Below, piece by piece: positions 1-64,000 of a stretch of 64,000 bases of DNA (the first letter of the stretch is position 1; each line of letters opens with the position of its first letter). The DNA comes from Acidovorax sp. SUPP3334 (GTDB lineage: Bacteria > Pseudomonadota > Gammaproteobacteria > Burkholderiales > Burkholderiaceae_C), in NCBI RefSeq assembly GCF_030159055.1, contig NZ_BQXQ01000015.1, positions 1 through 64,000 on the forward strand. Direction: 5' to 3'. The notes beneath the pieces are model-generated. The model searched no databases and was not told the DNA's origin. It saw nothing but the letters and a program-made list of their open reading frames with translations. The translations under genes and the position numbers were made by a program.

Positions 1-4
1 GCCT

Positions 5-445
5 TTATTTGCGTCTGCTCGCGCTGCTGGCCGAGCCGCCCATGGCGCTTGCCGCGAGGCCGCGAGAAGGAAAGCCTGGCTTACTCAGATTGGCTTGAAG
101 CGGGTGGCGAATTTTGCAGGGCCGACTATCCAGGCAGCGGCACCAGGCGCTGGAACGCACCCGCTGGGGCGCCAACCCCTGATGCTGCAGCAATACCCCG
201 ATGCGCTTGGCCTGCGCGCGTCCTTCGGCGCTGAGATTGCGCTGGGTGCTGCATTGGCCGAGGGCAAAGCCCGGTGGGTCGCCGGTGCCGGGGTCGGTCT
301 GAGCGTGGCGCATGAGCAGCACGGTGCCGGGCTCCGCCGCAATGGCGTCGGCATTGGCGACGGGATGGGCGGTGGATTGCAGCAGGCCCGCCATGCCGGC
401 GGCCCATCCCAGGTGAAGGAGTTGACGGCGTTGCATGCAGGGCAT
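5..445 (-). pseudogene. Histidine phosphatase family protein with replaced C-terminus
   Basis: The N-terminal two thirds is a phosphoglycerate-mutase-like (histidine phosphatase) domain. After a hydrophobic leader with an arginine pair (MQRRQLLHLGW) comes the phosphohistidine motif LLMRHAQTDPG (His about residue 47), then NLSAEGRAQAKRIG and RVRSSAWCRCLD. At that point family members normally continue with TAR-L-AFG and about 80 more residues including a second catalytic histidine. Here the frame runs into an unrelated basic tail and a stop about 38 residues later. The other frames do not restore the domain either, so the 3' part of the gene appears to have been replaced rather than simply frameshifted, with a junction near position 135. 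It is probably non-functional. An alternative start at 436 would remove three residues. Confidence 0.6.
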
Positions 446-530
446 TGTGACCAGCCCTGGGGCCCTGCAGCGCGATGGGCTCCCCGGCAGTAGGGGCAGG
501 CACCCCGGGAAGCGTTGTTCAAGGCCGCGC

Positions 531-1619
531 TCAGCGGGCCGCGTTCACCTCGCGCCCCAGTTCGATCACGGCCATGGCGTAGTAGCTGGACCAGTTGTAG
601 CGCGTGACCGTGTAGAAGTTCTGGGTTCCGGCGAAGAACACCGGCGATCCCACGCCGTTTTGCAACTCCACCAGCGCCAGCGGGCCGCCGTGCGTGGCGC
701 CGTCGCCTTGGACGAGCGCGCCCAGCTCGGCCATGCGGGCCACGGTGAAGGTGGGGAGGATGTCCGGGGCCAGCAGCTCTTCGAGGCGCAGCCGCGCGGG
801 GTCGAACTCGACCGCGTAGTGCGTGGGCATGCCGGTGATCCAGCCGTGCCCCTTGAAGTAGTTGGCGACCGAGCCGATGGCATCGGCCGGGCTGTTGAAC
901 AGGTCGATGCGGCCGTCGCCGTCGAAGTCCACCGCGTAGCGCGCCCAGCTGGAGGGCATGAACTGGCCCAGGCCCATGGCGCCCGCGTAGCTGCCGCGCG
1001 GCTCCAGCGGGTCGGCGTTGGTGCGCTGCATGAGGCTCAGGAACTGCTCCAGTTCGCCGCGAAAGAACGCCACGCGCTCTGCGGCGCGCGGATGCGCCGT
1101 GGGAAAGTCGAACGACAGCGTGGCCAGCGCGTCGATCACGCGGAAGCTGCCCATCTGCTGGCCGTAGATGGTCTCCACGCCGATGATGCCGACGATCATT
1201 TCCGCGGGCACGCCGTATTCGCGCTCGGCGCGGGCCAGGGTGTCGGCATGGTCGCGCCAGAAGCGCGCACCGGCGCGGATGCGCACCGGCTCGACGAAGC
1301 GGCTGCGGTAGGCGCGCCAGTTCTTGGGCGTGCCGACGGGGGACGGCAGCATCAGCCGGGGCACCTGGCTCAAGAAGCGGGCCTGGCCGATGGCTTGGCG
1401 CACCCATTCGCGGTCCAGGTCGCGGCGGGCGGCCAGGTCGTCGGCGAACTGCATGGCATCGGCCCGCTGGTCGTAGAAGATCGCGGGCTGTGCGGCCGCC
1501 GCTGCCGCTGCCGGGGCGCGGGGCGGGGTTTTCCTGGTGGGTTTCTGGGCGATGGCGCTGGTGGACAGGGCGGCAGCGGCGATCAGGACGATGGCGTGGC
1601 GAAGAAGGAATGCAGGCAT
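531..1619 (-). CDS. mltB: Lytic murein transglycosylase B (MltB family)
   Basis: 362 aa. It has a signal peptide (MPAFLLRHAIVLIAAAALS) and an alanine/proline linker, followed by the SLT-2/MltB domain. The catalytic glutamate lies in GIIGVETIYGQQMG (Glu149). Downstream are GSYAGAMGLGQFMPSS and the DFDGDGRIDL loop typical of the family. The enzyme cleaves the MurNAc-GlcNAc bond of peptidoglycan to give 1,6-anhydro ends in the periplasm. The protein is soluble-type: no lipobox cysteine is seen. The start at 1619 is chosen because the signal peptide follows immediately; the open frame upstream is an antisense-like extension. It lies 8 bp downstream of tgpA, so the two are probably co-transcribed. 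Confidence 0.93.
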   Translation of the reverse strand: MPAFLLRHAIVLIAAAALSTSAIAQKPTRKTPPRAPAAAAAAAQPAIFYDQRADAMQFADDLAARRDLDREWVRQAIGQARFLSQVPRLMLPSPVGTPKNWRAYRSRFVEPVRIRAGARFWRDHADTLARAEREYGVPAEMIVGIIGVETIYGQQMGSFRVIDALATLSFDFPTAHPRAAERVAFFRGELEQFLSLMQRTNADPLEPRGSYAGAMGLGQFMPSSWARYAVDFDGDGRIDLFNSPADAIGSVANYFKGHGWITGMPTHYAVEFDPARLRLEELLAPDILPTFTVARMAELGALVQGDGATHGGPLALVELQNGVGSPVFFAGTQNFYTVTRYNWSSYYAMAVIELGREVNAAR

Positions 1620-1627
1620 GTCACGGG

Positions 1628-3676
1628 TCAAGGGGTGGCCGGCGCGCGGGCCGGCCAGGGCAGGTGGCGCATTTCGCGCCGCAGGTCGGCCAGGGCGCTG
1701 GCTGGCTCGGGCGCGTAGCGGGTGTGTTCGAGCCGCAGCAGCCAGTCGGCGACCGGGGCGATGGCGGCGTCGCCGAACCGGGCGCGGGCGCGCTCGGCCA
1801 TGGCGCGCGGCGGCAATGTGGCGGGCAGGGGCAGGCCGGCGCGTGCCAGCCGTTCGCGGGCGTGGCCGAGCAGGCGCAGCCAGGGGTCGTGCTGGCTGCG
1901 CTCCCACAGCGTCCAGCCGGCGCCCACGAGCGCCGCCAGCGCGGCCAGGCCGCCCAGGGCCCGAGCCAGGTCTTCCCAACTGGGCGATTCGATGCCCAGG
2001 GCTTTCAGCATGTCGAGCTGGCGCCCCTGGGTGTAGTTCAGCACCCACTGGTTCCAGCCGTTGTTGACGGCTTCCCAGACGGCGCGCATCTGCTGCACCA
2101 TGCCGCGGCTGATCATGGTGTCCATGGCGCTGCCGAACACGCCGCGCGGGGCCTGCAGGCGCTGGAAGGCGCCGATGCGCCCGGGCGAGACGGCGCCGGT
2201 GGGGTCCACGCGCACCCAGCCGCGGCCTTCGAACCAGACCTCGGCCCAGGCGTGGGCGTCGCTCTGGCGCACGGTCCAGTAGCCATCGACCCCGTTGCGT
2301 TCGCCGCCCTGGTAGCCGGTGACGATGCGCGCAGGAATGTCCATCGCCCGCATCAGCACGACGAAGGCCGAGGCGATGTGTTCGCAAAAGCCTTCCTTGA
2401 TGTCGAACCAGAACGCATCGGCCGTGTGCTGGCCGTACACGCCGGGTTCCAGCGTGTAGTTGTAGCCCCCGGTGCGCAGCCGTTCGAGGGCGGCATTCAT
2501 CAGCGCCTGCGGGCCGCCAGCGGCCAGGCGCGGGTCGGCGAGCATTTCCTGGGCCAGGGCGCGGGTGCGCGGATCGAACCCGTCGGGCAGCTCCACATAG
2601 GCGCGCATCTGCGCGGTGCGCTGCTGGGGGCCGTGAACGAAGCGCGGGTAGCTCTCGGCCCGGTAGCGCAGCACTTCGTTGACGGGCCGGCTGGCGATCC
2701 ATTGCAGCTCTTGCGACATGAAGGCCGTCAGGCCTTCGGGCAGCTCGGGCCGGTCCCTGGCCGCGTCCAGGGTGAGCAGCCAGGGCCGCCGCAGCGGCTC
2801 CATCGTCACGGCGTAGCGTATCGGCTCGCCTTCGGTCTGCAGGCGGGCGGGTGCGGGCGGGCGCCAGGCCGACGAGGGCGCCCCGGACTGCCCGATGGCG
2901 AACCACTGCCGCCCGTTGAAGGCCGTGAGCACGGGCCCGCGAAAGTACAGATCGCTCTGCGGCGGGGCTTCGTTGCCCGGGGTGTCGAAGCGCACCCGCA
3001 TGGCCACCGTGTCGTCCAGGGCCAGCGAGGCGACGTTGCCGATCTCCATCTCGCCCGACAGTCCGCTGCGCCCCGAAGGGTTGTCGTTGGGCATGCCCCA
3101 CAGCGGCGCCATGCGCGGGAACAGCAGGAACAGCGCCAGCATGACGGGCGCGCCCAGCAGCGCCATCCGGCCCGCCACGCGCATCGAATGCGCCAGCGGC
3201 GGCCGGCCCACGGGCATGTGGGCGTTGACCAGGGCGGTGAGCAGGCCCAGCAGCGCGATGAGCATGGCCACGGCCGTCACCAGCGACTGCGAGAAGAAGA
3301 AGTTGCTGAGCATCGTGAAGAAGCCCAGGAAGAAGATGACCATCGCGTCGCGCCGCGCGCGCAACTCCAGGGTTTTGAGGGCCAGCAGCATCACGATGAG
3401 CGTGACCCCCGCGTCGCGCCCGACGATGGTGCGGTGCGACACCAGCGTGAGCGCCACCGACAGCACCAGCAGCCCGCCCGTCACCCAGCGGCCCGGCAGC
3501 GGCCGCCCTTGGACCGCGACCCAGCCGCGCCACGCCAGCACCAGCGCGGCCAGCGCCGTCGTCCACACCGGCAGGTTGGCGGCCTGCGGGGCGATCACCC
3601 ACGCGATGACGACGACCAGGAACAGGGTGTCGCGCGCTTCGCGCGGCAGCGTGGTGAGCGTCTGGCGCAGGTTCAT
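1628..3676 (-). CDS. tgpA: TgpA-type membrane-anchored transglutaminase-like protein
   Basis: 682 aa. Several N-terminal membrane helices (roughly residues 15-175) precede a periplasmic transglutaminase-like domain with the triad visible as Cys431 (EGFCEHIASAF), His475 (SDAHAWAEVWF) and Asp491 (RVDPTGAVSP). A further helix near residue 550 and a cytoplasmic DUF4129-like tail follow. TgpA of Pseudomonas is essential and periplasmic, with an unknown physiological substrate. The order moxR - DUF58 - tgpA on one strand is the classical arrangement of this system, and mltB directly downstream fits a role in envelope maintenance. Confidence 0.92.
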   Translation of the reverse strand: MNLRQTLTTLPREARDTLFLVVVIAWVIAPQAANLPVWTTALAALVLAWRGWVAVQGRPLPGRWVTGGLLVLSVALTLVSHRTIVGRDAGVTLIVMLLALKTLELRARRDAMVIFFLGFFTMLSNFFFSQSLVTAVAMLIALLGLLTALVNAHMPVGRPPLAHSMRVAGRMALLGAPVMLALFLLFPRMAPLWGMPNDNPSGRSGLSGEMEIGNVASLALDDTVAMRVRFDTPGNEAPPQSDLYFRGPVLTAFNGRQWFAIGQSGAPSSAWRPPAPARLQTEGEPIRYAVTMEPLRRPWLLTLDAARDRPELPEGLTAFMSQELQWIASRPVNEVLRYRAESYPRFVHGPQQRTAQMRAYVELPDGFDPRTRALAQEMLADPRLAAGGPQALMNAALERLRTGGYNYTLEPGVYGQHTADAFWFDIKEGFCEHIASAFVVLMRAMDIPARIVTGYQGGERNGVDGYWTVRQSDAHAWAEVWFEGRGWVRVDPTGAVSPGRIGAFQRLQAPRGVFGSAMDTMISRGMVQQMRAVWEAVNNGWNQWVLNYTQGRQLDMLKALGIESPSWEDLARALGGLAALAALVGAGWTLWERSQHDPWLRLLGHARERLARAGLPLPATLPPRAMAERARARFGDAAIAPVADWLLRLEHTRYAPEPASALADLRREMRHLPWPARAPATP

Positions 3677-3729
3677 GCGTGCGGGCTCCGGCCCATTGGC
3701 AAACCGCCGAGGGACCCGGAAAACGGGGT

Positions 3730-3790
3730 GCTACTATTTTTGTAGCAGTGTCCCCTAGTGGTTATTGCGCTGGAAGGCATTTTGATCATG
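3730..3790 (+). repeat. Two-hairpin dispersed intergenic repeat, copy A
   Basis: Member of a family seen at seven places in this window. It contains a short palindrome (GCTACTATTTTTGTAGC), then CCCCTAGTGGTTATTGCGCT and a T-rich end. It lies between the minus-strand genes tgpA and DUF58, so its plus-strand orientation is antisense to the flanking transcript. It fills most of the 134-bp gap. Confidence 0.8.
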
Positions 3791-3810
3791 AGGGTGGTTG
3801 GCCTTGGGGC

Positions 3811-4842
3811 TCAGCACAGGGCCAGTGCTTCCAGGCAGCGGCGGCGGTGGGCGGCGCCGCTGTCCTGGGCGATTTCTCCGCTGGGCAGGCGCAGGCCGTA
3901 TTCCACGCCCAGGCGGTCGGCCTGCAGCACCCAGGCGGTCAGGCGCGACAGGCGGGCTTCGGGGTCGCTCAGGCCGGTGACGGCGGGGTCCAGCCACAGT
4001 TCCTGGCGCTGGGCCTGCTGGGCATCGCGGCTGACCAGGTCGTCGGTGCCGGTGGCGAGGGATTTGGCGGCCTTCTTCCACACCACGAGCTTGAGCGGAT
4101 CGCCCCGGCGGTAGGCCCGCACGCCATCGAACTCGCCGATGCCTTGCGTGGGCGTGCTGCCCGCGCCGCCGGCCCGGGGCTCGCCGGCAGGCAGCGGCGG
4201 TGGCGGTACCTCGGGCTGCGGGTACACCAGCACCTGCGCGGCCGGCCGCCAGATCGTCCAGACGCGGAAGGTGCCCAGAGGAAACCGCGTTTCCGCCGTG
4301 AGCGTGGGCGCATCGTGCAAGCCGCGCCGGGCAGGCTGGTAGGCCACCTGCACGCTGGCCGAGCCTTCGGCGGGCACGTCGGTCCAGACCCATTGGGTCG
4401 CCTTGCCGGCGCCGTGCACGCCGACCGCGATACCGTGGCGCGCCGTGCGCCGGACATGGCTCAGCTGCACTTGCAGCGCCGTGCTGGAGCCCAGGAACTG
4501 CGGCTCGGGCGCGACCAGATGCAGGGTGAGTCCGCGCAGCGTACCGTGGCAGATGTGGATGCCCACCACGGCGCTGCCGGCCAGCAGGAAGGTGAGCAGA
4601 TAGCCCAGGTTGAGCTGGAAGTTGATCGACGCCACCAGCAGCACCATCAGCGTGAGCGCCAGCATCCAGCCGGCGCCGGTGGGCAGGATGTACACGTTGC
4701 GCTGGGTGAGCGTGACGGTGTCGGTGCGCTTGGCGCGCGTCTGCCACCAGTGTTGCCAGCGCCGCTGCAGCATGCCCAGCGGCCACAAGGCCCGGTGTGG
4801 GGTGTCCGGCGTGGGCGGAAGGGAAGGGGATGCGGCCGGCAT
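3811..4842 (-). CDS. DUF58 domain protein (MoxR-associated)
   Basis: 343 aa. Two adjacent hydrophobic segments (about residues 57-100) are followed by a beta-rich region and the DUF58 signature around GEFDGVRAYRRGDPLKLVVW, which in this family lies in a vWA-like fold. DUF58 proteins sit between MoxR ATPases and TgpA transglutaminases and are thought to act with them in a chaperone- or metal-insertion-like envelope function; the biochemical role is not settled. The start at 4842 (MPAASPSL) is preferred. The frame is open further upstream but would overlap moxR. Confidence 0.85.
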   Translation of the reverse strand: MPAASPSLPPTPDTPHRALWPLGMLQRRWQHWWQTRAKRTDTVTLTQRNVYILPTGAGWMLALTLMVLLVASINFQLNLGYLLTFLLAGSAVVGIHICHGTLRGLTLHLVAPEPQFLGSSTALQVQLSHVRRTARHGIAVGVHGAGKATQWVWTDVPAEGSASVQVAYQPARRGLHDAPTLTAETRFPLGTFRVWTIWRPAAQVLVYPQPEVPPPPLPAGEPRAGGAGSTPTQGIGEFDGVRAYRRGDPLKLVVWKKAAKSLATGTDDLVSRDAQQAQRQELWLDPAVTGLSDPEARLSRLTAWVLQADRLGVEYGLRLPSGEIAQDSGAAHRRRCLEALALC

Positions 4843-4937
4843 GGAGGGCTTTGTCGAGAAAGGGTTTGGGTGAGCGTGGAAGGCCGGCAGCCGGTCGTAT
4901 TGAAGTGCGTGGCGAGGGCGTGAAGGCGCGCCTTGCG

Positions 4938-5858
<921 letters not shown>

Positions 5859-5896
5859 GGCGCGACGTTATCCGAAAAATGTACGAGGCAACGGGA

Positions 5897-6856
5897 ATGA
5901 CTGTGGGCAGGACAGGCTATTTCACCCATCGGGAATGCTGGAAGCACGAGATGGGCCCGGGACACCCCGAGTGTCCCGCACGGCTGGATGCCATCGAGGA
6001 CCGACTGCTCGTCACGGGCGTGGCCGACGCGCTGGAGCGCATCCAGGCGCCCGAGGCCTCGCTGGCCGACATCGAACTGGCGCACGACCGCCGCCATGTG
6101 GACGCCTTGCGCGGCATGTCCGAGCGGCTGGCCGAAGAGCTGCTGGCCGGTGGCCCGGCGCACGCGCAGGTCGATCCCGACACCTCCATCAACACGCACA
6201 CCTGGGGCGCCGCGCTGCGCGCCGCGGGCGCGGCCCTGGCCGCCACCGACGCGGTGATGGCGGGCGATCTGGAAAACGCCTTTTGCTGCGTGCGGCCGCC
6301 CGGCCACCACGCCACGCGCGACAAGGCCATGGGGTTTTGCTTTTTCAACAACGTGGCGATCGCTGCGCGCTATGCCTTGAAGCGCCACGGCCTGCGCCGC
6401 GTGGCCGTGGTGGATTTCGATGTGCACCACGGCAACGGCACCGAAGACATCCTCTCCGGCGACGACCGCGTGCTGATGGTGGGCATCTTCCAGCACCCGT
6501 TCTATCCCTACAGCGGCGACCGGGACCCGGCGCCCAACATGCTCAACGTGCCCGTGGCCGCCTACACGCGCGGCATGGACATCCGCGAACTGATCGAGAT
6601 GCTGTGGATTCCGCGCCTGGAAGCCTTCAAGCCCGAGATGATCTTCGTGAGCGCCGGCTTCGACGGCCACCGCGACGACGACATGGGCCAGCTCGGCCTG
6701 ACCGAGCAGGACTACACCTGGATCACCCAGCGCGTGAAGGACGTGGCCCGCCGCCATGCCAAGGGGCGCATCGTGTCGTGCCTGGAAGGCGGCTACATGA
6801 TGGACGCCCTGGCGCGCAGCGTGGAAGCCCATGTGCGCGTGCTGGCCGACCTGTGA
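5897..6856 (+). CDS. Histone deacetylase / acetylpolyamine amidohydrolase family protein
   Basis: 319 aa. Class II HDAC-like arginase-fold hydrolase. The active site is fully present: PPGHHAT (His137-His138), VVDFDVHHGNGT with zinc ligands Asp175 and His177, the third zinc ligand in SAGFDGHRDD, and a late GGY motif (CLEGGYMMDAL). Bacterial members deacetylate lysines, acetoin-utilisation targets or acetylpolyamines; the substrate cannot be told from sequence. Starts at 5849, 5879 and 5897 are in frame. 5897 (MTVGRTGYFTH) is chosen because the fold begins there and it does not overlap moxR. The 39-bp gap to the enoyl-CoA hydratase gene suggests co-transcription. Confidence 0.9.
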   Translation: MTVGRTGYFTHRECWKHEMGPGHPECPARLDAIEDRLLVTGVADALERIQAPEASLADIELAHDRRHVDALRGMSERLAEELLAGGPAHAQVDPDTSINTHTWGAALRAAGAALAATDAVMAGDLENAFCCVRPPGHHATRDKAMGFCFFNNVAIAARYALKRHGLRRVAVVDFDVHHGNGTEDILSGDDRVLMVGIFQHPFYPYSGDRDPAPNMLNVPVAAYTRGMDIRELIEMLWIPRLEAFKPEMIFVSAGFDGHRDDDMGQLGLTEQDYTWITQRVKDVARRHAKGRIVSCLEGGYMMDALARSVEAHVRVLADL

Positions 6857-6894
6857 TGAACCTTGCTCTTTTTTGAAGCGCAGCACGTGACCGC

Positions 6895-7701
6895 ATGACG
6901 AATCCCTCCGACACCACTGCCCCGAGTCCCCTGGCCGTGTCGCGCGATGCGCGCGGCGTCGTCACCCTGACGCTGGACGACCCGGTGCGCTTCAATGCGC
7001 TGGGCGACGGCATGCTGGCCGCGCTGCAGCAGGCGCTGGGCGAGGTGGCCCGCGACGAAACGTCCCGCGTCGTCGTGCTGGCAGCGCGCGGCAGGGCCTT
7101 TTGCGCCGGCCACAACCTGAAGGACATGGCCGCGAACCCCGACAAGGCCTGGTACCAGAAGCTCTTTGCCCAGTGCACCCGCATGATGCTGTCGATCCAG
7201 CAGTTGCCCGTGCCGGTGATCGCCCGCGTGCAGGGCATGGCCACCGCGGCGGGCTGCCAACTGGTGGCGCAGTGCGATCTGGCCGTGGCGGCCGACGACG
7301 CCACTTTTGCCACCAGCGGCATCCACTACGGCCTGTTCTGCGCCACGCCCAGCGTGCCGCTGGTGCGCAACGTGCCGCTCAAGCGCGCCATGGAAATGCT
7401 GTTGACCGGCGACTTCATCGACGCGCGCACCGCGCAGGCGCAAGGGCTGGTGAACCGCGTGGTGCCGGCGGAGCACCTCGATGCCGAGGTCGAACGGCTC
7501 GTGCAATCCATCATCGAAAAGCCTCGGGTGGCGGTCGCCATGGGCAAGGCGCTCGTGTACCAGCAGCGCGAACTGGGGGTGGAGGCCGCCTACCAGCTGG
7601 CCGGCCAGGCCATGGCCACCAACATGATGGACGCTGCCGCGCAGGAGGGCGCGAGCGCCTTCGCCGAAAAGCGCACCCCGGCGTGGAAGCCCGCGCGCTG
7701 A
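6895..7701 (+). CDS. Enoyl-CoA hydratase/isomerase family protein
   Basis: 268 aa, crotonase superfamily. The oxyanion-hole segments are AARGRAFCAGHNLKDM and VQGMATAAGCQLVAQCDLAVA. The N-terminus VVTLTLDDPVRFNALG is normal for the fold. The lack of the usual two catalytic glutamates at the standard positions and the ATFATSGIHYGLFC stretch resemble the ECHDC3-like branch, whose members are annotated as enoyl-CoA hydratases without proven activity. It lies downstream of the deacetylase gene and upstream of mscS and etfBA, a setting of fatty/branched-chain acyl-CoA metabolism. Confidence 0.85.
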   Translation: MTNPSDTTAPSPLAVSRDARGVVTLTLDDPVRFNALGDGMLAALQQALGEVARDETSRVVVLAARGRAFCAGHNLKDMAANPDKAWYQKLFAQCTRMMLSIQQLPVPVIARVQGMATAAGCQLVAQCDLAVAADDATFATSGIHYGLFCATPSVPLVRNVPLKRAMEMLLTGDFIDARTAQAQGLVNRVVPAEHLDAEVERLVQSIIEKPRVAVAMGKALVYQQRELGVEAAYQLAGQAMATNMMDAAAQEGASAFAEKRTPAWKPAR

Positions 7702-7790
7702 CGGCGCCTGCCATGCCGCGGCGCCTGCCGATCTCCCTGCCGCCGAAGGGCGGACTTTCCCCGTTTGTTTTGACGGCCCATGGCGGCCTC

Positions 7791-7834
7791 TCGACTGCCT
7801 TTTTGACTGCCCCTTTGACTACCCTTTGACTGCC
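7791..7834 (+). repeat. Four imperfect 11-12 bp tandem repeats before mscS
   Basis: GACTGCC occurs at 7793, 7805 and 7828 and GACTACC at 7817, separated by pyrimidine runs (TTTT, CCTTT, CTTT). The array ends two bases before the mscS start codon and takes the place of a recognisable Shine-Dalgarno sequence. Confidence 0.6.
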
Positions 7835-7835
7835 G

Positions 7836-9161
7836 ATGGAAATTTTCGACAAGCTATCGCGCGACTTCAATAACTCCAGCACCTGGCTGGAGATCGCCGT
7901 GCTCGCGGCCTGCATCGCCCTGGCCTACCTGGCCAGCCGCGCGGTGGGGCGCCAGCAGCCGGCCGATTCGGTGTGGTTCGGGCGGCGCACCGTCGATGGG
8001 CTGATGTTCCCGCTGCTCTCGCTGGCGCTGGTGTACGCGGCGCGCGTGGGCGTGGAGCAGTATCAGCCGGTGTTCCTGCTGCGCGTGGCGGTGCCGGTGC
8101 TGACCTCGCTGGTGCTGATCCGCTTCTTCGCACGGGTGCTGACGGCCGCGTTCCCGCGCTCGGCGGCCATGCGGCTGGTCGAGCGCATCGTCTCGTGGGT
8201 GGCCTGGGGGGTGGCCGTGCTGTGGATCGTGGGGCTGCTGCCGCTGGTGCGCCAGGAACTGGCCGAGATCAACATCAGCTTCGGCAAGTCGCAGGTCAGC
8301 CTGCTGATGCTGCTGCAGGGCGTGCTGTCGGCGGGGCTGGTGATGGTGTTGGCGCTGTGGGTGTCGTCCACGTTCGAGCGCCGCGTGCTCAGCAATGCGG
8401 TCAACGACCTGTCCATGCGCAAGGTGGCGGTGAACGCCACGCGCGCCGTGCTGCTGATGATCGGCATGCTCTTCGCCCTGTCTGCCGTGGGCGTGGACCT
8501 GACCGCGCTGTCGGTGCTGGGCGGCGCGGTGGGCGTGGGCCTGGGGTTCGGGCTGCAAAAGCTCGCCTCCAATTACGTGAGCGGCTTCGTCATCCTGCTG
8601 GAGCGCTCGCTGCGCATCGGCGACAACGTGCGAGTGGATGGCTTCGAGGGCCGCATCACCGACATCAAGACGCGCTACACGCTCATCCGCGCGGGCAACG
8701 GGCGCGAATCCATCGTGCCCAACGAAACCCTCATCACCCAGCGGGTGGAGAACCTCTCCGACGCCGACCGCAAGTTCAACGTCACCACCAACATCGTGGT
8801 GGGCTACGACAGCGAGGTGGCCCAGGTGCAGCGGATCCTGTGCGATGCCGCCGCCGCGCAGGCCCGTGTGCTCAAGGAACCGCAGCCGGTGGCCTACCTG
8901 GTCAACTTCGCCCCCGACGGGCTGGAGTTCAGCCTGAACTTCTGGATCAGCGACCCTTCCGCCGGCTCGGTCAACCTGCGCTCGGCCATCAACATCGCCA
9001 TCCTGGAAGGGCTGCGCGGGGCGGGCATCGACATTCCCTATCCGCAGCGGGTGGTGCAGATCCGGGGCGAGGCCGCGCCATCGCCCTCGGCCGGGCCTGT
9101 CGCCGAGGTGCCAGCGGTGCCGGCAACGCAGCGGTCGGAGGCAGGCGCCGCTGGCCTATAA
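7836..9161 (+). CDS. MscS-family mechanosensitive channel
   Basis: 441 aa with several hydrophobic segments (about residues 17-35, 55-75, 85-105, 125-140, 165-180, 205-235). The pore-lining helix and beta domain follow as SVLGGAVGVGLGFGLQKLAS and GDNVRVDGFEGRITDIKTRY, with the conserved PNETLI segment. It resembles the longer MscS-like subfamily rather than E. coli MscS (286 aa). MscS channels gate with membrane tension and release solutes on hypo-osmotic shock. No clear ribosome binding site is seen; a tandem repeat lies there instead. The stop codon overlaps the -10 box proposed for etfBA. Confidence 0.9.
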   Translation: MEIFDKLSRDFNNSSTWLEIAVLAACIALAYLASRAVGRQQPADSVWFGRRTVDGLMFPLLSLALVYAARVGVEQYQPVFLLRVAVPVLTSLVLIRFFARVLTAAFPRSAAMRLVERIVSWVAWGVAVLWIVGLLPLVRQELAEINISFGKSQVSLLMLLQGVLSAGLVMVLALWVSSTFERRVLSNAVNDLSMRKVAVNATRAVLLMIGMLFALSAVGVDLTALSVLGGAVGVGLGFGLQKLASNYVSGFVILLERSLRIGDNVRVDGFEGRITDIKTRYTLIRAGNGRESIVPNETLITQRVENLSDADRKFNVTTNIVVGYDSEVAQVQRILCDAAAAQARVLKEPQPVAYLVNFAPDGLEFSLNFWISDPSAGSVNLRSAINIAILEGLRGAGIDIPYPQRVVQIRGEAAPSPSAGPVAEVPAVPATQRSEAGAAGL

Positions 9162-9189
9162 TCCACAAAAAAGCACGATCGTTCTTTTT
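9157..9189 (+). promoter_or_regulatory. Promoter -10 box and TetR-like operator upstream of etfBA
   Basis: A perfect TATAAT (9157-9162) spans the end of mscS. Five bases later a near-perfect 22-bp palindrome (9168-9189) is centred on ACGATCGT with A/T-run arms, so it would cover the transcription start. Placement and symmetry suggest repression. ACGATCGT-centred operators are, from memory, reported for a TetR-type fatty-acid-degradation regulator (FadP) in Burkholderiales; that identification is an inference. Confidence 0.55.
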
Positions 9190-9258
9190 ATGGATGTGCG
9201 GCATTCCACGGCCTCCGGCAGGGGTATGCGCCAGAGGGTGCGGAATAGAATGTTTCGG

Positions 9259-9274
9259 TTTACGTTAACGTCAA
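9259..9274 (+). promoter_or_regulatory. Second palindromic operator in the etfB leader
   Basis: TTTACGTTAACGTCAA has the perfect core palindrome ACGTTAACGT (9262-9271) and ends 28 bp before the etfB start codon. It resembles the sites proposed for the MerR-type regulator LiuR of branched-chain amino acid and acyl-CoA degradation in proteobacteria (recalled, not searched). A ribosome binding site (GGAG at 9291-9294) follows. Confidence 0.5.
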
Positions 9275-9302
9275 TTAATCAACAACTCTAGGAGCCGCAG
9301 CA

Positions 9303-10052
9303 ATGAAGGTTTTGGTCCCTGTCAAACGCGTGGTGGACTACAACGTGAAGGTCCGGGTGAAGTCGGACAACACGGGTGTGGACATCGCGAACGTGAAGAT
9401 GAGCATGAACCCCTTCGATGAGATCGCCGTCGAAGAGGCCGTTCGCCTGAAGGAAAAGGGCGTGGTGACCGAGGTCATCGCCGTCTCCTGCGGCGTGGCG
9501 CAGTGCCAGGAAACGCTGCGCACCGCCATGGCGATCGGCGCCGACCGCGCCATCCTGGTGGAGACCGCCGAAGAGCTGCAGCCCCTGGCCGTGGCCAAGA
9601 TCCTGAAGGCCCTGGTGGACAAGGAGCAGCCCCAGCTCATCATCCTGGGCAAGCAGGCGATCGACGACGACGCCAACCAGACCGGCCAGATGCTCGCGGC
9701 GCTCGCCGACCTGCCCCAGGCCACCTTCGCCTCCAAGGTCGAGGTGAGCGGTGACAAGGTCAACGTCACGCGCGAAGTCGATGGCGGGCTGGAGACCATC
9801 GCCCTCACGCTGCCGGCCGTCATCACGACCGACCTGCGCCTGAACGAGCCGCGCTACGTCACCTTGCCCAACATCATGAAGGCCAAGAAAAAGCAGCTCG
9901 ATACCGTCAAGCCCGAAGACCTCGGGGTCGATGTGAAGCCGCGCCTCAAAACCCTCAAGGTCTCCGAGCCGCCGAAGCGCGGCGCCGGCATCAAGGTGCC
10001 CGACGTCGCCGCCCTGGTGGACAAGCTCAAGAACGAAGCAAAGGTGATCTGA
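9303..10052 (+). CDS. etfB: Electron transfer flavoprotein beta subunit
   Basis: 249 aa, full length for EtfB. It has the N-terminal [19 protein letters not shown], the ETF-beta signature region around [20 protein letters not shown], and the AMP-binding region [12 protein letters not shown]. With EtfA it forms the soluble FAD/AMP heterodimer that takes electrons from acyl-CoA dehydrogenases and passes them to ETF:quinone oxidoreductase. It has a good ribosome binding site, is preceded by two putative operators, and is followed after 2 bp by etfA. Confidence 0.97.
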
Positions 10053-10054
10053 AC

Positions 10055-10987
10055 ATGACAGCCCTCGTAATTGCCGAACACGACAACGCCAGCATCAAGC
10101 CCTCCACCCTGAACACCGTGACCGCCGCCGTGGCCTGCGGTGGCGAGGTGCACGTGCTGGTGGCGGGCAACGGCGCCGATGCCGCTGCCCAGGCCGCCGC
10201 GCAGATCGCCGGCGTCACCAAGGTCATCCTGGCCGATGGCGCGAGCCTCAAGGACGGCCTGGCCGAGAACGTCGCCGCCCAGGTGCTGGCCCTTGCCGCC
10301 AACTACAGCCACATCCTGTTCCCGGCCACGGCGGGCGGCAAGAACGTCGCGCCCCGCGTGGCCGCCAGGCTCGACGTCGCACAGATCAGCGACATCACCA
10401 AGGTGGACAGCCCCGACACCTTCGAGCGCCCCATCTACGCCGGCAACGCCATCGCCACCGTGCAAAGCAGCGACGCGACCAAGGTCATCACCGTGCGCAC
10501 CACCGGCTTCGATGCAGCCGCTGCCACCGGGGGCTCGGCCGCCATCGAGAAGGCCGATGCCGCGGCCGACAGCGGCAAGAGCAGCTTCGTGGGCCGGGAC
10601 GTCACCAAGAGCGACCGCCCCGAGCTGACCGCCGCCAAGATCATCGTCTCCGGGGGCCGGGCGCTGGGCAGCAGCGAGAAGTTCAACGAAGTGATGACGC
10701 CCCTGGCGGACAAGCTGGGAGCGGCCATCGGTGCGAGCCGCGCGGCGGTGGATGCGGGCTACGCGCCCAACGACCTGCAGGTGGGGCAGACGGGCAAGAT
10801 CGTGGCGCCGCAGCTGTACATCGCGGCGGGCATCTCGGGCGCGATCCAGCATCTGGCGGGCATGAAGGACTCCAAGGTGATCGTGGCGATCAACAAGGAC
10901 CCGGAAGCGCCGATCTTCAGCGTGGCCGACTACGGCCTGGAGGCCGACCTGTTCACGGCCGTGCCGGAACTGGTCAAGGCGCTCTGA
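10055..10987 (+). CDS. etfA: Electron transfer flavoprotein alpha subunit
   Basis: 310 aa. The C-terminal FAD-binding domain shows [31 protein letters not shown] and [18 protein letters not shown], all typical of EtfA. It carries the FAD of the ETF heterodimer. It is translated directly after etfB (2-bp spacing). A strong terminator immediately downstream separates it from the acyl-CoA dehydrogenase gene. Confidence 0.97.
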
Positions 10988-11008
10988 CCGCGCAGCCACG
11001 TTCCCAGG

Positions 11009-11035
11009 AAGGCATCGCTTGCGATGCCTTTTTTT
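11009..11035 (+). terminator. Rho-independent terminator after etfA
   Basis: Perfect 10-bp stem AAGGCATCGC / GCGATGCCTT with a TT loop (11010-11030), running into seven consecutive Ts (11029-11035). It ends the etfBA transcript 22 bp after the etfA stop. Confidence 0.92.
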
Positions 11036-11063
11036 CCGACATTTTTCGCCCCCGGAGACCCCC

Positions 11064-12884
11064 ATGAGTTACACCGCCCCCGTCAAGGACATGCTGTTCG
11101 CGATCGAGCACCTGGCCAACATCGAGCAAGTGGCGCAGTTGCCCGGCTTCGAGGACGCAGGCCTGGACACCGCCCAGGCGGTGCTGCAGGAATGTGCCCG
11201 CTTCAACGAGGGCGTGGTGGCGCCATTGAATGGGGTGGGGGACCGCAACCCGTCGTCCTGGAAGGACGGGGTGGTCACGACCACGCCAGGGTTCAAGGAG
11301 GCCTTCCGCCAGTACGCCGAGGGTGGCTGGCAGGGCCTGCAGCACCCGGCCGACTTCGGTGGCCAGGGGCTGCCCAAGACCATCGGCGCGGCCTGCATCG
11401 AGATGTGCAACAGTGCCAACCTGAGCTTCGCGCTGTGCCCGCTGCTGACCGACGGCGCCATCGAGGCGCTGCTCACGGCCGGCAGCGATGACCTCAAGGC
11501 CACCTACCTCGAAAAGCTGGTGACCGGCGAGTGGACCGGCACCATGAACCTGACCGAGCCGCAGGCCGGCTCCGACCTGGCCCTGGTGCGCACGCGCGCC
11601 GAGCCCCAGGGCGACGGCACCTACAAGGTGTTCGGCACCAAGATCTTCATCACCTACGGCGAGCACGACATGGCCGAGAACATCGTGCATCTCGTGCTGG
11701 CGCGCGTGCAGGGCGCGCCCGAGGGCGTGAAGGGCATCAGCCTGTTCGTGGTGCCGAAGTTTCTGGTCAATGCCGATGGCAGCCTGGGCCAGCGCAACGA
11801 TGCGCACTGCGTCTCCATCGAGCACAAGCTGGGCATCAAGGCATCGCCCACCGCCGTGCTGCAGTTCGGCGACGGCATGGCGGCGAGCATCGCGGACGCT
11901 GCCGGACCGGGCGCCGTGGGCTACCTGGTGGGCGAGGAAAACCGCGGCCTCGAATACATGTTCATCATGATGAACGCGGCCCGCTACGCCGTGGGCGTGC
12001 AGGGCATCGCGGTGGCCGAGCGCGCCTACCAGCAGGCCGTGGGCTACGCGAAGGATCGCGTACAGAGCCGGCCCGTGGACGGCAGCGTGAAGGCCAGCGC
12101 CACCATCATTCACCACCCCGACGTGCGCCGCATGCTCATGACCATGCGCGCCTACACCGAAGGCTGCCGCGCCATGGCCACCGTGGCCGCTGCCGCCTAC
12201 GACGCCTCGCACCACCACCCCGACGCCGAGACGCGCCGGCAGAACACGGCGTTCTACGAATTCATGGTGCCGCTGGTCAAGGGCTACAGCACCGAGATGA
12301 GCCTGGAAGTCACCAGCCTGGGCGTGCAGGTGCACGGCGGCATGGGCTTCATCGAGGAAACTGGCGCCGCGCAGCACTACCGCGACGCGAAGATCCTCAC
12401 CATCTACGAAGGCACCACCGCCATCCAGGCCAACGACTTGGTGGGCCGCAAGACGGCGCGAGACGGCGGCCAGACGGCCAAGACCATCGCCGCGCAGATC
12501 GAGGCGACCGAGGGCGAACTCGACGCCAGCGGCACGCCTGCCGCCCGCGCCGTGGCGCGGCGCCTGTCCGCCGCGCGCACCGCGTTTCTGGAGGTGGTGG
12601 ATTTCATCGCCGCCAGCGCCAAGGCGCAGCCCAACGCCGCCTATGCCGGCAGCGTGCCATACCTGATGCTGGCCGGCAATCTGGTGGCCGGCTGGCAGAT
12701 GGGCCGGGCCCTGCTGGCGGCCGAACGGCTGTTGCCACAGGGACAGGACGCAGCCTTCCTTCGCGCCAAGATCGCCACCGCGCAGTTCTACGCCGACCAC
12801 ATCCTGGTCAAGGCGGGCGGCCTGCGCGATGCCATCGTGGACGGCGCCGACAGCGTCACCGCGCTGGCGCTCGACGCGTTCTGA
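11064..12884 (+). CDS. Acyl-CoA dehydrogenase (long, C-terminally extended type)
   Basis: 606 aa. The flavin site is MNLTEPQAGSDLALVRTRA, the family signature GVQVHGGMGFIEETGAAQ, and the catalytic glutamate region IYEGTTAIQANDLVGRK. A C-terminal extension of about 130 residues is typical of the roughly 600-aa acyl-CoA dehydrogenases that include DmdC-like 3-methylmercaptopropionyl-CoA dehydrogenases. It oxidises acyl-CoA thioesters and would donate electrons to the ETF encoded just upstream. The start at 11064 follows CCCGGAGACCCCC and removes an upstream extension that would lie inside the etfA terminator. Substrate chain length is unknown. Confidence 0.9.
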   Translation: MSYTAPVKDMLFAIEHLANIEQVAQLPGFEDAGLDTAQAVLQECARFNEGVVAPLNGVGDRNPSSWKDGVVTTTPGFKEAFRQYAEGGWQGLQHPADFGGQGLPKTIGAACIEMCNSANLSFALCPLLTDGAIEALLTAGSDDLKATYLEKLVTGEWTGTMNLTEPQAGSDLALVRTRAEPQGDGTYKVFGTKIFITYGEHDMAENIVHLVLARVQGAPEGVKGISLFVVPKFLVNADGSLGQRNDAHCVSIEHKLGIKASPTAVLQFGDGMAASIADAAGPGAVGYLVGEENRGLEYMFIMMNAARYAVGVQGIAVAERAYQQAVGYAKDRVQSRPVDGSVKASATIIHHPDVRRMLMTMRAYTEGCRAMATVAAAAYDASHHHPDAETRRQNTAFYEFMVPLVKGYSTEMSLEVTSLGVQVHGGMGFIEETGAAQHYRDAKILTIYEGTTAIQANDLVGRKTARDGGQTAKTIAAQIEATEGELDASGTPAARAVARRLSAARTAFLEVVDFIAASAKAQPNAAYAGSVPYLMLAGNLVAGWQMGRALLAAERLLPQGQDAAFLRAKIATAQFYADHILVKAGGLRDAIVDGADSVTALALDAF

Positions 12885-12905
12885 CGCTTTTTGAGTCTGC
12901 CTTCG

Positions 12906-12966
12906 TTGCTATTGAATGTATAGCTAGATGCCCTAGGTGTATATGCGCTGGGGCTGTTTTTGGTCA
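12906..12966 (+). repeat. Two-hairpin dispersed intergenic repeat, copy B
   Basis: TTGCTATTGAATGTATAGCT forms the first palindrome. CCCTAGGTGTATATGCGCTG with a following T run forms the second hairpin plus T tract. It lies between two plus-strand genes in the sense orientation, so it may terminate the acyl-CoA dehydrogenase transcript. Confidence 0.8.
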
Positions 12967-12992
12967 TTAATCACAATCCCCGGAGACCGTCC

Positions 12993-13949
12993 ATGTCCCA
13001 GTTGCCACCGGCGCTTCAGAAACTCTCGCTGCCCGTCATCGGTTCGCCGCTGTTCATCATCAGCAATCCCCAACTGGTGATCGCGCAGTGCAAGGCGGGC
13101 ATCGTGGGCTCGATGCCCTCGCTCAACGCCCGCCCGGCCGAGCAGCTGGACGACTGGCTGGCCGAAATCACCGAATCGCTCGCGGCGCATGACAAGGCGC
13201 ACCCCGACCGGCCTTCGGCCCCGTTCGCCATCAACCAGATCGTGCACAAGAGCAACGACCGCCTGGAGCACGACATGCAGGTCTGCGCCAAGTACAAGGT
13301 GCCGATCGTCATCACCAGCCTGGGCGCGCGCGAGGACGTGAACCAGGCCGTGCACGGCTGGGGCGGCGTGGTGCTGCACGACATCATCAACAACAAGTTC
13401 GCGCACAAGGCGATCGAGAAGGGCGCCGACGGCCTGATCGCCGTGGCCGCGGGCGCGGGCGGGCATGCGGGGGTCAAGAGCCCCTTCGCGCTGATCCAGG
13501 AAATCCGCCAGTGGTTCGATGGCCCCGTGGCGCTCTCGGGCGCCATCGCCTCGGGCGGCGCCGTGCTGGCCGCTCAGGCCATGGGGGCCGACTTCGCCTA
13601 CATCGGCTCGGCCTTCATCGCCACGCACGAGGCCCGCGCGCAGGAGGCCTACAAGCAGGCCATCGTGGACGGCAACTCCGACGACATCGTGTACAGCAAC
13701 CTGTTCACGGGCGTACACGGCAACTACCTGGCGCCGTCCGTCCGCGCGGCCGGGCTCGACCCCGACAACCTGCCCGAATCCGACCCGAGCAAGATGAACT
13801 TCGGCGGCGATGCCAAGAAGGCGTGGAAGGACATCTGGGGCTGCGGCCAGGGCATCGGCGCGATCACCGAGGTGACCAGCGCCGCCGACCTGGTCGCGCG
13901 CCTGCGCCGCGAATACCAGGCCGCCCGGGGCCGGCTGGCCGTGATCTGA
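12993..13949 (+). CDS. Nitronate monooxygenase / 2-nitropropane dioxygenase family
   Basis: 318 aa. FMN-dependent TIM-barrel protein with PVIGSPLFIISNPQLV, the GAGGHAGVKSPFAL phosphate-binding segment, SGAIASGGAVLAAQAMGADF and IGSAFIATHEARA. These match the nitronate monooxygenase family, which oxidises alkyl nitronates; many members have other flavin oxidoreductase roles. The start at 12993 follows GGAGACCGTCC. It stands directly after an acyl-CoA dehydrogenase, a common pairing in this bacterial group. Confidence 0.9.
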   Translation: MSQLPPALQKLSLPVIGSPLFIISNPQLVIAQCKAGIVGSMPSLNARPAEQLDDWLAEITESLAAHDKAHPDRPSAPFAINQIVHKSNDRLEHDMQVCAKYKVPIVITSLGAREDVNQAVHGWGGVVLHDIINNKFAHKAIEKGADGLIAVAAGAGGHAGVKSPFALIQEIRQWFDGPVALSGAIASGGAVLAAQAMGADFAYIGSAFIATHEARAQEAYKQAIVDGNSDDIVYSNLFTGVHGNYLAPSVRAAGLDPDNLPESDPSKMNFGGDAKKAWKDIWGCGQGIGAITEVTSAADLVARLRREYQAARGRLAVI

Positions 13950-14025
13950 TCCGCACCACCGCCTGGCGCCGTCGCGCGCCGGACGGGTGCGAAATTCCCC
14001 AGCCGCTGCGCGCGGGCGGGGAAGC

Positions 14026-14097
14026 TATACTTTTCGACCCCCGCGCTCCCTGCGCTGCCTGCACCGCTGCAAGGCAGTGAAAGGAGCGCTTTTTTTG
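14026..14097 (+). terminator. Nested hairpin with T8 tract, preceded by a -10-like box
   Basis: Outer stem GCGCTCC (14043-14049) / GGAGCGC (14083-14089), inner stem CTGCCT / AGGCAG, then eight Ts (14090-14097). TATACT at 14026-14031 could be a -10 box that would yield a transcript of about 60 nt. It could be the terminator of the nitronate monooxygenase gene, a leader attenuator for the following acyltransferase, or a small RNA. Confidence 0.65.
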
Positions 14098-14162
14098 CGG
14101 GCCCGCACGCGCTCTGTTTTTGTGCGGCCCCGTTCGTTGTCTCGTTTCCTGCCGGCTCACGC

Positions 14163-15320
14163 ATGTCCTCCTCCTCCCGCAGTTCCTTGATCGACACGGT
14201 CAAGGGCCTGGCCTGCGCCACCATCGTCGCGCACCACCTGGCCTTCTACGGCCCCATGTCCGATGCCGCCCTGCCGCTGATGCCGGACCTGATGGCCTGG
14301 CTCTCCCAGCACGGCCGCATGGCCGTTCAGGTGTTCCTGGTGCTGGGAGGGTATCTTGCGGCCGCCAGCCTGGCGCCGACCGGCGTGGCGCGCTTCGGCA
14401 GTGCGTCCGAGCAGATCGGGCGGCGGTTCGTGCGGCTGGCCGTGCCCTACGCCGTGGCATTGGTGCTGGCCGTATTGGCGTCTGCGGCCGTGCGGCCGTT
14501 TCTGGACCACCCCTCGGTGCCGGGCGAGCCCAGCCCGGCGCAGCTGGTGGCCAACGCCCTCATGATTCAGGACATCGTGGGCGAAGAAGCGCTCTCGGCC
14601 GGCGTCTGGTACGTGGGCATCGACTTCCAACTCTTCGCGCTGGCGGCGCTGCTGTTCTCGGCGGTGCGCCGATGGCCGGGCGCAAGCGTGTCGCAGGCCG
14701 AGCGGCTGGGCAAGGGGCTGGTGCTGGGCGGCACCGCCGTGTCATTGCTCTGGCTCAATCGCCAGCCCGACCTGGACATGTGGGCCTGCTATTTCTTCGG
14801 CGCTTACGGGCTGGGCATGCTCGCGTGCTGGACCGTGCTGTCCCCGAACGCCCGGGCGGGCCTGGTGGCCATCGCGGCGCTGGGCGCGGCCGCCCTGTGG
14901 GTGGAGTTTCGCGAACGCATCGCCGTGGCGTGGGTGTGCGCGCTGCTGCTCGTGCTGTGGCTGCGCTGGGGCCAGCCGTGGCTGGCTGCGCGCTGGCAGG
15001 CTGCGGGGGGCGATGGCCCGAAAAGCGACGCCGGACTGCACCCGCTGCAGCGCTTGGGGCGCATGTCGTACTCGGTATTTCTCGTGCATTTCCCGGTGTG
15101 CCTGCTGGTGAACGCAGCTTTTCAACACGCCTGGCCGGACTCCGCCGCGATGAACCTGCTGGGCATGGCGACGGCCTTCGGACTGTCGCTGGCGGCGGGG
15201 CGCCTGATGTACCTGCGGGTGGAGCGGCACGTGCCGTCGTGGACGGTCGCGTTGCGCTGGCAGGCCGGGCTGGTGGGAACGGGATTGGTCGTGGCCTTCG
15301 CGGCCGGACGCTTCGGCTGA
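14163..15320 (+). CDS. Acyltransferase 3 family membrane protein
   Basis: 385 aa. Roughly ten hydrophobic segments along the whole protein. The N-terminal IDTVKGLACATIVAHHLAFY contains the paired histidines of the acyltransferase_3 family in the position of the usual RAIA-H motif. QHGRMAVQVFLVLGGYLAAA and LGRMSYSVFLVHFPVCLLV are also characteristic. Such enzymes O-acylate surface glycans or lipids at the inner membrane; the substrate is unknown. It appears monocistronic, behind a hairpin/T-tract region. Confidence 0.85.
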   Translation: MSSSSRSSLIDTVKGLACATIVAHHLAFYGPMSDAALPLMPDLMAWLSQHGRMAVQVFLVLGGYLAAASLAPTGVARFGSASEQIGRRFVRLAVPYAVALVLAVLASAAVRPFLDHPSVPGEPSPAQLVANALMIQDIVGEEALSAGVWYVGIDFQLFALAALLFSAVRRWPGASVSQAERLGKGLVLGGTAVSLLWLNRQPDLDMWACYFFGAYGLGMLACWTVLSPNARAGLVAIAALGAAALWVEFRERIAVAWVCALLLVLWLRWGQPWLAARWQAAGGDGPKSDAGLHPLQRLGRMSYSVFLVHFPVCLLVNAAFQHAWPDSAAMNLLGMATAFGLSLAAGRLMYLRVERHVPSWTVALRWQAGLVGTGLVVAFAAGRFG

Positions 15321-15344
15321 CCGGGCAGGAGGCTGCCCCGTCAG
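15317..15344. other. Stem-loop between convergent genes
   Basis: CTGACCGGGCAG / CTGCCCCGTCAG (11 of 12 pair) around a 4-base loop. It overlaps the acyltransferase stop codon and lies between two converging genes. There is no T run on either strand, so it may stabilise mRNA ends rather than terminate. Confidence 0.5.
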
Positions 15345-15366
15345 AACCGGGGTGGGGGCAGGCGGC

Positions 15367-15771
15367 TCAGGCCGCGTCTTTCACCACTTCGCGCCCGCGG
15401 CGGCGCCAGTCGATGAACCAGGCCATGAACGGCAGGATGAGCATGGAGCCGGGCACCACCCACACCAGCAGGTAAGGGCTGACCGATGACGCCGAGCGCA
15501 TGACGCTGCGCAGCCGGTCGCGCTCTTCGGCGGTCCAGAGGCCCTGGCGGCGCTGCTGCACCAGCCAGGTGACCGAGCCTTTCATCGTGGCCAATTCCTT
15601 GAGGAACCGGTTCTTCTCGCGGTTGCTGCCCGCCAGGAAGGCGCAAAACCACTCCGGCGCACATTCGACCCGTTGCTGCAGGGCTGCGGCGGACGCGGGA
15701 TCGGAGGCCTGCGTCAAGGCGTTGTCGGTCGGAAGCGGGGGCTCCGGATTGGCGGGAGAAGCGGTGGTCAT
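15367..15771 (-). CDS. Hypothetical single-pass membrane protein
   Basis: 134 aa. The soluble part contains CAPEWFCAFLAGSNREKNRF and LWTAEERDRLRSVMRSASSV. One membrane segment (SPYLLVWVVPGSMLILPFMA) sits near the C-terminus and a basic cytoplasmic end (WRRRGREVV) follows. I do not recognise a characterised family. The start at 15771 (MTTASPANPEP) is chosen because upstream sequence loses coding character and a LexA-like box lies there. Its 3' end converges on the acyltransferase gene. Confidence 0.7.
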   Translation of the reverse strand: MTTASPANPEPPLPTDNALTQASDPASAAALQQRVECAPEWFCAFLAGSNREKNRFLKELATMKGSVTWLVQQRRQGLWTAEERDRLRSVMRSASSVSPYLLVWVVPGSMLILPFMAWFIDWRRRGREVVKDAA

Positions 15772-15877
15772 GGGCGGGGGAGCGTTCACTGCGCAGTGCT
15801 GGGCGGGCTGCCTGCAGGCGTGCCTCAGCACTGTGCCACAGAGCAAAATCCATGGTGCGGCAGAGTGTACTGAGTGT

Positions 15878-15893
15878 CTGTATTTGCATACAG
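15878..15893. promoter_or_regulatory. LexA-type SOS box (first)
   Basis: CTGTATTTGCATACAG fits CTG-N10-CAG with an AT-rich centre. It lies 107 bp before the start of the small membrane protein on the minus strand and 210 bp before the cold-shock gene on the plus strand. The rest of the 331-bp intergenic region (15772-16102) shows no gene. Confidence 0.55.
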
Positions 15894-16102
15894 CATGGGG
15901 CGCTTGGCGAAGGAAAAGCCTTCGTCCGGCTGCGGGGTGTACCATGGGCCCGGTAGGCATGTACAAGACCGTCACCCTAGGTCTCCCCAGTTTTCCCCGG
16001 CGCCCGGCCGGCGGACGTTGTCGAATTCCCCATCGATGATTTTCTTGGCGTCTCTGCGCCGCGCGCGTTCTTTGCGCTGCGGCAACTTGGAAAGGATTCG
16101 AT

Positions 16103-16321
16103 ATGACAACTCCCACACAAACCGGCACCGTGAAATGGTTCAACGATGGCAAGGGCTTCGGCTTCATCGCTCCTGACGATGGCAGCAAGGACCTCTTTGC
16201 CCATTTCCGTGAAATCCAGGGCGGCGGCTTCAAGACCCTGAAGGAAAACCAGCGCGTTCAGTACGAAGTCACGCAGGGCGACAAGGGCCCGCAGGCTTCC
16301 AACATCCGCACGGCGGACTGA
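16103..16321 (+). CDS. Cold-shock domain protein (CspA family)
   Basis: 72 aa. Single OB-fold cold-shock domain: [20 protein letters not shown] carries RNP1, and [10 protein letters not shown] stands at RNP2. The usual VFVHxSAI is changed to LFAHFREIQ, a common variant in Burkholderiales. It binds single-stranded nucleic acid as an RNA chaperone. It has a good ribosome binding site (GGAAAGGA) and is followed by a clear terminator. Confidence 0.95.
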
Positions 16322-16379
16322 TCGGCACACAGCCGGCCCTGGCGTGGCCTTCGGTCCGCCCGGGCATCGGTTGAAATTC

Positions 16380-16405
16380 AAACGCGGCTGGTCCGCGTTT
16401 TTTTA
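16380..16405 (+). terminator. Rho-independent terminator after the cold-shock gene
   Basis: 8-bp stem AAACGCGG / CCGCGTTT with a 5-nt loop, followed by a T tract (TTTTTTTATT). It ends 16 bp before the next start codon. Confidence 0.9.
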
Positions 16406-16421
16406 TTGGTAAGGGCCTCCC

Positions 16422-17453
16422 ATGAAGAATCTGCAAGAAGTGACCGAGCGCATCTGCGAACTCAAGGGCGGCATGATCGCCGTCGATGCGCTGATGCCCG
16501 CCGTGCTGCACGCGCTGCCGCCGGCCAGTCTGGCCGTGGTGGCGCAATCGTTCACGGCCCATGCCGAGGCGGCCCGCACGGTGATGCTGAACGCGCCCAT
16601 CTCGGACCACGTGCTGGCGACGTTCGAGCGCGACGTGGCGCGCACGCAGGCGGTGCTCGGCGGGCTGGCCTCCGGCCGCGCCGGCAAGGGGTATGCGACC
16701 GAGCCGGTGCTGCTCACCACGACGCGCATCAGCACGTTCGAAGGGCCGCGTTCGCTGACCGGCGCCAGCGGGTTTTTCTTTCGGCGCGACGAACGGTTGT
16801 TTCTGGTGACGAGCCGCCACGTGCTGGCGGATGCGCCCAGCGCCCACTTTCCGGACCGCATCGAGATCGATCTGCACCTTCACCCGCAGGATCTCTCGCA
16901 GTGCGCCGTTTTCTCCTTGCCGCTGTACCGCGATGGGCTGAGCCTGTGGCGCCAGGCCCGCGACGGGGGGGGCGATGTGGACGTGGCTGCCATCGAAATC
17001 GACACGGCCCGCTTGCCCGAGGGCTGCATTCTGGAAGCGTTCGACGCGACCCACCTGGAGACGGCGGGCGACCCGCCGCGCATCGCCGATGCGCTGGCGG
17101 TGGTGGGTTTCCCGCTCGGGTTTCACGACACGGTGCACCACCTTCCCGTGGTGCGCGCCGCCTCGGTGGCCTCGGCCTACAGCGTGCGCTTTCAGCAGCA
17201 GGGCTACTTTTTGACCGACGCGCGCACCCACCGGGGCAGCAGCGGTGCGCCGGTGCTGCGACGGCGTGCGGGCACCAGCGCGGCGGCGCTGCCCTGGCAA
17301 CTGCTCGGCGTGCACTCCACCCGCATGGACATGAGCACCCGCGACCTGGTGCAGGACGAGTCCCTGGGCCTGAACTGCGCCTGGTACGCCGATGTGCTGA
17401 TGACCCTCACCGGACCTGCGCCGGCGGATGGCCAGCCCGCCGCACCTGCGTGA
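16422..17453 (+). CDS. Trypsin-like serine peptidase domain protein, apparently cytoplasmic
   Basis: 343 aa. Residues 1-90 are a helical N-terminal region without a signal peptide. The rest is a chymotrypsin-fold domain with the triad His133 (LVTSRHVLAD), Asp187 (GDVDVAAIEID) and Ser274 (HRGSSGAPVL). DegP-type PDZ domains are absent. This looks like the trypsin-2-type domains found in stand-alone or effector-type proteases. The substrate is unknown. The ATG at 16422 lies just after the cold-shock terminator, so the gene may depend on a promoter inside that region or on read-through. Confidence 0.8.
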   Translation: MKNLQEVTERICELKGGMIAVDALMPAVLHALPPASLAVVAQSFTAHAEAARTVMLNAPISDHVLATFERDVARTQAVLGGLASGRAGKGYATEPVLLTTTRISTFEGPRSLTGASGFFFRRDERLFLVTSRHVLADAPSAHFPDRIEIDLHLHPQDLSQCAVFSLPLYRDGLSLWRQARDGGGDVDVAAIEIDTARLPEGCILEAFDATHLETAGDPPRIADALAVVGFPLGFHDTVHHLPVVRAASVASAYSVRFQQQGYFLTDARTHRGSSGAPVLRRRAGTSAAALPWQLLGVHSTRMDMSTRDLVQDESLGLNCAWYADVLMTLTGPAPADGQPAAPA

Positions 17454-17490
17454 CGGGCCGTTTTGCCAGGCCGCAACACTGCTGCTGGCG

Positions 17491-17650
17491 TTTGCTATTG
17501 AATTACTCATAAGACGGTAACTTGCCGAGCACGCCAAGACAAGAAAGCCAGCATTCATGCGGTTTTCGAGGCGATCAATGTTCCCCAAGTTACTGACTTC
17601 TCAGTAATAGCTATACGCCGTTGATTTCATTGCGCTGGGGGCCAAAAACG
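17491..17650 (+). repeat. Two-hairpin dispersed repeat, copy C, split by an insertion
   Basis: The left part (17491-17503, TTTGCTATTGAAT) and right part (from 17607, ATAGCTATACGCC through TTGCGCTGGGGGCC) together make one repeat copy. Removing the 99-bp insertion and one TA gives an uninterrupted head of the same length as copy B. The second hairpin is more degenerate than in the other copies. The remaining part of the 363-bp gap (17651-17816) shows no clear gene. Confidence 0.75.
17504..17606. mobile_element. MITE-like 99-bp element with TA target duplication
   Basis: The 99-bp core (17506-17604) has 19-bp imperfect terminal inverted repeats: CTCATAAGACGGTAACTTG on the left and CTGAGAAGTCAGTAACTTG as the complement of the right end (15 of 19 match). 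It is flanked by TA on both sides and has no coding capacity. TA duplication and size fit a MITE mobilised by an IS630/mariner-type transposase. No transposase gene is in the window. Confidence 0.7.
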
Positions 17651-17816
17651 CCCTGAGCGATTTGCCGACGCTGCCGCAGGCGCCCGTCGCCGCCCTGCTT
17701 GTGCTGCGCGCCGTTGTCGCCTACCGTGTGCTCTGCCGACGGGCCGCAGCGTTGGTGCCACGGATTCGATCCCCGAGTTCTGGGCGATGCGCGCCGGCCC
17801 GGCGAAGAAAGTGCTT

Positions 17817-18077
17817 ATGAACGTCGCGTTCCTGGGCAGGGTGGCGGAACAGCCCCTGCCATACCTGACCTCCGACCCTGAAGAGATCCAGCATTTCGAG
17901 CTGCTGCGCTCCGCCGGACTGCTGACCGGCACCACCTCGGTCAACGAGGAAGGCGTCACCGTCTCCGCGCAGATCACCGGTTTCACCCCCGAAGGCCGGT
18001 CGCTGATGGCCATGGACGTCCAATTGCAGCGCATGCACCTGCGCGGCTTGCTGCGCCGTCTGTCCCTGACGGCCTGA
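17817..18077 (+). CDS. Hypothetical small protein
   Basis: 86 aa from the ATG at 17817, which is preceded by GAAGAAAG. Composition is that of a real protein (FLGRVAEQPLPYLTSDPEEI, TGTTSVNEEGVTVSAQITGF, a basic C-terminus with LQRMHLRGLLRRLSL). No signal peptide or membrane segment. I do not recognise a family. It lies 70 bp before a LexA-type box and the radical SAM gene on the same strand. An in-frame start at 17787 would add ten residues. Confidence 0.6.
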   Translation: MNVAFLGRVAEQPLPYLTSDPEEIQHFELLRSAGLLTGTTSVNEEGVTVSAQITGFTPEGRSLMAMDVQLQRMHLRGLLRRLSLTA

Positions 18078-18146
18078 GCACCGCGGCCAGGGCCGCACAG
18101 CGTGCCGGCGCCCAGGGTAGCCGGCGCCGGCAAACGGCGCTAATAT

Positions 18147-18162
18147 CTGTATTTATATACAG
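18147..18162 (+). promoter_or_regulatory. LexA-type SOS box upstream of the radical SAM gene
   Basis: CTGTATTTATATACAG is a strong CTG-N10-CAG match with an alternating T/A centre. It lies 76 bp before the start codon of the SplB-like gene on the same strand, which would place that gene in the SOS regulon. Confidence 0.7.
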
Positions 18163-18237
18163 TATTTGCTGACTGCGAGATGCGCTGCCTGTGCAGGCTT
18201 TTCGCACCCGCATTCCGCTTGGCCGAGGTGCCGCCCC

Positions 18238-19347
18238 ATGTCCGAATTCCACCTTCCGGTGCACGCCATCAAAGGGCGGGGCGCCGCGACGCAGACCCCC
18301 CACCGCTTCCTGCGCGACGTGCGCGATGCCTTCGACGACGGCTGGGCCGAGCCTGGCGCGGAGCTGGACGCCTCCGCCCCGCAGGCCACCCGCGTGGTGA
18401 TGGAGACGGCACGCAGCGCCATCTGCGCCAACGACTCGCCGGACATCTTCTTCGACCATTCGGTCAATCCGTACCGGGGTTGCGAGCACGGCTGCGTTTA
18501 CTGCTATGCCCGGCCCACGCACAGCTACCTCAACCTGTCCCCGGGGCTGGATTTCGAAACGCAGATCATCGCCAAGCACAACATCGCCGAGGTGCTGCGC
18601 GGCGAACTGGCCCTGCCCGGGCATGTGCCGCAATTGCTCAACATCGGCTCGGCCACCGACTGCTACCAGCCCGTGGAGCGCGAGTTGCGCCTCACGCGCG
18701 GTCTGATCGAAGTGCTGGCCGAGGCCCGCTATCCGTTTTCGGTCATCACCAAATCGAGCGGGGTGGAGCGCGACCTCGACCTGCTTGGCCCCCTGGCGCG
18801 CGACCGCCTGGCCGCTGCCTACGTGACGATCACCACGCTGGATGCCGCGCTCGCGCGCCGGCTGGAGCCGCGCGCCGCCGCGCCGCACCGGCGCCTTCGC
18901 ACCATCCGCGCGCTGGCCGAGGCCGGCGTGCCCGTGGGCGTGAGCGTGGCGCCGCAGATTCCGTTCATCACCGATGACATGGAGCAGGTGCTGGAGGCCG
19001 CGCGCGACGCGGGCGCGACCAGCGCTTTCTACACGGTGGTGCGCCTTCCCTGGGAAGTGGCGCCCATCATGCGCGAGTGGCTGGCGCTGCATTACCCGCA
19101 GCGGGCGGCGCGGGTGATGGCCCGCATCCAGGACCTGCACGGGGTGAGCGCCGAAGACCGCGCGGCCGGTAAAAGCTACGACAGCGACTTCGCCACGCGC
19201 ATGAAGGGCACGGGCCTGTGGGCCGACCTGGTGCGCCAGCGCTTTGCCACCGCCTGCCGCCGCCTGGGGCTGAATCGCCAGCGGGTGGAGCTGGACCTGT
19301 CGCAGTACCGGGCGGGGCTGGCGCGGGGGCAGGGCAGCCTTTTCTAG
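18238..19347 (+). CDS. PA0069/Rv2578c-family radical SAM protein (SplB-like)
   Basis: 369 aa. The radical SAM cluster motif is CEHGCVYCYA (Cys82, Cys86, Cys89, a C-x3-C-x2-C form), followed by GSATDCYQPVERELRLTRG and FSVITKSS, as in the family related to spore photoproduct lyase. It should bind [4Fe-4S] and S-adenosylmethionine; the substrate in non-sporulating bacteria is not established, and a nucleic acid lesion is often proposed. The start at 18238 is chosen; an in-frame TTG at 18166 would fall beside the SOS box. The LexA box upstream supports a DNA-damage role. Confidence 0.88.
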   Translation: MSEFHLPVHAIKGRGAATQTPHRFLRDVRDAFDDGWAEPGAELDASAPQATRVVMETARSAICANDSPDIFFDHSVNPYRGCEHGCVYCYARPTHSYLNLSPGLDFETQIIAKHNIAEVLRGELALPGHVPQLLNIGSATDCYQPVERELRLTRGLIEVLAEARYPFSVITKSSGVERDLDLLGPLARDRLAAAYVTITTLDAALARRLEPRAAAPHRRLRTIRALAEAGVPVGVSVAPQIPFITDDMEQVLEAARDAGATSAFYTVVRLPWEVAPIMREWLALHYPQRAARVMARIQDLHGVSAEDRAAGKSYDSDFATRMKGTGLWADLVRQRFATACRRLGLNRQRVELDLSQYRAGLARGQGSLF

Positions 19348-19576
19348 CGTCCGTGCTGGCGCCGCCGCGAAAAGGCGGCACCGGGCTCGCCGAACAATCT
19401 GCGTGCTTCGCGGCAAAGAACGCAATTCGCTGCCGCTGCGCCCACCGTGATCGACACCTCGGCGGGCGCGACAACTCCTAAAGTGGCTGCATGGGTCCCC
19501 GCCCTTGGCCGACCGGTTTACCGGCCGGCGGGTCATCGGGGCACCGTTCTCATTCACCGGCCCAGGAGCGTTTTCC

Positions 19577-20269
19577 ATGTCCCTTAGCAACTTCAAGGTC
19601 CTCACTTTCGATGTCGTCGGCACACTGATCGATTTCGAGGGCGGCATGCTGGCGTACCTGCGGCAGGCGGTGCCGGACAGCACGGTGACGGACGATGCCT
19701 TTCTCGCCGCCTACCGCACCGCCCGCAAGAGCGGCGACACCGGCTGGTACCCCGACGACCTGGAGCGCTGCTGGCACGTGGTCGCACCCCCGCTGGGCCT
19801 GCCCGACAGCGACGCCCTGGCGCGCGGCCTGCGCGATTCGGTGGCCGACTGGCCGGCGTTTCCCGACTCCGTTCAAGCGCTGCAGCGCCTGCGCAAGCAC
19901 TTCAAGCTGGTGACGATGACCAATGCCCAAAGCTGGGCGCTGGCGCATTTCCAGAAGACGCTGGGCTCGCCGTTCGACCTGCTGCTGAGCTGCGACGACG
20001 CCCTGTGCGAAAAGCCCGATGCGCGCTACTTCGCCTATGCCTGCGGCCGCTACGAAGGCGCCTGGGGCTACCGGCAGTCGGACAACCTGCACGTGGCGCA
20101 AAGCCAGTACCACGACATCGGCATCTCCAAGCGGCTGGGCATCACCACCTGCTGGATCGAGCGGCGCCACGGCATGGCGGGCTCGGGCGGCACCATCGAA
20201 TCGGAGCACACCGTGCCCGACTACCACTTCCACACGCTGGCCCAACTGGCCGATGCGGTGGAGGCTTAG
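19577..20269 (+). CDS. HAD hydrolase, haloacid dehalogenase type II-like
   Basis: 230 aa. HAD motif I is LTFDVVGTLIDFEGG, motif II is LVTMTNAQSW, and the motif III lysine is in CEKPDARYF. The usual dehalogenase DxYGTL is altered to DVVGTL. Motif IV (NLHVAQSQYHDIGISKRLGI) is of the dehalogenase type. The L-2-haloacid dehalogenase subfamily includes many phosphatases, so dehalogenation is not assured. Its stop is 3 bp before the M20 amidohydrolase start, so they form an operon. A second, clearly different family member lies at 32187-32852. Confidence 0.85.
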   Translation: MSLSNFKVLTFDVVGTLIDFEGGMLAYLRQAVPDSTVTDDAFLAAYRTARKSGDTGWYPDDLERCWHVVAPPLGLPDSDALARGLRDSVADWPAFPDSVQALQRLRKHFKLVTMTNAQSWALAHFQKTLGSPFDLLLSCDDALCEKPDARYFAYACGRYEGAWGYRQSDNLHVAQSQYHDIGISKRLGITTCWIERRHGMAGSGGTIESEHTVPDYHFHTLAQLADAVEA

Positions 20270-20272
20270 CCG

Positions 20273-21457
20273 ATGAGCCTGGACACCATCGCCCGCCCGG
20301 TCGCCGACCTGCTTCCCGATCTCGTCGCGCTGCGGCGCGACTTGCACGCGCACCCCGAGCTGGCGTTTCAGGAGCGGCGCACGGCCGGCATCGTGGCGCA
20401 GTCGCTGCGGCTGCTGGGCCTGGAGGTGCACGAAGGCATCGGCGGCACGGGCGTGGTCGGCACGCTGCGCTGCGGCAGCGGGCCCCGCAGCGTGGGGCTG
20501 CGCGCCGACATGGACGCCCTGCCGATGGTGGAACTGGGCAAGGCGGCGCATGCCAGCCGCACGCCGGGCGCGCACCATGGCTGCGGGCACGACGGCCACA
20601 CCAGCATGCTGATCGGCGCGGCGCGCCAATTGGCACGCACACACGGGTTGGAAGGCACGGTGCACTTCATCTTCCAGCCGGCGGAAGAAGGCAAGGGCGG
20701 CGCGCGCCGGATGATCGAGGACGGCCTGTTCGAGCGCTTTCCGTGCGACAGCGTCTATGCGCTGCACAACTGGCCTGACCTGCCGCTGGGCCAGGCGCAG
20801 ACGCGGCCCGGACCCATCATGGCTGCGGCGGACCGCTTCGACATCGCCGTGCGCGGGCGCGGCGGCCATGCCGCGCAGCCGCACCACACGCCCGATGCGA
20901 TCCTGGCCGCGAGCCAGCTGGTGGCGCAGCTCAACACCATCGTCGCGCGCCGCATCGACCCCGGAGAATCGGCCGTGCTGTCGGTCACGCGCATCGAGGG
21001 CGGCCACAGCCACAACGTGCTGCCGGCCGAGGTGCAGATCACCGGCACGGTGCGCAGTTTCGATCCGGCGTCGCAAGACCGCATCGAGGCCGCGCTGCGC
21101 GACACCTGCCACGGCGTGGCGCTGGCCAGCGGCACCGAGGTGGCGGTGACTTATTCGCGCTACTACCCCGCCACCCTCAACAGCGGCCCCGAAGCGGCGC
21201 TGGCACTGGAGGCCGCACGCGCCATCGGGCTCGGGGCCGAGATGGCGCCGCGCGCCGCATTCACTTCGGAAGACTTCGCCTTCATGCTGCAGCGCCGCCC
21301 GGGCGCTTACCTGTGGCTCGGCCAAGGCAGGGCCGACCCCGGGCCCGACGGCGAGCGTGCGCTGCACCACCCGTGCTACGACTTCAACGACGACGCGCTG
21401 CCGCTGGGCGTGCGCTGGTTCTGCGAAGTGGCGGCGCGCGCCCTGGCAGCGGGCTGA
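20273..21457 (+). CDS. M20D-family amidohydrolase (hippurate/N-acyl-amino-acid hydrolase-like)
   Basis: 394 aa. Metal-binding motifs are LRADMDALPM, HHGCGHDGHTSML, FIFQPAEEGKGGARRM, and the late SEDFAFMLQRRPGAYLWLG. The dimerisation domain lies about residues 185-300. M20D enzymes cleave N-acyl or amide bonds of amino acids (hippurate, IAA-amino acids and similar). It is translated in tandem with the upstream HAD gene. With the downstream cupin it suggests release of an amine or amino acid from an amide before catabolism by the neighbouring cluster. Confidence 0.88.
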   Translation: MSLDTIARPVADLLPDLVALRRDLHAHPELAFQERRTAGIVAQSLRLLGLEVHEGIGGTGVVGTLRCGSGPRSVGLRADMDALPMVELGKAAHASRTPGAHHGCGHDGHTSMLIGAARQLARTHGLEGTVHFIFQPAEEGKGGARRMIEDGLFERFPCDSVYALHNWPDLPLGQAQTRPGPIMAAADRFDIAVRGRGGHAAQPHHTPDAILAASQLVAQLNTIVARRIDPGESAVLSVTRIEGGHSHNVLPAEVQITGTVRSFDPASQDRIEAALRDTCHGVALASGTEVAVTYSRYYPATLNSGPEAALALEAARAIGLGAEMAPRAAFTSEDFAFMLQRRPGAYLWLGQGRADPGPDGERALHHPCYDFNDDALPLGVRWFCEVAARALAAG

Positions 21458-21548
21458 GGCTTCGCCGCCGCGCCGCGCCGGTCTTTGCACTGCGATTTCT
21501 GGTTTCCGTGTTCACGCCTTCAACGGTCTTTTGAGAAAGCCTTTTTTT

Positions 21549-21902
21549 ATGAGCATCACCGTGCTGCGCCAGTCCGCCACCCTGGAGGGCTTCGAACCCC
21601 AGGGCTCGCCCGCCCGCCCGCTGACCCTGCCGCCCTGCGCGTTCAGCGGCATCGATGTGGATCTGCACGGCGCGGGTGACAACCGCTCGGGCCTGTGGGA
21701 ATGCACGCCCGGCCGCTTCGAGCGCCAGTTGGCCAATGCCGAGGTCATGCACATCCTGGCCGGGGCCTGCACCTTCACGCCCACGGGCGGCGAGCCTTTG
21801 GCGATTCGTGCGGGCGACACGCTGTTCTTCCCGTCGAACACGACGGGCGAGTGGCATGTGACGCAAACGCTGCGCAAGGTTTTCGTGGTGCTGGTTGGTT
21901 AG
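21549..21902 (+). CDS. Cupin-domain protein (Cupin_3/DUF861 type)
   Basis: 117 aa. Single cupin with SGLWECTPGRFERQLANAEV, HILAGACTFTPTGGEPLAIR and GDTLFFPSNTTGEWHVTQTL, the arrangement seen in DUF861 cupins such as (S)-ureidoglycine aminohydrolase-like proteins. Metal-ligand histidines are fewer than in classical cupins. Catalytic activity is not certain. Same strand, 91 bp after the M20 gene. After this gene base composition falls sharply. Confidence 0.8.
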   Translation: MSITVLRQSATLEGFEPQGSPARPLTLPPCAFSGIDVDLHGAGDNRSGLWECTPGRFERQLANAEVMHILAGACTFTPTGGEPLAIRAGDTLFFPSNTTGEWHVTQTLRKVFVVLVG

Positions 21903-21991
21903 ACGGGCCGCTTCGATCTATCCGATGTGGGCTCATCGGTTTGTTTAACCATCTCGTGCAAACGGCATACAACTACCCACTGGTGAGTCGT

Positions 21992-22708
21992 TCAGTCCTT
22001 GTCGGCCTGAACGAAATACCTTGCTCTTATGCTTTCACTCGTCTGGTTGCAGATTTGTTGGCTGACCAAGTTAAGTGATGGCAATAAAACGCATACGCCT
22101 ACTGAATGTCGAAAGCTCGTGGATTTCAGCTCGTCAAAATATTGAATTTCACCATCACCTTGCCTAATCGTGTAGCGAAATTGAAACTGAGATGTCGGCG
22201 CTCGATCCATGGCGGCCGAGCCCAAAGCCGCCCCCAGTAATCCGATTGCCAAATTAGCCCCAGCGGAATAGTTGTTGTTCCCGCTGAATGCCCTGTCTAA
22301 ATAGGCGGCGTTTGCGATCGCGCCCCCTAATAAGGCACCTCCGTTTGTACCCGGCGTGGATTGATCGGCCCCCTGAACATCGAGGATGACGCCATAAGAT
22401 TCAGGCTCCAACAATTTCAACTCATAGCCCATTTCCATTTGCTGACGCTCTTGGACTGAAAGTTTTTCCCAAAGAGGGCGAGAGAGCATTGCAAGCTTTT
22501 TTGACACTTGCGCAACGGGCTGAGTACTTGCGCTTGTTGTCGAAGCTGTGTCTATGGATATTGCAGGAATGGCGCCAGAGGTCGCGTAACCCATTTCTTG
22601 TGTGCGATTCGTATGCCGCGGCAACTCAGGGGCGGGCGCGGCACAACCGGCAAGCAAGAAGAGTCCGGCGACGGTTACTGTTGACCTACTGTAAGAACTT
22701 GATTGCAC
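21992..22708 (-). CDS. Lipoprotein with glycine-zipper segment
   Basis: 238 aa. Signal peptide with lipobox (VAGLFLLAGCAAP), a Ser/Thr-rich stretch, a region with LSRPLWEKLSVQERQQMEMG, then a glycine/alanine segment (GGALLGGAIANAAYLDRAF and GANLAIGLLGAALGSAAM) resembling a glycine zipper. The C-terminal beta-rich part (RYTIRQGDGEIQYFDEL) is like those of SlyB/RcsF-type outer-membrane proteins. Base composition is clearly lower in GC than the neighbours. It overlaps the preceding lipoprotein gene by 23 bp, so they are co-expressed. Function unknown. Confidence 0.75.
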   Translation of the reverse strand: MQSSSYSRSTVTVAGLFLLAGCAAPAPELPRHTNRTQEMGYATSGAIPAISIDTASTTSASTQPVAQVSKKLAMLSRPLWEKLSVQERQQMEMGYELKLLEPESYGVILDVQGADQSTPGTNGGALLGGAIANAAYLDRAFSGNNNYSAGANLAIGLLGAALGSAAMDRAPTSQFQFRYTIRQGDGEIQYFDELKSTSFRHSVGVCVLLPSLNLVSQQICNQTSESIRARYFVQADKD

Positions 22709-23084
22709 GGCCTTTGCCCTCCAAGCTTCCCCAGCTCATCATCGAAATTCCTCCATTTCCGTATCGGACCAGGATCACTGCATCTGCCCCCAGTTCTGCT
22801 CCTTTTTCACGCAACTTCTCGTTCACCAGTTCGCGCGTTGGTTCTGGATGGAAGAGAGTGGTTTTGTTGACGGTGACTGTCACGTCTCCCAATGATTGAT
22901 AGCGACGGTCAACTACATCGCCATCTGTCAACGTAATATCTGTTGGAGCCCTCTTGGCAGTTGCGGCGGTTGCCGTCTTTACATCCGCGTTATTGGTGTC
23001 CACGCTAATCGTTGACCATGTAGCGCAGCCCGAGAGAAAAAGCGATGTAGCAATAACAGCGGTCTGAAATCCAAAACGATGCAT
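22686..23084 (-). CDS. Small lipoprotein, YbjQ/RcsF-like fold suspected
   Basis: 132 aa. Signal peptide and lipobox (TSLFLSGCATW). The C-terminal half (VTVTVNKTTLFHPEPTREL, KLREKGAELGADAVILVRYG) resembles the YbjQ/RcsF-like domain in which a small alpha/beta fold senses envelope state. Start 23084 (MHRFGFQTAVIA) is chosen over an upstream start because the signal peptide begins there. It forms a two-gene, lower-GC unit with the next lipoprotein, inserted inside a high-GC catabolic region. Confidence 0.7.
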   Translation of the reverse strand: MHRFGFQTAVIATSLFLSGCATWSTISVDTNNADVKTATAATAKRAPTDITLTDGDVVDRRYQSLGDVTVTVNKTTLFHPEPTRELVNEKLREKGAELGADAVILVRYGNGGISMMSWGSLEGKGRAIKFLQ

Positions 23085-23197
23085 GTATCCCCCTCTTGTT
23101 GTTGGTGAATCATTTTGCAACAACTACTGTCTGGAGGCTACAGGGATGATCATCATCCCCAAATAATTCTCATCGTTTTCATTCGGTTGACTTCCTG

Positions 23198-24364
23198 TTA
23201 CGCCACTTGCTGCGTCACCGCCGCGAACCGACCGATGAAGTAGGGCTCCAGCGGGATCGATGTGCGGCCGGTGGCGATCAGTTCCGCCATGGTTTCACCC
23301 ACGCCGGGGCTGATCGCGAAGCCCTCGCCATTGAAGCCGAAGGCGTAGTGCAGCCCTTGCACCCTGGCGCTTTGCCCCATCACCGGCTGCCAGTCGGGCG
23401 TGTAGCCCTCGATGCCGCTCCACACGCGGATCAACTGCACATTCGCGAAGGCTGGCACGAAGCGGCGCAGCTCGCGCATCTGGCGCAGCACGTTGTCGGG
23501 CTTCACATAGGCGCGGATCTGGTCGGCATGCGCGATGCCCTTGAGGCCGCCGCCGAACACGATGTTGCCGCGCGCGATCTGGCGAAAGTACAGGCCCTCG
23601 GTCTCGATGGGCGACGACAGGCCGATGGAAGGCCCCAGCGCATAGGGCAGCGGCTCCGTCACGCCCATCTGCGGGCCGCGCGCCTGCATCGGCACGGCCT
23701 CGCCGAACTGCTCGGCCATGCGGTTGGACCAGGCCCCGCACGCCACCAGCATCTGCGGGGCGCGGTAGCGCCTGCCATCGGCCGTGTGGGCGACGAAGCC
23801 GTTGCCGTCGCGCTCCACCTGCAGCACCTCGGCATGCTCGACGATGTGGGCGCCCGCACGGCGTGCGGCGCGGGCGAAGGCCGGGCCGGCCAGGCGCGGG
23901 TTGGCGTGGCCGTCCTGCGGCGAATACGAGCCCGCCACCACGCCGGGCGCGAAGATGCCCCAGCGCTGGCGCAACTGTTCGGCAGTGAAGAGCTGCAGGT
24001 CCAGCCCCAGCGGTTTCACGTCGTGCGCATGTTTTTCGATCACGGCGGCCTGCTGCTCGGTGTAGCAAACGCGCAGGTGGCCATAGGGCACGAACTCGGC
24101 GTCTTCACCCAGCAGCGATTGGATGCGGCCCCACACGGCGCGCGCGCGGTTGGCCAGCGGTATCTGGTGCAGCTCGCGGCCCTGGCGGCGCACGTTGCCG
24201 AAGTTGGTGCCGCTGGCCTGGCGGCCCACCAGTTCGCGCTCCAGCAGCGTGACCGACAGGCCATGCTGGCGCAGGAAAAAGGCGGTCGTGGTGCCCATCA
24301 GGCCGCCGCCCAGCACCAGCACATCGGTGTCGTGCGCCGTGGGGTTGTGGCTGGCGGGATTCAT
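23198..24364 (-). CDS. FAD-dependent amine dehydrogenase, DadA-like (beta) subunit
   Basis: 388 aa. N-terminal dinucleotide-binding motif VLVLGGGLMGTTTAFFLRQ, then LLERELVGRQASGTNFGNV, and the C-terminal DAO signature VWSGIEGYTPDWQPVMG and GFNGEGFAISPGVGETMAEL. This matches the FAD-containing subunit of heteromeric HcnC/OoxB-type amine dehydrogenases (opine oxidase, D-hydroxyproline dehydrogenase, hydrogen cyanide synthase). Its start overlaps the stop of the alpha subunit by ATGA, which implies stoichiometric translation. The substrate is an amine or imino acid of unknown identity. Confidence 0.88.
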   Translation of the reverse strand: MNPASHNPTAHDTDVLVLGGGLMGTTTAFFLRQHGLSVTLLERELVGRQASGTNFGNVRRQGRELHQIPLANRARAVWGRIQSLLGEDAEFVPYGHLRVCYTEQQAAVIEKHAHDVKPLGLDLQLFTAEQLRQRWGIFAPGVVAGSYSPQDGHANPRLAGPAFARAARRAGAHIVEHAEVLQVERDGNGFVAHTADGRRYRAPQMLVACGAWSNRMAEQFGEAVPMQARGPQMGVTEPLPYALGPSIGLSSPIETEGLYFRQIARGNIVFGGGLKGIAHADQIRAYVKPDNVLRQMRELRRFVPAFANVQLIRVWSGIEGYTPDWQPVMGQSARVQGLHYAFGFNGEGFAISPGVGETMAELIATGRTSIPLEPYFIGRFAAVTQQVA

Positions 24365-25797
24365 GCCTGCACCTCGCGCGTGTCCATCATCAGGGGCTTC
24401 ACCGGCGCCTGCGACCGCAGGCGGCCCACCTGTTCCACGGGAATGTGGCAGGCGCTGGCGACGATCTCCGCGGCGGCATGGCCGCAAAAGCGCCCCTGGC
24501 ATCGGCCCATGCCCACGCGGCTGAAAGCCTTCGCGCGGTTCACCTCCTGGCTGTCCAGATCGGTCACGCAGCGGCGCAGCTCGCCCACGGTGACGGCTTC
24601 GCAGCGGCAGACCACGGCGCTGTCGGGCAGCGCGGCGGCCTGCGCGTGCGGCCACGGAAACGCATGCGCCAGGCCCTGGCGGAAGCGGTCCATCTTGCCG
24701 AGCGTGCGCCGCAGCGCCGCCGCCTCTTGCTCGTAGCGGGCACGGCCTGCCGCGTGCTGCAGGTCGGCCAGCGCCGCCAGCGCGGCCAGGCGGCCCGCGG
24801 CCTCGGCGCCATCGGCCCCCAGAATGCGGGCGCCGTCGCCGGCCAGGTACACGCCCGGCGTGCTGCTGCGGCCGTCCTCGTCGATGCGCGGCAGCCACTG
24901 GCGGCTCACGGGTTCGAAGGCGAACTCGCAGCGCGCCAGGTCGGCCAACTGCGTCTCGGCCCGCAGGTGCCAGCCCAGGCCCACGGCATCGCATTCGAAG
25001 CGCCGCTCCTGGCCCTTCGCATCGCGCACGGCCACGCCTTGCACGCCCAGCCGGTCGTCGCCCTCGATGGACAGCGGCGCCACGCCCTGCAGCACCGGCA
25101 CGCCCGCTGTTCGCAGGCCGCGGATCAGCCCCAGCCCGCGCAGCGCGAGCGTGGGCCGGGCCAGCAGGCCGGCAATGGCGGCCCAGGGCTTGGCGGCGGG
25201 CGCGGTGTCCAGCACCGCCGCCACGCGCGCGCCGGCCTGCACGTACTGCGAGGCCACCAGATACAGCAGCGGCCCGCTGCCCAGAAAGACGACCTGCGAG
25301 CCGATGGCGCAGGCCTGGGCCTTGAGCGCGATCTGCGAGGCGCCCAGGCTGTAGCAGCCTGCGCGGTGCCAGCCGGGCACGGGCATGAGCCGGTCGGTGG
25401 CGCCGGAGCACACCAGCAGCGCATCGAACGGCAGCGTCTGCGGCGCGCCCGCGTGCACCACGTGCAGTTCGCCGGCGGTCACGTTCCAGGCCAGCGTGTC
25501 GGGCCGGTAATCGACTTCGGCGCGCAGGGCGTCGAAGTCGCGGTGCAGCGCCTGGGCCTTGGCGGCTTCGCTGCCATAGAGCTTGGCGTAGGGGCGCTTG
25601 AAGCCCTCGGGCTGGCGCCGGTAGATCTGCCCGCCGTCGCGCCGGCTTTCATCCACCACGGTGGGGCGCAGCCCGGCCTGCACCAGCGCCTGGGCGGCGC
25701 GCACGCCCGCGGGGCCGGTGCCCACCACCACGATGCGGGGCGAGTCTGTGGGGGTGGCGGTAGAGGGGGCGGCTGGTGTGGCCGCGGTGGCGCTCAT
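24361..25797 (-). CDS. FAD/[2Fe-2S] amine dehydrogenase alpha subunit (HcnB/OoxA-like)
   Basis: 478 aa. Pyridine-nucleotide-disulphide-oxidoreductase fold beginning IVVVGTGPAGVRAAQALVQA, a second nucleotide motif VVFLGSGPLLYLVASQYV, and the FAD-domain GVYLAGDGARILGADGAEAA. A C-terminal BFD-type [2Fe-2S] region follows with VVCRCEAVTVGEL and GMGRCQGRFCGH. This architecture is that of the large subunit of three-component opine oxidase/D-hydroxyproline dehydrogenase systems. ATGA overlaps on both sides join it to the beta and gamma genes. Confidence 0.9.
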   Translation of the reverse strand: MSATAATPAAPSTATPTDSPRIVVVGTGPAGVRAAQALVQAGLRPTVVDESRRDGGQIYRRQPEGFKRPYAKLYGSEAAKAQALHRDFDALRAEVDYRPDTLAWNVTAGELHVVHAGAPQTLPFDALLVCSGATDRLMPVPGWHRAGCYSLGASQIALKAQACAIGSQVVFLGSGPLLYLVASQYVQAGARVAAVLDTAPAAKPWAAIAGLLARPTLALRGLGLIRGLRTAGVPVLQGVAPLSIEGDDRLGVQGVAVRDAKGQERRFECDAVGLGWHLRAETQLADLARCEFAFEPVSRQWLPRIDEDGRSSTPGVYLAGDGARILGADGAEAAGRLAALAALADLQHAAGRARYEQEAAALRRTLGKMDRFRQGLAHAFPWPHAQAAALPDSAVVCRCEAVTVGELRRCVTDLDSQEVNRAKAFSRVGMGRCQGRFCGHAAAEIVASACHIPVEQVGRLRSQAPVKPLMMDTREVQA

Positions 25798-26168
25798 GCC
25801 GCATCCCCTTGCGCATGGCGCGCCAGAGACTCGCGCAGGTCCAGCGTCACCGGCCAGTGCGCCGCGGGCGGGTGGGTGAGCACCTCCATGCCCGCCTCGG
25901 CCGGGGTGGAGCAGGCGCGCAGCCGCCCGCCCGAAGGCGTCCACACCCAGCAGTCCTGGCAGGCGCCCATCAGGCAAAAACCTGCGCGCGGCCCGTCGCC
26001 GAATTCGCTGTCGCGCACCCGCCGGCCGTGCTGCAGCAGGGCCACCAGCAGGGTGTCGCCGGCGAGTGCGGTGGCCGGCAGGCCATCGATCGTCAGGGCG
26101 ATCTGCGGACGATCGGTTTCGGCCAGCCGCACGAAGCGGGCCGGCGGGCGATGGGCGGTATCGGGCAT
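25794..26168 (-). CDS. [2Fe-2S] ferredoxin-like gamma subunit of amine dehydrogenase (HcnA-like)
   Basis: 124 aa. Plant-type ferredoxin fold reduced to its core: GFCLMGACQDCWVW with Cys65, Cys70 and Cys73, and a fourth cysteine at 86 (RLRACST). Small HcnA-like subunits relay electrons between the flavins of the alpha and beta subunits and the quinone pool. It overlaps the alpha subunit start by 4 bp and follows the Lrp-type regulator gene by 16 bp. Confidence 0.88.
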   Translation of the reverse strand: MPDTAHRPPARFVRLAETDRPQIALTIDGLPATALAGDTLLVALLQHGRRVRDSEFGDGPRAGFCLMGACQDCWVWTPSGGRLRACSTPAEAGMEVLTHPPAAHWPVTLDLRESLARHAQGDAA

Positions 26169-26184
26169 GGGCGTCGGGCGCGGG

Positions 26185-26682
26185 TCAGCGCTGGTGGGGA
26201 AAAAGCCGCTCGATAGGACAGTGCGTCTTGACGAACGGTGTCTTGATGACGATGTAGCTGAAGTACTTGGAGATGCCCAGGTTGCGTTCGAGCAGGTCCT
26301 CGATCACCTCCTGATAATGGTTCACCCCGCGCGTCAGGAAACGCAGCAGGTAGTCGTACCCGCCGCTCACCAGGTGGCATTCGAGCACCTCGTCCACCTC
26401 GCGGATGGCAGCCTCGAAGCGCGTGAAGTCCTCGCGGCGGTGATCCGAGAGCGTGACCTCGGTGAACACGGTGAGCGTGTCGCCCAGCTTCTCCAGCCGC
26501 AGGTGCGCGCCGTAGCCGGCGATGTAGCCTGCCTGCTCCAGGCGCTTGACGCGGATCAGGCACGGGCTGGGCGACAGGCCCACCGCGTCCGCCAGGTCCA
26601 CATTGGTCATGCGCCCGTTCTTTTGCAACTGGGCCAGGATGCGCAGGTCCAGGCGGTCGATCTTGAAGGCTTCGTTCATCAT
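26185..26682 (-). CDS. Lrp/AsnC-family transcriptional regulator
   Basis: 165 aa. N-terminal winged HTH (KIDRLDLRILAQLQKNGRMT, VGLSPSPCLIRVKRLEQAGY) and C-terminal RAM domain (LECHLVSGGYDYLLRFLTRG). It is the likely local regulator of the amine/amino-acid catabolic region and may bind the amino substrate. It sits at the head of the three dehydrogenase genes and behind the aminotransferase gene on the same strand (85-bp gap). Confidence 0.93.
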   Translation of the reverse strand: MMNEAFKIDRLDLRILAQLQKNGRMTNVDLADAVGLSPSPCLIRVKRLEQAGYIAGYGAHLRLEKLGDTLTVFTEVTLSDHRREDFTRFEAAIREVDEVLECHLVSGGYDYLLRFLTRGVNHYQEVIEDLLERNLGISKYFSYIVIKTPFVKTHCPIERLFPHQR

Positions 26683-26767
26683 GGCGGCATCGAGGGACGT
26701 GAAGGAGGCTTCGATTCTGCGGCGGCGCGCGGTCGCTGTGTGGGTTGCCGTGGCGGTGCGCGTCGTT

Positions 26768-28171
26768 TCAGCCGGCGAGGGCGGCGCGCACGTCGGGCTC
26801 GTTCAGCACGTCGTCCAGCGTTTTGCGAAGGCGCTTGAACATTTCGCCGAACTCGTCTTCGGTATAGGTGAGCGCGGGGGCGAAGCCCAAAATGTTGTCG
26901 CCGAAGGCGCGGAACACGATGCCGTTGCGATAGGCCGTGGCCGCGATGCGCTCGGACAGCGCGAGCGACGGCGCGAAGCCGCGCTTCGTGGCCTTGTCGC
27001 TCACCAGCTCCAGCGCGCCGACCAGCCCGCGGTGGCGCGAATCGCCCACCAGCGGGTGCGCGGCCAGCGCGTCCAGCCCCGCTGCGAAAGGCGCGGCCAT
27101 GCGCTGGCCGTTGGCGAGAATGCCGCCTTCGTCGTACAGGCGCAGCACCTCCAGCGCCACGGCCGCGCTCACCGGGTGGGCCGAGTAGGTGGCGCCGTGG
27201 CCGATGGGGGCGCCTTCGGGCGCGCCGTCGGCGATGCCGGCATAGAGCGCGTCGGAGATCATCGTCGCGCCCATGGGCGCGTAGCCGGCCGTGAGTCCCT
27301 TGGCCATCGTGAGGATGTCGGGCGCCACGCCCTCTGCCTCGCACGCGAACATGGGGCCGGTGCGGCCGAAGCCAGTGATGACCTCATCCACCACCATCAG
27401 GATGCCCAGCTCGCGCGTGGCCTCGCGCATCGCCTTGAGCCAGCCGGCCGGCGGCACGATCACGCCGCCCGAGCCCTGGATGGGCTCGCAGAAGAACGCC
27501 GCCACGTTGTCGGCACCCAGCTCGGCCACCTTGGCGCGCAGCGCCGCCACCGAGGCCGCGATGATCGCCTGGCCGTCCGACGGGTCGGCGGCGCGGTAGG
27601 GGTTGGGCGAAGGAATGTAGTGCTGCGTGGGCAACGGCAGGTCGAAGCCGCGGTGGAACACCGGCAGGGCGGTCAGCCCCGCGCCGGTGGACGACGAGCC
27701 GTGGTAGCCGCGCTCCAGCGCGATGAAGTGTTTTTTGGACGGCTTGCCGATGGCGTTGTGGTACTGCACGATGAAGCGCACCGCCGCGTCCACCGCCTCG
27801 GAGCCGCCCAGCGTGAAGTACACGTGGTTCAGCGACTTCGGCGTGATCTGCACCAGCTTTTCAGCCAGGCGGATCGCCGGCTCGCTGCTGAAATGGAAGT
27901 AGCCTGTGGCATAGGGCAACTGGCGCATCTGCGCCGCGGCGGCCTGCACCACGCTCTCCTGGCCGTAGCCCACGTTCACGCACCACAGCCCGGCGAAGGC
28001 GTCCAGCAGCTCGTTGCCCCGGGCATCGGTCAGCCACGATCCCTGGCCCGACGACAGCACGTTGGGGCCGCGGCGTTCATGCGTGCGCCAGGGCGAAACG
28101 GGGTGGATCAGGTGCGCCCGGTCGATGGCGTCGAGCGAGGCGAGATGGGGCAGGTCGGTGAGTTGGGTCAT
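26768..28171 (-). CDS. Class III PLP-dependent aminotransferase (omega-amino acid/diamine type)
   Basis: 467 aa. SEAVDAAVRFIVQYHN, the aromatic-loop GYHGSSSTGAGLTALP, VVDEVITGFGRTG, and the PLP-lysine segment ILTMAKGLTAGYAPMGA. These fit omega-amino-acid:pyruvate or putrescine/spermidine aminotransferases of the SpuC type. It would transfer the amino group of an omega-amine to pyruvate and give an aldehyde for the aldehyde dehydrogenases of the region. The start at 28171 (MTQLTDLPHLASL) is chosen; the frame extends upstream into the next gene. Confidence 0.9.
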   Translation of the reverse strand: MTQLTDLPHLASLDAIDRAHLIHPVSPWRTHERRGPNVLSSGQGSWLTDARGNELLDAFAGLWCVNVGYGQESVVQAAAAQMRQLPYATGYFHFSSEPAIRLAEKLVQITPKSLNHVYFTLGGSEAVDAAVRFIVQYHNAIGKPSKKHFIALERGYHGSSSTGAGLTALPVFHRGFDLPLPTQHYIPSPNPYRAADPSDGQAIIAASVAALRAKVAELGADNVAAFFCEPIQGSGGVIVPPAGWLKAMREATRELGILMVVDEVITGFGRTGPMFACEAEGVAPDILTMAKGLTAGYAPMGATMISDALYAGIADGAPEGAPIGHGATYSAHPVSAAVALEVLRLYDEGGILANGQRMAAPFAAGLDALAAHPLVGDSRHRGLVGALELVSDKATKRGFAPSLALSERIAATAYRNGIVFRAFGDNILGFAPALTYTEDEFGEMFKRLRKTLDDVLNEPDVRAALAG

Positions 28172-28368
28172 GGCGGGTTCCGGTCGCAAGGGCAGAGGTT
28201 CGGTGGCGGGGAGACGTCTGTCGATGGCTTCAAGGTTAGGCCAGTGCCCGGGGCGCGTGGTGCTGCTTTGGCGGGCTTTGGCGCAGCACGCTGCGGTTGT
28301 TGGCGCGGTGGCAGCAGATCGTGCGGTGCGCCATGGGCCCGTTCCTCGCCACCCGGCCCCGCTTGGCC

Positions 28369-29316
28369 TCAATAGCCGCGCGATCGGTCCACCAGCCCGA
28401 CCATCGGCTCGCCCGCATGGAACCGGCGCAGGTTGTCGATCACCACGCCCGCAGTGCTCAAGGGCTGCGTCATGCTGGCGATGTGCGGCGTGATCTGGAT
28501 GCGCGGGTGCCGCCAGAACGCATGCGAGGGCGGCAGGGGCTCGGGATCGGCCACGTCCAGCACCGCGTCGCCGATCTGCCCCACGGCCAGTGCGGCCAGC
28601 AGGTCGGCGTCGATGAGGTGCGGCCCGCGGCCCACATGCACCAGTCCGGCGCCCGCAGGCAACTGCGCGAACAGGTCCTTGTTCAGGAAACCGCGCGTGG
28701 CGTCGGTGAGCGGCAGCAGGCACACGAGCACGTCGGTGCGCGCCAGAAAGGCGGGCAGTTCCTCCGTGCCCGCATGGCAATGCACGCCGGCGATGGCATG
28801 GCGCGAGCGGCTCCAGCCCGCGCAGTCGAAACCCAGGCCGCGCAGTTGCTCCAGCACCGCCTGCCCGAGCGACCCCAGGCCCAGCACGCCCACCCGGCGG
28901 CTGCTGGCCGGGCGCACCGGCAGCGCGCGCCATTCGCCTTGCTGCTGCTGGCGGCGGTACTGGGGCATGTCGCGGTGCAGGCCCAGCACGGCGTGCGTGA
29001 CGTACTCCACCATGCCCTGCACGATGCCGGGCTCCACCATGCGCACCACCGGCAGGGCGGGCGGCAGCGCGGCGAAGTCGAACTGGTCCACGCCCGCGCC
29101 CGAAGAAAACAGCACCTGCAATTGCGGAAACCGCGTGCCCAGGTCCTGCGGCGGCTCCCAGGCCGCCAGGAACCGCACCTGGGCCGGGTCGCCGATGTCG
29201 GGCCAGATGCGAAAGTCGATCTCCGGGGCGCGTTCGCGGAACACGCCCGCCCACTGGCGCCCGCGCACAGGGTCGGATTTGTAGAGGAAGGTGGTTTTGG
29301 GCATGGCGGGGCTCAT
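28369..29316 (-). CDS. D-2-hydroxyacid dehydrogenase (GhrA-like glyoxylate/hydroxypyruvate reductase)
   Basis: 315 aa. NAD(P)-binding motif VGVLGLGSLGQAVLEQL, VCLLPLTDATRGFLNKDLF, a GRGPHLIDADLLAAL catalytic-arginine region, DVADPEPLPPSHAFW, and a final catalytic histidine in ITPHIASMTQP. It closely resembles GhrA-type enzymes that reduce glyoxylate or hydroxypyruvate. Start at 29316 or 29304; the first ATG is used. It follows the GNAT gene by 17 bp on the same strand. Confidence 0.9.
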   Translation of the reverse strand: MSPAMPKTTFLYKSDPVRGRQWAGVFRERAPEIDFRIWPDIGDPAQVRFLAAWEPPQDLGTRFPQLQVLFSSGAGVDQFDFAALPPALPVVRMVEPGIVQGMVEYVTHAVLGLHRDMPQYRRQQQQGEWRALPVRPASSRRVGVLGLGSLGQAVLEQLRGLGFDCAGWSRSRHAIAGVHCHAGTEELPAFLARTDVLVCLLPLTDATRGFLNKDLFAQLPAGAGLVHVGRGPHLIDADLLAALAVGQIGDAVLDVADPEPLPPSHAFWRHPRIQITPHIASMTQPLSTAGVVIDNLRRFHAGEPMVGLVDRSRGY

Positions 29317-29333
29317 GTCGGGTGCGGTGCCGG

Positions 29334-30233
29334 TCAGCCCAGCGCCTGCGTGGCCAGGGCGAAGAGCCGGGGCGCGCCAGGCGCCGTGCCCTCGTCCGGC
29401 TGCAGCGGCGCACCACGCACCATGGTGGTGGGCGCGTCCACCCGCAGCAGGCCGATGCTCTCCAGCCACTCGGCCAGGCCGCTGTCGAAGTCGATGTCGA
29501 TGCGCGTGAAGCGGCCCGCGTTCATGCCCGCCAGGTGCGCGATGAGCGCCTTGGCGCCTTCGGCGTCGGGTGCGACCACCGGGCCGATGGCATGCCCGCG
29601 GCCGAAGCGGCGCAGCAGGGCGAAGCCGCGCTGCTCGCCGTCGTGGTCCAGCACCACGCAGGCATCGCTGCGTGCCACCAGGTCGTCGATGAGCGCGTCG
29701 CGCGGCATGCCGCGCGCCTGGGCATCGAGCCGGTGCAGCGCGGCGGCTTCGTTCAGGCCCGAAGGGCGCAGGCGCCAGCCCGCGGGCAGGGCGATGAGCG
29801 GCGTGGGCCGGGCGGTGCCCTGGTGCTGGCGCACCTCGCCCGTGCGCACGAAGCCCAGGCGCTCGTACAGGCCGCGCCCCTCGGGGGTGGCGTGCAGCAG
29901 CACGGTGTGGTCGTCCAGGCCATCGAGCAGCGCCGTCATCAGGCGGTGGCCGATGCGCCGGCCCTGGCAGGCCGGCGTGACCAGCACCAGCCCGATGGTG
30001 GCGTGCCGCCCGCCCCACTTCCAGCGCTGCGCGGTGGCGATCGTCTGCCCGTCGCGCTCGGCCACCAGCCCCTCGGAATGCGAGAACACCTGCTCCCAGT
30101 CGGCCAGCCGGTGCGGCCAGCGCAGTTCGGCCGACAGCGCCTGCGCCTGGGGCAGGTCGCCGGGCGTCATGGGGCGCAGCAGCACGCCGTCCTCGGCGGT
30201 GGCGGGGGTGGCGGGCAGGGCGGTGGAGAGCAT
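29334..30233 (-). CDS. Tandem GNAT-family N-acetyltransferase
   Basis: 299 aa. The N-terminal GNAT domain (VLLRPMTPGDLPQAQALSAE, IGLVLVTPACQGRRIGHRLM with the Q-x2-R/G-x-G/A acetyl-CoA site) is followed by a second GNAT-like C-terminal domain (about residues 165-295, Acetyltransf_18-like). Such double-domain proteins are common beside amino-acid catabolic genes; the acetyl acceptor is unknown. It is the first gene of the minus-strand transcript and is divergent from the aldehyde dehydrogenase, with a 244-bp shared regulatory region (30234-30477) where no obvious operator was picked out. Confidence 0.85.
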   Translation of the reverse strand: MLSTALPATPATAEDGVLLRPMTPGDLPQAQALSAELRWPHRLADWEQVFSHSEGLVAERDGQTIATAQRWKWGGRHATIGLVLVTPACQGRRIGHRLMTALLDGLDDHTVLLHATPEGRGLYERLGFVRTGEVRQHQGTARPTPLIALPAGWRLRPSGLNEAAALHRLDAQARGMPRDALIDDLVARSDACVVLDHDGEQRGFALLRRFGRGHAIGPVVAPDAEGAKALIAHLAGMNAGRFTRIDIDFDSGLAEWLESIGLLRVDAPTTMVRGAPLQPDEGTAPGAPRLFALATQALG

Positions 30234-30477
30234 GGGCGGCGTCCTCGTTGCGAAGCGTTGCGAAGGGATCGGGCACCTATCTTGGACGACATCGGCGCGC
30301 CGCACCACCCCGAATCCGGGTTTGCCCGCAACTTGCAAGCTTCGTCTGCCGGGCGTGTCCGTTTTGCAATTCGCTGCGGTGGCGCGGGGCGTTACGGGCA
30401 CAAATGCCGGGCCTTCCTGCCTAGCATCGAAGCACCTTTTTCCAACGGCGCGCAGGCCATTGCGCGCCCACCGTTCC

Positions 30478-31971
30478 ATGCTGCTTTTCGATCCCCGGTC
30501 CATCGCCGTTCCCGCCGGCCACTTCATCGGCGGGCGCCTCGTGCCCGATGCCGGCCGCATCGCCGTGCTGCGGCCCTCCGACGGCCAATGGCATGCCGAC
30601 CTGCCGCTGGCCGATGCCGCCACCGTGGACGCCGCGGTGCAGGATGCGTGGCAGGCCTGGCGCACCACCGACTGGGCGCGCCGCGCCCCCCGGGAGCGTG
30701 CCCGCGTGCTGCGCCGCTGGGCCGACCTGATCGAGGCGGACGGCCCGCACCTCGCGCCGCTGGAGGCCGTGTGCTCCACCCGCCCGGTGCGCGATGCCGC
30801 CGCCTGGGACGTGCCCTTCACCGCCGAAGGGCTGCGCTTTTTCGCCGAATACGCCGACAAGCTGGGCGGCGAAGTGGCCGCCACGCGGCACGACCATCTG
30901 GGCATGGTGGTGGCCGAACCCTACGGCGTGGTGGGCGCCATCACGCCGTGGAATTTTCCGCTGGTCATGATGTCGTGGAAGGTGGGCGCGGCGCTGGCCG
31001 CAGGCAACGCCGTGGTGCTCAAGCCGTCCGAGATGACGCCGTTTTCCGCCGTGCGCCTGGCGCAGCTCGCCGTGCAGGCGGGCGTGCCGGCCGGGCTCTT
31101 CAACGTGGTGCAGGGCGATGGCCGCACCACGGGCGATGCGCTCACCCGGCACCCGAAGATCGCCAAGATGACCTTCACCGGATCGACGCGCACGGGCGCG
31201 GCCATCATGGCCAGCTGCGCGCTGCAGGGCCCCAAGCCGGTCACGCTGGAGCTGGGCGGCAAGAGCCCGCAGCTCGTCTTCGACGATGCGCCCGACATCG
31301 ACCGGCTGGCCGGCATCATCGCCGGCGCCATCACCGGCAACGCGGGCCAGGTGTGCGTGGCGGGCTCGCGCCTGATCGTGCAGCGCGGCATCGCCGAGGC
31401 CCTGGTGGAACGCATCGGCGCCCGGTTCGCCGCGCTGCGGCCCGGTGCCACCTGGGACGACGCCGCCACGCTGCCGCCCATCATCTCGGCGCCGCAGGCC
31501 GCGCGCATCCTCGACATCGTGGAGCGCGCGCGGGATGCGGGCGCGCAACTGCGCTGCGGCGGTGGGCTGTACGACGAGGTCGCCGGCGGCGCTACGGGCG
31601 GCGCGTATTTCCAGCCCACGCTGATCGAAGGCGTGGCGGCCGACAGCCCGGCCGTGCAGGAAGAAATCTTCGGCCCCGTGCTCACGGTGCAGACCTTCGA
31701 CACCGAAGAAGAGGGCCTGGCCCTGGCCGCGCACGAACACTACGGCCTGGCCGCAGGCGTGCACACGGCGGACATCGGCCGCGCCCTGCGCGCCATGCGC
31801 GGCATCAGCGCCGGCACGGTCTGGATCAACCGCTACGGGCGCAGCGCGGACTTCGTCATCCCCACGGGCGGCTACCACCAGTCGGGCATCGGCAAGGACC
31901 TGGGGCGCCAGGCCGTGGAGGCCAACCTGCGCTTCAAAAGCGTGCTCATCGACTTTGCTGCGGCGCACTAA
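30478..31971 (+). CDS. NAD(P)-dependent aldehyde dehydrogenase
   Basis: 497 aa. ALDH superfamily: GAITPWNFPLVMMSWKVG, KPSEMTPFSAVRLAQLA, FTGSTRTGAAIM, catalytic glutamate in TLELGGKSPQLVF, catalytic cysteine in GNAGQVCVAGSRL, and EEIFGPVLTVQTF. It resembles gamma-glutamyl-gamma-aminobutyraldehyde (PuuC-like) dehydrogenases. It would oxidise the aldehyde produced by the aminotransferase or amine oxidase of the locus. First gene of the plus-strand arm, divergent from the GNAT gene. The start at 30478 (MLLFDPRSIAV) is chosen. Confidence 0.9.
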   Translation: MLLFDPRSIAVPAGHFIGGRLVPDAGRIAVLRPSDGQWHADLPLADAATVDAAVQDAWQAWRTTDWARRAPRERARVLRRWADLIEADGPHLAPLEAVCSTRPVRDAAAWDVPFTAEGLRFFAEYADKLGGEVAATRHDHLGMVVAEPYGVVGAITPWNFPLVMMSWKVGAALAAGNAVVLKPSEMTPFSAVRLAQLAVQAGVPAGLFNVVQGDGRTTGDALTRHPKIAKMTFTGSTRTGAAIMASCALQGPKPVTLELGGKSPQLVFDDAPDIDRLAGIIAGAITGNAGQVCVAGSRLIVQRGIAEALVERIGARFAALRPGATWDDAATLPPIISAPQAARILDIVERARDAGAQLRCGGGLYDEVAGGATGGAYFQPTLIEGVAADSPAVQEEIFGPVLTVQTFDTEEEGLALAAHEHYGLAAGVHTADIGRALRAMRGISAGTVWINRYGRSADFVIPTGGYHQSGIGKDLGRQAVEANLRFKSVLIDFAAAH

Positions 31972-32186
31972 CGGTGCACGGTTGCACGCCAGCGGTGCAG
32001 ACCGCACGGCATGCCGCAAGGCCCCCGGCAAACCGCAGCTTTCTCGCGCCGCACCCCCGCATTTCCCTATGACACCCGCAAAACCGCATGCTTCAATCAC
32101 TTCGTAATGACACCGTCGCAAACGCCGGACAAGGCACTGCGAACCGCCCCGGTCGGTGACCGGACCAACCCGAGGACTTCGAGACC

Positions 32187-32852
32187 ATGACATTCCGTCC
32201 CAAGTACGTGACCTTCGACTGCTACGGCACGCTCACCCGCTTTCGCATGGGCGAGATGGCGCGCGAACTCTTCGCCGACCGCATTCCGGCCGAGCGCATG
32301 GAGCAGTTCATCGCCGACTTCAGCGCCTACCGTTTCGACGAAGTGCTGGGCGACTGGAAGCCCTACGAAGTGGTGCTGAAGAACGCCGTGCGCCGCCTGT
32401 GCAAGCGCTGGAAGATCCAGTACCTGGATGCCGATGGCCAGAAGTTCTACGACGCCGTGCCCACCTGGGACCCCCACGCCGACGTGCCCGCGGGCCTGGC
32501 CAAAGTGGCCAAGGAGATTCCGCTGGTGATCCTCTCCAACGCCTCCGACGACCAGATCCAGAAGAACGTCGCCATGCTCGGCGCGCCGTTCCACCGCGTG
32601 TACACCGCGCAGCAGGCCCAGGCGTACAAGCCGCGCCTGCAAGCCTTCGAGTACATGCTCGACTCGCTGGGGTGCAACCCCGAAGACGTGCTGCACGTGT
32701 CCTCCAGCCTGCGCTACGACCTGATGTCGGCCGACGACATCGGCATCAAGCACAAGGTGTTCGTGAACCGCGGCCACGGCCCGGGCAACCCGGCCTACAA
32801 CTATGTAGAGATCGCAGACATCGGCGGTCTGCCGGGCGTCGTCGGCCTCTGA
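32187..32852 (+). CDS. HAD hydrolase, haloacid dehalogenase type II
   Basis: 221 aa. Motif I is VTFDCYGTLTRFRMGE with the DxYGTL sequence typical of L-2-haloacid dehalogenases. Motif II is LVILSNASDDQ, motif III lysine is in AYKPRLQAFEYML, and motif IV is VLHVSSSLRYDLMSADDIGI. Enzymes of this subfamily displace halide from 2-haloacids, though many relatives are phosphatases. It sits between the aldehyde dehydrogenase and the FAD oxidase, 38 bp before the latter, and is probably in one operon with it. It is distant in sequence from the HAD at 19577-20269. Confidence 0.88.
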   Translation: MTFRPKYVTFDCYGTLTRFRMGEMARELFADRIPAERMEQFIADFSAYRFDEVLGDWKPYEVVLKNAVRRLCKRWKIQYLDADGQKFYDAVPTWDPHADVPAGLAKVAKEIPLVILSNASDDQIQKNVAMLGAPFHRVYTAQQAQAYKPRLQAFEYMLDSLGCNPEDVLHVSSSLRYDLMSADDIGIKHKVFVNRGHGPGNPAYNYVEIADIGGLPGVVGL

Positions 32853-32890
32853 TTCAACGGGCTCTCTCCACCCACCGCACGGCCCCGTCC

Positions 32891-34180
32891 ATGAAGCTCG
32901 AGTCCTACTGGAACGATTCGGTGCCCCCGCTGGCGCTGGCCCCGCACGATCTGCCGCGGCAGGTCGATGTGGCCATCGTCGGCGCAGGCTTCACCGGCCT
33001 GTCGGCTGCCCTGGCCCTGGCCCGGCGCGGTGCGAGCGTGGCGGTGCTGGAGGCGGGGCCCACCGTGGCGCCCGAGGCCTCGGGCCGCAACGGCGGCCAT
33101 GTGAACAACGGCCTGGCGGTGGACTACGCCGAGGTGGCCGCCAAGGTCGGCGTGCCGCAGGCGCGCGACTGGTACCACGCCTACGACGCGGCGGTGGACA
33201 CCGTGGCGCGCATCGTGCGCGACGAAGCCATCGACTGCGACTTCCTGCGGCACGGCAAGCTCAAGCTCGCCACCCGGCCCCAGCACCTGGCGGCGCTGCG
33301 CCGCAGTGCCGAGCGGCTCATCACCGATGGGGTCGATACCGACATCAATATCCTCGATGCCGCCCAGGTGCGCGACGAGGTGCAGAGCGACCGCTTCGAA
33401 GGCGGCCTGCTGTACCAGCGCAGCGGCCAGATGCACATGGGCCGTTTCGCCCAGGGCCTGGCCGTGGCGGCAGAGCGCCGGGGTGCGCAGATCCATACGG
33501 GCACCTGCGTGGACCGCATCGTGCGCGAGCAGGGCCAGGCGCACCGCCTGCACACCGCGCGCGGCACGGTGCAGGCCAGCCAGGTGCTGCTGGCCACCGG
33601 CGCTTCGCGCCATGGCGGCTACGGCACCTTCGGCTGGCTGCGCCGGCGCATCGTGCCCATCGGCAGCTTCATCGTGGTGACCGAGCCGCTGGGCGCCGAG
33701 CGCGCACAGGCCCTGCTGGCGGGGCGGCGCACCTACGTCACCATCGCCAACATCCACCACTACTTTCGCCTCACGGCCGACCACCGGCTGGTGTTCGGCG
33801 GGCGCGCGCGCTTCGCCATCTCCAGCCCGCAGCAGGACGCCGCCAGCGGAGACATCCTGCGGCAGGGCCTGGCCGAGATCTTTCCGCAACTGGGCCGCGT
33901 GCGCATCGACCACTGCTGGGGCGGCCTGGTGGACATGACGCAGGACCGCCTGCCGCACGCCGGCGAGCGCAACGGGCTTTTCTATTCCATGGGCTACAGC
34001 GGACACGGCACGCAGATGTCGGTGCACATGGGCGAGCGCATGGCCGCCGTGATGGCGGGCGATGCGCTGGCCAACCCCTGGCGCGGGCGCGACTGGCCCG
34101 CCGTTCCCGGCCACTTCGGCCCGCCGTGGTTTCTGCCGGCGGTGGGGCTTTACTACCGCCTGAAGGACCGGCTGGCCTGA
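32891..34180 (+). CDS. FAD-dependent oxidoreductase, PuuB/OrdL-like
   Basis: 429 aa. VDVAIVGAGFTGLSAALALA (FAD/NAD-binding), VLEAGPTVAPEASGRNGGHV, and the DAO-family C-terminus with DHCWGGLVDMTQDRLPHAG and GYSGHGTQMSVHMGERMA. This fits the gamma-glutamylputrescine oxidase (PuuB) family, which deaminates a terminal amine to an aldehyde. Placement beside aldehyde dehydrogenases and an ABC importer supports an amine-oxidising role. The start at 32891 (MKLESYWND) is clear. Confidence 0.87.
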   Translation: MKLESYWNDSVPPLALAPHDLPRQVDVAIVGAGFTGLSAALALARRGASVAVLEAGPTVAPEASGRNGGHVNNGLAVDYAEVAAKVGVPQARDWYHAYDAAVDTVARIVRDEAIDCDFLRHGKLKLATRPQHLAALRRSAERLITDGVDTDINILDAAQVRDEVQSDRFEGGLLYQRSGQMHMGRFAQGLAVAAERRGAQIHTGTCVDRIVREQGQAHRLHTARGTVQASQVLLATGASRHGGYGTFGWLRRRIVPIGSFIVVTEPLGAERAQALLAGRRTYVTIANIHHYFRLTADHRLVFGGRARFAISSPQQDAASGDILRQGLAEIFPQLGRVRIDHCWGGLVDMTQDRLPHAGERNGLFYSMGYSGHGTQMSVHMGERMAAVMAGDALANPWRGRDWPAVPGHFGPPWFLPAVGLYYRLKDRLA

Positions 34181-34276
34181 CGCTCCCGCGCGCACGCCAC
34201 TTTCCATCGCCTCCCTTCATTCCAAGATTTCCCGTTCTCCGTTCCCCCCACTGCCACCCGTCACAGGAGCACCACC

Positions 34277-35867
34277 ATGAGCGACAGCCGCACCCCGTTC
34301 GACACCCTCGTCGGTCCCCGAGAAAGCCTTCGCGTGATGGACTCGCTGCGGCGGGGCGCCACGCGCCGCGACGTGCTCGCGATGCTCATGGCGGGCGGCA
34401 TGCAGACCACCCTGGCCGGAGGCCTGGCGGGCATGGCGGTCACCGCCCACGCGCAGACGCCACGCCGCGGCGGCCGCCACCGACACGCTCGACCCGGCCA
34501 AGCAGTCCAACCAGACCGACTACTCGCGCGGCACCATGCTCTACAACGGCCTGTTCTCGCTGGACGGCTCGCTCACGCCGCAGCCCGCGCTCGCCGAGTC
34601 GTTCGCCACGCAGGACGCCAAGACCTGGGTGTTCACCCTGCGCAAGGGCGTGACCTTCCATGACGGCAAGGCCCTGTCGCCGGCCGACGTGGTGTTCTCC
34701 ATCCTGCGCCACAAAGACCCCGCCACGGCCTCCAAGGCCAAGGTGCTGGCCGACCAAATCGAAACCGTCAAGGCCACGGGCCCGGCCGAGGTGACCATGG
34801 AGCTGTCCGCGCCCAACGCCGACCTGCCGGTCATCCTGGGCACGTTCCACTTCCACATCGTCAAGGACGGCACGACCGACTTCAACGCCGGCATCGGCAC
34901 CGGGCCTTACAAGCTCAAGGAATTCAAGCCCGGCATGCGCTCGCTGATGGTGCGCAACGACGCCTACTGGAAGCCCGGCAAGCCCTACCTGGACGAGATC
35001 GAGTTCGTGGGCATCGGCGACGAAAGCGCCCGCGTGAACGCGCTGCTGTCGGGCGGCATGGACCTGGTGGCATCGGTCAACCCCCGCGCCGTGGCCCGGG
35101 TCAAAGGCACGCCCGGCTATGCGATCTTCGTCACGCAGTCGGGCCAGTACTCCGACCTCATCCTGCGCAAGGACATGGGTCCGGGCGCCAACCCCGACTT
35201 CATCATGGCGATGAAGTACCTGTTCGACCGCGAGCAGATGAAGAAAAGCATCGCGCTCGACTACGCCGTCATCGCCAACGACCAGCCCATCGACCCGACC
35301 AACCGGTTCTACTTCAAGGACCTGCCGCAGCGCACCTTCGACCTGGACAAGGCCAAGTTCCACCTGCAGAAGTCGGGCGTGACGGGCAAGGTGCCGGTGG
35401 TCACCTCTCCGGCCGCCATGTACTCGACCGAAACCGCGCTGCTGCTGCAGCAGTCCGGCCAGCGCATCGGCCTGGAGCTGGACATCAAGCGCATGCCGGC
35501 CGACGGCTACTGGTCCAACCACTGGCTCAACAGCCCGGTGGGCTTCGGCAACGTGAACCCGCGCCCCAGCGCCGACACCATCCTGACCCAGTTCTTCAAG
35601 TCCGACGCGGCCTGGAACGAGTCGCGCTGGAAGAGCCCGCAGTTCGACCAGCTGCTGCTGGCCTCGCGCGCCGAGACCGATCTGGCCAAACGCCGCCAGA
35701 TGTACGCCGACATGCAGACCATGATCCACCAGGAGGCAGGCATCGGCATTCCGCTGTTCCTTGCAAGCATCGACGGGCACTCCACCAAGCTCAAGGGCTT
35801 GTCCCCGATTCCGCTGGGCGGCCTGATGGGCTACTCTTTCGCCGAGCACGTCTGGCTGGATGCGTGA
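34277..35867 (+). pseudogene. ABC transporter solute-binding protein (family 5) with frameshift
   Basis: The first frame (34277 onward) encodes an N-terminus with a Tat-type signal (RRDVLAMLMAGG) ending in AVTAHAQTPRRGG. The second frame runs from about 34478 to 35867 with AATDTLDPAKQSNQTDYSRG and a complete peptide-type SBP_5 domain. The frames differ, and a few residues usual between the signal and TDTLDP are missing, so a small out-of-frame deletion near 34466-34480 has disrupted the gene. The rest of the transporter operon is intact. A sequencing or assembly error in the GC-rich run CGCGGCGGCCGCC is the alternative. Confidence 0.75.
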
Positions 35868-35931
35868 TGCGGCCTTGGCGCGTGGGCACGCCCCGCGCGC
35901 CGGGCACCCTTGATACGGAGTGGGACCTTTC

Positions 35932-36879
35932 ATGAACCGTGTGATCCTCAAGCTCCTGGGCCAGCGGCTGCTCCTGTCGCTGCTGGCGGTGTCGGTCATC
36001 GTCTTTTCGATCACCGCCGTGCTGCCCGGCGATGCGGCGCAAGAGCAGCTGGGCCAGGACGCCACGCCCGAAGCCCTGGCCGCGTTGCGCACGCAGATGG
36101 GCCTGGATGTGCCCGCCGCGCTGCGCTATGCGCGCTGGCTGGGCGGCGCCGTGCGCGGCGACCTGGGCCAGTCGGTCACCACGCAGACGCCCGTGGGCGA
36201 GCTGGTGGCCAGCCGCCTGCCCAACTCGCTGCTGCTGGCGGCCGTGACCGCGCTGTTCTCGGTGCCCATCGCGCTCACGCTCGGCGTGGCATCGGCAGTG
36301 TGGCGGGGCTCGCTGTTCGACCGCGTGGCCTCGTCCACGGCCGTGGCGGTCGTCTCGGTGCCGGAGTTTCTGGTGGCCACCCTGGCCGTGCTGGTGTTCG
36401 CCGTGCAGCTCAAGTGGCTGCCCGCGCTGTCTTACGTGAACGACATCGAATCGGTGGGGCAGATGCTGCGCGCCTTCGCCATGCCAGTGCTCAGCCTGTG
36501 CTGCGTGATCGTCGCGCAGATGATGCGCATGAGCCGCGCCGCCGTCATCGACCAGCTGGAAGCGCCCTACATCGAAATGGTCCGGCTGAAAGGCGCCTCG
36601 CCCCTGCGCATGGTCATGGCCCACGCGCTGCCCAACGCCATCGGGCCGATCGCCAACGCGGTGGCGCTCTCGCTGTCGTACCTGCTGGGCGGCGTGATCA
36701 TCATCGAGACCATCTTCAACTACCCCGGCATCGCCAAGCTCATGGTCGATGGCGTGACCCAGCGCGACATGCCGCTGGTGCAGGCCTGCGCGATGATCTT
36801 CTGCGCCGGCTACCTGATCCTCGTCACCCTGGCCGATGTGTGCGGCATTCTTGCCAATCCGCGCCTGCGGCACCGCTGA
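35932..36879 (+). CDS. ABC transporter permease, dipeptide/oligopeptide type (DppB-like)
   Basis: 315 aa. Six membrane helices in the DppB pattern, with the N-terminal ILKLLGQRLLLSLLAVSVIV and LPGDAAQEQLG segments and the EAA loop YIEMVRLKGASPLRMVMAHA. It forms the inner-membrane channel with the next gene. The ATG at 35932 is preferred over an in-frame GTG at 35920. It follows the damaged binding protein gene by 64 bp. Confidence 0.92.
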   Translation: MNRVILKLLGQRLLLSLLAVSVIVFSITAVLPGDAAQEQLGQDATPEALAALRTQMGLDVPAALRYARWLGGAVRGDLGQSVTTQTPVGELVASRLPNSLLLAAVTALFSVPIALTLGVASAVWRGSLFDRVASSTAVAVVSVPEFLVATLAVLVFAVQLKWLPALSYVNDIESVGQMLRAFAMPVLSLCCVIVAQMMRMSRAAVIDQLEAPYIEMVRLKGASPLRMVMAHALPNAIGPIANAVALSLSYLLGGVIIIETIFNYPGIAKLMVDGVTQRDMPLVQACAMIFCAGYLILVTLADVCGILANPRLRHR

Positions 36880-36903
36880 AACCCGTCACCAAAGGGCTGC
36901 TCC

Positions 36904-37797
36904 ATGGATTCCCTCACCAACCCTGCCGGCCCCCCTGCCGCCCCCGTGCCGGCCGGTGCGGCCCACCGTGTGAGGCGCTGGCTCGGCGGCTTCGGCATCT
37001 CCGGGCTGCTGGGCCTGGCGGTGCTCATCGCGTGGCTGCTGGCGGCGCTGTTCGGCCCCATGCTGCTGGAGCGCACGCTGCAGGCGGGCGGCGGCTCCGA
37101 TGTGTTCGCGCCCATCAGCGCGGCGCACTGGCTGGGCACCGACTACCTCGGGCGCGACATGCTGGTGCGCGTGATCGACGGGGCGCGCTACACCGTGGGC
37201 GTGGCCTTGCTCGCCACGCTGCTGGCCAGCGGCACGGGCACCACGCTGGCCCTGTTCGCCGCGGCCGTCGGCGGGCGGGTGGACACCGTCCTGAGCCGCC
37301 TGCTGGACACGGTCACCGCCATCCCCAGCAAGATGTTCGCGCTGATCCTGGTGGCCGGCTTCGGCTCGTCCGTCGCCGTGCTGGTGGCCACGGCCGCCGT
37401 CATCTACGTGCCCGGGGCCTTTCGCATCGCGCGGTCGCTGGCGGTGAACATCAATGCGCTGGACTACGTCACCGTGGCGCGCACGCGGGGCGAGGGCACG
37501 CTGTACGTCATGCTGCGCGAGATCCTGCCCAACATCATCGGCCCCATGCTGGCCGACCTGGGACTGCGCTTCGTGTACGTGGTGCTGCTGCTGGCCAGCC
37601 TGAGCTTCCTGGGCCTGGGCATCCAGCCGCCCGCGGCCGACTGGGGATCGCTCGTTCGCGAGAACATCGGCGCGCTGCCCGACGCGGGCGCCTCGGTCAT
37701 CGCGCCGGCCCTGGCCATCGCCAGCCTGACCATCGCGGTCAATCTGATCATCGACAACCTGCCGGGCCGCGCGGCCCGCGAACGCGGAGGGCGTTGA
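36904..37797 (+). CDS. ABC transporter permease, dipeptide/oligopeptide type (DppC-like)
   Basis: 297 aa. N-terminal proline/alanine stretch, then the DppC pattern: LGTDYLGRDMLVRVIDGARY, the EAA loop YVTVARTRGEGTLYVMLREI, and SFLGLGIQPPAADWGSLVRE. Partner of the preceding permease; 24-bp spacing, and 2 bp before the ATPase gene. Confidence 0.92.
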   Translation: MDSLTNPAGPPAAPVPAGAAHRVRRWLGGFGISGLLGLAVLIAWLLAALFGPMLLERTLQAGGGSDVFAPISAAHWLGTDYLGRDMLVRVIDGARYTVGVALLATLLASGTGTTLALFAAAVGGRVDTVLSRLLDTVTAIPSKMFALILVAGFGSSVAVLVATAAVIYVPGAFRIARSLAVNINALDYVTVARTRGEGTLYVMLREILPNIIGPMLADLGLRFVYVVLLLASLSFLGLGIQPPAADWGSLVRENIGALPDAGASVIAPALAIASLTIAVNLIIDNLPGRAARERGGR

Positions 37798-37799
37798 CC

Positions 37800-39491
37800 A
37801 TGGGGGCATCCGTCGTCGTCAAAGACCTGCACATCACCGCAGGCGGCCAGACGCTGGTCGATGCATTGAGCTTCTCGATCGCGCCCGGCGAAGTGCTGGC
37901 GCTCATCGGTGAATCCGGTTCGGGCAAGACCACCACCGCGCTCGCGCTCATGGGCTACGCCCGGCGCGGCTGCACCATCGACGGCGGCAGCGTGCGCATC
38001 GGCGACGTCGATGTGCTGCACCTGGCGCCCGCCGCCCAGCGCGCCCTGCGCGGGCGCACCGTGGCCTACATCGCCCAGAGCGCCGCCGCGTCGTTCAACC
38101 CCTCGCGCACCGTCATGGACCAGGTGGTCGAGCCCACGCGCATCCACGGCACCATGAAGCGCGCCGAGGCCGAGGCCAAGGCGGTGCAGCTGTTCCGCGA
38201 GCTGGCGCTGCCCGATCCCGACACCATCGGCGACCGCTACCCGCACCAGGTCTCGGGCGGGCAATTGCAGCGGCTGATGGCCGCCATGGCGCTGATGACG
38301 GACCCCGATCTCGTCATCCTCGACGAGCCCACCACCGCGCTCGACGTAACCACCCAGATCGAAGTGCTGCTCGCCTTTCGCCGCGTGGTGCGCGAGCGCC
38401 GCGCCACCGCCGTGTACGTGAGCCACGACCTGGCCGTGGTCGCGCAAATGGCCGACCACATCCTCGTGCTGCGCAACGGCCAGATGCAGGAGGTGGACAC
38501 CACCGCGCACATCCTCGCCGCCCCGTCGCACCAGTACACCCGGTGCCTGCTGGCCGCCGCCCGCCCCACGCCGCGCGTGGCCGAGCACTGCAGGGGGGAG
38601 GGCGAGCTGCTGCTGGAAGTGCGCGAACTCTCCGCCGGCTATGGCCCCACCGACGCCACCGGCCGCCCGGCCGCGCCCATCCTGGAAGACATCAGCTTCA
38701 AGCTCTATCGCGGCCAGGCCATCGGCGTCATCGGCGAATCGGGCTCGGGCAAGACCACGCTGGCACGCGCCATCGCCGGGCTCATCCAGCCCTGGCACGG
38801 CACCATGCTGCTCGACAACGCCGAACTCCAACCCACGCTGCGTGCGCGCACGAAAGAAGAGCTGCGCCGCGTGCAGATCGTGTTCCAGATGGCCGACACC
38901 GCGCTCAACCCCTCGCAGACCATCGAGCGCATCCTCGCGCGGCCGCTGCAGTTCTACAAAGGGCTCAAGGGCGAGGCGCTGCAGCGGCGCATTCGCGAAC
39001 TGCTCGATCTGGTCAAGCTTCCGCACACCGTGGCGGGGCGCCTGCCCGGCGGGCTGTCGGGCGGGCAAAAGCAGCGCGTCAACCTGGCGCGCGCCCTCGC
39101 GGCCGACCCCGACCTGATCCTGTGCGACGAGGTCACCTCGGCCCTGGATACCGTCGTGGGCGCCGCCGTGCTCGACCTCATGGCCGAACTGCGGCGCGAC
39201 CTGGGCGTGTCGTACCTCTTCATCAGCCACGACCTGCACACCGTGCGCTCGGTGTGCGATGAAATCGTGGTGATGCAGCACGGCCGCAAGCTCGCCCAGG
39301 TGGCGCGCGCCGACTACGACCGCGGGCCGCACCACCCGTACTACGAACTGCTGGCCCGCTCGGTGCCCGAACTGCGCCAGGGCTGGCTGGAAGAGCGCGC
39401 CCACCCGCCCGGTGCGCCGTCGCCGCAGGCAGCCGCCACCGCCGCGCCGGTGCCGCCGGCCACTCCCGCCCCGCTCGCCGCTGCGGCCTGA
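37800..39491 (+). CDS. Fused two-domain ABC transporter ATPase (DppDF-like)
   Basis: 563 aa with two complete ATPase domains. Domain 1 has GESGSGKTTTALALMG, signature VSGGQLQRLMAAMAL and LVILDEPTTALD. Domain 2 has GESGSGKTTLARAIAG, signature LSGGQKQRVNLARAL and LILCDEVTSALD. The oligopeptide-type CTRCLLAA-like linker is present as QYTRCLLAAARPTP. The alanine/proline-rich C-terminal tail has no assigned role. It energises the importer formed by the two preceding permeases. Confidence 0.93.
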   Translation: MGASVVVKDLHITAGGQTLVDALSFSIAPGEVLALIGESGSGKTTTALALMGYARRGCTIDGGSVRIGDVDVLHLAPAAQRALRGRTVAYIAQSAAASFNPSRTVMDQVVEPTRIHGTMKRAEAEAKAVQLFRELALPDPDTIGDRYPHQVSGGQLQRLMAAMALMTDPDLVILDEPTTALDVTTQIEVLLAFRRVVRERRATAVYVSHDLAVVAQMADHILVLRNGQMQEVDTTAHILAAPSHQYTRCLLAAARPTPRVAEHCRGEGELLLEVRELSAGYGPTDATGRPAAPILEDISFKLYRGQAIGVIGESGSGKTTLARAIAGLIQPWHGTMLLDNAELQPTLRARTKEELRRVQIVFQMADTALNPSQTIERILARPLQFYKGLKGEALQRRIRELLDLVKLPHTVAGRLPGGLSGGQKQRVNLARALAADPDLILCDEVTSALDTVVGAAVLDLMAELRRDLGVSYLFISHDLHTVRSVCDEIVVMQHGRKLAQVARADYDRGPHHPYYELLARSVPELRQGWLEERAHPPGAPSPQAAATAAPVPPATPAPLAAAA

Positions 39492-39506
39492 ACCCCTGGA
39501 GACACC

Positions 39507-40595
39507 ATGCACCCCACGTTTCGCATCGCCGTCATTCCCGGCGACGGCATCGGCAAGGAAGTCATGCCCGAAGGCCTGCGGGCCATCCACACCGCCGCCG
39601 AACGCTTCGGCTTCGAGCTGCAGTGCCGCACCATCGACTGGGCCAGCTGCGACTACTACGCCGCCCACGGAAAAATGATGCCCGACGACTGGAAGGCCCA
39701 GCTCGCCGGCGTGGACGCCATCTTCTTCGGCGCCGTCGGCTGGCCCGCCACCGTGCCCGACCACGTGTCCCTGTGGGGCTCGCTGCTCAAGTTCCGCCGC
39801 GAGTTCGACCAGTACATCAACCTGCGCCCCGTGCGCCTGTTCGAAGGCGTGCCCTGTCCGCTGGCCGGCAGAAAGCCCGGCGACATCGACTACTTCGTCG
39901 TGCGCGAGAACACCGAGGGTGAATACACGTCGCTGGGCGGCATCATGTACGAGGGCACCGACCGCGAGATCGTCATCCAGGAATCGGTGTACTCCCGCCA
40001 CGGCGCCAACCGCTTGCTCAAGTTCGCCTTCGACCTGGCCCAAAGCCGCGCCAAAAAGCATGTGACCCTTGCGACCAAGAGCAACGGCATCGCCATCAGC
40101 ATGCCCTGGTGGGACGCCCGCGCCGACGACATCGCCAAGGGCTACCCCGAGGTGACGCTGGACAAGCAGCACATCGACATCCTCACCGCGCGCTTCGTGC
40201 TGCAGCCTGGGCGCTTCGACGTGGTGGCCGCCACCAACCTGTTCGGCGATATCTTGAGCGACCTGGGGCCCGCCACCACCGGCACCATTGGCCTCGCGCC
40301 CTCGGCCAACCTGAACCCCGAGCGCCACTTCCCCAGCCTGTTCGAGCCCGTGCACGGCTCGGCGCCGGACATCTATGGCCAAAACATCGCCAACCCCATC
40401 GCCATGATCTGGTCAGGCGCGCTGATGCTGGACTTTCTGACGCAAGGCCAGGGCGCGGGAAGGCAGGCGCACGATGCCATCGTGGCGGCGATCGAGGAGG
40501 TCATCAGGACCGGGCCGAAGACGCCGGACTTGGGTGGCACGGCCAATACCACGCAGGTGGGCGAGGCGATTGCGGCACTGGTCGCCCAGGCCTAG
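39507..40595 (+). CDS. Tartrate dehydrogenase / D-malate decarboxylase family
   Basis: 362 aa. Isocitrate/isopropylmalate dehydrogenase fold: IAVIPGDGIGKEVMPEGL, DIDYFVVRENTEGEYTSLGG, the substrate/NAD regions TNLFGDILSDLGPATTGTIG and FEPVHGSAPDIYGQNIANPI. The tartrate/D-malate dehydrogenase branch (TtuC/DmlA-like) is favoured by the NTEGEYTSLGG sequence. It oxidises and decarboxylates a 2-hydroxy acid. Fifteen base pairs after the ATPase gene, so the last gene of the importer operon. Confidence 0.9.
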   Translation: MHPTFRIAVIPGDGIGKEVMPEGLRAIHTAAERFGFELQCRTIDWASCDYYAAHGKMMPDDWKAQLAGVDAIFFGAVGWPATVPDHVSLWGSLLKFRREFDQYINLRPVRLFEGVPCPLAGRKPGDIDYFVVRENTEGEYTSLGGIMYEGTDREIVIQESVYSRHGANRLLKFAFDLAQSRAKKHVTLATKSNGIAISMPWWDARADDIAKGYPEVTLDKQHIDILTARFVLQPGRFDVVAATNLFGDILSDLGPATTGTIGLAPSANLNPERHFPSLFEPVHGSAPDIYGQNIANPIAMIWSGALMLDFLTQGQGAGRQAHDAIVAAIEEVIRTGPKTPDLGGTANTTQVGEAIAALVAQA

Positions 40596-40615
40596 CGAAG
40601 GGCCGGTTGGGCTAT

Positions 40616-40680
40616 TTGCTACTGAATCGATAGCAACATGCCCTAGTGTCATTTGCGCTGGAGCCTTGTTTCATTCAAAC
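40616..40680 (+). repeat. Two-hairpin dispersed intergenic repeat, copy D
   Basis: TTGCTACTGAATCGATAGCA, then CCCTAGTGTCATTTGCGCTG, then TTGTTTCATTCAAAC. Sense orientation, 20 bp after the tartrate dehydrogenase gene, where a terminator is expected. Eighty base pairs separate it from copy E. Confidence 0.85.
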
Positions 40681-40760
40681 CCATGCAGAGTGCACCCTTC
40701 ACAAAACTGCCCCACCCGAACGGCCATGCACCGCCCGCAGAAAGCGCTGCCACCATCGGC

Positions 40761-40817
40761 TTGCTATTCAATCGATAGCACATCCCCCTAGTATCGATTG
40801 CGCTGGAGCCCTTTTTT
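40761..40817 (+). repeat. Two-hairpin dispersed intergenic repeat, copy E
   Basis: TTGCTATTCAATCGATAGCA, then CCCCCTAGTATCGATTGCGC and TGGAGCCCTTTTTT. The hairpin followed by six Ts is the most terminator-like copy. It ends 14 bp before the start of the succinate-semialdehyde dehydrogenase gene. Confidence 0.85.
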
Positions 40818-40830
40818 ACCCACACCCGCC

Positions 40831-42306
40831 ATGTCCCTCACCCTCACGCTCACCCGCCCCGACCTGATCCGCAGCGCCAACTTCATCGCGGGGCACTGGC
40901 ACCCCGGCCCTGGCGCACTGCTGCCCGTGACCGACCCGGCCACCGGCGCCGTCATCGCCGAAGTGCCCGACTCCGGCGCCCCGCAAGCCCTGGCCGCGCT
41001 GGAGGCCGCCCACGCCGCTTTTCCTGCCTGGCGCCAGGTGCCGGCCAAGCAGCGCGCCGCCATCATCAAGCGCTGGAACGATCTGGTGCTGGCCCATCAG
41101 GACGACCTGGGCGCCTTGATCTCGCTGGAGCAGGGCAAGCCCCTGGCCGAAGGCAAGGGCGAGGTCGCCTATGCCGCCAGCTACATCGAATGGTTCGGCG
41201 AACAGGCCACGCGCATGAACGGCGAGGTCATTCCCGCCCCCGTGCCCGGCCGGCGCATGTTCGCCTTGAAGGAGCCCGTGGGCGTGGTGGCCGCCATCAC
41301 GCCCTGGAACTTCCCCGCCGCGATGATCGCCCGCAAGATCGCCCCGGCCCTGGCCGCAGGCTGCACCGTGGTCTGCAAGCCCGCCGAGGACACCCCCCTC
41401 ACGTCGCTCGCCCTGGTGCTGCTGGCCCACGAGGCGGGCGTGCCGCCGGGCGTGCTGAACATCGTCACCGCCTCGCGCGAGAAGACGCCCGAGGTGGTGG
41501 ACGTGTGGCTCGATGACCCGCGCGTGCGCAAGATCACCTTCACCGGCTCCACGCCCGTGGGCAAGCACCTGGCGCGCCGCAGCGCCGATACCTTGAAAAA
41601 ACTCTCGCTGGAGCTGGGCGGCAACGCCCCCTTCATCGTGTTCGAGGACGCCGACGTGGATGCGGCCGTGGAAGGCTTCATGGCCGCCAAGTTCAGAAAC
41701 GGCGGCCAGACCTGCGTGTGCCCCAACCGGGTGTTCGTGCACAACAAGGTGCATGCGGAGTTCGCGCAAAAGCTCACCGCCCGCGTGGCGGCCTTGAAGG
41801 TGGGGCCGGCGAGCGACCCCGCCTCGCAGATCGGGCCGATGATCAACGCCCGGGCGGTGGAGAAGATCGAGCGGCACGTGCAGGACGCCGTGGCCAAGGG
41901 CGCGAAGGTGCTCACGGGAGGAAAGCGCCTCACGGACCTGGGCGCCACCTACTACGCCCCCACGGTGCTGGAGAACGCGGACGCAACCATGGCCTGCGCG
42001 TGCGAGGAGACCTTCGGCCCGGTGGCGCCGCTCACGCGCTTCGAGAACGAGCAGGAGGTGATCGCCGCCGCCAACGACACGCCGTTCGGCCTGGCGGCGT
42101 ACTTCTACAGCCAGGACGTGCGCCGCATCTGGCGCGTGGCGGACGCGCTGGAGAGCGGGATCGTGGGCATCAACGAAGGGGCGCTGGCGGCGGAGGCTGC
42201 GCCGTTCGGGGGTGTGAAGGAATCGGGCTACGGGCGCGAGGGATCGACGCACGGGCTGGAGGATTACCTGCACACCAAGTACGTGTGCCAGGGCGGTTTG
42301 GGTTGA
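40831..42306 (+). CDS. gabD: NAD(P)-dependent succinate-semialdehyde dehydrogenase
   Basis: 491 aa. ALDH superfamily, GabD branch: ISLEQGKPLAEGKGEVAYAA, YIEWFGEQATRMNGEVIP, AAITPWNFPAAMIARKIAPA, catalytic glutamate in LELGGNAPFIVF and catalytic cysteine in NGGQTCVCPNRVFV. It converts succinate semialdehyde to succinate, the last step of GABA and putrescine breakdown, which ties the locus to a polyamine- or GABA-like pathway. Start 40831. Separated from the operon upstream by repeat copies D and E. Confidence 0.92.
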   Translation: MSLTLTLTRPDLIRSANFIAGHWHPGPGALLPVTDPATGAVIAEVPDSGAPQALAALEAAHAAFPAWRQVPAKQRAAIIKRWNDLVLAHQDDLGALISLEQGKPLAEGKGEVAYAASYIEWFGEQATRMNGEVIPAPVPGRRMFALKEPVGVVAAITPWNFPAAMIARKIAPALAAGCTVVCKPAEDTPLTSLALVLLAHEAGVPPGVLNIVTASREKTPEVVDVWLDDPRVRKITFTGSTPVGKHLARRSADTLKKLSLELGGNAPFIVFEDADVDAAVEGFMAAKFRNGGQTCVCPNRVFVHNKVHAEFAQKLTARVAALKVGPASDPASQIGPMINARAVEKIERHVQDAVAKGAKVLTGGKRLTDLGATYYAPTVLENADATMACACEETFGPVAPLTRFENEQEVIAAANDTPFGLAAYFYSQDVRRIWRVADALESGIVGINEGALAAEAAPFGGVKESGYGREGSTHGLEDYLHTKYVCQGGLG

Positions 42307-42829
42307 GGGGGAGGGGCTGAAAGTGATGAATGGCCCACATACGTGAGGCCATGTTCATTCAAGCTTTGCAATTGAATATTCGACGCGTGTTACGTCTCCT
42401 AAGCAGCGATTGCCGACTTTAGTATTCAGAACCCAAAGTTCAGCTTCGGGACTCCAAGCGGTATTTGCGAAGCAACAACGGCTCGCACGCTAGCTGATGA
42501 TGCTTGCTTGGCTATGTCCATCCCGGTGGTGACTGAGTACGGTCCCTACAAGCGAAGACTTGGCGGCAGGCGCTACGGATGGCTCGTCGGTACGAACTCA
42601 TCGAGCTTCCCGGTGCTAAACGATGCCTTGTTGTAGTTGTCAGCTCCGCGTGTCTTCCCTCCTTCAACCTCGTGCGTCGTCAATCATCCTTCTCACCTAT
42701 CTGGCGGAGGCTCACCAATCTTTAACAACCTAGTCGCCGTCAGGGATCAGCAGATGGATGCCAGCGATAGCGCGAGCGGAGGAGGCGCTACATTATGCAA
42801 ATAGCATTTTGAATTAAAGAAATCGACGG
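42307..42829. other. 523-bp non-coding left flank of the kinase island
   Basis: No open frame with coding character, no tRNA and no recognisable inverted repeat. GC content drops visibly here relative to gabD. The last 60 bp before the phosphatase gene contain AT-rich sequence (TACATTATGCAAATAGC) that may hold its promoter. It probably includes the boundary of the foreign segment. Confidence 0.5.
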
Positions 42830-43990
42830 ATGAATTTCAGCCCCACCACACCTGCGGCAATGCTTGCGGCATGGTTCATGAGGCACACCTCGCCGAACGG
42901 GGTGCGCCGGGTCGCGCAACTCAACGGAGCTGTTGCGACAGACGTCGGCTCCGTGCGCGAGGATAACCAGGATCGAGTGGCGCTTGTCCGCGGTCGTGAC
43001 CGCTCAGGGGGTTGCTTCATAGTCGCTGCCCTCGCCGACGGCATTGGAGGCATGAAACAAGGCGCCGAATGTGCGGCATTGACGCTCGGAACATTTATCG
43101 ACTCGGTTGTAGCCGACGCTCAGCTTTCTACAGAGCCCGGCGACTGGCTCGCCAGCGGCGCGCATCGCGCGAATCGAGCTGTTCACGCCAAGCTTGCCGG
43201 CGAAGGTGGTTCGACTCTAGTAGCCGCGTTATTGATGAATGGTCGCCCGCCGCACTGGCTGAGCATCGGTGACAGCAGAGCCTACCAAGCCTACAATGGG
43301 AAGCTACATCAGCTTTCCCTCGACGACACTATTGATGGTCAGCTTGGGAAGTCCGGCGGTGGTCGTCGTCGCGACCTTTTGCAGTTCGTCGGTATCGGCG
43401 ACGTGCTCGAACCGCACATTGAGCCAATCGTCAGCGCTAGTGGGTCGATGCTGCTTACGTCCGACGGAGTGCACTTCATTGAGGCCGACTACTTAGCTAA
43501 GGTGGTTTATTACGCGCCTGACCTTGGTTTTTGCGTTCGCCGCTTGACGGAACTGGCAAAGATGTTGGGTGGACCTGACAACGCGACGGTTGCCGCGCTG
43601 AGTCTCGACGCCCTCGCAGTCAACGCAGAGACGCATCTCCATGGCGTCTATGAAGTGTGGGATCCGTTCGGAGAACTCCAAATCATGTTCGATTGTGGGC
43701 CGCGTCAATACGTTGCGACATCCCCGCAGCAAGCGTCTGCGGCTGACACTCCTAAACACGTCTACGCCGCCCCGTTGCCACCAGTGGTAAGCCCCGGGAA
43801 TGAAACTAAGCCGGCGAACTCACGCCAAGAAGAACCCACCGACGAAGGAAGCGCGACGAAAAATATGGCTCACCAGAAGAAGCCGAGAAGCTCAAGGAAG
43901 AAACCCAAACAGAGTCCTGCCGACCCTGGGGAGCACAGAGACGCGGATGAACCGCAACTGTTCATCGAATTTCCCAACAAGAAGCCCTAG
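42830..43990 (+). CDS. PP2C-family Ser/Thr protein phosphatase of a kinase/phosphatase island
   Basis: 386 aa. The PP2C domain (about 30-260) keeps its metal-site motifs: DVGSVREDNQDRVAL (39-52), AALADGIGGMKQG (Asp70), GSTLVAALL (127-135), LSIGDSRAYQAY (144-155), LLTSDGVHF (209-215) and GGPDNATVAAL (247-257). A hydrophilic, lysine/proline-rich tail of about 120 residues follows (QKKPRSSRKKPKQSPADP). It should dephosphorylate the two kinases encoded directly downstream or their targets. Two base pairs separate it from the first kinase. Lower GC and more varied codon use than its neighbours suggest transfer. Later in-frame starts at 42860 and 42878 cannot be excluded. Confidence 0.88.
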   Translation: MNFSPTTPAAMLAAWFMRHTSPNGVRRVAQLNGAVATDVGSVREDNQDRVALVRGRDRSGGCFIVAALADGIGGMKQGAECAALTLGTFIDSVVADAQLSTEPGDWLASGAHRANRAVHAKLAGEGGSTLVAALLMNGRPPHWLSIGDSRAYQAYNGKLHQLSLDDTIDGQLGKSGGGRRRDLLQFVGIGDVLEPHIEPIVSASGSMLLTSDGVHFIEADYLAKVVYYAPDLGFCVRRLTELAKMLGGPDNATVAALSLDALAVNAETHLHGVYEVWDPFGELQIMFDCGPRQYVATSPQQASAADTPKHVYAAPLPPVVSPGNETKPANSRQEEPTDEGSATKNMAHQKKPRSSRKKPKQSPADPGEHRDADEPQLFIEFPNKKP

Positions 43991-43992
43991 CA

Positions 43993-45054
43993 ATGAGCGC
44001 TTTGCCTCCTCGCTACGTCCCCTCCGGCCATCACATGACGGGAGGAATGGGAAGTGTCATCGTCTGCACGGACTCGATTCTCGAGCGTTTCGTCGCAATC
44101 AAGTTCATCAGTAGCGCCGCTCACAGACACAGGATGGATGACGAGGTCGCGGCGCTGTTGAAGCTACGCTCGAAGCACGTCGTGCAAGTTTACGATGTGA
44201 TCCGCTCTTCAACGGATGAAATCGGTATCGTCCAGGAGTTCATCGACGGGAACGATCTCTTTGAGTCCTACGCGCCACCCGTCTCGCTGGCAGACTACTA
44301 CAAGCAGCTTTGGCAGATTGCCTCGGGGCTTTCCGATATCCACGAGCTCGGCGTTATTCATCGAGATATCAAGCCGAATAACATGAAGACGGATCCCGAG
44401 CAGGTGATCAAAATCTTCGATTTTGGGTTGGCTCGCGACGACGGACCGAGCGCTGTGACGCGAGGATTTGTCGGAACGCGGGGTTTCGCTGCACCTGAGC
44501 TTTATGAGCGACCTTTTGCCTTCACCAACGCAGTCGACACTTACGCCTTCGGCGCCACGGCAGTGTTTCTTGCCACTGGCAACCTACCCCCCGAACTGAT
44601 GGAACAGCCGCCAAGAGTTAATCCAGCGGGATACTTCCATCATTTGACGCTAGGTATAGCGCCGGAGATTTCGGCGCTTCTAAATGCCTGTATGCATCAG
44701 GATGCTGCGCTACGCCCTGCGATGAGGGCAATCCGCGACGCGTTGGCACGCCACATCCTTTTCGACAAACACCGCGCACTGCTTGTCCACAATTCGCGCG
44801 CGTCTGTACTCAACGCTGCTAACCGATCTGTGAAGCTTGCCTTCGGAACAATCGGTTCAATTGAGATTCAATACGATGGGCTCTCATTTATAGCCGCTAA
44901 TGTGTTGAACGAGGTGCAGATCAACAACCAGCCCGTGATTGCTGGGTCGGTTCTACCTGGTGCATGTGTGATAGCGCTTGGCGCAGCACACCGCCGATCC
45001 AACGAGCGTCGCTTCATTACCTTCGACATCTCGCACCCGGAGATCGTTTTATGA
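43993..45054 (+). CDS. Ser/Thr protein kinase with FHA-like C-terminal domain
   Basis: 353 aa, no membrane segment. Kinase domain about 7-255: glycine loop TGGMGSVIV, Lys37 (VAIKF), catalytic loop VIHRDIKPNN (Asp125, Asn130), IFDFGLARDD (Asp143), GTRGFAAPELYE, and a conserved arginine in ALRPAMRAI. All catalytic residues are present. Residues 278-353 form a small beta-rich domain (NEVQINNQPVIAGSVLPGAC, FITFDISHPEIVL) resembling the second half of an FHA domain, without the usual Arg/Ser/His phosphothreonine site being obvious. Translation is coupled to the second kinase by an ATGA overlap. Confidence 0.88.
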   Translation: MSALPPRYVPSGHHMTGGMGSVIVCTDSILERFVAIKFISSAAHRHRMDDEVAALLKLRSKHVVQVYDVIRSSTDEIGIVQEFIDGNDLFESYAPPVSLADYYKQLWQIASGLSDIHELGVIHRDIKPNNMKTDPEQVIKIFDFGLARDDGPSAVTRGFVGTRGFAAPELYERPFAFTNAVDTYAFGATAVFLATGNLPPELMEQPPRVNPAGYFHHLTLGIAPEISALLNACMHQDAALRPAMRAIRDALARHILFDKHRALLVHNSRASVLNAANRSVKLAFGTIGSIEIQYDGLSFIAANVLNEVQINNQPVIAGSVLPGACVIALGAAHRRSNERRFITFDISHPEIVL

Positions 45055-46130
45055 CTGGACCACTGAGTGCAGGCGATGTGATCGGCGACCGCTATGAGAT
45101 CAAGCAATACATCGACGAAGGTGGCATGCAGTTTGTCTACGCAGCAATAGACAAGCTCGCCAATCGGGTGGTCGCGCTGAAAACACCGAAGAACAACTCC
45201 GCTACCAAACGGTTTCGGCGCAGCGCCGTGCTGGCCGCTAAGGTCAACCATCCCAATGTCGCCAAGACTCTGGACTACGTTCGAGAAGGCGACAAGCGCT
45301 ATTTGATTGAGGAACTTATCGTCGGTGCCGACTTGAGCAAGGCTCTGTTAAAGAAGACTTCTTTTCTTGACCCCTCCCTTGTCGCGAAGGTCTTCCACTA
45401 TATGGCTAAGGGGCTTGCAGCCGCCCACCATGCTGGTGTGATCCATCGCGACTTGAAGCCGACGAATGTAATGATGGTTGGCGGATACTCGATCTCCGAG
45501 TTGAAGATTACTGACTTTGGGATTGCGAAGATGGCTGAGGATGAGCTCGTCGAAGCGGCCGAGGGAGGTGAACAGACTCTCTCGACTTCGCAGACGGCCG
45601 TCGGAGCACTGCCTTACATGGCTCCAGAAGCCATTGACACCCCAAAATTGGTAACACGGGCTGCCGACATATGGTCGCTTGGGGCAATGATTTTCCACCT
45701 GCTCACCGGGCAGCAGCCATTTGGAACTGGTCTTCGAGCTGTGCACAAGATCATGGAGGCAAAGAGGCCGGAACCCCCGCCTTTCGTGCTACGCAATCCG
45801 CAGTTCTCGCCTTTGGCTGGCGAGTTACTCGAAATGGCGTATGCCTGCATGCAGAAGGACCCGGTAGCGCGCCCGACCGCAGATGATCTGGTAGCCCACT
45901 GCGGGGCGCTTTGCTACACAGTCACTCAGCGTGCCGAAGGTGTCGTGAGCCGGGTTGAGTACGACGCTTGGGGCTTCATCACTTCCGAGGGCAGGCATGT
46001 GTTCTTCCACATGGATAGCGTCTTTGGCCCGCCGCCCAAGCTGGCGGTCGGCGATCAAGTGTTGTTCTCAGCGTATGCCGGTGGTGGTGCACCTCGCGCC
46101 TACCCTGTGTTGAGGATTGCAGCGCAGTAG
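45051..46130 (+). CDS. Ser/Thr protein kinase with C-terminal cold-shock-like domain
   Basis: 359 aa, cytoplasmic. Kinase domain about 15-285: glycine loop DEGGMQFVYAA, Lys44 (VVALKTPK), VIHRDLKPTNV (Asp134), ITDFGIAKM (Asp155), ALPYMAPEAID and DPVARPTADDLV. Residues 295-357 read as a cold-shock/OB-fold domain: EGVVSRVEYDAWGFITSEG corresponds to RNP1, HVFFHMDSV to RNP2, and LAVGDQVLFSAY plus PRAYPVLRI to the closing strands. A kinase fused to a nucleic-acid-binding CSD suggests that activity is switched by, or targeted to, RNA or single-stranded DNA; that is an inference. It shares ATGA with the upstream kinase. Confidence 0.88.
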   Translation: MTGPLSAGDVIGDRYEIKQYIDEGGMQFVYAAIDKLANRVVALKTPKNNSATKRFRRSAVLAAKVNHPNVAKTLDYVREGDKRYLIEELIVGADLSKALLKKTSFLDPSLVAKVFHYMAKGLAAAHHAGVIHRDLKPTNVMMVGGYSISELKITDFGIAKMAEDELVEAAEGGEQTLSTSQTAVGALPYMAPEAIDTPKLVTRAADIWSLGAMIFHLLTGQQPFGTGLRAVHKIMEAKRPEPPPFVLRNPQFSPLAGELLEMAYACMQKDPVARPTADDLVAHCGALCYTVTQRAEGVVSRVEYDAWGFITSEGRHVFFHMDSVFGPPPKLAVGDQVLFSAYAGGGAPRAYPVLRIAAQ

Positions 46131-46307
46131 CTAGGTCAGTGATCGACTACGATCCCCTATCGCCATATGGACCCAGCACGAAGCTCCTCGTTCCTCGTAA
46201 AAGTCATTGACTGTTCTTGGCATGAGCGGTCATTCGAGGATCAAAGTCGATCGTCAAAGATCAGCCTTTTACTGCCGTAGTTGGTGGTCAGCCGCACGAC
46301 CTCTTAA

Positions 46308-46730
46308 TCATTTCCCCTGACCATAAGAAAAATAATCCTTGCTCATCAACACATCCACGCGATGCACCTGGGCCGCCGCAGCAAGGATCGCATTCATCCG
46401 CGCCACGTCGCGAAAGATATCGCCCCCTTCGCCATCGACATGCGCCTGCCGCCCCGCCAGATCGGGAAACGCTTCGAAGATCGCGAAGCGTGTCTCCGAA
46501 AACCGAACGGCGAACCACGGCCCCGTGGCAGGCTCGGCTTCGACGCAGGCCCGGATGTCCCGCAGCATCTGTACCACCGCATCCTCATGGCCGGGGCGGG
46601 CCTCGATCTCGATGAAGAAGGCCTTGCGGCCCTCAGCGCCTTGTTCTCCCAGCACCTGCACGCCCCGGTGCGGTGCCCGGGCAGGTTCGGCGGCGGGCGG
46701 GTTCTCGTGCGGGGGCGACAGCGGAGTCAT
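46308..46730 (-). CDS. Antibiotic biosynthesis monooxygenase (ABM/YgiN-like) domain protein
   Basis: 140 aa. An N-terminal 40-residue proline/alanine-rich extension precedes a ferredoxin-like ABM fold (KAFFIEIEARPGHEDAVVQM, WFAVRFSETRFAIFEAFPDL, RVDVLMSKDYF). ABM proteins oxidise quinols or act in detoxification of reactive carbonyls. Divergent from the AraC gene, with 156 bp between the two starts, a usual sign of regulation by that AraC. The 177-bp gap on its 3' side (46131-46307) shows no gene. Confidence 0.8.
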   Translation of the reverse strand: MTPLSPPHENPPAAEPARAPHRGVQVLGEQGAEGRKAFFIEIEARPGHEDAVVQMLRDIRACVEAEPATGPWFAVRFSETRFAIFEAFPDLAGRQAHVDGEGGDIFRDVARMNAILAAAAQVHRVDVLMSKDYFSYGQGK

Positions 46731-46747
46731 GGGGGCCTTTCGGTGTT

Positions 46748-46780
46748 CAGTGCAGTGCGATGCAGTGCAGTGCAGTGCAA
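46748..46780. repeat. Pentanucleotide (TGCAG) tandem repeat in the divergent promoter region
   Basis: About six units of TGCAG/TGCGA/TGCAA, perfect in the middle (TGCAGTGCAGTGCAG). It lies between the ABM start (46730) and the AraC start (46887), 18 bp before the ABM start codon, so changes in unit number would alter promoter or leader spacing. Confidence 0.75.
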
Positions 46781-46886
46781 CGACTGTAGGGTCGCGCTCG
46801 TTCCGTGGTCTGCCTGAAGATCGGCATTCCTTGCCTGATCGTCCAGGCCGCTTGTGCCGGGCCGGCCTTCCTGGCCAGAATGCGCC

Positions 46887-47846
46887 ATGGCGGACGATGA
46901 ATTGACGCAAGCGGTCTTGCGCTACACAGGCACCACGCCCCACCGGGCGGACGGCATCACCGCCACGCCCGTGCACGGCCTGTATCTGGTTCGGCGCACG
47001 GCGCCGAGCGCGGTGGAGCGCGCGGTAGAGCAGCCCCTGGTGTGCCTGGTGCTGCAGGGCCGCAAGCGGGTCGCCGTGGGCAGCCGCACGGCGTCCTACG
47101 CGGCGGGCGACACGATGATCGTCACGGCCAATGTGCCCACGGCAAGCCGCATCAGCCAGGCCAGCATCGCCCAGCCCTATCTGGCGATTGCCCTGGAGCT
47201 GGACCCGGCGGTGATCACCGATCTGGTTCTGGGCTCGCCGGAGTGCGGTGCGCCTCCCTCTGCGGCCGACACGGGCGACACGGGCGATGGGGCCGATGCG
47301 GCCGACACGGCCGATGAGGACCTGCGCGATGCCGTGCGTCGGCTGGTGCGGCTGCTGGACCGGCCCGAGTCGCTCGCAGTGCTCAAGGACGGCTTGATTC
47401 GGGAGATCCACCATTGGTTGCTGCGGGGCCGCCAGGGCGCTGCGGGCCGCCACCTGGGCCTGCCCGACAGCCACGCGCGCCGCATCGCGCGCGCGGTGGC
47501 CCTCCTGCGTGCCGAGCCCGCGCAGCCGGTGCCGATCGAGCGCCTGGCGGCAGCGGCCGGCATGAGCCGCTCGGCGTTCCATCTGCACTTTCGGGCCATC
47601 ACGTCGCTGTCGCCGCTGCAGTTTCAAAAAGCGCTGCGGTTGATGGAGGCGCGTCGCCTGATCCTGTCGCAGGGCAAAAGCATGAGCCAGGTCGCCTTCG
47701 AGGTGGGGTATGAAAGCGCCTCGCAGTTCAGCCGCGAATACGCGCGAATGCATGGCCGGCCGCCGACGAAAGACAAACTGGCCGCCTTCGCTCGGCTCGG
47801 GTCGGCACGGCCGGCGCCGCGGTCGTCGTCCGGCGTTAATCGCTGA
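46887..47846 (+). CDS. AraC-family transcriptional regulator
   Basis: 319 aa. N-terminal AraC_N cupin-like sensor (PLVCLVLQGRKRVAVGSRTA, YAAGDTMIVTANVP) and C-terminal double HTH (IERLAAAAGMSRSAFHLHFR, MSQVAFEVGYESASQFSREY). Between them is an acidic linker with repeated A-D-T-G-D units (about residues 131-150). Likely activator or repressor of the divergent ABM gene. The 3' end is duplicated 2.4 kb downstream. Confidence 0.92.
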   Translation: MADDELTQAVLRYTGTTPHRADGITATPVHGLYLVRRTAPSAVERAVEQPLVCLVLQGRKRVAVGSRTASYAAGDTMIVTANVPTASRISQASIAQPYLAIALELDPAVITDLVLGSPECGAPPSAADTGDTGDGADAADTADEDLRDAVRRLVRLLDRPESLAVLKDGLIREIHHWLLRGRQGAAGRHLGLPDSHARRIARAVALLRAEPAQPVPIERLAAAAGMSRSAFHLHFRAITSLSPLQFQKALRLMEARRLILSQGKSMSQVAFEVGYESASQFSREYARMHGRPPTKDKLAAFARLGSARPAPRSSSGVNR

Positions 47847-47988
47847 TCGCCAATCATCGACGGCCAGCGCAGGGGGCTCTGGCAGGTTGCTATCAATTAT
47901 GTAGCTATACCCCCTAGTGTTAATTGCGCTGGAGCCCGATTTCATTCAAAGGCTGCATTGGTGTCTGCCGCTTCGGCCTGTAGCGCCA
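47696..47988 (+). repeat. Direct duplication, copy 1 (araC 3' end plus repeat copy F)
   Basis: The last 150 bp of the AraC gene, the intergenic stretch behind it and a full two-hairpin repeat (copy F, 47887-47951: TTGCTATCAATTATGTAGCT, CCCCCTAGTGTTAATTGCGC) recur at 50064-50370 in the same orientation. I count roughly 15 substitutions and three small indels between the copies. The following stretch up to 48262 holds no convincing gene. Confidence 0.85.
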
Positions 47989-48262
47989 TGAATCGCCCCG
48001 GGGCAATTCACTTTCACTGCACGCAGCGATACCGACCACCCAGACGAGGCTCACTTTCTGCGCACCGGGTCAAAGGGAGCCTATGCACCTTGGCAGACGC
48101 TGACCTGGAACACCCGCTGTTCCCCTTGGCGCAGTCCCACTGATGGAGCGCGAAGGAACGTTGCACTCGGGCTGGTTGAGCGGCAAAGGGGCCGGATACG
48201 AGGGGCGGTGCCGGAAGGCCCACCCCCCCGGGGTTTGGCCATGCATTCAAGTCGACGCCAGA

Positions 48263-49708
48263 TCAGCTGCCGCTGCACCCGGGCAAGGTTGCGCGGGTAG
48301 CCACGGTCGCGGCACTGTCGTCGCGCCCACCTGCGTTGCGGGTGTAGGTGCAGCCATAACGTGCGTCGGCGACGGTGGCCGGGGTTTTCACATCGTCGCC
48401 CGCGGGCTTGGTGCCTTTCTCGACCCAATCGGCCATCGCCTTGAAGGCTTCAGACTGCTCGGCCACGGTGAAATCGCAGTGGCTGGGGGCGCGAACGGCG
48501 CGCTGCACGAGCCACTGGCCATTGCCGTTGGCCTCGACGCGGTCGCGGTAGACCTGCTCCATGTGGAAGGGCACATACATGTCGCCCAGCGTATGCAGGG
48601 TGACCACCGGGATGCGGAACTGGCCATTGACCTGTGGCACCCAGCGCAGTCCATCGGTGCGCAGGCGGTTGGCGTCGGGTGCGGGCACCCACTTGGCGAT
48701 GGTGGCGTTGAAATCTGCCACCTCTGCCGCGCTGGCGTCGAACCGATAGACCGTACCGGTGGTGTCGATTCCCTGCTTGTTCAGGATGCCGTTGAGGGTG
48801 CCGTCGCGTCCGAAGGTGCCCCACACGGTATTTTGCAGCGGTGCATTGGCAAAGCCCTGGTCGAAGATCGGTCGCGGCCCGCCGGTCAGGTTCATGACGA
48901 TGTCTTTGAGTTTCTGACCTTGCGGCGTCACCGGCGCAAACGATGTCTGGCTGCCGAACATGGCGTCGCGCACGCGCGGTGCGAGCGCGGCCCAGTCGGT
49001 GGTGGGTGCGGCGGTGGCGGGCACGCCGGCCAGCTTCTGCGCGGCCAACTGGTAGGCACCGAAGTAGTTGTACAGCGACAGATCGCCCAGCACGGCGCAC
49101 ATCGGCAGGGCGCCCTGGTATCGCCGCTGGTGGACCGCCGTTTGCTGGGCCTCGTCCTCGATGGCGGCGGCGGCAATGTGGCCGCCCATCGAGATGCCGG
49201 TGACATAGGTGCGGGCAGGCTCTGACAGCACGCGGCCGTTGGCGGCGGCAATCGCGACAAACGCGTTGGCCAGCGCATTGGTGTCTTCCACGCCCACGCG
49301 CACGTCATAGAAATTCTTGGTGTAGCTGGATGCCGCCCAGGCGTAGCCGTTTTCGATCAGGTAGCGGCGGAAGGCCGGGTTGGACACGGTCAGCGCATTG
49401 CCCTCGCCCGCATAGCCGTGGGCGTACATCACCAGGATACCGTTCCAGTTTTTCGGAACCTCTACACGGTAGCCCGCGCCGGCATTGGTGCCGCTCCAGC
49501 GGTCGGTCTGCACAGTGGTGCCGTCCATGGCGGCGAAAGGCAGGCTGGCGGTGGCCACGGCAAAACTGGTGCGGGTGTCTTGCACGCGGGTTTCCTCTGG
49601 CACAAGGCCCCCGCCACCGCCGCCGCCACCGCAAGCAGAGAGCAGCAACGCACTCACGGCGCCGATGGCAGCCGTGCGGGAAGGAATAAAAAAGCGGATC
49701 GGCTGCAT
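48263..49708 (-). CDS. Lipoprotein alpha/beta-hydrolase (secreted esterase)
   Basis: 481 aa. Signal peptide with lipobox (ALLLSACGGG, Cys26) followed by eight glycines. Alpha/beta-hydrolase core: oxyanion region VMYAHGYAGEGN, nucleophile elbow TYVTGISMGGHIAA (Ser173), acid in LHTLGDMYVPFHM, and a histidine in APSHCDFTVAEQ. An esterase or lipase of the outer-membrane or periplasmic surface; the substrate is unknown. It is read opposite to its neighbours and lies between the two copies of a 300-bp direct duplication. Confidence 0.85.
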   Translation of the reverse strand: MQPIRFFIPSRTAAIGAVSALLLSACGGGGGGGGLVPEETRVQDTRTSFAVATASLPFAAMDGTTVQTDRWSGTNAGAGYRVEVPKNWNGILVMYAHGYAGEGNALTVSNPAFRRYLIENGYAWAASSYTKNFYDVRVGVEDTNALANAFVAIAAANGRVLSEPARTYVTGISMGGHIAAAAIEDEAQQTAVHQRRYQGALPMCAVLGDLSLYNYFGAYQLAAQKLAGVPATAAPTTDWAALAPRVRDAMFGSQTSFAPVTPQGQKLKDIVMNLTGGPRPIFDQGFANAPLQNTVWGTFGRDGTLNGILNKQGIDTTGTVYRFDASAAEVADFNATIAKWVPAPDANRLRTDGLRWVPQVNGQFRIPVVTLHTLGDMYVPFHMEQVYRDRVEANGNGQWLVQRAVRAPSHCDFTVAEQSEAFKAMADWVEKGTKPAGDDVKTPATVADARYGCTYTRNAGGRDDSAATVATRATLPGCSGS

Positions 49709-50063
49709 GGTGGTGTCTCTCTTGGTAGGGGCGCAATGACGCCTGGATTGGCGGCGCCAGTCTAGGCACGGCTTGCGCTGCCCCTGTGCGGGTTTTCCCG
49801 CGCGTTTGTCACGCGGGCGACGGTGTCGGCAGCAGCGGTGGGGCTGCCATATCGGCACGTCGGCTGCTGCGTGACGCGCCGGTCGTTCAGTGCCAGGACG
49901 GGTTGGCTTGGGGTGGGTGGGTCATTGCGGGAAGACGTTGAACCACTTCGGCGAGAGAGTGGCGGACCGCAAAGAAAGCGGCGGCCTGTGGCTGCAAACT
50001 GCAACGGACCAAACGCCTTGAAACAGTGCGCGCTGAACCGATGCCCGCAGCGAGCGCCATCCT

Positions 50064-50370
50064 TTCGAGGTGGGGTATGAAAGCGCCTCGCGGTTCAGCC
50101 GCGAATACGTGCGAATACGCGCGAATGCATTGCCGGCCGCCGGCGAAAGACAAACGGGCCGCCTTCGCTCGGGTCGGCACGGCCAGCGCCGCGGTCATCG
50201 TCCGGCGTTAATCGCAGATCGCTGATCATCAATCATCGACGGCCAACGCAGGGGGCTCTGGTAGTTTGCTATCAATTATGTAGCTATACCCCCTAGTGTT
50301 AATTGCGCTGGAGCCCGATTTCATTCAAAGGCTCCATTTGTGCCTGCCGCTCCGGCCTGCAGCGCCAAGG
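50064..50370 (+). repeat. Direct duplication, copy 2 (araC 3' remnant plus repeat copy G)
   Basis: Carries a truncated AraC C-terminus (from TTTCGAGGTGGGGTATGAAA to the stop region) and repeat copy G (50266-50331). The coding part has small insertions and a frame disturbance, so it is a pseudogene fragment. The rest of the 731-bp region 49709-50439 shows no intact gene; its left part presumably holds the promoter of the minus-strand esterase. Confidence 0.85.
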
Positions 50371-50439
50371 CTTGCAGGTTGGCGCAGGTTCCGGCTCATG
50401 AGCCGGTGCCTGCCTACCTACCTACGTACTTACCTGCGA

Positions 50440-51185
50440 TCAGCGCTTTTGGCACAGCGCCTCTCCCTGGCTCACCGCCCCTTCGCGGGCCAGCCACGCC
50501 GCAGCCTCCTTGGCCTCCAGGCAGTTCGCCCAGGCCCGCATGGAGATGGTTTTCTGGTCCACGCGGTTCACATCGAGCTTCTTCTTCGCGTTCATCACGT
50601 TCAGCATTTCGACGTTGTCGGACACCAGGGCGCGAATGAACGCAGGCCTGCCGTCCTTGTTCGGATCGTTCGGGTCGGCGCCGAAATCACCCTGTATTCG
50701 TGCCCCACCGGGAGCTTGAGCAAGACGCCGCCCTGCACGCCCAGCCCGCACAGCCCGCACATCGGCACCGAGCGGTCCACCGGGCCGATGAGCCTGTGCG
50801 CCTCATGCGGCGGCACGACGGGGCTGCCGAACACCGCCGTGCTCCATTGGCCTTTGGCGTCTTTCTGGCGCGTCTGCACACGGCCGTTGGCGCTCTCCAC
50901 GCGGATGGCGGCGGTGCCATTGGCTTCGTCGGAATAGTCGCCCGGCAGAACCCCGGGGCCGTCTGCCGCGGTGGCTGCCGAGGTGAACAGCACGGCCAGC
51001 GAGAAAGCGGATATGGGCAGGGTATGGGCCAAAGGTCGGGCCAAACGATGGGTGAAAGGGCGGGCACGGATGGCTTTGGCGGTCTCAAAGGGCGGCGGCA
51101 CCGACGTTGACAGGGCGGTGCGCAGCCCCGTTGAACTGTCGAACCGGATCGCTCCTCCGGCATGGCCTGTGTCAGGTGAGCCCAC
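50440..51185 (-). pseudogene. Secreted hypothetical protein, frameshifted
   Basis: Two overlapping frames make one protein. The first (from 51185, or a TTG at 51032) has a signal peptide (ISAFSLAVLFTSAATAADG) and continues to LLKLPVGHEY. The second continues ARIQGDFGADPNDPNKDGRP to GEALCQKR. The switch falls at the C-run 50703-50706 (a G-run on the coding strand), where one lost base explains the break. No family is recognised. It contains a CGLCGLG motif and an aspartate-rich PNDPNKDG loop. It may be a true mutation or a homopolymer sequencing error. Confidence 0.65.
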
Positions 51186-51194
51186 TCAGCCCGC

Positions 51195-51911
51195 TCAGCC
51201 CGCACCACCCACGCGTTGCAGGGCTTCCAGGCTCAGCAGTTCGATGCGGCGGTAGTGCAGGCCGATCAGCCCTTCCTGCGCGAGGGCGTTGAGTTCTTTG
51301 GACAGCGTCTGCCGCGTCACGCCCAGCATCATGGCCAGGGCCTCCTGCGGCACGGCCACGCTGGGCCGCAGCGTGGCGGACCGGGTGGCGTCGCCGCGCG
51401 CCAGGGCCAGCAGCCGGTGCACCACCCGCACGCGCAAGCCGCGCAAGGTGGCGTCTTCCATCATGCTGTAGAGCCCCCGCACGCGCGAGGCCAGCAACAC
51501 GGCCATGGCGTTGGCGAACACGGCGTCGCCCATCTGCGCGGCAAACGCTGCGGGCGGCACCACGAGCAGGTCCACACCGGTGAGCGCCGTGGCGTCGTGC
51601 GTGCGCGGCGAGCCGTCGATGAGGGTGATTTCGCCGAACCAGTTGCCGGGCTCCAGCAGCACGAGGATGGCCTCGCGCCCGTCGTCGCGCAGCGTGGAGA
51701 TCTTGAGCGTGCCGGCCAGCAGCCCATAGAAGCCGCTGCCCGCCGCGCCCGCCGGATCGCCCTGCCGAAACACCATGGCCCCGCGCTGCAGGTGCACCAG
51801 TTCCGCCGTGCCCAGCAGTGCATCGCGCTGCGCGGCGGGCAGCGCGGCGAACCAGGGATTGCGTTCCATGGCGCGGCGGTGGGCGGGCGAAAGCGGGGGC
51901 TTCAGGGGCAT
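51195..51911 (-). CDS. Crp/Fnr-family transcriptional regulator
   Basis: 238 aa. N-terminal cyclic-nucleotide-binding-like domain (HLQRGAMVFRQGDPAG, LEPGNWFGEITLIDGSPRTH) and C-terminal helix-turn-helix (VPQEALAMMLGVTRQTLSKE). There is no FNR-type cysteine cluster. Start 51911 (MPLKPPLSPAH) is ATG; an upstream TTG at 51941 is less likely. It is divergent from the HD-domain gene, and a perfect inverted repeat lies in the promoter gap. Confidence 0.9.
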   Translation of the reverse strand: MPLKPPLSPAHRRAMERNPWFAALPAAQRDALLGTAELVHLQRGAMVFRQGDPAGAAGSGFYGLLAGTLKISTLRDDGREAILVLLEPGNWFGEITLIDGSPRTHDATALTGVDLLVVPPAAFAAQMGDAVFANAMAVLLASRVRGLYSMMEDATLRGLRVRVVHRLLALARGDATRSATLRPSVAVPQEALAMMLGVTRQTLSKELNALAQEGLIGLHYRRIELLSLEALQRVGGAG

Positions 51912-51948
51912 GGACGGGGCGGGGGCGGCCGGGTAAACCAAGGGGTCG

Positions 51949-51970
51949 AACTGTCAATTATTGGACAGTT
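51949..51970. promoter_or_regulatory. Palindromic operator between crp-like and HD-domain genes
   Basis: AACTGTC (51949-51955) and GACAGTT (51964-51970) are perfect inverted arms around an AT-rich 8-bp centre, 38 bp from the regulator start and 53 bp from the HD-domain start. The 22-bp length suits a Crp/Fnr dimer. It probably serves auto- and divergent regulation. Confidence 0.65.
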
Positions 51971-52022
51971 GGCTGGTCAGGGCCGGCCTACAGTGGCGCG
52001 GTTCCCCCACGGAGACAACGAT

Positions 52023-52628
52023 ATGCACGACAGCAAACGAGCGACCTTTGCACGCATGCAAGACAGCACGCGCGAAGACTGGCAGACCATCGGCGGCGAG
52101 TTCATGCAGTTCTCGCGCGGCCTGGCGGACCGCGTAGCGGCGCACCTGCGCATTCTGGAGGGCGACTACGGCGGCTTTCCGGTGGACCGCTACACGCACT
52201 CGCTGCAGACCGCGACCCGCGCGCTGCGCGACGGCCGCGACGAGGAGTACGTGGTGTGCGCGCTGCTGCACGACATCGGCGATACGCTGGGTTCGTTCAA
52301 TCACCCCGACATCGCCGCGGCCATCGTGCAGCCGTTCGTGAGCGAGGCCAACCACTGGATGGTCAAGCACCACGGCATCTTTCAAGGCCACTACTTCTTT
52401 CACCACATCGGGCTGGACCGCAACCTGCGCGACAGCTTCCGGGACCACCCGCACTACCAGCACACGGCCGATTTTTGCGAGCTGTACGACAACCCGGCGT
52501 TCGACCCGCGCGCTGAAACCCTGCCGCTCGATGCCTTCATGCCGATGCTGCAGCGCGTGCTGGCGCAGCCGCGCCAAAGCCTCTACAAGGCGGCGCTCGA
52601 ACCCAAGCCGCAGCCTGCGGCAGCGTGA
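52023..52628 (+). CDS. HD-domain protein (PhnZ-like arrangement)
   Basis: 201 aa. Metal-binding HD motif ALLHDIGDTLG (His83-Asp84) with further histidines at 59 (DRYTHSLQ) and 94 (SFNHPDI) and in MVKHHGIFQGHYFFHH, and a late aspartate near LYDNPAFD. The arrangement resembles PhnZ/MIOX-type mixed-valent di-iron HD oxygenases more than phosphohydrolases, but this is uncertain. It leads a small operon with the class II aldolase gene 32 bp downstream. Its expression is likely controlled by the divergent Crp-like protein. Confidence 0.8.
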   Translation: MHDSKRATFARMQDSTREDWQTIGGEFMQFSRGLADRVAAHLRILEGDYGGFPVDRYTHSLQTATRALRDGRDEEYVVCALLHDIGDTLGSFNHPDIAAAIVQPFVSEANHWMVKHHGIFQGHYFFHHIGLDRNLRDSFRDHPHYQHTADFCELYDNPAFDPRAETLPLDAFMPMLQRVLAQPRQSLYKAALEPKPQPAAA

Positions 52629-52660
52629 GCTTTTCTCTCAACCCTTTTCAAGGAACCTTC

Positions 52661-53428
52661 ATGAATGCGATCACCCCGTCGGAAGTCCGGCAACTGGTTT
52701 CCGCCGAAGAGTGGCAACTGCGTGTCGATCTGGCCGCCTGCTACCGGCTGGTGGCCCTGTATGGCTGGAGCGATCTGGTGTTCACCCACATCAGCGCACG
52801 GGTGCCGGGGCCGGAGCACCACTTTCTGATCAATCCCTACGGCCTGATGTTCGACGAGATCACGGCGTCGAGCCTGGTCAAGGTGGACTCGCAGTGCAAC
52901 AAGGTGATCGAGTCGCCCCACCCGGTGAACCCCGCGGGCTTCGTGATCCACAGCGCGGTGCATGCGGCGCGGGAGGACATCCAGTGCGTGCTGCACACGC
53001 ACACCCGCGCGGGCATCGCCGTGAGCGCGCAGAAAGATGGCGTGCTGCCCATCAGCCAGCAATCGACCTTCGTGCTGGCCTCGCTCGCGTATCACGACTA
53101 CGAAGGCGTCGCGATCCGCGACGACGAAAAGGCGCGCCTGCAGGCCGACCTGGGCCGCGCCAATTTTCTGATGCTGCGCAACCACGGGCTGCTCACGTGC
53201 GGCAAGACGGTGGCGGATGCGTTTCTTTCGATGTACACGTTCGAGAACACCTGCCAGATCCAGATCGCCGCGCAGTCCGGCGGCGGCGAGCTGACGCGCG
53301 TGCACCCGCAGATCGTGGACGGCGTGGGGCACGCGATGAAGGTGCAGACGGGCGGCATGGGCGGGCAGTTCGTCTGGCCGTCGCTGATCCGCAAGCTCGA
53401 CCGCGTCGATCCGGGCTACCGCGACTGA
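52661..53428 (+). CDS. Class II aldolase/adducin domain protein
   Basis: 255 aa. FTHISARVPGPEHHFLINPY, the zinc-site histidines in VLHTHTRAGIAVSAQ, and LMLRNHGLLTCGKTVADAF are the family hallmarks. Members cleave or epimerise phosphorylated or free sugar derivatives; many stand-alone bacterial ones have no proven substrate. Start 52661 follows AAGGAACC. Co-transcribed with the HD-domain gene; a broken transporter gene follows after 12 bp. Confidence 0.88.
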   Translation: MNAITPSEVRQLVSAEEWQLRVDLAACYRLVALYGWSDLVFTHISARVPGPEHHFLINPYGLMFDEITASSLVKVDSQCNKVIESPHPVNPAGFVIHSAVHAAREDIQCVLHTHTRAGIAVSAQKDGVLPISQQSTFVLASLAYHDYEGVAIRDDEKARLQADLGRANFLMLRNHGLLTCGKTVADAFLSMYTFENTCQIQIAAQSGGGELTRVHPQIVDGVGHAMKVQTGGMGGQFVWPSLIRKLDRVDPGYRD

Positions 53429-53440
53429 CCGGGCTGCCCC

Positions 53441-53694
53441 ATGGACAGCACCCTCATCGCCACGCGTTTTCTGTTCGGCGCGCTGGCGCTGGTCATGTTC
53501 GGGCTCGGCCTGACCCTGCGGGTGGCGGACTTCCGGCGGCTGCTGCAAAGCCCGAAGGCGGTGGCCATCGCAGCTACACGCTGGCCCTGCCTGCGGCCAT
53601 CTATTCGGTGCTGATGTACATCACCGCGCCCTTGTTCGGCCTGTTGCTGCTGCGCCGCGCGGCGCTGGCGCCTTCCTCATCCAGGTCCGCGTAA
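53441..53694 (+). pseudogene. BASS (bile acid:sodium symporter) family remnant with internal deletion
   Basis: The N-terminus (TRFLFGALALVMFGLGLTL, VADFRRLLQSPKAVAIA) matches the start of BASS transporters. After about 45 residues the sequence jumps to the C-terminal helix (TLALPAAIYSVLMYITAPLF) in another frame. Intact members have about 300 residues, so roughly 200 are missing. The junction is near 53565-53575. It was probably the transporter for the substrate of the preceding HD/aldolase pair. Confidence 0.75.
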
Positions 53695-53725
53695 AGCGGT
53701 GGGCCGCGGCGCCCGGCGCCCGATC

Positions 53726-53763
53726 AAAAAAACGGGCCCGACAGCGTCGTGCTGTCGGGCCCG
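53726..53763 (-). terminator. Rho-independent terminator of the chemoreceptor gene
   Basis: Perfect 13-bp stem CGGGCCCGACAGC / GCTGTCGGGCCCG (53733-53763), 5-nt loop, and on the minus strand a run of seven Ts (complement of 53726-53732). It lies 28 bp after the stop of the chemotaxis gene. Confidence 0.93.
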
Positions 53764-53790
53764 CCTTGGCGAATCCGCCGTGGATCAGGC

Positions 53791-55434
53791 TCAGGCGCGG
53801 ATCAGGCGCGTGGGCGTTGCCGACCGCAGCGAGGCGGTGGGCGCCGGTGCCGGCGCGTGGCGCTCGGCGGCCAGCAGCGTGGCCTCGCTCAGCTGGAACA
53901 CCGCCAACGCTTCGCGCAGCACCGCCACCTGCGAGGCCATGGCCGACGTGGCGGCACTGGCTTCTTCCACCATGGCGGCGTTCTGCTGCGTCATCTCGTC
54001 CATTTGCGAGACGGCGCGGTTCACCTCTTCGATGCCGGCGGTCTGCTCCACGTTGGCGGAGGCGATGCCTTCCATCAGGCCCGAGATGCGGTGCACCGAC
54101 TCGACCACCTCGCCCATCGTCTTGCCGGCCTTTTCGACCAGTTCGGAGCCGGTGTGCACTTCGTTCACCGATTCGCTGATGAGCGTCTTGATCTCCTTCG
54201 CGGCAGCCGCGCTGCGCTGGGCGAGCCCGCGCACTTCGGAGGCCACCACGGCGAAGCCGCGGCCCTGTTCGCCGGCCCGGGCCGCTTCCACCGCGGCATT
54301 GAGCGCGAGGATGTTGGTCTGGAAGGCGATGCCGTCGATCACACCGATGATCTCGTTGATCTTGCGCGAGCTGGCGCTGATGGACCGCATGGTCTCCACC
54401 ACCTGGTTGACCACCTGGCCGCCCTGCACGGCGGTCTGGGCGGTGCTGGAGACGTACTGCGCGGCCTGGCGGGCGTTGTCGGCGTTCTGGCGCACCGTGG
54501 CGGTCAGCTCTTCCATGCTGGAGGCGGTCTGCTGCAGCGACGAGGCCTGCTGTTCGGTGCGGCGGGACAGGTCTCCATTGCCCTGGGCGATCTCGCTGGC
54601 GGCATGGTCGATGGTGCTGGTCGCCTGCTGGATGCGGTGCAGGATGCTGGCGAGCCGGTCGCGCATGAAGCCGATGGCGTACATCAGGCTGTGTTCGTCG
54701 TTGGCACGCAGGGGGATGTCGGCCTGCAGGTCGCCGTCGGCCATGCGCAGCGCGGCGCCGGCTGCGGCCCGGGGCTCGCCGCCCACGGAGCGTTCGATGT
54801 CACGCACCACCAGCCCGGTGAGCGCCGAGATCACCAGCCCGAGCAGCGCGAGCAGCCCGATGGCGCGGTACAGCGAGGAGCGGAAGGCTTGCTCGATGTC
54901 GTCCACGTAGTCGCCGGCCACCAGGTCCCAGTTCCAGGGCTTGAAGCGCACCACGTAGCCGATCTTGGGGCTCGGCGCGTCGCTGCCGGGCCGTGGCCAC
55001 CAGTATTCGAGGAACCCGCGGCCCTTGGCCGAGGCGCCCGTGGCGGCGATGTTCACGTACAGCAGGGTGCCCTTGGCATCCTTGAAGCCGATCATGTTCT
55101 TGCCGTTCAGCTCGGCCTTGATGGGGTGCATGGCCATGATGGAGTCGGCTCCGATCACGGTCACGTAGCCGTCCTTGCCGTAGCGCTGCGAGGCCACGCG
55201 CGCCAGGGCCGCGCTGCGGGCTTCTTCCTGGCTCATCTTGCCGGCCTGGGCCTGCTTTTCGTAGTCGCTGATCACCGTGAGCGCCATGTCGGTGATGTCG
55301 GCCAGCGCCGACTGGCGGGACTCGTACTGGATCTGCCGGGTCTGCCATGCGTTCACGAAGGTCAGTGCCAGAAGCCCTAGCAGCGCGAGAACCAGCGGAA
55401 GCCATAGCTTTTGCCGCAAGGTCAGTTTTTTCAT
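53791..55434 (-). CDS. Methyl-accepting chemotaxis protein with Cache-type sensor
   Basis: 547 aa. N-terminal membrane helix (about 11-29), periplasmic single Cache_2 domain (SQRYGKDGYVTVIGADSIMA, MIGFKDAKGTLLYVNIAA), second helix (about 190-212), HAMP, and the methyl-accepting signalling domain with the hairpin tip EVRGLAQRSAAAAKEIKTLI. No CheR-binding pentapeptide at the C-terminus. Cache_2 receptors often sense small carboxylates. A FliA-type promoter upstream and a strong terminator downstream make it a single-gene unit. Confidence 0.93.
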   Translation of the reverse strand: MKKLTLRQKLWLPLVLALLGLLALTFVNAWQTRQIQYESRQSALADITDMALTVISDYEKQAQAGKMSQEEARSAALARVASQRYGKDGYVTVIGADSIMAMHPIKAELNGKNMIGFKDAKGTLLYVNIAATGASAKGRGFLEYWWPRPGSDAPSPKIGYVVRFKPWNWDLVAGDYVDDIEQAFRSSLYRAIGLLALLGLVISALTGLVVRDIERSVGGEPRAAAGAALRMADGDLQADIPLRANDEHSLMYAIGFMRDRLASILHRIQQATSTIDHAASEIAQGNGDLSRRTEQQASSLQQTASSMEELTATVRQNADNARQAAQYVSSTAQTAVQGGQVVNQVVETMRSISASSRKINEIIGVIDGIAFQTNILALNAAVEAARAGEQGRGFAVVASEVRGLAQRSAAAAKEIKTLISESVNEVHTGSELVEKAGKTMGEVVESVHRISGLMEGIASANVEQTAGIEEVNRAVSQMDEMTQQNAAMVEEASAATSAMASQVAVLREALAVFQLSEATLLAAERHAPAPAPTASLRSATPTRLIRA

Positions 55435-55527
55435 GGAGCGGTTCTTTCAGGAAGTCGTAACAAAAAGTATTGAAGTCCAGCGAAGTATGGCCGCGAAAAC
55501 GAGTGCGAAGCAGTCGTGAAGCCACTT

Positions 55528-55554
55528 TTTTCGGCTGTTAGCAACGGTCTGTTA
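55528..55554 (-). promoter_or_regulatory. FliA (sigma-28) type promoter
   Basis: On the minus strand TAACAGAC and GCCGAAAA are spaced exactly as in TAAAGTTT-N11-GCCGATAA. It lies 94 bp before the chemoreceptor start, as expected for a motility-coexpressed gene. Confidence 0.6.
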
Positions 55555-55593
55555 CCTGTGCAAGTTATGTGCGCAGCCAGTACCTGAAGGAGC

Positions 55594-55640
55594 GCGCAGT
55601 GCATGAAAGGGTTGCTGCTTTTAGCCTTTCCGCACTGCGC
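55594..55640. other. 47-bp inverted repeat between MFS and chemoreceptor genes
   Basis: GCGCAGTGC-AT-GAAAGG and CCTTTC-C-GCACTGCGC pair over 15 bp around a 14-nt loop. It lies 18 bp after the MFS stop codon. There is no T tract on the minus strand, so it is a 3' mRNA stem or protein site rather than a standard terminator. Confidence 0.55.
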
Positions 55641-55657
55641 AATCTTTTGAAAACGAC

Positions 55658-56905
55658 TCAGTGGACCGGTGCTGAATCGTGGCTTAGCTCGCGCCCCACT
55701 GTTTCTGGCAGGGCCAGCGCTGCGATGATCACCAGCCCATAGCAGATGGCGCTAATCCACCCGATGGTCTGGCCCAGCGGCATGGTGTTGCTGAGCGTAC
55801 CAACCAGGGCGGGGCAGATAGCGCCAATAGCGCGGCCGAAGTTGTAGCAAAACCCCTGGCCCGACCCCCGCACATCGCTGGGGAATAACTCGGACAGGAA
55901 CGCGCCCATGCCCGAGAAGATGCCCGAAAGGAAGAACCCGAGCGGAAAGCCCAGCACCAGCATCCAGGCGTCGGTGATCGGGATCTGCGTGTAGGCCAGC
56001 ACCAGCGCCATGCCCGCGGCGGCGAACAGAATGAAGCAGCGCCGCCGCCCGATCACGTCCGACAGCCACGCGCTGGCGAGGTAGCCCACGAACGAGCCGA
56101 CGATGAGCACCAGCAGGTAGGTGCTGGTGCCCAGCACTGACAGGTGGCGCTCAGTTTTAAGGAATGTCGGCAACCAAGTGGTGACCGAATAGTAAGCTCC
56201 TTGCATGCCCGTAGCCAAAAGACTGGCAAGGACCGTGGTGCGCAGCAGCGAGGGATGGAAGATGCGCAGAAAACTGCTTTTCTTGCCAGTGGCTTTGGCG
56301 CGCGCCTGGGTTGCCAAGTACACCTCCGGCTCTGTCACTTTGCGACGGATGTAGATGATGAGCGCAGCAGGCAAGAGGCCGATCCAGAACAGAACTTTCC
56401 AGGCAATTTCGGGTGGAAGCACGGAATACATGCCCCAGAACGCCAGCGCCGAGGCTGCCCAGCCTACGGCCCAACTGCTTTGCACCAGCCCTGCCGCTTT
56501 GCCGCGGTGCTTGGCCGACATGGTTTCCGCGATCAGCACCGAGCCTACGGCCCACTCGCCGCCAAAGCCGAAGCCCTGCATGGCCCGCGTGAAGAGCAAT
56601 TGTTCGAATGATTGAGTAAAGCCGCTTAGAAAGGTGAACAGCGTGAACCACAACACCGTCCACTGCAGCACGCGCACACGGCCGTATCGGTCAGCCAGCA
56701 CCCCCGCAGCCCAGCCCCCAATGGCAGAGGTGAGAAGTGCTCCGGTGGCTATGTAGCCGGCCTCTGCCTTGGACATGTTCCACGCGACCAGCAACGTGGG
56801 AATGAGAAATGTGTAGATCATGTAGTCGAAGCCATCGACGCCATAGCCTGCGAAGGTAGCGCCTAGGGTGCGCCGCTGGGAAGGGGAAGTTTCTCGGATC
56901 CACAT
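55658..56905 (-). CDS. MFS transporter, metabolite:H+ symporter type
   Basis: 415 aa with about 12 hydrophobic segments. MFS loop 2-3 motif AGVLADRYGRVRVLQW and the GFGFGGEWAVGSVLIAETMS segment characteristic of the aromatic acid/sialate/carboxylate symporter group. Start 56905 (MWIRETSPSQRRTLG) is an ATG; a TTG further upstream would overlap the hydro-lyase gene. Forty-three base pairs after the DUF1445 gene, so likely the importer for its substrate. Confidence 0.9.
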   Translation of the reverse strand: MWIRETSPSQRRTLGATFAGYGVDGFDYMIYTFLIPTLLVAWNMSKAEAGYIATGALLTSAIGGWAAGVLADRYGRVRVLQWTVLWFTLFTFLSGFTQSFEQLLFTRAMQGFGFGGEWAVGSVLIAETMSAKHRGKAAGLVQSSWAVGWAASALAFWGMYSVLPPEIAWKVLFWIGLLPAALIIYIRRKVTEPEVYLATQARAKATGKKSSFLRIFHPSLLRTTVLASLLATGMQGAYYSVTTWLPTFLKTERHLSVLGTSTYLLVLIVGSFVGYLASAWLSDVIGRRRCFILFAAAGMALVLAYTQIPITDAWMLVLGFPLGFFLSGIFSGMGAFLSELFPSDVRGSGQGFCYNFGRAIGAICPALVGTLSNTMPLGQTIGWISAICYGLVIIAALALPETVGRELSHDSAPVH

Positions 56906-56948
56906 GGTGGAACGTACTTTCTTTGCTGTTGGATGGGGGATGGCAGCT

Positions 56949-57779
56949 TCAGGCTGTGACAAGATCGCGGTTGAGCAGATCAGTCACCAGCATGTGCCCC
57001 GGTGCATGGGTAATGCAGAACGCGGGGCGCGCCGCCGCAATGGCCGCCTGCGGTGTGACGCCGCAGGCCCAGAACACCGGTATCTCATCTGGTCGCACTT
57101 CTACGGCGTCGCCGTAGTCGGGTTTGGCCAGATCTTGTATGCCGATGATGGCAGGGTCGCCCAAATGCACGGGGGCGCCGTGCACTTGTGGCAAGCGCGA
57201 AGTGATCTGGATCGCGCGAATGGCGTCTGCCGCTTTCATCGGACGCATGGAAACGACCATGGGTCCGCGGAAATTACCGCTGGGCTCGGTGAGTCGATTG
57301 GTGCGGTACATAGCGACATTGCGGCCTTCGTCCATATGGCGCAGGCGAATACCGTCGGCGAGTAGCGCATGCTCGAACGAGAACGAGCAGCCGATGGCGA
57401 AGGTCACGAGGTCATCTTGCCAGTAGGCGCCCAAATCGGTGGGCTCGGCCACCTTCACTCCGTCGCGCCATACGACGTAGCGGGGAGCATCCGTTCGTAT
57501 GTCGATGTCCGGCCCGAGCGCGGGCAGGGAGGGCGATCCAGGCTCACTCACGCCCAGCACTGGGCAGGCGCGGGGATTGAGGTCGCAATAGCGCTGAAAG
57601 TCGGTGGCCAGCGCCTGCGAAAGAATCGCCAGGTTGACCTGCACGTAATCGCTGGCCAGGCCGCTCGTGTGGTCCACGAACTGCCCGGTGCGGGTGGCGG
57701 CACGCACTTCGCGGGCGTAGGAGCGGGTGGTCAGTCCGCAGGCGGCGTCGGGGGAGGGGGAGAACGCGTGGGAGGGCAT
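56949..57779 (-). CDS. DUF1445 putative hydro-lyase (D-glutamate cyclase-like family)
   Basis: 276 aa. Matches the putative hydro-lyase family by [60 protein letters not shown] and [12 protein letters not shown]. Relatives include mitochondrial D-glutamate cyclase; the bacterial reaction is not established. First gene of a two-gene unit with an MFS transporter, downstream of a LysR regulator on the same strand. Confidence 0.87.
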
Positions 57780-57878
57780 CGTGGTGAGGCCCGTTTGGCG
57801 GGCTTTCCTGTGGTTGCAATGCCGCGAATTCTGGAAGCCGGAGGCTTGTGAATCCAACGCAAAATTTTGACGCAAGCT

Positions 57879-57895
57879 CATCGAAAAAATCGATG
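57879..57895. promoter_or_regulatory. Inverted repeat upstream of the hydro-lyase gene
   Basis: CATCGA-AAAAA-TCGATG, perfect arms, 100 bp before the hydro-lyase start and 86 bp after the LysR stop. Candidate LysR-type binding site or promoter element. Confidence 0.4.
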
Positions 57896-57980
57896 GTGAC
57901 CCGTGAATTTTCAATAAGGTGAAATCCATGCCCAGGCCATCCGGGCTTTCCCGAGGGTGCCGTGCACCGGGTGGGTGCGC

Positions 57981-58889
57981 TCAGCCCTGCGTGCGCTTTT
58001 TTCGGGCGGGTTTGGCGTTGGCCACATAGGCCTGGGCGGATTCGAGCACCGATTCGGTGATTCCGGAGCCCGGGTCTTCGCGGTAGCTGGCGTGAATGGG
58101 CAGGTCAGCCAGCGTGCAGGAGGCCCGCAAAATGTGCAGCGGCATGCGGTGCGAGAGCCGTTGCGTCACCGCTCGCGGCAAAACGGCGATGCCGAACCCT
58201 GCTTCGATGAGCTGCAACATGGCCGAAATCGACGAAATGGCATGGATTCGCGGCACGGCCACTTCGGATTCCTGAAACAGCTGCAGCAGCGCCTGGTGCG
58301 GATGGGAGCCTCTTTGGAAGGTGATCAGATCGTGCTGCGCGAGCCGCTGCAGGTCGTAGCGACCGGCCGCATGCAGGCTCTTGTGCCCGACGAACACCAG
58401 TTCCAGCGAGGGCATGAGCCGGGTGCGCACCGCAGTGTCGGTGGCGGGGATCGAGGTGAACACCAGGTCCTGCGCCCCGCGCCGTACCTGGTCCACCAGC
58501 ACGGGCGAGGTTTCCACCGTGAGCTCCAGCTCGAAGTCCGGGCGGGTCTTGCGCACCTCTTGCAGCCAGCCCGTGAGCCAGCTGTGCACGACCGATTCGA
58601 TGGCCCCTATGCGCAGCGCGACCGGTGCGTGCGGGCTGGTGCCAAGCTCTTCCTTGACCTGGCGCTGCAGCTCCAGCAGTCGCACGGCGAGCAACTGGAA
58701 GCGCTGGCCCGCAGCGGTCAGGCGAAAAATGCGCTCCCGGCGATCCAGCAGGATCACGCCCAGCTCGTCTTCCAGCGCAGCGATGCGGCTGGACAAGGCC
58801 GATTGCGTGATGTGCAGCTTTTCGGCGGCCCGCGTGATGCTCTTGAGAGACGCTGCCCAATGGAATGCTTCGACGAACCGCAGATTCAT
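57981..58889 (-). CDS. LysR-family transcriptional regulator
   Basis: 302 aa. N-terminal HTH (MNLRFVEAFHWAASLKSITR, LHITQSALSSRIAALEDELG) and substrate-binding domain of the periplasmic-protein fold (RIGAIESVVHSWLTGWLQEV, LQLIEAGFGIAVLPRAV). Same strand and immediately upstream of the hydro-lyase/MFS pair, which is its probable target. Start 58889. Confidence 0.92.
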   Translation of the reverse strand: MNLRFVEAFHWAASLKSITRAAEKLHITQSALSSRIAALEDELGVILLDRRERIFRLTAAGQRFQLLAVRLLELQRQVKEELGTSPHAPVALRIGAIESVVHSWLTGWLQEVRKTRPDFELELTVETSPVLVDQVRRGAQDLVFTSIPATDTAVRTRLMPSLELVFVGHKSLHAAGRYDLQRLAQHDLITFQRGSHPHQALLQLFQESEVAVPRIHAISSISAMLQLIEAGFGIAVLPRAVTQRLSHRMPLHILRASCTLADLPIHASYREDPGSGITESVLESAQAYVANAKPARKKRTQG

Positions 58890-58936
58890 GCGCGGATTGT
58901 CGCCTCCGGCCGGCAAGGCCGGCTGGACTGGGTCGA

Positions 58937-60661
58937 TCAGCCCATCGGCACCGCGCGGCAATGCGCGAACATGTCGTTCGACTTTTCGTACACGCTGGTC
59001 TTCACGTCCATCAACCCCAGGATGGAATGGAAATAGTTGTCGTGCGACAGGCGCCGATCGGTCAGGTCTTTTTGCAGGCATGCGGTCGCCGTGCCGGTGC
59101 GCGACTGCATGGCGGGCGACAGCCAGGTGATCCAGGGCACGTGCTTTTGCACGTCCGGCGCGATGCTGTAGGGCATGCCGTGCAGATAGAGGTTGTTCTC
59201 GCCCAGCGATTCGCCGTGGTCCGCCACGTACATCATCGCGGTCTGTTCGGTGTCCGAACGGGCCGCGAGCCATTGCAGGGTGGCGTTCAGGAAGTGGTCG
59301 GTCGAGACGATGCTGTTGTCATACGCGTTCACGACCTCCTGGCGCTGGCATTCCTGCAGGGCCGAGGTGCGGCACTCGGGCTGGAAAGGCTTTTGCGACG
59401 GCAGCGAGCGCTTGAAATACGCCGGTCCGTGGCTGCCCATCTGGTGCAGGACCACCACCGTGCCGCGCGCGCGCTGCTCGGCGGGCAGGGCGGCAATGCG
59501 GGCATCCAGGCCCTTGAGCATGATGTCGTCCAGGCATTCCTTGCCATCGGCGCACCATTCGGGATCGTTCGGCTTGGCGGAGGTGCTGGCCTCGGCCACG
59601 CGGTCGCACACGCCTTTGCAGCCGGACTGGTTGTCCACCCACAGCACGGCAAGCCCTGCGTGCTGCAGCACGTCGAGCAGCCCTTCCGAGCGCACATGGC
59701 GCGATTCGTACGCCGTGCGGCCCAGGTTGGAGAACATGCATGGCACCGAAGCCGCCGTGCTGGTGCCGCAAGACCACGCGTTGCGCGCACTGACGAGGTC
59801 GGTGCGGGCCGACAGCTCGGGGGTGGTCGGGCGCGCATACCCGTTGAGGCCGAAGTTGCCGCTGCGGCCCGTCTCACCCAGCACGAGCACCAGCAGCGGT
59901 GGCTTGGCCTGGCCGGCATAGGTGGCGCCGAGCTTGGCATCGCGGCCCAGCGGCATCAGCGGGCCGGCATCCTGGCGCAAGGGGCGCGCTGCGGCATTGC
60001 CCACGGCATAGAGGCTGTTGAGCGGGTTGATCAGATAGCGCAATTGCGTGTGGTTGCGCATGGCGGATGAAAAGTCCTGGAAGACCACGAACACCGATCC
60101 GGCAGCAAGAATCAGCGACCCTGCCAGCAGCAGGGCGTGGAAAGCGAGATGGCGCGTCCACTGCAGCGTCTTGATGGGCGTGCGCGCCAGCCACCAGAGG
60201 GCGGGACCTGCCAGCGCTGCGACGGTGAGCGGCAGGCGCCAGTCGAGCAGGTCGGCGGCCTCGCGGGGATCGGTCTGCAGCACGTTGGTCACCATGCCGG
60301 TGTCGATCACGATGCCATATGCCGTCATGAAGTACGTGCCGAAGGCCGCGGCCAGCACGGCAATGGACAGCACCGGCTTGGTCAGGCGGCCCCAGGCCAG
60401 CAGGCCGAGCACGGCGGCGTTGGCGGCCGCCACCGCCGACATGAACATCAGCAGGAACACCCAGGTATGCAACCCGCGTGATTCCTGCAGCCCCGTGACC
60501 GCCTGCCAAAGGTGCACGTTGCACACGGTCGCCAACCACAGGCTGACCAGTGCGATGACGGCAGCGGGATGCCATGGCCGCCTTGCGACGGCGAAGGGCA
60601 GGGGGGTTGGAACGCGTTCACGGGTAAGAACCCGCAACGGTGGCTGCAAGATGTCAGGCAT
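58937..60661 (-). CDS. eptA: Phosphoethanolamine transferase (EptA/MCR family)
   Basis: 574 aa. About five N-terminal membrane helices (to about residue 195) and a periplasmic sulfatase-fold domain. Zinc/nucleophile residues are Glu263 (VLGETGRSGNFGLNGY) and Thr300 (SCGTSTAASVPCMF), plus VADHGESLGENNLYLHG. Cysteine pairs typical of the periplasmic domain are present. It adds phosphoethanolamine to lipid A and lowers susceptibility to cationic peptides; chromosomal members are not by themselves evidence of acquired colistin resistance. No regulator is adjacent apart from the LysR, which more likely serves the other side. Confidence 0.9.
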   Translation of the reverse strand: MPDILQPPLRVLTRERVPTPLPFAVARRPWHPAAVIALVSLWLATVCNVHLWQAVTGLQESRGLHTWVFLLMFMSAVAAANAAVLGLLAWGRLTKPVLSIAVLAAAFGTYFMTAYGIVIDTGMVTNVLQTDPREAADLLDWRLPLTVAALAGPALWWLARTPIKTLQWTRHLAFHALLLAGSLILAAGSVFVVFQDFSSAMRNHTQLRYLINPLNSLYAVGNAAARPLRQDAGPLMPLGRDAKLGATYAGQAKPPLLVLVLGETGRSGNFGLNGYARPTTPELSARTDLVSARNAWSCGTSTAASVPCMFSNLGRTAYESRHVRSEGLLDVLQHAGLAVLWVDNQSGCKGVCDRVAEASTSAKPNDPEWCADGKECLDDIMLKGLDARIAALPAEQRARGTVVVLHQMGSHGPAYFKRSLPSQKPFQPECRTSALQECQRQEVVNAYDNSIVSTDHFLNATLQWLAARSDTEQTAMMYVADHGESLGENNLYLHGMPYSIAPDVQKHVPWITWLSPAMQSRTGTATACLQKDLTDRRLSHDNYFHSILGLMDVKTSVYEKSNDMFAHCRAVPMG

Positions 60662-60737
60662 GGCGCGGATTCTTTTCCGCGTGCCTTAAGTCAAGATTAA
60701 GGGCTTTTTTAGCGCGCCGCCCCTTGGCGCGGGCGGG

Positions 60738-61619
60738 TCAACGGTCGCTGCGCGCGCCGCTCAAGCCGCTGGCGTGGTGGGCCAGATGGTCATCCATGAA
60801 GCTCTGGATGAAGTAGTAGCCATGGTCGTAGCCCTCGTGCCGGCGCAGGGTGAGCGGCTGGCCGATGGCCTGGCAGGCGGCTTCGAAATGCTGGGGATGC
60901 AATTGCTCGGCCAGAAACTTGTCGCCCAGGCCCTGGTCGATCAGGATGCCCGCAGGGTAGGGCGCCAGCGGCTGGTTTTCCATGAGCACCGTGGCGTCGT
61001 GCTCGCCCCAGGCCGTGCGGTCCGCGCCCAGGTACCCCGTGAACGCCTTTTCGCCCCAGGGGCACTGCGTGGGCGCACAGATGGGGGCAAAGGCCGATAG
61101 GGACTGGAACAGGCCCGGATGGCGAAGCGCGAGCGTCAGCGCACCGTGCCCGCCCATCGAGTGGCCGAAGATGCCCAGCCGCTCCCGGTCGATCGGCAGA
61201 TGCTGCCCGATCAGCGGCAGCAGTTCCTGCACCAGATAGCTCTCCATGCGCCAGTGGGTGTTCCAGGGCGCCCTTGTGGCGTCGAGGTAGAAGCCCGCGC
61301 CGACGCCGAAATCCCAGCTGGCCGTGGCGCCCGGCAAGGCTTCCACGGCGGCGCCACGCGGGCTGGTGTCGGGCGCGATGAGCGCCAGGCCCAGCTCTGC
61401 CGCCCGGCGCTGGGCACCCGCCTTCACCATGAAGGTTTCTTCATTGCAAGTGAGCCCCGCCAGATACAACAGTGCGGGCACCGGCCCTTGCGCAGCCTGA
61501 GGGGGCAGATAGACCGAGAACTTCATCGGCAGGCCGATCTCGGTGGAATCGTGTTGGTAAAAGCGCTGCACGCCGCCGAAGCTGCGGTGTTCCGACAGGG
61601 TTTTGAAAGAGTTGGTCAT
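60738..61619 (-). CDS. fghA: S-formylglutathione hydrolase
   Basis: 293 aa. Esterase D family: SVYLPPQAAQGPVPALLYLA, LAGLTCNEETFMVKAGAQR, nucleophile elbow GIFGHSMGGHGAL (Ser154), acid in LIDQGLGDKFL and histidine in EGYDHGYYFIQSF. It hydrolyses S-formylglutathione to formate and glutathione, the second step of glutathione-dependent formaldehyde oxidation. Its start overlaps the stop of the upstream hydrolase by ATGA. Confidence 0.94.
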   Translation of the reverse strand: MTNSFKTLSEHRSFGGVQRFYQHDSTEIGLPMKFSVYLPPQAAQGPVPALLYLAGLTCNEETFMVKAGAQRRAAELGLALIAPDTSPRGAAVEALPGATASWDFGVGAGFYLDATRAPWNTHWRMESYLVQELLPLIGQHLPIDRERLGIFGHSMGGHGALTLALRHPGLFQSLSAFAPICAPTQCPWGEKAFTGYLGADRTAWGEHDATVLMENQPLAPYPAGILIDQGLGDKFLAEQLHPQHFEAACQAIGQPLTLRRHEGYDHGYYFIQSFMDDHLAHHASGLSGARSDR

Positions 61620-62542
61620 GGGGATGAACGGGTAGGAAGTTGGGCGTTGACCAGTTCGAGCACCGCGTCGGCAAACACCTGGGGCGCCTCTTGCGGCAGG
61701 TTGTGCCCGGCGCCGGGCACCCAATGGTGCGAGCGCGGTCCGGTGAACTTCGCGGCGTGCGCCGAGGCATCGGCTGGCGGGCGTACCCCGTCGTCCAGGC
61801 CATCGAACGTGATGGCCGGTACGCGAATGGCGGGCTGCACCGCAAGGCGGTTCTCGATCTCGGCGCAGGCCGGGTCGCCCGTGACCAGGCCGAACCGGTG
61901 GCGGTAGGAGTGGATCACCACGTCCACGAAGTCGGGGTTGTCGAAGGCGGCCGCGCTGCGCTCGAAGGTGGCGTCGTCGAACTTCCAGGTCGGCGACCAC
62001 AGCTGCCACAGCAGCCGGGTGAGCGCACGCCGGTCGTTCGCCAGCCCGGCCCGGCCCCGCGCGCTGTGAAAGTAGTACTGGTACCAGAGGCTGTGCTCGT
62101 TGGCCGGCGTGTCGGGTTCCATGGCCCGGGCGATGTCCTGGATGTTGTAGCTGTTGAGCGAGACGAGCCCCGCGCACCGCTGCGGCCACAGTGCCGCGAC
62201 CACGCACGCCGCGCGCCCACCCCAGTCGTAGCCCGCCAGCACCGCGCGTTCGATCGCCAGCGCATCGAGCAGCGCGAGCAGATCGGCGCCCAGCGCCGCC
62301 TGCTCGCCGGAGCGGGGCGTGGCATCGCTCAGGAAACGCGTCGGCCCGTAGCCCCGCAGGAAAGGCACCACCACTCGGCAGCCCTGCGCGGCCAGCATCG
62401 GCGCCACTTCGGCATACGCATGGATGTCGTAGGGAAAACCATGCATCAGCAGCACGGGTGGCCCGTCGGCGGGGCCGGTCTCGAAATAGGCGACTTCGAG
62501 CACGCCGGCCTCGATCCGGCGCAGGGGTTCCATGCGGTTCAT
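61616..62542 (-). CDS. Alpha/beta hydrolase, epoxide hydrolase/dehalogenase-like
   Basis: 308 aa. HGFP oxyanion motif (LLMHGFPYDIHAY, 34-37) and an aspartate nucleophile elbow, AGYDWGGRA (Asp106), which places it among epoxide hydrolases and haloalkane dehalogenases rather than serine esterases. The histidine is in GAGHNLPQEAP. It is wedged between the two formaldehyde-detoxification genes with translational coupling to fghA, so its substrate may be a reactive C1-related or halogenated compound. Start 62542 (MNRMEPLRRIEAG); an in-frame GTG lies 9 bp upstream. Confidence 0.85.
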   Translation of the reverse strand: MNRMEPLRRIEAGVLEVAYFETGPADGPPVLLMHGFPYDIHAYAEVAPMLAAQGCRVVVPFLRGYGPTRFLSDATPRSGEQAALGADLLALLDALAIERAVLAGYDWGGRAACVVAALWPQRCAGLVSLNSYNIQDIARAMEPDTPANEHSLWYQYYFHSARGRAGLANDRRALTRLLWQLWSPTWKFDDATFERSAAAFDNPDFVDVVIHSYRHRFGLVTGDPACAEIENRLAVQPAIRVPAITFDGLDDGVRPPADASAHAAKFTGPRSHHWVPGAGHNLPQEAPQVFADAVLELVNAQLPTRSSP

Positions 62543-62573
62543 GGCGGGCACCTTTCGCGCGGCTGGGCCGAGG

Positions 62574-63680
62574 TCAGTAGATGACGACGCCGCGAATCGA
62601 TTCGCCGCTCTTCATCAGATCGAAGCCCTTGTTGATGTCGGCCAGGGGCATGGTGTGGGTGATCAGGCTGTCGATGTCGATCTTGCCCTCCATGTACCAG
62701 TCCACGATCTTGGGCACGTCCGTGCGCCCCCGGGCGCCGCCGAAGGCCGAGCCCTCCCATTTGCGCCCCGTGACGAGCTGGAACGGGCGCGTGCTGATCT
62801 CGGCGCCGGCCTCGGCCACCCCGATGATGATGCTGCGGCCCCAGCCCTTGTGCGTGCATTCCAGCGCCTGGCGCATCACCTTGGTGTTGCCGATGCACTC
62901 GAAGGAATAGTCCGCGCCGCCGTCGGTCAGTTGCACGATGGCGTCCACCACGTTCTCCACCTCGTTCGGGTTGATGAAGTGCGTCATGCCGAACTGGCGT
63001 GCCATTTCCTGGCGGGCGGGGTTGATGTCCACGCCGATGATCTTGTCGGCGCCCACCATCTTGGCGCCCTGGATCACGTTCAGGCCGATGCCGCCCAGGC
63101 CGAACACCACGACGTTGGCACCGGCCTCCACCTTGGCGGTGAACAGCACGGCGCCGATGCCGGTGGTCACGCCGCAGCCGATGTAGCAGACCTTGTCGAA
63201 CGGCGCGTCCTCACGGATCTTCGCCAGCGAAATCTCGGGCGCCACGGTGTAGTTGCTGAACGTGCTGGTGCCCATGTAATGGAAGATCGGCTGGCCGTCG
63301 ATGCTGAAGCGGCTGGTGGCGTCGGGCATCAGGCCCTTGCCCTGCGTGCCGCGGATCAGCTGGCACAGGTTGGTCTTGCGCGAGAGGCAGAACTTGCACT
63401 GGCGGCACTCGGGCGTGTACAGCGGAATGACGTGATCGCCCTTCTTGAGCGTGGTCACGCCCGGGCCCACGTCCACCACGATGCCTGCGCCTTCGTGGCC
63501 CAGGATGGCCGGGAAGATCCCTTCCGGATCAGCGCCCGACAGGGTGTAGTAATCGGTGTGGCAGATGCCCGTGGCCTTGATCTCGACGAGCACTTCGCCG
63601 AACTTGGGGCCCTGCAGATCAACGGTTTCGATGGTGAGGGGTTCACCGGCTTTCCAGGCGACGGCGGCTTGGGTTTTCAT
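62574..63680 (-). CDS. frmA: S-(hydroxymethyl)glutathione dehydrogenase / class III alcohol dehydrogenase
   Basis: 368 aa. Zinc-dependent medium-chain dehydrogenase: catalytic zinc ligands Cys40 ([11 protein letters not shown]) and His62 ([12 protein letters not shown]), structural zinc cysteines 92, 95, 98 and 106 ([15 protein letters not shown]), and the NAD motif [17 protein letters not shown]. It oxidises the spontaneous formaldehyde-glutathione adduct to S-formylglutathione, the substrate of fghA downstream. First gene of the operon; its promoter should lie in 63681-64000. Confidence 0.96.
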
Positions 63681-64000
63681 GGGGGAGGGCTCCTGTCAGT
63701 GTTCGGTTCTGGGGTCTTGTTCGCAGCAGGGTTTCTATCAGATGCCGGAAAGCCGGATCTGCACCGGGGTAACGGGCAACGGCGGGCCGTGGGTGCGCAC
63801 TTGTCTGCGATGCACTCGCCGAAACCTTGGCAGCGTGTGTGGGTTTTCGGGCCGAGCCAGCCGATGTGAAGGTTCCGCTTCTCCCTGGCTGCGGGACTGC
63901 GTGGGCGAGCGAAGGGCCGTTTTGGGAATCGGTTCGTCGGCACGCGCTTCGGCACGCAGCCATGGGGCCTGTCGAAAAAAGGCATGATGCAAGGTTGAGC
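63681..64000. other. Right-end non-coding stretch
   Basis: 320 bp upstream of frmA to the window edge. A ribosome binding site (GGAGGG on the minus-strand side) is seen just before frmA. No gene with coding character, tRNA or repeat was recognised. The frmA promoter presumably lies here. Confidence 0.5.

Follow-up and report, generated by a model that had tools for sequence, protein, structure and literature searches.

The three genes listed in Table 1 constitute a new member of an already described kind of module, KKP (PfpC-PfkB-PfkA), a three-part system with both toxin-antitoxin and anti-phage activity (Guo et al. 2024, PMC11341870). They lie on a 64,000-nucleotide stretch of the Acidovorax sp. 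SUPP3334 genome, which was analyzed as a whole and is called the window below. A preliminary description had presented them as an undescribed switch, which has to be abandoned in favor of the published module. The best reading of the block is anti-phage defense, and the data support a horizontally acquired phosphorylation switch, most likely directed against phages.

Identification of the KKP module

According to the main text of PMC11341870, KKP modules from five sources protect against phages; for relatives of the block, joint toxicity of the two kinases and an antitoxin role of PfpC have also been shown. The modules tested in that paper come from MPAO1, Shewanella W3-18-1, E. coli 15EC039, V. 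tasmaniensis, and S. Typhi CT18. The rule given in the methods of that paper requires a PP2C phosphatase and two kinases, in this order and on one strand, with 900–1300 bp for each gene. This is the order, strand and size range found here (1161, 1062, and 1080 bp). Both PfkB and PfkA contain the GGM, HRD, and DFG motifs of the rule, and PfkA also displays the expected cold-shock domain with a GFI/A motif, as judged from the GFI triplet, a sub-cut-off match to CSD, and a five-stranded domain in the structure model. All three proteins could be aligned over their full length with those of six KKP-type records, including an E. coli P2-type prophage and a Klebsiella phage (identities of 22–32% for PfpC, 35–44% for PfkB, and 40–55% for PfkA). 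The link to experimentally tested KKP modules runs via this architecture and via relatives that are not known as tested modules.

Table 1. Positions of the KKP genes and of their main features in the window
Feature	Position	Strand	Description
pfpC	42830..43990	+	PP2C-type phosphatase, 386 aa, 1161 bp; antitoxin in published KKP
pfkB	43993..45054	+	Ser/Thr kinase with C-terminal beta domain, 353 aa, 1062 bp
pfkA	45051..46130	+	Ser/Thr kinase with C-terminal cold-shock (OB-type) domain, 359 aa, 1080 bp
Low-GC insert	42320..46261	.	From the end of the aldehyde dehydrogenase gene to the monooxygenase/AraC neighborhood
QLFIEF (QLxhxh tail motif)	43955..43972	+	Near the C-terminus of PfpC, after a basic linker
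PfkB C-terminal beta domain	44770..45051	+	Residues about 260–353; predicted model and alignment
Ser58 codon of pfkA	45222..45224	+	Occupies the alpha-C glutamate position
GFI motif, cold-shock domain	45972..45980	+	PfkA residues 308–310

As the preliminary description had stated, the genes are tightly packed, with a gap of 2 bp between pfpC and pfkB and an ATGA overlap between pfkB and pfkA. A mechanical list of open reading frames placed the start of pfkA at 44964; we took 45051, which agrees with the relatives. The lower GC content and different codon use noted earlier were also confirmed: GC amounted to 0.560 in the insert versus 0.672 in the window, and GC3 was 0.63–0.65 for the three genes versus 0.81–0.93 for four flanking genes. 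Among the flanking genes are those for a dehydrogenase and an AraC regulator. Some 500 bp of low-GC sequence with no evident gene precede pfpC, and no promoter above chance level was found at the block. The highest mean hydropathy over 19 residues in the three proteins was 1.87, which, as a measure short of a full prediction, argues against a membrane helix in any of them.

Properties of the three proteins

PfpC matched the NCBIfam Stp1 PP2C model with an E-value of 7e-25 (88 bits, for an equivalog cut-off of 230) and Pfam PP2C_2 with 6.6e-5 (23 bits, below the cut-off of 24). The metal-binding aspartates D48, D70, D148, D212, and D250 are kept in 84–86 of the 86 PfpC sequences, the remainder being gaps. 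With these residues kept, PfpC is predicted to be the catalytic PP2C phosphatase that the KKP definition calls for. We also observed that 46 of 83 PfpC sequences (three fragments among the 86 were excluded) contain the pattern QL.[IVLM].[FILV] within their last 70 residues, while shuffled sequences gave a mean of 0.2 and a maximum of 3.

PfkB and PfkA matched Pfam Pkinase with E-values of 3.3e-35 and 2.3e-45, respectively, and the Lys, HRD, DFG, and APE motifs are all present in both. Their structure models had pLDDT values of 94.1 and 92.1, with C-terminal strands at residues 262–346 of PfkB and five C-terminal strands at residues 295–356 of PfkA. For the structure alignments, relatives were selected by length and near-copies were omitted, which gave 61 of 89 PfkB and 72 of 93 PfkA sequences. 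The beta domain of PfkB could be aligned with its counterparts in the E. coli module and in that of the Klebsiella phage. In the published definition (main text of PMC11341870), PfkB carries a C-terminal FHA domain (PF00498). Contrary to this description, none of 62 PfkB sequences matched FHA in Pfam at E 0.01. No FHA domain appeared among the best 25 of 31 Pfam families for the isolated C-terminal domain of 58 proteins, or in a profile search of solved structures, which gave four chance-level matches. Fold searches against a viral library were taken up by kinase domains and are uninformative on the C-terminal domains.

The cold-shock domain of PfkA was detected by Pfam CSD with an E-value of 1.6e-4 (21.9 bits, below the cut-off of 27), and 21 of 73 PfkA sequences matched this family at E 0.01. 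In its GFI motif, G308 is present in 88, F309 in 75, and I310 in 68 of 94 sequences (Ala in 10 at the last position). According to the main text of PMC11341870, the GFI/A motif of PfkA is required for both toxicity and defense.

The alpha-C glutamate is a feature of active kinases. In the HMMER alignment, Ser58 of PfkA is paired with the Glu of the PknA sequence RFRAEA, and the same position is occupied by Ser in 85, Gly in 7, and a gap in 2 of 94 PfkA sequences. Of 133 other kinase rows, 111 have glutamate and 16 a gap. As judged from these alignments, the lack of the alpha-C glutamate is a family-wide trait of PfkA, PfkB being normal in this respect. The earlier claim that both kinases are catalytically complete therefore holds for PfkB and not for PfkA, in which Ser58 replaces the glutamate.

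This difference provides a simple hypothesis for the unexplained requirement for two kinases. PfkA might be a conditional kinase that is completed by PfkB, through binding or through phosphorylation of Ser58, with PfpC, tethered via its QLxhxh tail, reversing the effect; we consider this scheme possible but rather doubtful. If PfkA were completed only by PfkB, the failure of either kinase to work alone would be accounted for, and KKP would be an AND gate. By their numbering, none of the published phosphosites of PfkA (T34, S37, and T271 in the P. aeruginosa protein) is close to Ser58, and this speaks against the version of the scheme in which that serine is phosphorylated.

Distribution and chromosomal site

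The same gene order is found in relatives from P2-type prophages of E. coli, from a Klebsiella phage, and from plasmids. In a species-level scan, all three genes were present at 70 of 79 genome loci and at 14 of 35 viral-contig loci. Nine genome loci were not full triplets by script: L095, L097, L118, L123, L139, and L145, all situated close to the start of a contig or on a short one; L076 and L128, to which this does not apply; and L079, which contains a PfpC yet failed the overlap rule. Several of the 70 triplets contain shortened open reading frames (e.g., L098, L104, L108, L112, L116, L138, and L144). Among the lineage-mates of the strain, no close PfpC was found in 16 congeners. Within the family, PfkB was detected in 2 of 399 genomes, and PfkA was detected in 3 of 399 genomes within the order and 1 of 369 within the class, the genome studied here being included in each count. 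A distant search for another E. coli allele produced partial hits in 8 of 5426 genomes, with a coverage of 53% in five and 9% in three.

The window and the congener G006 correspond as far as 42319 and once more from 46262 onward; between these two points, G006 has 3.5 kb of other sequence. In two sister species the same neighborhood contains other defense-type genes, Hp1-Hp2-Hp3 and an Hhe/PDC-S37 helicase. The block is not conserved at this site in relatives, and none of the related loci with annotation read here is a type VI secretion locus, so that neither of the two results that would have spoken against the preliminary view of a stress or anti-phage switch on an island was obtained. That view is supported by the rare distribution and by the exchange of defense-type genes at the site. 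The same site is worth searching for additional defense systems in the genus. Neither direct repeats nor a tRNA or an Rfam hit were detected at the insert. No phage structural family appeared among the best 25 of 31 PHROG families for 106 of the 116 window ORFs of at least 190 aa, a scan from which the KKP and some overlapping ORFs were excluded and which shorter phage genes would escape.

Recurrence next to defense genes, which had been proposed as a check, was observed in rhizobia, where the relatives adjoin ABC-3C genes or a Shedu-domain gene. Defense models were present among the neighbors of 38 related loci, a tally made without a random control. It covered 38 of the 70 triplet loci and two genes per side, and included 137 of the 140 proteins on the list, all but three long ones. 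When the neighbors of the 79 genome loci were compared by blastp with 18 viral or phage loci, at least one similar neighbor was found for 15 loci and at least three for 1 locus; these counts are a lower bound because of the small database, and are compatible with the prophage share given in the paper.

Proposed function and alternative explanations

The defense-type genes at the same neighborhood in two congeners, the absence of a visible prophage, and the lack of a close PfpC in congeners all point to an anti-phage role, and we are fairly confident that the block is a chromosomal KKP module used for defense through kinase-mediated growth arrest. At rest, PfpC would hold both kinases and their targets dephosphorylated. 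Upon infection, PfpC would be inhibited or removed, so that PfkB and PfkA, active only jointly, would phosphorylate many host proteins and growth would stop, preventing multiplication of the phage. The gene order, domains, motifs, three-gene homology, sporadic distribution, and variable site are direct observations made here, while the expression and activity of this particular copy, like its trigger and targets, are inferred.

It is unlikely that the module mainly keeps resident prophages or other mobile elements in check by phosphorylating a silencer (cf. MvaU in P. aeruginosa), with defense as a secondary role. A silencer or prophage-control function was reported for the P. aeruginosa module, and most KKP clusters are in prophages (main text of PMC11341870), but no phage structural family emerged from the PHROG scan of the window described above and the site swaps defense-type cargo. 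The geneless DNA before pfpC and the lack of a promoter above chance would suit a relic of horizontal transfer that is decayed or silent and no longer functional; this is quite improbable, as the three frames are open, the junctions are intact, and the catalytic motifs are kept except for the family-wide alpha-C serine. We give hardly any credit to an Stp1/PrkC-type signaling set for housekeeping or stress, or to a secretion regulator, unrelated to phages. Although the phosphatase matches Stp1 and the kinases a PASTA-kinase model, all of them far below the equivalog cut-offs, there is no PASTA or membrane part, the kinase tails are a beta domain and a cold-shock domain, no close PfpC was found in the 16 congeners, and no TerY-type PADLOC model was among the best 25 families for each kinase.

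Comparison with known systems

PppA/PpkA/Fha, TerY-P, Stk2, and PglW are presumably looser relatives; in the TerY-P triad, the PP2C and kinase genes adjoin a von Willebrand gene of the TerY type. Mad6 of MADS shares the kinase domain and was the best PADLOC match (6e-42 for PfkB and 6e-58 for PfkA), but its length and partners differ and no MADS partner genes were seen beside the block; the kinases scored 101 and 127 bits with NCBIfam MAD6, for an equivalog cut-off of 460. The Stp1/PASTA kinase pair similarly has a PP2C phosphatase adjoining a Ser/Thr kinase, whereas the block is devoid of PASTA repeats and membrane helix and has a cold-shock domain as well as one more kinase; here the scores were 88 versus 230 bits for the phosphatase and 101 and 181 versus 450 bits for the kinases. 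The PD-T4-6 models and BREX PglW match the block kinases by their kinase domain. Stk2, PD-T4-6, and PglW are single-kinase defenses, to which the block adds a phosphatase and a second kinase in the operon; neither Stk2 nor PD-T4-6 is known to have these two in the same operon.

KKP is itself contrasted with Stk2 in the main text of PMC11341870. The present block differs from the published modules in that the FHA domain of PfkB is not confirmed by Pfam, and in two features, the alpha-C serine of PfkA and the basic QLxhxh tail of PfpC, of which a word search of the main text of that paper found no mention. It is also a cassette outside a visible prophage, whereas more than 90% of KKP clusters are in prophages according to that text; this fits the suggestion, made there, that defense is possibly the sole role of some KKP modules. 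The gene order, gene lengths, kinase motifs, GFI cold-shock domain, and sporadic mobile distribution are the same as in KKP.

Identification of the gene block as a KKP system

The preliminary description took the block formed by pfpC, pfkB and pfkA for an undescribed phosphorylation switch. This novelty did not hold, as the architecture matches KKP, a tripartite toxin-antitoxin and anti-phage system that has been published (Guo et al. 2024, PMC11341870), and the block is a further member of it. According to that paper, KKP consists of the phosphatase PfpC, the kinase PfkB with an 'FHA' domain and the kinase PfkA with a cold-shock domain, which bears a GFI/A motif. The gene order in the window is identical, the gene lengths fall inside the length filter given there, both kinases contain GGM, HRD and DFG, and GFI occupies residues 308-310 of PfkA. 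The layout of one phosphatase and two kinases was as first noted, with 2 bp between pfpC and pfkB and an ATGA overlap between pfkB and pfkA. The lower GC and different codon use were also borne out: the GC of the insert was 0.560 vs 0.672 for the window, and GC3 was 0.63-0.65 in the three genes vs 0.81-0.93 in four flanking genes. The approximately 500 bp of low-GC DNA upstream of pfpC contain no evident gene.

Features of the window block, of the corresponding site in congeners and of related loci
Feature	Location	Strand
Aldehyde dehydrogenase gene left of insert	window 40798-42303	
Low-GC insert	window 42320-46261	
Low-GC DNA upstream of pfpC	window 42320-42829	
pfpC, PP2C phosphatase, 386 aa	window 42830-43990	+
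pfkB, Ser/Thr kinase, 353 aa	window 43993-45054	+
pfkA, Ser/Thr kinase with cold-shock domain, 359 aa	window 45051-46130	+
Congener G006, three low-GC genes in place of KKP	L055:4465-7255	
Congener G003, gene of 1859-aa protein	L061:667-6246	
E. coli P2-type prophage, aligned triplet		
Klebsiella phage, aligned triplet		
Pantoea plasmid, aligned triplet		
Rhizobial plasmid, aligned triplet, then directly ABC three-component system (ABC-3C)	L022:7989-15011	
Second rhizobial plasmid, similar: triplet, then directly ABC three-component system	L023:7989-15014	
Rhizobium plasmid, Shedu SduA-domain gene directly before aligned triplet	L027:4197-9178	
Xanthobacter plasmid, aligned triplet with IS5-family transposase gene between pfpC and pfkB	L021:6237-10754	
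Planktothrix phage PaV-LD, PfpC-family phosphatase, then one short kinase gene	L026:5965-7919	

Chromosomal site of the insert

No close PfpC was found among 16 congeners, the best match (33% identity, 1e-12) being as expected for an ordinary PP2C. In G006, the left flank aligned up to window position 42319 and the right flank again from 46262, with 3.5 kb of different, low-GC DNA between them. The three genes of this island had no match in Pfam; compared with PADLOC, their proteins matched Hp1 (6e-77), Hp2 (8e-42) and, weakly, Hp3 (4e-4). Together, Hp1, Hp2 and Hp3 make up a three-gene defence system known from the literature. In G003, an 1859-aa DUF4011/helicase/MTES_1575 protein that matched PDC-S37 (E 0) and Hhe (2e-246) is encoded after the end of the same dehydrogenase gene, and downstream of it the right flank reappears in rearranged fragments. 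This genome is weaker evidence for the site, because its contig starts inside the dehydrogenase gene, which has more than one copy. In each of the three genomes that have the dehydrogenase next to the AraC neighbourhood, the site thus holds a different defence-type cargo.

This swap pattern was not seen in the other congeners, so that three genomes form the basis of the hotspot. In G016, a transposase-like gene (judged by eye) and ordinary genes come first, the right flank resuming only at window position 51189. One dehydrogenase copy of G009 is followed by a high-GC spacer of about 2 kb with a sensor-kinase-like gene (also by eye), then by sequence resembling the window from 53891 onward; in G014, 195 bases separate the dehydrogenase from sequence resembling the window from 58988 onward. 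Ordinary high-GC genes follow the one copy examined in G007, G005 and G013 showed no right flank, and in the remaining eight congeners the right-flank query gave short, weak matches or none. Several congeners contain two close copies of the dehydrogenase gene, and draft contigs break there as a result.

The PHROGs scan covered 106 window ORFs of at least 190 aa; among the 25 of 31 matching families listed there was no integrase, portal, terminase, capsid or tail family, and no prophage is visible in the sequence around the KKP genes. The window has no tRNA, and the insert showed neither an Rfam match nor direct repeats.

Distribution of related loci

In alignments with six records of the same triplet, the window proteins showed 40-55% (PfkA), 35-44% (PfkB) and 22-32% (PfpC) identity. 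The annotated PfkB of the Xanthobacter plasmid lacks the N-terminal GGM loop. Only one kinase gene, a short one, follows the PaV-LD phosphatase, which suggests that there may be a two-gene form. A near search of 5426 E. coli genomes detected the two kinases of the E. coli allele in 14. A PfkA profile scan of species-representative genomes gave 105 confirmed candidates, the best 80 of which yielded 79 loci, 70 of them with all three genes (by script). Viral contigs had all three genes in 14 of 35 loci, the remaining 21 being other kinases.

KKP is rare in the window's own taxonomic group: in scans that scored up to five candidates in each genome and counted the own genome, PfkB was found in 2/399 genomes of the family, and PfkA in 3/399 of the order and 1/369 of the class. 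A tree built from 98 PfkA proteins places the window protein next to those of Trinickia and of a Variovorax metagenome genome (83% identity to the latter). They belong to a clade of 17 rows (support 100/98), mostly Burkholderiales and Pseudomonas, in which Roseovarius, Pseudoxanthomonas and a Verrucomicrobiales bin are also represented and one row comes from a viral contig. The Trinickia locus adjoins an integrase and a type I methylase, and the Variovorax locus is flanked by sulfatase and hydrolase genes. Neighbours of 38 related loci matched GajB, PrrC, type I restriction, BstA, IetA, MzaA and LmuB models (among 25 of 248 families listed) as well as integrases (among 25 of 92), these being uncontrolled tallies.

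PfkA lacks the alpha-C glutamate

Both kinases had been called catalytically complete. For PfkA this was correct as to the Lys, HRD, DFG and APE, but the alpha-C glutamate is missing, 'RFRRSA' being aligned by HMMER with 'RFRAEA' of PknA. Among 94 PfkA proteins, 85 have Ser at this position, 7 have Gly and 2 have a gap. With a single profile over all loci, 109 PfkA-like rows, which count the window several times through overlapping loci, had 98 Ser, 9 Gly and 2 gaps, vs 111 Glu, 16 gaps, 4 Ser (one of them a PfkA fragment), 1 Asp and 1 Val in 133 rows from other kinases, among them PfkB. PfkB retains Glu51 (79 Glu, 2 Gln and 9 gaps in 90 proteins). In the predicted structure, Ser58 of PfkA falls in helix 49-62 (pLDDT 92.1). 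As judged from these alignments, the absence of the glutamate is a family-wide feature of PfkA.

The PfpC tail is richer in Lys and Arg (0.17 of residues vs 0.10 in the first 260), which from sequence is a feature across the PfpC family. The pattern QL.[IVLM].[FILV] occurred in 46 of 83 tails, not independent cases because the proteins are related, vs a mean of 0.2 and a maximum of 3 in shuffles. A word search of the main text of PMC11341870 gave no mention of glutamate, salt bridge, pseudokinase, helix or tail, and the further literature matches listed were the later PfiA paper (PMC13048266), reviews and articles on different subjects. The alpha-C serine and the tail are thus probably, though not certainly, unreported so far. 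What makes the window KKP of interest is the swapping site together with this serine, with which the published, unexplained need for two kinases becomes directly testable.

Comparison with published KKP modules

PfkB differs from its published description (PMC11341870) in the 'FHA' domain, since PF00498 matched none of 62 PfkB proteins at E 0.01. The PfkB alignment showed no conserved equivalent of the phosphothreonine-binding motifs. The C-terminal domain was predicted with high confidence as beta structure, so an FHA-like fold is possible.

For the relatives it is reported that the kinases are toxic only when both are present, PfpC neutralises the pair, modules from five sources give phage protection, and Gp59 of phage T4 binds PfpC with a modest drop in its activity (PMC11341870); RepG4 of phage Pf4 is reported to lead to PfpC degradation (PMC13048266). 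By analogy, we infer that the window KKP works by the same logic as these relatives: infection would lower PfpC activity, the kinase pair would then phosphorylate host proteins, and growth would stop.
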